Assembly: GCA_030615475.1 (NCBI GenBank)
Contig: JAUWZF010000008.1
Span: 1 to 13,170, forward strand
Reading direction: 5' to 3'
DNA length: 13,170 bases
Source: Dehalococcoidales bacterium
GTDB taxonomy: Bacteria; Chloroflexota; Dehalococcoidia; Dehalococcoidales; RBG-16-60-22
Numbering within the stretch: the first letter of the stretch is position 1; each line of letters starts with the position of its first letter. Under the pieces are notes generated by a model. It was given only the letters and a program-made list of their open reading frames with translations. It was not told the origin of the DNA and ran no database searches. Below are positions 1 through 13,170 of the stretch, piece after piece. The translations under genes and the position numbers were made by a program.

Positions 1-2
1 AA

Positions 3-338
3 AGCAGGGGGATAATCCTGGGCCTGATTTCCAATGTGGAGCAGGATATGACCGAAACCATGACGAGGCTGGGACTGCCCTCGTGGCTGGAAATAATAGT
101 AACCTCCCAGGATGCGAGTGCCAGTAAGCCACGACCGGAAATATTCCAGGAAGCGCTGCGGCGGGCCGGAGCCCAGCCCCCGGAGGCGATATACATCGGC
201 GACCAGTATCAGGTTGACGTCATCGGCGCTAACGGGGCCGGCATGAAGGGTATACTTCTCGACCGCCGTGGTTATTACGAGGACATCACCGACTGCCCCA
301 GGATAAACAGCCTCAGCGAAGTAGTAGAGTACCTGTAA
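3..338 (+). CDS. HAD-superfamily hydrolase, C-terminal part (5' end outside the window)
   Basis: The reading frame is open from the first bases, so the gene starts upstream; the GTG at 36 is internal, not the start. The visible part covers the second half of a haloacid-dehalogenase-like hydrolase. Just after the left edge is a motif II-like stretch (LGLISNVEQDM; hydrophobic strand then S/T-N). Next comes the motif III lysine (SKPRPEIF), then motif IV (IYIGDQYQVDVIGA), which supplies the Mg2+-binding acidic residues. The order and the spacing to the short C-terminal tail (DRRGYYED...) fit subfamily IA phosphatases such as phosphoglycolate-phosphatase-like or 2-haloacid-dehalogenase-like enzymes. 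The nucleophile aspartate of motif I and the cap domain are not visible, so the substrate cannot be assigned. The gene converges with the DUF2851 gene, which ends 29 bp away, and I see no clear terminator between them. Confidence 0.87.
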   Translation, partial: SRGIILGLISNVEQDMTETMTRLGLPSWLEIIVTSQDASASKPRPEIFQEALRRAGAQPPEAIYIGDQYQVDVIGANGAGMKGILLDRRGYYEDITDCPRINSLSEVVEYL

Positions 339-367
339 AAGCCGTCCATGTTATTTTCTTCACCCGG

Positions 368-1732
368 TTAACAGCTATTCCGGCCTATCGGGCAGTGATG
401 GCACTTGCCCTGCGAACATAAAGTCTTATAAATATGGAGCAGCCCCTGCTGCCGCCGGGCCGTGCTGACCAGGTAGCGGCCTATTCCCAGCTGGTTTACC
501 ATATGCCTTTCCAGGGTATTTTCGGCCAGCACCGGGTAGTGACGATAGATTTCTAAGGCTTTTCCGGCCAGCTCCGGGCGCTCATTGGCCCGGCCCCAGG
601 CGGCGGCAAAGGGCAGGAGCACGTTGACGACGATATCAGCGGCCCGGCCCCTGCCCAGGAGGGCCGGAAGGCCCCTCTCACCCGGCAGGCCGAAGTCCAG
701 ATACCTGCCCCAGTAACCATCGGCCGTTACCAGTAAGGCCCTCTCCATTTCGCGGTAGCCTGCCTCGATGGCTGCCTCGCCGAGCCTGTCAATCAGCCCT
801 GCCAGTACCCCCTCCCCCCTGTAGCGGAGCAGGAGATAGCCCATCGCCGCGATGCGGCGGGTGGGCAAGTTGCCCGGCCTGACCTTGAAAAAGTGCCAGT
901 CATCTTCGGACATTGCTGCCGTCTCGCGGCAGGTAACCCATATCTTTTCCAGCCTGGCGACCCAATCTTCGGCCAGGTTTACCGCATGGTACGGCCCGGC
1001 GCGCTGCGACGGCAGCAGCCCCGCCATACCCACCAGCCAGGCCTGATACCGCGCCAGGCATTCGTCATCAGGGGTTTCCTCCAAAGCGGCCGCTTCCAGC
1101 CTGTGAAGCGGCAGCCGGCCGGCCAGCTCCACCATCTGGTGCTTGTTCTTGCTATAGCCCAGAGCCCCCATTATTCCCTGATACAGGGACTGGCTCGCTT
1201 CCGTCCGGGCCAGTTCCGTCTGGAAGTCGGCAATCCTGGATAGAAACCGCTGTTCTCCGGCCGTGTCCAGAATCCCGCCCATAAAGCTCGTATCCCATCG
1301 GCGAATAGCATTGCGGCAGGGCATCGGGTAGATTGCGGAGGGATAAACAGTGTCAACAGACCCGCCGGCGCTGTCCCCGACGAATCTATGCAGCGCCAGA
1401 GTCGGCACCTTCTTTCCATTCTGGAGAATTACGGCCCTGGCTACATCATGCCAGAACACAACATGCAGAATCACCCGGTTATAGACAGGGTCCTGGTGGT
1501 GCCGGTGCGCCCACCAGCTGCTGGACTTAACGTGAATTTCAACATCCCCCCTCACCAGTCCCCGGCTGGTGGCGATAACGGCATCACGATAATCGGCGCC
1601 ACGGTCACCATTGAGCCTGCCCGGATAGACTATCCTGACCGGCTCGTCATCTTCCGTCACCAGGTCGGTCCTGCCCGGCAGGCGGTCCCGCCAGATTTTG
1701 ACGACTTGACTCTCGGGAAAAGTGCCTGGCAT
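368..1732 (-). CDS. DUF2851 family protein with C-terminal cysteine cluster
   Basis: A 454-residue protein of unknown biochemical function, recognised as DUF2851. The N-terminal region has PGRLN-x3-GADYRDAV (about residues 38-52), GDVEIHVKSSSW (62-73), a histidine-rich AHRHHQD (75-81), and YNRVILHVV (84-92). The C-terminus carries four cysteines at about 439, 444, 447 and 454 (C-x4-C-x2-CP-x6-C), a spacing like the iron-sulfur loop of EndoIII/MutY glycosylases or Cas4/AddB nucleases. I chose ATG 1732 over the in-frame GTG 1738 because GAAGGGG lies 5 bases before the ATG, while for the GTG it would overlap the start. The gene follows the acyl-CoA synthetase gene after a 41-bp gap with no visible promoter, so the two are probably cotranscribed. 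The cysteine motif suggests a metal or Fe-S site; a nucleic-acid role is only an inference. Confidence 0.85.
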   Translation of the reverse strand: MPGTFPESQVVKIWRDRLPGRTDLVTEDDEPVRIVYPGRLNGDRGADYRDAVIATSRGLVRGDVEIHVKSSSWWAHRHHQDPVYNRVILHVVFWHDVARAVILQNGKKVPTLALHRFVGDSAGGSVDTVYPSAIYPMPCRNAIRRWDTSFMGGILDTAGEQRFLSRIADFQTELARTEASQSLYQGIMGALGYSKNKHQMVELAGRLPLHRLEAAALEETPDDECLARYQAWLVGMAGLLPSQRAGPYHAVNLAEDWVARLEKIWVTCRETAAMSEDDWHFFKVRPGNLPTRRIAAMGYLLLRYRGEGVLAGLIDRLGEAAIEAGYREMERALLVTADGYWGRYLDFGLPGERGLPALLGRGRAADIVVNVLLPFAAAWGRANERPELAGKALEIYRHYPVLAENTLERHMVNQLGIGRYLVSTARRQQGLLHIYKTLCSQGKCHHCPIGRNSC

Positions 1733-1773
1733 AAACACCCCTTCGCTCGCCAGTTTCAGTCTTTATCCTGGGG

Positions 1774-3204
1774 CTAATCGGCATGAAGAAGGTATTGCTG
1801 GTAGCGGCATAGCGCCGCCAGTGACACTATGGCGCTTTCGTCGCTGGTATAGCTGGGGATACCCATCTCCTGAAAGCCCTGGCACATCCGCAGGTATATC
1901 TTCCTGTCCCCCAGCGGGCTGACGGCCATGATGGGCTTGTGCGGAAAGTCCTTCTTGATATCGGTAAACAGGGTCGGCACGTCTTTACCGGGCACCCAGT
2001 CAACGGCGGCCATAATCACCACCACCGCGTCCACGCCGCCGTCCTCCAGGACGGCCCTGATTACCGTGGTATAGGTCGCCTCGAAGCCGCTGGCTTCGAC
2101 GGCCGTCCAGACGTCTACCGGACTTCTTACCCGCCACCAGTCGGGATAGACGGTCTTTATTTTAGCCCTGGTGGCCGGCGTCAGTTCGGCAATCCTCAGT
2201 CCGCTCCGGACACAGGCGTCGACGGCGGTAACGCAACCGGACCCGGCCAGATTGATAATAGCCACCCGGTTCCCCCGCGGCAGCGGCGCGTAAACGAAAG
2301 CCCTGGCGACATCCCAGAGTTGCTCGAAACTACCCACCCTGATGATTCCCGACTGCCGGAAAGCGGCGTCATAGACCCGGTCCTCTCCGGCTATGGAGCC
2401 GGTATGGGTGCCCGAGGCTCTGGCCCCGCCCTCGGTAACGGCTGACTTCAGGACGATTATCGGCTTCTCTCTGACGATGCGGCGGCTCAACCCGAGGAAA
2501 CGCTGACCGTCCTTGATACTTTCCAGGTACATGGCGATAATTTTCGTCCGGGGGTCTTCGCCGAAATATTCCAGCATGTCGCTTTCATCGACATCGCACT
2601 TATTCCCCAGGCAGGCTATCTTGCTGATGCCGATTTCACTGTTTACCAGCGGCAGATAGACACCGGTAAACAGGCCGGTCTGGCCGATAAACCCCACCGT
2701 CCCCTGTCTGATATCACCCTTCGGCAGGAAGAGCCTGTTCAGCCGGCCCAGGCTGGTATCGAAATGACCGTCCGAGTTAATGGTGCCGACGCTGTTCGGC
2801 CCCATAACTCTTATTCCGGCCCGTTCAGCCATCCGGGCTATCCGCTTCTCCAGCCGGGCGCCGGGCTCGTCCATCTCCCCGAAGCCGGCGGATTCGATAA
2901 TGACCGCCCTAACCCCCCTGGCAACACATTCTTCGAGTGACTTCAAGACCAGCGAAGGCGGCAGTACGATAAGCGCCAGTTCCGGCGGTTCGGGGGTATT
3001 TTTCAGTTCGGGATAAGCCGCCAGCCCCAGGATTCTCTTTGCCCGGGGATTTACCGGGTATATCTTCCCGGGATAGCCGAGCCTCAGCAGGTTCTCGATG
3101 ATGTTATAGCCCCCTTTGCCCGGCGTGCGCGAGGCCCCGATAACGGCAACGCTTCCCGGCTCGAAAAACGGCCTCAGACTATCAGTATTACGATGATTGC
3201 TCAT
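1774..3204 (-). CDS. acyl-CoA synthetase (NDP-forming), alpha-type subunit
   Basis: A 476-residue protein with the three-domain layout of the alpha subunit of ADP-forming acetyl/acyl-CoA synthetases, which interconvert acyl-CoA + ADP + Pi with acid + CoA + ATP. Residues 10-140 are a CoA-binding Rossmann domain (VIGASRTPGKGG near 21-32, VNPRAKRILG at 51-60, MGPNSVG at 134-140). Residues 165-300 are the succinyl-CoA-ligase-like flavodoxin domain with NKCDVDESDMLEYFGEDPRT (201-220) and the THTGSIAG motif. His268 in that motif is the expected phosphohistidine. Residues 310-470 form the third, ligase-CoA domain (SPVDVW at 361-366). The length matches separate alpha subunits; the ATP-grasp beta part is absent here and from the rest of the window. 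The GPNC cysteine common in relatives is serine here, and GQTGLFTG replaces the usual SQSG. A weak CAGGG ribosome site lies 8 bases before ATG 3204. The substrate is unknown. Confidence 0.87.
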   Translation of the reverse strand: MSNHRNTDSLRPFFEPGSVAVIGASRTPGKGGYNIIENLLRLGYPGKIYPVNPRAKRILGLAAYPELKNTPEPPELALIVLPPSLVLKSLEECVARGVRAVIIESAGFGEMDEPGARLEKRIARMAERAGIRVMGPNSVGTINSDGHFDTSLGRLNRLFLPKGDIRQGTVGFIGQTGLFTGVYLPLVNSEIGISKIACLGNKCDVDESDMLEYFGEDPRTKIIAMYLESIKDGQRFLGLSRRIVREKPIIVLKSAVTEGGARASGTHTGSIAGEDRVYDAAFRQSGIIRVGSFEQLWDVARAFVYAPLPRGNRVAIINLAGSGCVTAVDACVRSGLRIAELTPATRAKIKTVYPDWWRVRSPVDVWTAVEASGFEATYTTVIRAVLEDGGVDAVVVIMAAVDWVPGKDVPTLFTDIKKDFPHKPIMAVSPLGDRKIYLRMCQGFQEMGIPSYTSDESAIVSLAALCRYQQYLLHAD

Positions 3205-3228
3205 AAATATAACCCTGAAGGAACGGCG

Positions 3229-3250
3229 CCGTAACCATAAACGGCTACGG
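3229..3250 (-). promoter_or_regulatory. stem-loop in the leader of the acyl-CoA synthetase mRNA
   Basis: In the predicted 5' leader (minus strand), CCGTAGCC (3250-3243) pairs with GGTTACGG (3236-3229), eight pairs including one G-U, around a 6-nt loop. It ends 12 bases before the CAGGG ribosome site, and the palindrome ACGGCGCCGT (3223-3232) overlaps its 3' arm. There is no following T-run, so it is not an obvious terminator. It could affect translation or mRNA stability, but no role is established. Confidence 0.4.
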
Positions 3251-3306
3251 CTACTTTTTACTCACGAGCGGACACTTCAGCTCATACCCGATACCGTACT
3301 ACAGAC

Positions 3307-3335
3307 ATTTTACACGTTTCCGTGTATTTTGTCAA
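3307..3335 (-). promoter_or_regulatory. sigma70 promoter of the acyl-CoA synthetase gene
   Basis: On the minus strand, -35 TTGACA (3335-3330), a 17-bp spacer, and -10 TAAAAT (3312-3307): an almost perfect sigma70 promoter. Transcription would start near 3300, giving a leader of about 95 nt before ATG 3204. The XRE gene's stop codon TGA (3334-3332) lies inside the -35 box. The operator-like palindrome at 3311-3326 fills the spacer and enters the -10 box, so a bound repressor would exclude RNA polymerase. Confidence 0.85.
3311..3326. promoter_or_regulatory. operator-like palindrome, copy 1 (acyl-CoA synthetase promoter)
   Basis: TACAC-GTTTCC-GTGTA; the inverted arms extend to 6 bp (TACACG/CGTGTA) and are flanked by T-rich sequence. 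It has the same arms and spacing as the palindrome upstream of the XRE gene. Its position inside the promoter spacer fits a repressor site. Assignment to the adjacent XRE protein is inferred from proximity and from the duplicate site. Confidence 0.8.
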
Positions 3336-3574
3336 GGTTTCTTTTTCGGGGGCCCGGCTTCGTATTTAAACCTTGCCTGTTCGGCAACGATAGACAGAAG
3401 TTTAGCCGAGGCACCGCGGGGCCGGTACATTCCCGTTTCCCACTCGCTGATGGTCTGCTGACGTGTGCCCAATCTATCCGATAACTCGCTCTGGGTCAGG
3501 CCCAGGTGCCGGCGTAATGCCTGAATTCTCTGTCTGTCCCACTGTCTCCAGCTCGCTTCCGAACTTTTGCTCAT
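3332..3574 (-). CDS. small XRE-family HTH transcriptional regulator
   Basis: An 80-residue protein that is almost only a Cro/C1-type helix-turn-helix domain (about residues 15-68): IQALRRHLGLTQSELSDRLG for helices 1-2, then TRQQTISEWETGMYRPRG for the recognition helix and following turn. A basic, proline-rich tail (PPKKKP) ends it. It likely binds DNA as a dimer. A palindrome, TACAC-N6-GTGTA, sits inside its own promoter, and an equal palindrome sits inside the promoter of the next gene, the acyl-CoA synthetase. It is therefore probably an autoregulator that also controls that gene. The promoter's -10 box lies 6 bases before ATG 3574 and no Shine-Dalgarno is visible, so the transcript is probably leaderless. 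Its TGA stop is embedded in the -35 box of the downstream promoter. There is no sensor domain, so any signal must act on this small domain or through a partner. Confidence 0.92.
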   Translation of the reverse strand: MSKSSEASWRQWDRQRIQALRRHLGLTQSELSDRLGTRQQTISEWETGMYRPRGASAKLLSIVAEQARFKYEAGPPKKKP

Positions 3575-3580
3575 ACCCAG

Positions 3581-3609
3581 ATTTTACACGATGCAGTGTA
3601 AATCGTCAA
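3581..3609 (-). promoter_or_regulatory. sigma70 promoter of the XRE regulator gene
   Basis: On the minus strand, -35 TTGACG (3609-3604), a 17-bp spacer, and -10 TAAAAT (3586-3581). The predicted start falls at or next to the A of ATG 3574, predicting a leaderless mRNA. Box sequences, spacer length and operator placement copy those of the acyl-CoA synthetase promoter 274 bp downstream. Confidence 0.85.
3583..3602. promoter_or_regulatory. operator-like palindrome, copy 2 (XRE promoter)
   Basis: Seven-base arms TTTACAC (3583-3589) and GTGTAAA (3596-3602) around GATGCA; the core TACAC-N6-GTGTA is identical in layout to copy 1. It spans the promoter spacer and most of the -10 box, so binding would be expected to shut the promoter off. 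Autoregulation by the XRE protein is the simplest reading. Confidence 0.82.
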
Positions 3610-4001
3610 AGTTATCTCAATTTGTTTCTGTTTTCATTTGGTTGACGGGCTTACCTCACGCCCCCCCGCCAATGACGGGGGGGGATTTTTATCTACCTCA
3701 CCCCCTGTATCCCCCTCTCCTGACGAGGTGTCACAGGAGAGGGGGAAGAAAAAGAAAGAGGGGTTTCACCCCTCTTAAACGCCCCGCTTGCGAGGGCGGG
3801 AGAATGTTCCACGGGATAAGCCACAGATGCCGCAGGGCGGCCCGGGTGGGAATAGATATCAGCGAAAGGGGTGAGGTAAAGACGCGGGAAGACGTTATTA
3901 AAACGTGCTGTATCTAGCTTGTTTCCCAGAGATTTATGGCGTTTTTGCAAGCATTATGAATGTCAGCTGCTGCCAATATCTGTAAATGACTCTATATCAA
4001 G
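3610..4001. other. gene-free region between the XRE and groES promoters
   Basis: I see no convincing gene here. The open frames that cross it run through palindromic GC-rich repeats and lack a family signature or a good ribosome site. The left half (3655-3800) is a cluster of hairpins, described separately. The right half (3801-4001) is ordinary sequence with only small inverted repeats, such as ACGTT-N5-AACGT at 3892-3906, and no second clear promoter. The groES promoter begins at 4002. Confidence 0.7.
3655..3800. repeat. cluster of GC-rich palindromes (REP/MITE-like)
   Basis: Three perfect hairpins follow one another. CCCCCCCG (3661-3668) pairs with CGGGGGGG (3676-3683) and is followed by G, A and TTTTT. 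CCCCCTCTCCTG (3711-3722) pairs with CAGGAGAGGGGG (3734-3745), 12 bp around an 11-nt loop. AAGAGGGGT (3756-3764) pairs with ACCCCTCTT (3768-3776) around TTC. A weaker GCCC/GGGC stem follows (3781-3797). The first hairpin looks like a rho-independent terminator on the + strand, but no + gene precedes it. The layout fits a dispersed intergenic palindromic repeat; copy number elsewhere cannot be judged from this window. Confidence 0.65.
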
Positions 4002-4030
4002 TTGCGCTGAATCCCAATCTGCGGTATCAT
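4002..4030 (+). promoter_or_regulatory. groES-groEL promoter
   Basis: -35 TTGCGC (4002-4007), 17-bp spacer, -10 TATCAT (4025-4030). The predicted start near 4037 coincides with the left arm of CIRCE, the usual arrangement for HrcA repression. I see no sigma32-type boxes. Confidence 0.75.
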
Positions 4031-4037
4031 GTAGATG

Positions 4038-4064
4038 TTAGCACTCTCGCCCTGAGAGTGCTAA
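4038..4064. promoter_or_regulatory. CIRCE element (HrcA operator)
   Basis: A perfect copy of the CIRCE consensus: TTAGCACTC (4038-4046), a 9-base spacer, GAGTGCTAA (4056-4064). It lies at the predicted transcription start of groES-groEL, about 48 bases before the groES start codon. In bacteria with this element the HrcA repressor, whose folding depends on GroEL, releases it under heat stress. An hrcA gene is not in this window. Confidence 0.98.
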
Positions 4065-4111
4065 TCAAATGTAACGGGATATGGGCTGTTAAAAGAGAAA
4101 GGAGGAATGGT

Positions 4112-4408
4112 ATGGCAGCTAAATTGCAGCCGCTGGCTGACCGTGTTCTGGTTAAACCCATCGAAAAGGAAGAGAAGACGAAGTCCGGGATATATATACC
4201 GGATACAGCCAAAGAGAAACCCCAGGAGGGAAAGGTCCTGGCCGTTGGACCGGGTAAAATGTCCGAGGAAGGCAAGCTGATTCCGATGAACCTCAAAGTC
4301 GGCGATACGGTGATTTACTCCAAATACGGCGGCACGGAAATCAAGGTTGACGATGAAGAGCTGATTATCCTTCGCGAGAGCGATATTCTGGCGAAGAAGT
4401 CCAAATAA
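4112..4408 (+). CDS. groES: co-chaperonin GroES (Hsp10)
   Basis: A 98-residue GroES, the usual size. It forms the heptameric lid of the GroEL chamber and promotes ATP-dependent folding of cytosolic proteins. Visible signatures are [38 protein letters not shown] split over the N-terminal strand and the mobile loop (about residues 16-34), then [24 protein letters not shown] near the C-terminus. ATG 4112 is the start: GGAGG (4101-4105) lies 6 bases upstream, and the longer frame back to 3986 would cross the promoter and CIRCE. The gene is the first of a two-gene operon, with groEL starting 24 bp after its stop. Confidence 0.98.
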
Positions 4409-6067
<1,659 letters not shown>

Positions 6068-6090
6068 TCCTGCCCCAATCTGATGTTAGA

Positions 6091-6124
6091 AATAGCCGTG
6101 GCCTCCGGGCTGCGGCTATTTTTT
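6091..6124 (+). terminator. rho-independent terminator of groES-groEL
   Basis: AATAGCCG (6091-6098) pairs with CGGCTATT (6113-6120), and the arm runs into a T-tract ending at 6124 (six Ts counting the arm). The 14-nt GC-rich loop can pair further internally. It begins 23 bp after the groEL stop. Confidence 0.9.
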
Positions 6125-6137
6125 ACGCCCGATATAA

Positions 6138-6167
6138 TTGACCGCAGCTATAAAATCCCTCTATACT
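6138..6167 (+). promoter_or_regulatory. promoter of the DUF5714 gene
   Basis: -35 TTGACC (6138-6143), 18-bp spacer, -10 TATACT (6162-6167), directly after the groEL terminator. A small inverted repeat CTCTAT (6159-6164) / ATAGAG (6172-6177) brackets the -10 box and could be a regulatory site, though it is short enough to be chance. Confidence 0.65.
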
Positions 6168-6201
6168 TAAAATAGAGATATAACTCAAAGACGGAACTGA
6201 T

Positions 6202-6903
6202 ATGGAATCTACGGAAAACTGCGGGGTGTGCGGTAAGCCCCTCGTTTACGGAACTGGAGAAGTCTCGCGACAGTGTGTCTTCTGCGGTAAAGAATTCAAC
6301 ACCCTGATATACTGCCCCAGAGGCCATTACGTCTGCGACTCCTGCCATTCACGAACGGCCCTGGGTGTTCTACGGGATGTGCTGGCTTCAACCGCCAGCA
6401 CCGACCCTGCCGAAATCCTGGAAACGGTGATGTCCCATCCGTCGGTGCCGATGCACGGACCGGAGCACCATGTCATGGTACCGGCTATTATCGTAGTAGC
6501 AGCGGAAAATACAGGCTATCCCATACCTGAAGGCGCCGTGGAGAAGGCCCTGGAACGGGGAGTAAAAGTACCCGGCGGCTGGTGCGGCTTTTACGGGGCC
6601 TGCGGCGCGGCGATAGGCGTCGGTATCGCTGTAAGCGTACTCACCGGGGCGACACCGCTCACGGGAAAGACGCGGGGGCTGGCTAATGAAGCGACGACTT
6701 TCGCCCTGAATTATATGTTAGACGGGGGGCCGCGCTGCTGTAAAAGGGCCAGCCGCAAGGCGCTGGAGGCCGCCGTCGAGTTCCTGGAGACGAGGATGGG
6801 CATTACCCTGAGCCAGCCTCAGGTAATTAAATGCCAGTATGTCGGACGCAACCGCGAATGTATACGCCACGATTGCGCCTATTACGATAATAGTCAGTCT
6901 TAG
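6202..6903 (+). CDS. DUF5714 domain protein, cysteine-rich
   Basis: A 233-residue protein that I assign to DUF5714; the biochemical function is unknown. The N-terminus has two CxxC pairs (C7/C10 and C25/C28), like a rubredoxin or zinc knuckle. It is followed by YCPRGHYVCDSCH (37-49), the family's CP-x-GHYVCD-x-CH signature. Then come MHGPEHHVMVPA (84-95), GGWCGFYGACGAAIGVG (125-141) and GPRCCKRA (176-183), and three late cysteines at 211, 220 and 225. Fourteen cysteines in 233 residues suggest metal or Fe-S binding or redox chemistry. No signal peptide is visible, so it is probably cytosolic. The ribosome site is weak (GGAA, 7 bases before ATG 6202). It has its own promoter and its stop interlocks with that of the convergent M16 gene. 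The neighbours give no functional clue. Confidence 0.8.
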   Translation: MESTENCGVCGKPLVYGTGEVSRQCVFCGKEFNTLIYCPRGHYVCDSCHSRTALGVLRDVLASTASTDPAEILETVMSHPSVPMHGPEHHVMVPAIIVVAAENTGYPIPEGAVEKALERGVKVPGGWCGFYGACGAAIGVGIAVSVLTGATPLTGKTRGLANEATTFALNYMLDGGPRCCKRASRKALEAAVEFLETRMGITLSQPQVIKCQYVGRNRECIRHDCAYYDNSQS

Positions 6904-8162
6904 AGCTTCAATAAATCCTCCAGAGGTTCGTCAGGACTGATGGGCCCGACCACCGCCAGGCGCAGCCCTTCACCCACCAGCAACTCTCCGGCCAGCTTCC
7001 GGAGTTCCTCGGCGGTGATGGCATCAATGATGGCGATTACTTCATCGAGGGTGAGGATTTTCCCGGTGAGAAGCTCTTGTCCGCCCATCCAGCCGGACAC
7101 GCTGCGGCTGTCTTCCATGCGCAGCCAGAGACGACCCTTGGATAATTCTTTAGCCTTAGAGAGTTCTGTCTCCGGGATTAATTCCTTAAGTCTGGACAGC
7201 TCTTCAAGGATAGCTCTGACGGCTACCGAAAGGTTTTTATTGTCCACCCCGGCGGAGACCCCGATGGCGCCGGTATCGAGTAAGTGCTCGGCGTAGCTAT
7301 GGATACTGTAGGCCAGACCCAGCTTGTCGCGAATCTCCGTGAACAGGCGGCTGCTCATACCCTCGCCGAGGATAACATTGAGCAGGTCAAGCTTGAAGCG
7401 TTCGGGGTGGGTAATCGACAGGCCCGGCATGGCCAGACACAACTGGGTCTGCTCGGTATCGCGCTTCTCAATGAGCACCCGGCGCCCTATTTTCTCCCGG
7501 TAAGGCGTGTAGTCGAGGCGGGGCTGCCGTTTGGCCCATCCGGCAACTACCTGGCTCACAGCATCGACCACCTCCCGGTGCTCGATGTCACCGGCAATAG
7601 CCAGCACGGCATTAGCGGGTTGATACTCTTTTGCCAAGTAGTCGAGCATCATGTCCCTGGTGATAGCCGCCACCGATTCCCGGCTGCCGGCAATATCGCG
7701 TCCCAGGACATGGTCGGGCCACAGTAACTCATCGATGAGCATGGACACCCGCTGTGACGGGTAGTCCAGAGACATGTTAATCTCTTCAATGATAACCCGG
7801 CGCTCCTTTTCAATCTCCACGGGGTCGAACGTAGAGTTGACGAGGATATCCACCAGCACATCGAGGGCGCTGGCAAAGTGGGGCTGCGCCACCTTGCACC
7901 AGTAGATGGTCAGCTCCTTATCAGTGCCGGCATTGAGCATACCCCCCACCCCCTCGATAACCGTGCAGATTTCCGCTGACGTGGGACGCTTTTTAGTGCC
8001 TTTAAAACAGACATGCTCGATAAAGTGTGAGATACCGGCCTGTTCACCGGTCTCGTACCTGGAGCCGGTGCCGATGAAGAAGCTGATGGACACCGACCGC
8101 GTATGCGGCATGGCGGCGGTAACCAGGCGAAGTCCGTTATCCAGGGTAACTTTTTGATACAA
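6900..8162 (-). CDS. M16 family zinc metallopeptidase (processing-peptidase-like)
   Basis: A 420-residue pitrilysin-family protease with the inverted zinc motif HFIEH at residues 46-50: two zinc histidines and the catalytic Glu49. The distal zinc glutamate lies in the conserved FDPVEIEKERRVIIEEI stretch. The C-terminal half has the second M16 domain with LGEGMSSRLFTEIRDKLGLAYSI. The size matches bacterial mitochondrial-processing-peptidase-like proteins of the YmxG/PqqL type; no signal peptide is visible. I chose TTG 8162 (protein starting MYQKVTLDNG, a classic family N-terminus) over GTG 8213: GGAGGG (8176-8171) sits 8 bases before the TTG, and the predicted transcription start near 8191 lies downstream of the GTG. 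It ends in a 4-bp convergent overlap with the DUF5714 gene. The natural substrate is unknown. Confidence 0.93.
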   Translation of the reverse strand: MYQKVTLDNGLRLVTAAMPHTRSVSISFFIGTGSRYETGEQAGISHFIEHVCFKGTKKRPTSAEICTVIEGVGGMLNAGTDKELTIYWCKVAQPHFASALDVLVDILVNSTFDPVEIEKERRVIIEEINMSLDYPSQRVSMLIDELLWPDHVLGRDIAGSRESVAAITRDMMLDYLAKEYQPANAVLAIAGDIEHREVVDAVSQVVAGWAKRQPRLDYTPYREKIGRRVLIEKRDTEQTQLCLAMPGLSITHPERFKLDLLNVILGEGMSSRLFTEIRDKLGLAYSIHSYAEHLLDTGAIGVSAGVDNKNLSVAVRAILEELSRLKELIPETELSKAKELSKGRLWLRMEDSRSVSGWMGGQELLTGKILTLDEVIAIIDAITAEELRKLAGELLVGEGLRLAVVGPISPDEPLEDLLKL

Positions 8163-8197
8163 TAATTCAGCCCTCCAGTGAGTACTGAGAATAAGAT

Positions 8198-8226
8198 ATT
8201 CTAAGGCTTCCACTCTCCGGTGTCAA
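8198..8226 (-). promoter_or_regulatory. promoter of the M16 peptidase gene
   Basis: On the minus strand, -35 TTGACA (8226-8221), 17-bp spacer, -10 TAGAAT (8203-8198). It lies in the 75-bp gap after the MFS gene, so the protease can be expressed independently of the transporter. The predicted start near 8191 leaves a leader of about 29 nt containing GGAGGG before TTG 8162. Confidence 0.8.
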
Positions 8227-8237
8227 TTCGGGACAGC

Positions 8238-9539
8238 CTAGTCCAGTTTCCGCAAGCGTGGCGAAAAGATAAGCATCAACACGGTTACCACGGCCAGAGC
8301 TATGGACAGCCCGCCGATAGACCACTCGATACCCATAGCATCAGCCAGCAGGCCGCCAAAGAAGGTGCCCAGGCTCGCCAGACCGAAACCCAGCATCATA
8401 AAACTCATGACACGTCCCCGGTAACCGGGGTCGACGTAATACTGAATCAGGGTAAAGCCGATGGCTATCTGCCCCGTCTGCCCCAGTCCGATGAAAACCA
8501 CCAGTACCAGGGAAAGGTACCACTCCGATGTAAAAGAGAAGGCTATCAGCGCCAGGCTTAAAATCAGGCCGCTGAGCAGCATCAGAATGCCACGTTTTTT
8601 GTTTTGCATAGAGGCAAGGATGAACGAGACCACGATGGAACCTATTCCGGAGACGGCCATCAGTATCCCCAGGCCGACTTCGCCAACCTTCAATATATCC
8701 TCGGTGAACATCGGCAGGAGCATGTTAAAGGGCATTCCCAGTATGGTACAGCCGAGGGTGAACAAGAGGACAAGCATGATGGTGGTCTCGGCACGGATAT
8801 ACCGGAATCCCTGCACTACTTCCGTCACGGTGCTACTCCCCTGGCGGACCGCCGGACGATTCCCCGGTATTAAAAACAGAAATACTACCGAAAATATATA
8901 CAACGCCGTCATAATATAATACACGGCGCCAAAGTCCCAGGCAGCAATGATGAACCCCGTGGCCGCCGGGGCTACAATCCGGAAAAAATTCATTCCCATA
9001 TTGTTCAGGGATATCGCGTTCATCAGGTCCTCCGGCCTGACGATTTCAGGGACCATGGACGCGCGCGACGGCATCATCAGGCCCATGATAATTCCCTGCA
9101 TTACGCTCGAGACTATCAGAATCCACCAGGAGCCGGGCACATCCGAACTCAGGATGTTCAGGCTCAGAACCAGAGCGACACCCAGGGTAACCACCGCCGA
9201 GGCCGCCTGACTATAAATCAGTATCTTTCTCTTCTCCATCCGGTCGGCCAGGGCACCGCCATAGAGTGACAGAATAAGCATGGGCATGGCCCCCGCCAGA
9301 GCCATCAGCCCCAGGATAGTCCCCGAACCGGTGATGCGGTAAATAAGCAGGGTACGGGTTACCATCTGCATCTGCATGGGGCCCCAGTGGCCTATCAGGG
9401 AATAGTAATAGAGTCGGTAAATGGGGTTTCTAAAGGAACTGAAAACCCTTCTGCCGTACCCCGCTATACCTCCCTGGCCCGCCACCGGCCTGGCCATCTT
9501 CAGGTCATCGTCACGGTATTCGTCCGGATTTTTACTCAT
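8238..9539 (-). CDS. MFS transporter (MFS_3/EntS-like exporter family)
   Basis: A 433-residue integral membrane protein with about 12 hydrophobic segments after a 35-residue polar cytoplasmic N-terminus (YRLYYYSLIGHWG opens the first helix). The family's loop 2-3 motif is present as GGALADRMEKRK (about 94-105), and a related LADAMG-type turn occurs in the second half. Overall it resembles the MFS_3 group, which includes enterobactin exporter EntS and many drug or metabolite effluxers; the direction is probably outward by proton antiport. The substrate cannot be read from the sequence. ATG 9539 is the first plausible start, but its ribosome site is poor (GGAG is 16 bases away). A second in-frame ATG lies 14 codons later. 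It is transcribed divergently from lysA and followed by the M16 gene. Confidence 0.9.
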   Translation of the reverse strand: MSKNPDEYRDDDLKMARPVAGQGGIAGYGRRVFSSFRNPIYRLYYYSLIGHWGPMQMQMVTRTLLIYRITGSGTILGLMALAGAMPMLILSLYGGALADRMEKRKILIYSQAASAVVTLGVALVLSLNILSSDVPGSWWILIVSSVMQGIIMGLMMPSRASMVPEIVRPEDLMNAISLNNMGMNFFRIVAPAATGFIIAAWDFGAVYYIMTALYIFSVVFLFLIPGNRPAVRQGSSTVTEVVQGFRYIRAETTIMLVLLFTLGCTILGMPFNMLLPMFTEDILKVGEVGLGILMAVSGIGSIVVSFILASMQNKKRGILMLLSGLILSLALIAFSFTSEWYLSLVLVVFIGLGQTGQIAIGFTLIQYYVDPGYRGRVMSFMMLGFGLASLGTFFGGLLADAMGIEWSIGGLSIALAVVTVLMLIFSPRLRKLD

Positions 9540-9628
9540 TTACTAAGCCCAGTATTCTCCGCTTACTCGGTGAAAGAGGGAAAGACTTCTCCTGAAAAAG
9601 TGTTGAACTCTGAGGTGGGTACTCTTAT

Positions 9629-9658
9629 ATTTTACACCGATATCGCCTTTCGGGGCAA
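9629..9658 (-). promoter_or_regulatory. probable promoter of the MFS transporter gene
   Basis: On the minus strand, -35 TTGCCC (9658-9653), 18-bp spacer, -10 TAAAAT (9634-9629). The predicted start near 9622 gives a leader of about 80 nt. The -35 box is imperfect, so confidence is moderate. Confidence 0.55.
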
Positions 9659-9687
9659 GGAGAGACAGGAAACAGAGTGAACTCACA

Positions 9688-9716
9688 TTGACTTCACGAA
9701 CGGGCGCTGCTAACAT
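9688..9716 (+). promoter_or_regulatory. promoter of the lysA-holB-ricT operon
   Basis: -35 TTGACT (9688-9693), 17-bp spacer, -10 TAACAT (9711-9716). The start would be near 9723, leaving only about 11 nt before the lysA ATG. There is therefore no room for a lysine riboswitch or attenuator leader. Confidence 0.72.
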
Positions 9717-9733
9717 TATGATGAGAGGTGAAG

Positions 9734-11050
9734 ATGACAGGCGAACAGGACATTCCGAGACTGGTTCTATTCCCGCAGACAGCTGAAGTCAATCAGAAGG
9801 ACCACCTGGTAATCGGCGGCTGTGACAGCGTAGCGCTCGCCGAGGAGTTCGGCACGCCTCTGTATGTCTTTGACGAGGTTGACCTGCGCAGCCGGTGCGC
9901 CGAATTTAAGGCAGAATTCAAGCAGCGTTACCCCGATACCACCGTATGCTACTCGGCTAAAGCGTTTACCGCCAGGGCCATGCTGCAGCTTGTCAAAGAG
10001 GAGGGGCTCGACCTGGATGTGGTGTCGGGCGGGGAGCTGGGTATCGCCCGCTCGTTGGATTTCCCCATGGAGAGGGTACATTTCCCCGGCAATAACAAGT
10101 CGGCGGAGGAGCTCGAAATGGCCATTCAATACGGCATAGGCCACGTCGTAGTGGACAACCCGCACGAACTTGATATGCTGCGTGAAATCGCCGGCAAGAG
10201 GAAGGTCAATATCCTGCTGCGGCTGTCGCCGGGCATAGATGCGCACACTCACCAGTACAATACCACCGGCACCGTGGACTCCAAGTTCGGTTTTACGCGG
10301 TCGACATGGGACGAGGCGGTTAACACCGCCCTGGCGGCGCCCAACCTTAATGTCAACGGCCTGCATTTCCATATCGGATCCGGCATCTTTGAGATGGAGC
10401 CGTACGAGAAGGCTATTGAAGTTATGCTTGAGTACGCAGCGACGATAAAGCAGCGGCATAACTTTGAAATCAGGGTGCTGAGTATCGGCGGGGGGTTCGG
10501 CGTCCAGTATACCGTGGAAGAAGTACCACCACCCATTGCCACCTGGGCCGAAGTGATAGTAAACAAGATTACCAGCCAGTGCCGTGAGCTGAAGCTATCA
10601 TTGCCGAGACTTATAGTAGAGCCGGGCCGGGCAATAGTAGCCCGGGCCGGGGTGGCATTGTACCGGGTGGGGGTGATTAAGGACATACCGGGCATCCGGG
10701 GCTATGTCTGCGTGGATGGCGGCATGGGCGATAATATCCGCCAGCCGATGTACGGTGCCCGGCAGGAAGCGCTGGTGGCTAACCGGGTTGCGGCCAGGGA
10801 AACCGGTAAGGTCACCATTGCCGGCAAGTATTGCGAGTCGGGCGATATCCTGATTAGAGACATCAGCATGCCCGAGCTTAAAGCGGGTGATATCTTGGCG
10901 GTAGCCGGCAGCGGCGCCTATTGCATCCCGTTGCAGAGCAATTATAATGCCTCGTTCCGTCCGGCTATAGTCTTCGTCAGGGAAGGTAAAGCCCGCCTCA
11001 TCCGGCGCCGGGAGACACTGGAAGACCTGACCCGGCATGATGTCGTCTAA
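9734..11050 (+). CDS. lysA: diaminopimelate decarboxylase
   Basis: A 438-residue PLP enzyme that decarboxylates meso-diaminopimelate to L-lysine, the last step of lysine biosynthesis, in the cytosol. Its fold type III barrel shows CYSAKAF with the PLP lysine at about residue 76, VVSGGELGIA, HFHIGSG (the PLP-phosphate side), SIGGGFGVQY and EPGRAIVA. The second domain carries GKYCESGDI, the catalytic cysteine loop reaching into the partner subunit of the dimer, and AGSGAYCIPLQSNYN. The length is slightly above the usual 410-430 because of an N-terminal extension of about 20 residues. ATG 9734 is preferred over GTG 9728 because GAGG (9725-9728) is 5 bases upstream of the ATG and would overlap the GTG. 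It is the first gene of an operon, with holB 14 bp downstream. Confidence 0.97.
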   Translation: MTGEQDIPRLVLFPQTAEVNQKDHLVIGGCDSVALAEEFGTPLYVFDEVDLRSRCAEFKAEFKQRYPDTTVCYSAKAFTARAMLQLVKEEGLDLDVVSGGELGIARSLDFPMERVHFPGNNKSAEELEMAIQYGIGHVVVDNPHELDMLREIAGKRKVNILLRLSPGIDAHTHQYNTTGTVDSKFGFTRSTWDEAVNTALAAPNLNVNGLHFHIGSGIFEMEPYEKAIEVMLEYAATIKQRHNFEIRVLSIGGGFGVQYTVEEVPPPIATWAEVIVNKITSQCRELKLSLPRLIVEPGRAIVARAGVALYRVGVIKDIPGIRGYVCVDGGMGDNIRQPMYGARQEALVANRVAARETGKVTIAGKYCESGDILIRDISMPELKAGDILAVAGSGAYCIPLQSNYNASFRPAIVFVREGKARLIRRRETLEDLTRHDVV

Positions 11051-11064
11051 CGAGGAGACTCTTA

Positions 11065-12090
11065 ATGTGGCAGGTAATCGGACAGACCCGTGCGGTCTCT
11101 CTGATACAGAATAGTCTTGATAAAGGGGCCCTGGCCCATGCTTACCTGTTCGTCGGGCCGGCCCATGTCGGCAAGATGACCCTGGCTTTAAATCTGGCCC
11201 AGGCGCTCAATTGTGAAGCGGACGAGCGACCGTGCCTCGAGTGCGCCTCCTGTCAGAAGATAGCTGCGGCCAATCATGCGGATGTCCAGGTTATCGGCCT
11301 GACCAGCAACGAGGATGCGGCGGAAGCCAAGCTGATTGGTATCGAGCAGATAGAAGACCTTCAGCACGATGCCAACTTACCCCCCTTCGAGGGGAAGCAC
11401 AAGGTATTTATCATTAACCCTGCAGAACTGCTTTCGCTTCCCGCGGCTAACAGCCTGCTGAAAACACTCGAAGAGCCCGCCGACAAAGTGACTTTTATCT
11501 TGTTGACGGTAAATGACAGGTTGCTGCCAACTACCGTGGTCTCCCGCTGCCAGCGTCTGGAATTACCGCCCCTGTCAATTGCCGAGGAATCATCGGCTTT
11601 GATAGACAGGTGGGATATCGGACCGGAGCGGGCCAGGCTCCTCGCCGGGCTTTCTCACGGCTGCCTGGGATGGGCTATTGCGGCTAATGGAGACGATAGC
11701 CTGCTTCAACAGCGCGACCAGGAACTGAACCGTCTGCTCAATATTATCAAGGCCGACTACGAAGAGCGTTTCGCCTACGTGGCCCAGCTGGCCGCCCGAT
11801 TCAACCAGAACCGGGGCGCGGTTTACGAGATACTGGACCTGTGGCTTGATTACTGGCGCGACCTGATGTTGGTTAAACTGGGCTGTCATGATATGATAAC
11901 TAATATCGACCGTAAGGATGAGCTCGTCGAGATGGCCGGAGGCTATCGACTGGCCCAGATAAAGTCTTTCATCGAGAGCATCGGGTCGGCCGCGGAACAG
12001 CTCAGGCAGAACGTCAATACGCGGCTGGCGCTGGAGGTAATGATGCTCGACATACCCAGAAAGGAAGGAGGTGGCGTGAAATATGGCTGA
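11065..12090 (+). CDS. holB: DNA polymerase III delta' subunit (clamp loader)
   Basis: A 341-residue AAA+ protein of the clamp-loader complex, which opens and loads the beta sliding clamp together with delta and DnaX. It shows IGQTRAVSLIQNSL (residues 5-18), Walker A GPAHVGKMT (31-39), and a four-cysteine zinc site (C50, C57, C60, C63). It also has the conserved LPAANSLLKTLEEP (125-138), and SRC (160-162) with the arginine finger. The Walker B strand reads VFIINPAE (114-121), without the usual DEAE acidic pair, so ATP hydrolysis by this subunit is unlikely, as is typical for delta'. ATG 11065 follows GAGGAGA by 6 bases. Its last 8 bases overlap ricT. The holB-ricT pairing matches the gene order known in Bacillus and other bacteria and supports the assignment over generic DnaX-like ATPases. 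Confidence 0.94.
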   Translation: MWQVIGQTRAVSLIQNSLDKGALAHAYLFVGPAHVGKMTLALNLAQALNCEADERPCLECASCQKIAAANHADVQVIGLTSNEDAAEAKLIGIEQIEDLQHDANLPPFEGKHKVFIINPAELLSLPAANSLLKTLEEPADKVTFILLTVNDRLLPTTVVSRCQRLELPPLSIAEESSALIDRWDIGPERARLLAGLSHGCLGWAIAANGDDSLLQQRDQELNRLLNIIKADYEERFAYVAQLAARFNQNRGAVYEILDLWLDYWRDLMLVKLGCHDMITNIDRKDELVEMAGGYRLAQIKSFIESIGSAAEQLRQNVNTRLALEVMMLDIPRKEGGGVKYG

Positions 12091-12877
12091 TACCGTTGGA
12101 ATACGTTTTAAAAGAGCCGGCAAAGTCTATTACTTCGACGCCGGCGATATCGCGCTGGAACCCGGCGACTACGCCGTCGTGAAGACGAGCCGGGGTATGG
12201 AACTGGGGCACGTGGTTATTGCCCCCGGTCAGGTACTGGCCGGCGAGACAGGAGAAAACCTGAGCCCGGTGGTACGCAAGGCCGAACCGGAGGACATCGT
12301 CAAGTCAGAGGAGCTCGATGCCAGGGCGGAGGAAGCCCTGATTGAGTGCGGCAAGATGATTGGCGAACTACAGCTGCCCATGAAGCTGCTATCCGCCGAA
12401 TACAATCTCGACAGCAGCCGACTGACTTTTTTATTCAGCGCCGAGGAAAGGGTCGACTTTCGGGACCTGGTCCGTCGACTGACCGGACAATTCAAGGTAA
12501 GAGTAGAATTACGCCAGGTGGGCAGTCGGGACGAGGCTAAATTACTGGGAAGCTTCGGCCGGTGCGGTCGTCCCCTGTGCTGCATGAGCTTCCTGACCGA
12601 GTTTACCCCGGTTTCCATCAAGATGGCTAAAGAGCAGAACCTGCCGCTTAACCCGATGAAAATTTCCGGAGCCTGCGGTCGCCTGATGTGCTGCCTGGCC
12701 TACGAAGGGGAGCAGTACCGCCTTATGAAGGAGAAAATGCCCAAGGTGGGGCAGCGGGTATCCACGCGCATGGGCGAGGCTACTGTGGTCGGGAATAATC
12801 CGCTGAAGGAAACGGTGATGGTTGAGATGGATAGCGAAGCTACGGTAGAGCTGCCTCTCGGCGACGTTTCTTACTGA
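12083..12877 (+). CDS. ricT: PSP1-domain protein RicT (YaaT-like)
   Basis: A 264-residue PSP1-family protein. In Bacillus subtilis the relative RicT (YaaT) works in the RicA-RicF-RicT complex, which holds Fe-S clusters and helps RNase Y mature mRNAs; the role here is inferred from that. The N-terminus has GIRFKRAGKVYYFDAG. The PSP1 core has LTFLFSAEERVDFRDLVR (about 114-131) and VELRQVGSRDEAK. The key cysteines are C161, C166 and C167 (GRCGRPLCCMSF), then C198, C203 and C204 (ACGRLMCCLAYE), all as expected for a cluster-binding form. ATG 12083 is chosen because GGAGGTG (12067-12073) lies 9 bases upstream, inside the end of holB; the genes overlap by 8 bp and are probably translationally coupled. 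No ricA or ricF partner is in this window. Confidence 0.94.
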   Translation: MADTVGIRFKRAGKVYYFDAGDIALEPGDYAVVKTSRGMELGHVVIAPGQVLAGETGENLSPVVRKAEPEDIVKSEELDARAEEALIECGKMIGELQLPMKLLSAEYNLDSSRLTFLFSAEERVDFRDLVRRLTGQFKVRVELRQVGSRDEAKLLGSFGRCGRPLCCMSFLTEFTPVSIKMAKEQNLPLNPMKISGACGRLMCCLAYEGEQYRLMKEKMPKVGQRVSTRMGEATVVGNNPLKETVMVEMDSEATVELPLGDVSY

Positions 12878-12902
12878 CTGCCGGGAGTGTTTACCATGTC
12901 CC

Positions 12903-13021
12903 GTCATTCTCAGCCTTCAGCCTGATTCAGCCTGAAGGCTTGACCCGAGAATCCAGCCACCTTTACCCGTCTGGATTCCCGCTGGAGTTTATCCCATACG
13001 CCGATACGGGGCGGGAATGAC
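12903..13021. repeat. 119-bp palindromic intergenic repeat (MITE/REP-like)
   Basis: The outer ends are inverted: GTCATTC (12903-12909) and GAATGAC (13015-13021). Inside are two hairpins. The first is ATTCTC (12906-12911) with GAGAAT (12947-12952), nesting GCCTTCAG (12913-12920) with CTGAAGGC (12932-12939). The second is ATTCCCGC (12975-12982) with GCGGGAAT (13011-13018). Each half is flanked by a CCAG/CTGG step. The GTCATTCCCGC...GAATCCAG style is that of dispersed non-coding repeats in many bacterial genomes. It could also form a transcript-stabilising or ending structure after ricT, but there is no T-run. Confidence 0.75.
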
Positions 13022-13057
13022 ACCAAACCATTGTTAAACACGCCCGGGCACTTATTC

Positions 13058-13086
13058 TTGCTTCCAGAACTCAAGAACTGTAGAAT
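13058..13086 (+). promoter_or_regulatory. promoter of the gene at the right edge
   Basis: -35 TTGCTT (13058-13063), 17-bp spacer, -10 TAGAAT (13081-13086). The start would be near 13093. AGAGGAG (13114-13120) then serves as the ribosome site 10 bases before ATG 13131. Confidence 0.65.
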
Positions 13087-13130
13087 AGTGGTATTAAAAA
13101 TAAAAACTTTCCGAGAGGAGATTGATTTTC

Positions 13131-13170
13131 ATGGCACAGATGGACCTGGCCGGCAATACGTATGAAGTCG
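13131..13170 (+). CDS. N-terminus of an unidentified protein, possibly DsrC/TusE-like (3' end outside the window)
   Basis: Only 13 codons are visible, reading MAQMDLAGNTYEV. A promoter and a good ribosome site (AGAGGAG, 10 bases upstream) make this a real gene start. The opening, a short Met-Ala run followed by a hydrophobic residue, G-x-x-Y-E-V, resembles the first strand of DsrC/TusE/DsvC sulfur-relay proteins. This is too short to assign a family, and other proteins with a GKTYEV-type first hairpin would look the same. No second ATG with a better site is visible. Confidence 0.6.
   Translation, partial: MAQMDLAGNTYEV

Follow-up and report, generated by a model that had tools for sequence, protein, structure and literature searches.

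A small XRE-family protein as the predicted autoregulated, LexA-independent repressor of mismatch-repair, DNA methylation and DUF2851 genes in Dehalococcoidia

LexA is an autoregulated repressor of DNA-repair genes, a role like the one proposed below for a small XRE regulator. The C (controller) proteins of restriction-modification systems, also small and of the XRE family, act through palindromes on their own genes and on DNA-modification genes, and in the phage 434 repressor residues Q28 and Q29 read the ACA of a 14-bp operator, ACAA-N6-TTGT. In the parts of the published accounts drawn on here, DdrO of Deinococcus is described as an XRE-family repressor of DNA-repair genes, the RDRM regulon, with palindromic operators, a motif preceding its own gene, mutS and mutL among its predicted targets, and LexA not acting as the regulator (PMC8533742, PMC1978522). 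One of these accounts describes DdrO as carrying, after its HTH, a C-terminal dimerization domain that holds the IrrE cleavage site, and reports only low ChIP coverage for the mutL promoter of D. radiodurans (PMC8533742).

The regulator considered here is encoded in a 13,170-nucleotide stretch of a Dehalococcoidales genome (the window). It shares with DdrO, as described there, the XRE-type character, a palindrome of its own, independence from LexA, and mutS and mutL among the predicted targets. It differs in that the 80-residue protein matched only HTH families and is without the C-terminal domain outlined for DdrO in that source, in that its TACACG-N4-CGTGTA sites, set by eye against the published RDRM sites, are not the 17-bp RDRM palindrome, and in that its targets are few and centered on mismatch repair, methylation and DUF2851. 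Of 61 genomes, the host and 60 relatives, 17 contain IrrE-type M78 peptidases, among them 11 of the 35 that carry the XRE gene; none was found in the host, whose genome is 78% complete. Given their presence in 17 of the 61, induction of the IrrE/DdrO type was rejected as a general mechanism. Because the C-terminal domain, an IrrE partner as a rule and the RDRM motif are lacking, we do not class the regulator as a DdrO; it appears to work like DdrO. A separate lexA is present in 51 of the 61 genomes, the host included, and on these grounds the idea that the XRE regulator replaces the SOS system was rejected; Pfam and NCBIfam gave no match of the XRE protein to the LexA family (LexA DNA-binding domain). 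From C proteins, going by the general description above, it is set apart by a conserved chromosomal locus beside DUF2851 and by unlinked mutL or mutS targets. A literature search with subscription papers and preprints outside its scope found no account of a mutL/XRE regulon in Chloroflexota or Dehalococcoidia.

On the minus strand of the window the genes follow each other in the order xre, acs, DUF2851 (Table 1), and groES and groEL lie on the other flank of xre in the opposite orientation. Of the best 80 among 320 relatives obtained from one scan of GTDB genomes, referred to here as the 80 named loci, 49 have a groES or groEL match on that flank. The XRE protein scored 44.2 bits for HTH_3, above the Pfam cut-off of 23. 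The acs product contains the Pfam domains of the wider NDP-forming synthetase family and scored 418.1 bits, below the cut-off of 567.15, with the NCBIfam equivalog for the alpha subunit of NDP-forming acetate--CoA ligase. PF11013 was assigned to the DUF2851 protein at 204.9 bits (Pfam cut-off 25, E 2.4e-60). The best-named relative of the DUF2851 protein is 83% identical and labeled Dehalococcoidales.

Table 1. Genes, promoter boxes and predicted operators of the xre locus (positions in the window)
Feature	Position	Strand	Description
DUF2851 gene	368..1738	minus	starts 35 bp behind acs; PF11013
acs	1774..3204	minus	NDP-forming acyl-CoA synthetase, alpha-type; Pfam CoA_binding_2 and Succ_CoA_lig
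acs-DUF2851 promoter -10 box	3307..3312	minus	TAAAAT
Predicted operator of acs-DUF2851 operon	3311..3326	minus	perfect 6+6 palindrome TACACG-N4-CGTGTA
acs-DUF2851 promoter -35 box	3330..3335	minus	TTGACA
xre	3332..3574	minus	80-aa XRE/HTH_3 regulator with 434-repressor-like recognition helix
xre promoter -10 box	3581..3586	minus	TAAAAT, 6 bases before ATG
Predicted operator of xre itself	3585..3600	minus	asymmetric TACACT-N4-CGTGTA (minus-strand reading)
xre promoter -35 box	3604..3609	minus	TTGACG

The twin promoter-palindromes are real and lie beyond chance. A preliminary description of this DNA had reported two minus-strand promoters 274 bp apart with TTGAC(G/A) and TAAAAT boxes, 17-bp spacers and palindromes in the same phase, all of which we found as described. 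Two copies of the palindrome TACAC-N6-GTGTA, and no more, are present in the window, against none in 200 dinucleotide shuffles, and the composite TTGAC-N4-TACAC-N6-GTGTA-AAAT has two copies free of mismatches, at 3307-3335 and 3581-3609 on the minus strand, against a chance mean of 0.01. With two mismatches allowed there are four palindrome matches in the window, which is near chance (mean 2.27); the two extra ones each carry two mismatches, in agreement with the earlier statement that no further full copy is present. A detail not mentioned there is that the xre-side palindrome is asymmetric and the acs-side one is a perfect 6+6 repeat.

A close XRE orthologue was found at E 3.1e-28 or better in the 35 genomes noted above, the next match being at 1.4e-6. 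In 33 xre loci from 32 genomes, where sites were scored out of 12, both sites reached at least 10/12 in 26 loci, lying exactly 274 bp apart in 12 and 268-287 bp apart in 14; in the other seven (L009, L015, L017, L018, L022, L023 and L030) one site of the pair is missing or weak. Conservation of the palindrome near orthologues, on which the earlier proposal of a shared regulator had been made to depend, is therefore seen for both sites. The best 80 of the 320 relatives bear titles of Dehalococcoidia, Dehalococcoidales, Dehalococcoides or Chloroflexi/Chloroflexota with one exception, a Deltaproteobacteria title, and the site before xre itself scores at least 10/12 in 70 of these 80. Position 6 of this auto-site is T in 57 of the 70 loci, G in 10 and C in 3. 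The asymmetric auto-site is probably a weaker one.

The gene behind xre is most often that for DUF2851. In the best 80 of 320 loci DUF2851 was recognized in 60 and acs in 8. DUF2851 stood alone in 39 loci and came after DUF72 in 9, after acs in 6 and after a macro-domain gene in 6; where DUF2851 was not recognized, acs was the only gene in 2, DUF72 in 2 and macro in 1, and macro was followed by DUF72 in 1. In the remaining 14 of the 80 none of these four was recognized behind xre; 10 of them offer 1 kb of room or more and 4 offer less. Only one of the 10 roomy loci, L194, has a strong site behind xre, and the protein next to its xre is, from its motifs, presumably a DNA methyltransferase. Among the 61 genomes all acs cases belong to f1, the family of the window itself, and DUF2851 lies downstream of acs in seven of nine, the contigs of the other two ending inside acs. 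This gene order suggests that acs is probably a passenger in one family and DUF2851 the conserved target; in the earlier claim that the regulator controls acs and the DUF2851 gene behind it, the stress on acs is not supported.

The perfect site TACACG-N4-CGTGTA has 83 copies in 40 of the 61 genomes, and the reversed pattern has none. Each site was assigned by tblastn to the nearest reference gene within 700 bp, which gave 34 sites to mutL, 21 to DUF2851, 9 to acs, 6 to xre, 6 to a macro-domain gene, 3 to an N6/N4 methyltransferase and 1 to a D12 adenine methyltransferase, leaving 3 without a tblastn assignment. The sites in G033:C48 and G060:C11 precede proteins with Pfam N6_N4_Mtase, which brings the DNA methyltransferase sites to six in total, and that in G018:C129 lies at a contig edge directly behind xre. 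All 83 sites accordingly have a gene from the target list behind them or, in this one case, the contig edge behind xre. TTGACA with at most one mismatch stands at one fixed distance in 77 of the 83, and the -10 position is within two mismatches of TATAAT in 77 of the 83, gene directions for both counts having been entered by hand from the tblastn assignment. The third perfect site of the host (contig C226:30-45) lies 13 bp before a complete mutL, whose product has the MutL_C domain (Pfam) and the sequence DQHAAHERI, which we take to be the endonuclease motif. Allowing one mismatch in TACAC-N6-GTGTA gave 10 places in the 78% complete host genome and 9 for the reversed pattern, so that nothing stands out there beyond the three perfect sites.

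Elsewhere in the class 40 sites were examined, 9 of which adjoin a listed xre match and 31 of which have no such neighbor. The nearest gene is mutS at 16, xre followed by DUF2851 at 10, a DNA methyltransferase of one class or another at 7, mutL at 4 and DUF2851 at 2; the remaining site, unassigned, has uvrD on one side and mutL on the other, with other frames intervening. All 16 mutS sites come from the distant family f51, and genus g73 accounts for 14. Pfam confirmed MutS (one protein scanned), C5 methylase (two), N6_N4_Mtase (four), D12 (one) and DUF488 (one), and Vsr (Pfam) is encoded behind one of the two C5 methylases. Among the relatives of the host, 30 mutS loci (from 34 matches in 33 genomes) had a best site of 10/12 once and of 7 to 9 otherwise. 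A place for mutS as co-target in these relatives is not supported by the 30 loci, so that no lineage seen has more than half of mismatch repair under the sites. The core of the preliminary description, one XRE protein and two equal sites, stands, and its list of controlled genes was incomplete: the predicted mutL target, which is unlinked, and the mutS and DNA methyltransferase targets predicted in other lineages had been missed because a single window cannot show them.

That description had proposed scanning relatives for sites that track with the XRE gene, and they do. A perfect site is present in 33 of 35 genomes with the XRE gene and in 7 of 26 without it. The mutL start was readable in 47 of the 61 genomes, and a site of at least 11/12 precedes it in 27 of 28 with the XRE gene (the 28th has one at 10/12) and in 7 of 19 without. 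DUF2851 follows the same distribution (31 of 35 versus 4 of 26). The wider comparison covered 294 genomes of the class, the host and others with a completeness of 85% or more, with XRE called at E 1e-12 by profile A1. Here the perfect site occurs in 134 of 180 genomes with XRE and 5 of 114 without, the reversed pattern in 26 of 180 and 9 of 114; the search was for the perfect pattern only, which is absent from 46 of the 180. Fisher p-values for the mutL site, the perfect site, DUF2851 and the class-wide comparison are 1e-5, 3e-8, 7e-9 and 5e-36; they ignore relatedness, which makes them too small, and the genome sets overlap. In family f9 all 11 sampled genomes are without XRE and without the site, 10 of them being single contigs and all 99-100% complete.

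An HMMER alignment with the phage 434 repressor, which belongs to the same HTH_3 fold family, places the recognition helices GTRQQTISEWETG and GTTQQSIEQLENG opposite each other, with Q39-Q40 on Q28-Q29. The RQQ of this helix is invariant in 16 and in 8 aligned orthologues, and the core ACAC-N6-GTGT corresponds to the 434 operator in its length of 14 bp and its outer ACA/TGT bases. In contrast to the 434 repressor, xre is chromosomal, with no phage genes among the neighbors read, its product is without the C-terminal oligomerization domain, and its targets are DNA-upkeep genes. From this comparison, the conserved twin sites and the co-occurrence, the XRE protein very probably binds both sites, as had been suggested. 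The 80-residue protein would then be a 434-repressor-like dimer that occupies T-ACAC-N6-GTGT-A palindromes. Since these span the gap between the -35 and -10 boxes and reach into the latter, obstruction of RNA polymerase is the simplest mechanism. It would repress its own promoter through the conserved asymmetric and probably weaker site, and the DNA-upkeep genes through the others: DUF2851, here via the acs-DUF2851 operon, together with unlinked mutL. Other lineages would add mutS, a macro-domain gene and DNA methyltransferases, one of which has vsr behind it. No sensor domain was detected in the XRE protein.

Other readings of the same sites are far less probable. If the protein activated its promoters instead, imperfect -10 boxes such as TAAAAT and TAAGAT would leave room for its help; the site, however, takes up a canonical 17-bp spacer, extends over the -10 and has a near-perfect TTGACA beside it in 77 of 83 cases, a position in which a bound protein would obstruct the polymerase. 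Activation is very unlikely. We infer direct binding, and repression from the position of the site. It is more doubtful still that another regulator binds and that xre is a co-regulated neighbor. XRE proteins are numerous, and perfect sites do occur in the 7 of 26 relatives and 5 of 114 class genomes that are without this XRE; yet six of those seven relatives are 55-89% complete genomes, with G033 at 91% the exception, xre itself is flanked by sites, sites and gene co-occur strongly, and the invariant recognition helix is like that of the 434 repressor.

Equally improbable is a local circuit in which regulator level is coupled to acs expression for the control of carbon metabolism, all other sites being secondary. 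The site does head an acs-DUF2851 operon in the window, and 9 of the 83 perfect sites precede acs; the confinement of acs to f1 among the 61 genomes, its count of 8 against 60 for DUF2851 in the best 80 of 320 named loci and the mutL genes behind 34 of the 83 perfect sites all speak against it. DNA upkeep, and not acyl-CoA metabolism, is what the regulator probably controls. On the genomic evidence we regard it as highly likely that this XRE protein, independently of LexA, represses its own gene together with those for mismatch repair, DNA methylation and DUF2851, with acs carried along in one family.

What DUF2851 contributes is approached here through its predicted structure, in which its N-terminus may resemble a PD-(D/E)XK nuclease and its C-terminus the HhH-GPD fold of DNA glycosylases. 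Residues D49 and E67 are invariant in 46 and in 55 DUF2851 sequences, and position 69 is His, not the Lys of the D...(D/E)xK motif. With the full model the N-terminus matched NucS best, but NucS was absent among the matches listed for the N-terminal model alone, and Foldseek alone gave nothing significant. By sequence, neither Pfam (46 members scanned) nor hhalign assigned DUF2851 to a known nuclease or glycosylase family, and comparison with PDB sequences gave no membership (best E 0.067). Within the literature search described above DUF2851 appeared as a table entry only. DUF2851 is put forward as a candidate for a role in DNA repair. A tentative extension, plausible but held with some reserve, is that XRE is a dedicated transcription factor of mismatch correction which governs the amounts of MutL or MutS, DNA methyltransferases (with Vsr) and DUF2851, the last as a new repair enzyme acting with MutL; DUF2851 would in that case combine a NucS/SfsA-like PD-(D/E)XK domain with an HhH-GPD-like domain bearing four invariant cysteines and would act on mismatched or modified bases.

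A compact, LexA-independent mismatch-repair regulon with an unmistakable operator would open the control of mutation rate to testing in a class for which metagenomes are the main source of knowledge, and the uncharacterized family DUF2851 gains a testable role in DNA repair. If the extension proposed above is true, mutation rate or methylation across this large and for the most part uncultured class would change on induction or loss of the repressor.

The ATG of xre, the gene for the proposed XRE repressor, lies only 6 bases past the end of its -10 box, and 13 bases separate the palindrome from the ATG of host mutL. Among the relatives the spacing is conserved. Judged from this arrangement, the xre and host mutL mRNAs may both be leaderless.

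On the groES side of xre, a C run, a short loop and a G run followed by a T-rich stretch were recognized by eye between the two genes, and read like a putative terminator hairpin. Upstream of groES there is an exact match to a CIRCE-type inverted repeat, TTAGCACTC-N9-GAGTGCTAA, which we take to be an HrcA operator.

Coordinates of the features in the window and at the host mutL locus (L070)
Feature	Location	Strand
xre -10 box to ATG	window 3572-3586	
Putative terminator hairpin, xre-groES	window 3660-3695	+
CIRCE-type inverted repeat	window 4038-4064	
mutL palindrome to ATG	L070:30-60	

Several lineages (loci L231, L346, L100, L127 and L186) carry a DUF72, DUF488 or macro domain gene between xre and DUF2851, and at L100 and L127 the macro and DUF2851 genes each have a separate operator. 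One genome, G005, contains two xre-acs loci (L111 and L112) with a pair of sites at each. Elsewhere, operator-bearing DNA methyltransferase genes are found directly behind a ribonucleotide reductase gene at five loci; the reductase is confirmed by Pfam at L094 alone of the five, and the genes at L104, L109, L338 and L342 show sequence resemblance to it.

None of the 11 sampled genomes of family f9, G038 among them, has either the XRE gene or the site; ten of these 11 genomes are single contigs. In another family, f51, the operator precedes mutS, not mutL, at 16 loci (L319, L320-L332, L348 and L349), 14 of which belong to one genus. Mismatch repair thus seems to have been retained in the regulon in f51 with an exchange of the gene, mutS for mutL.
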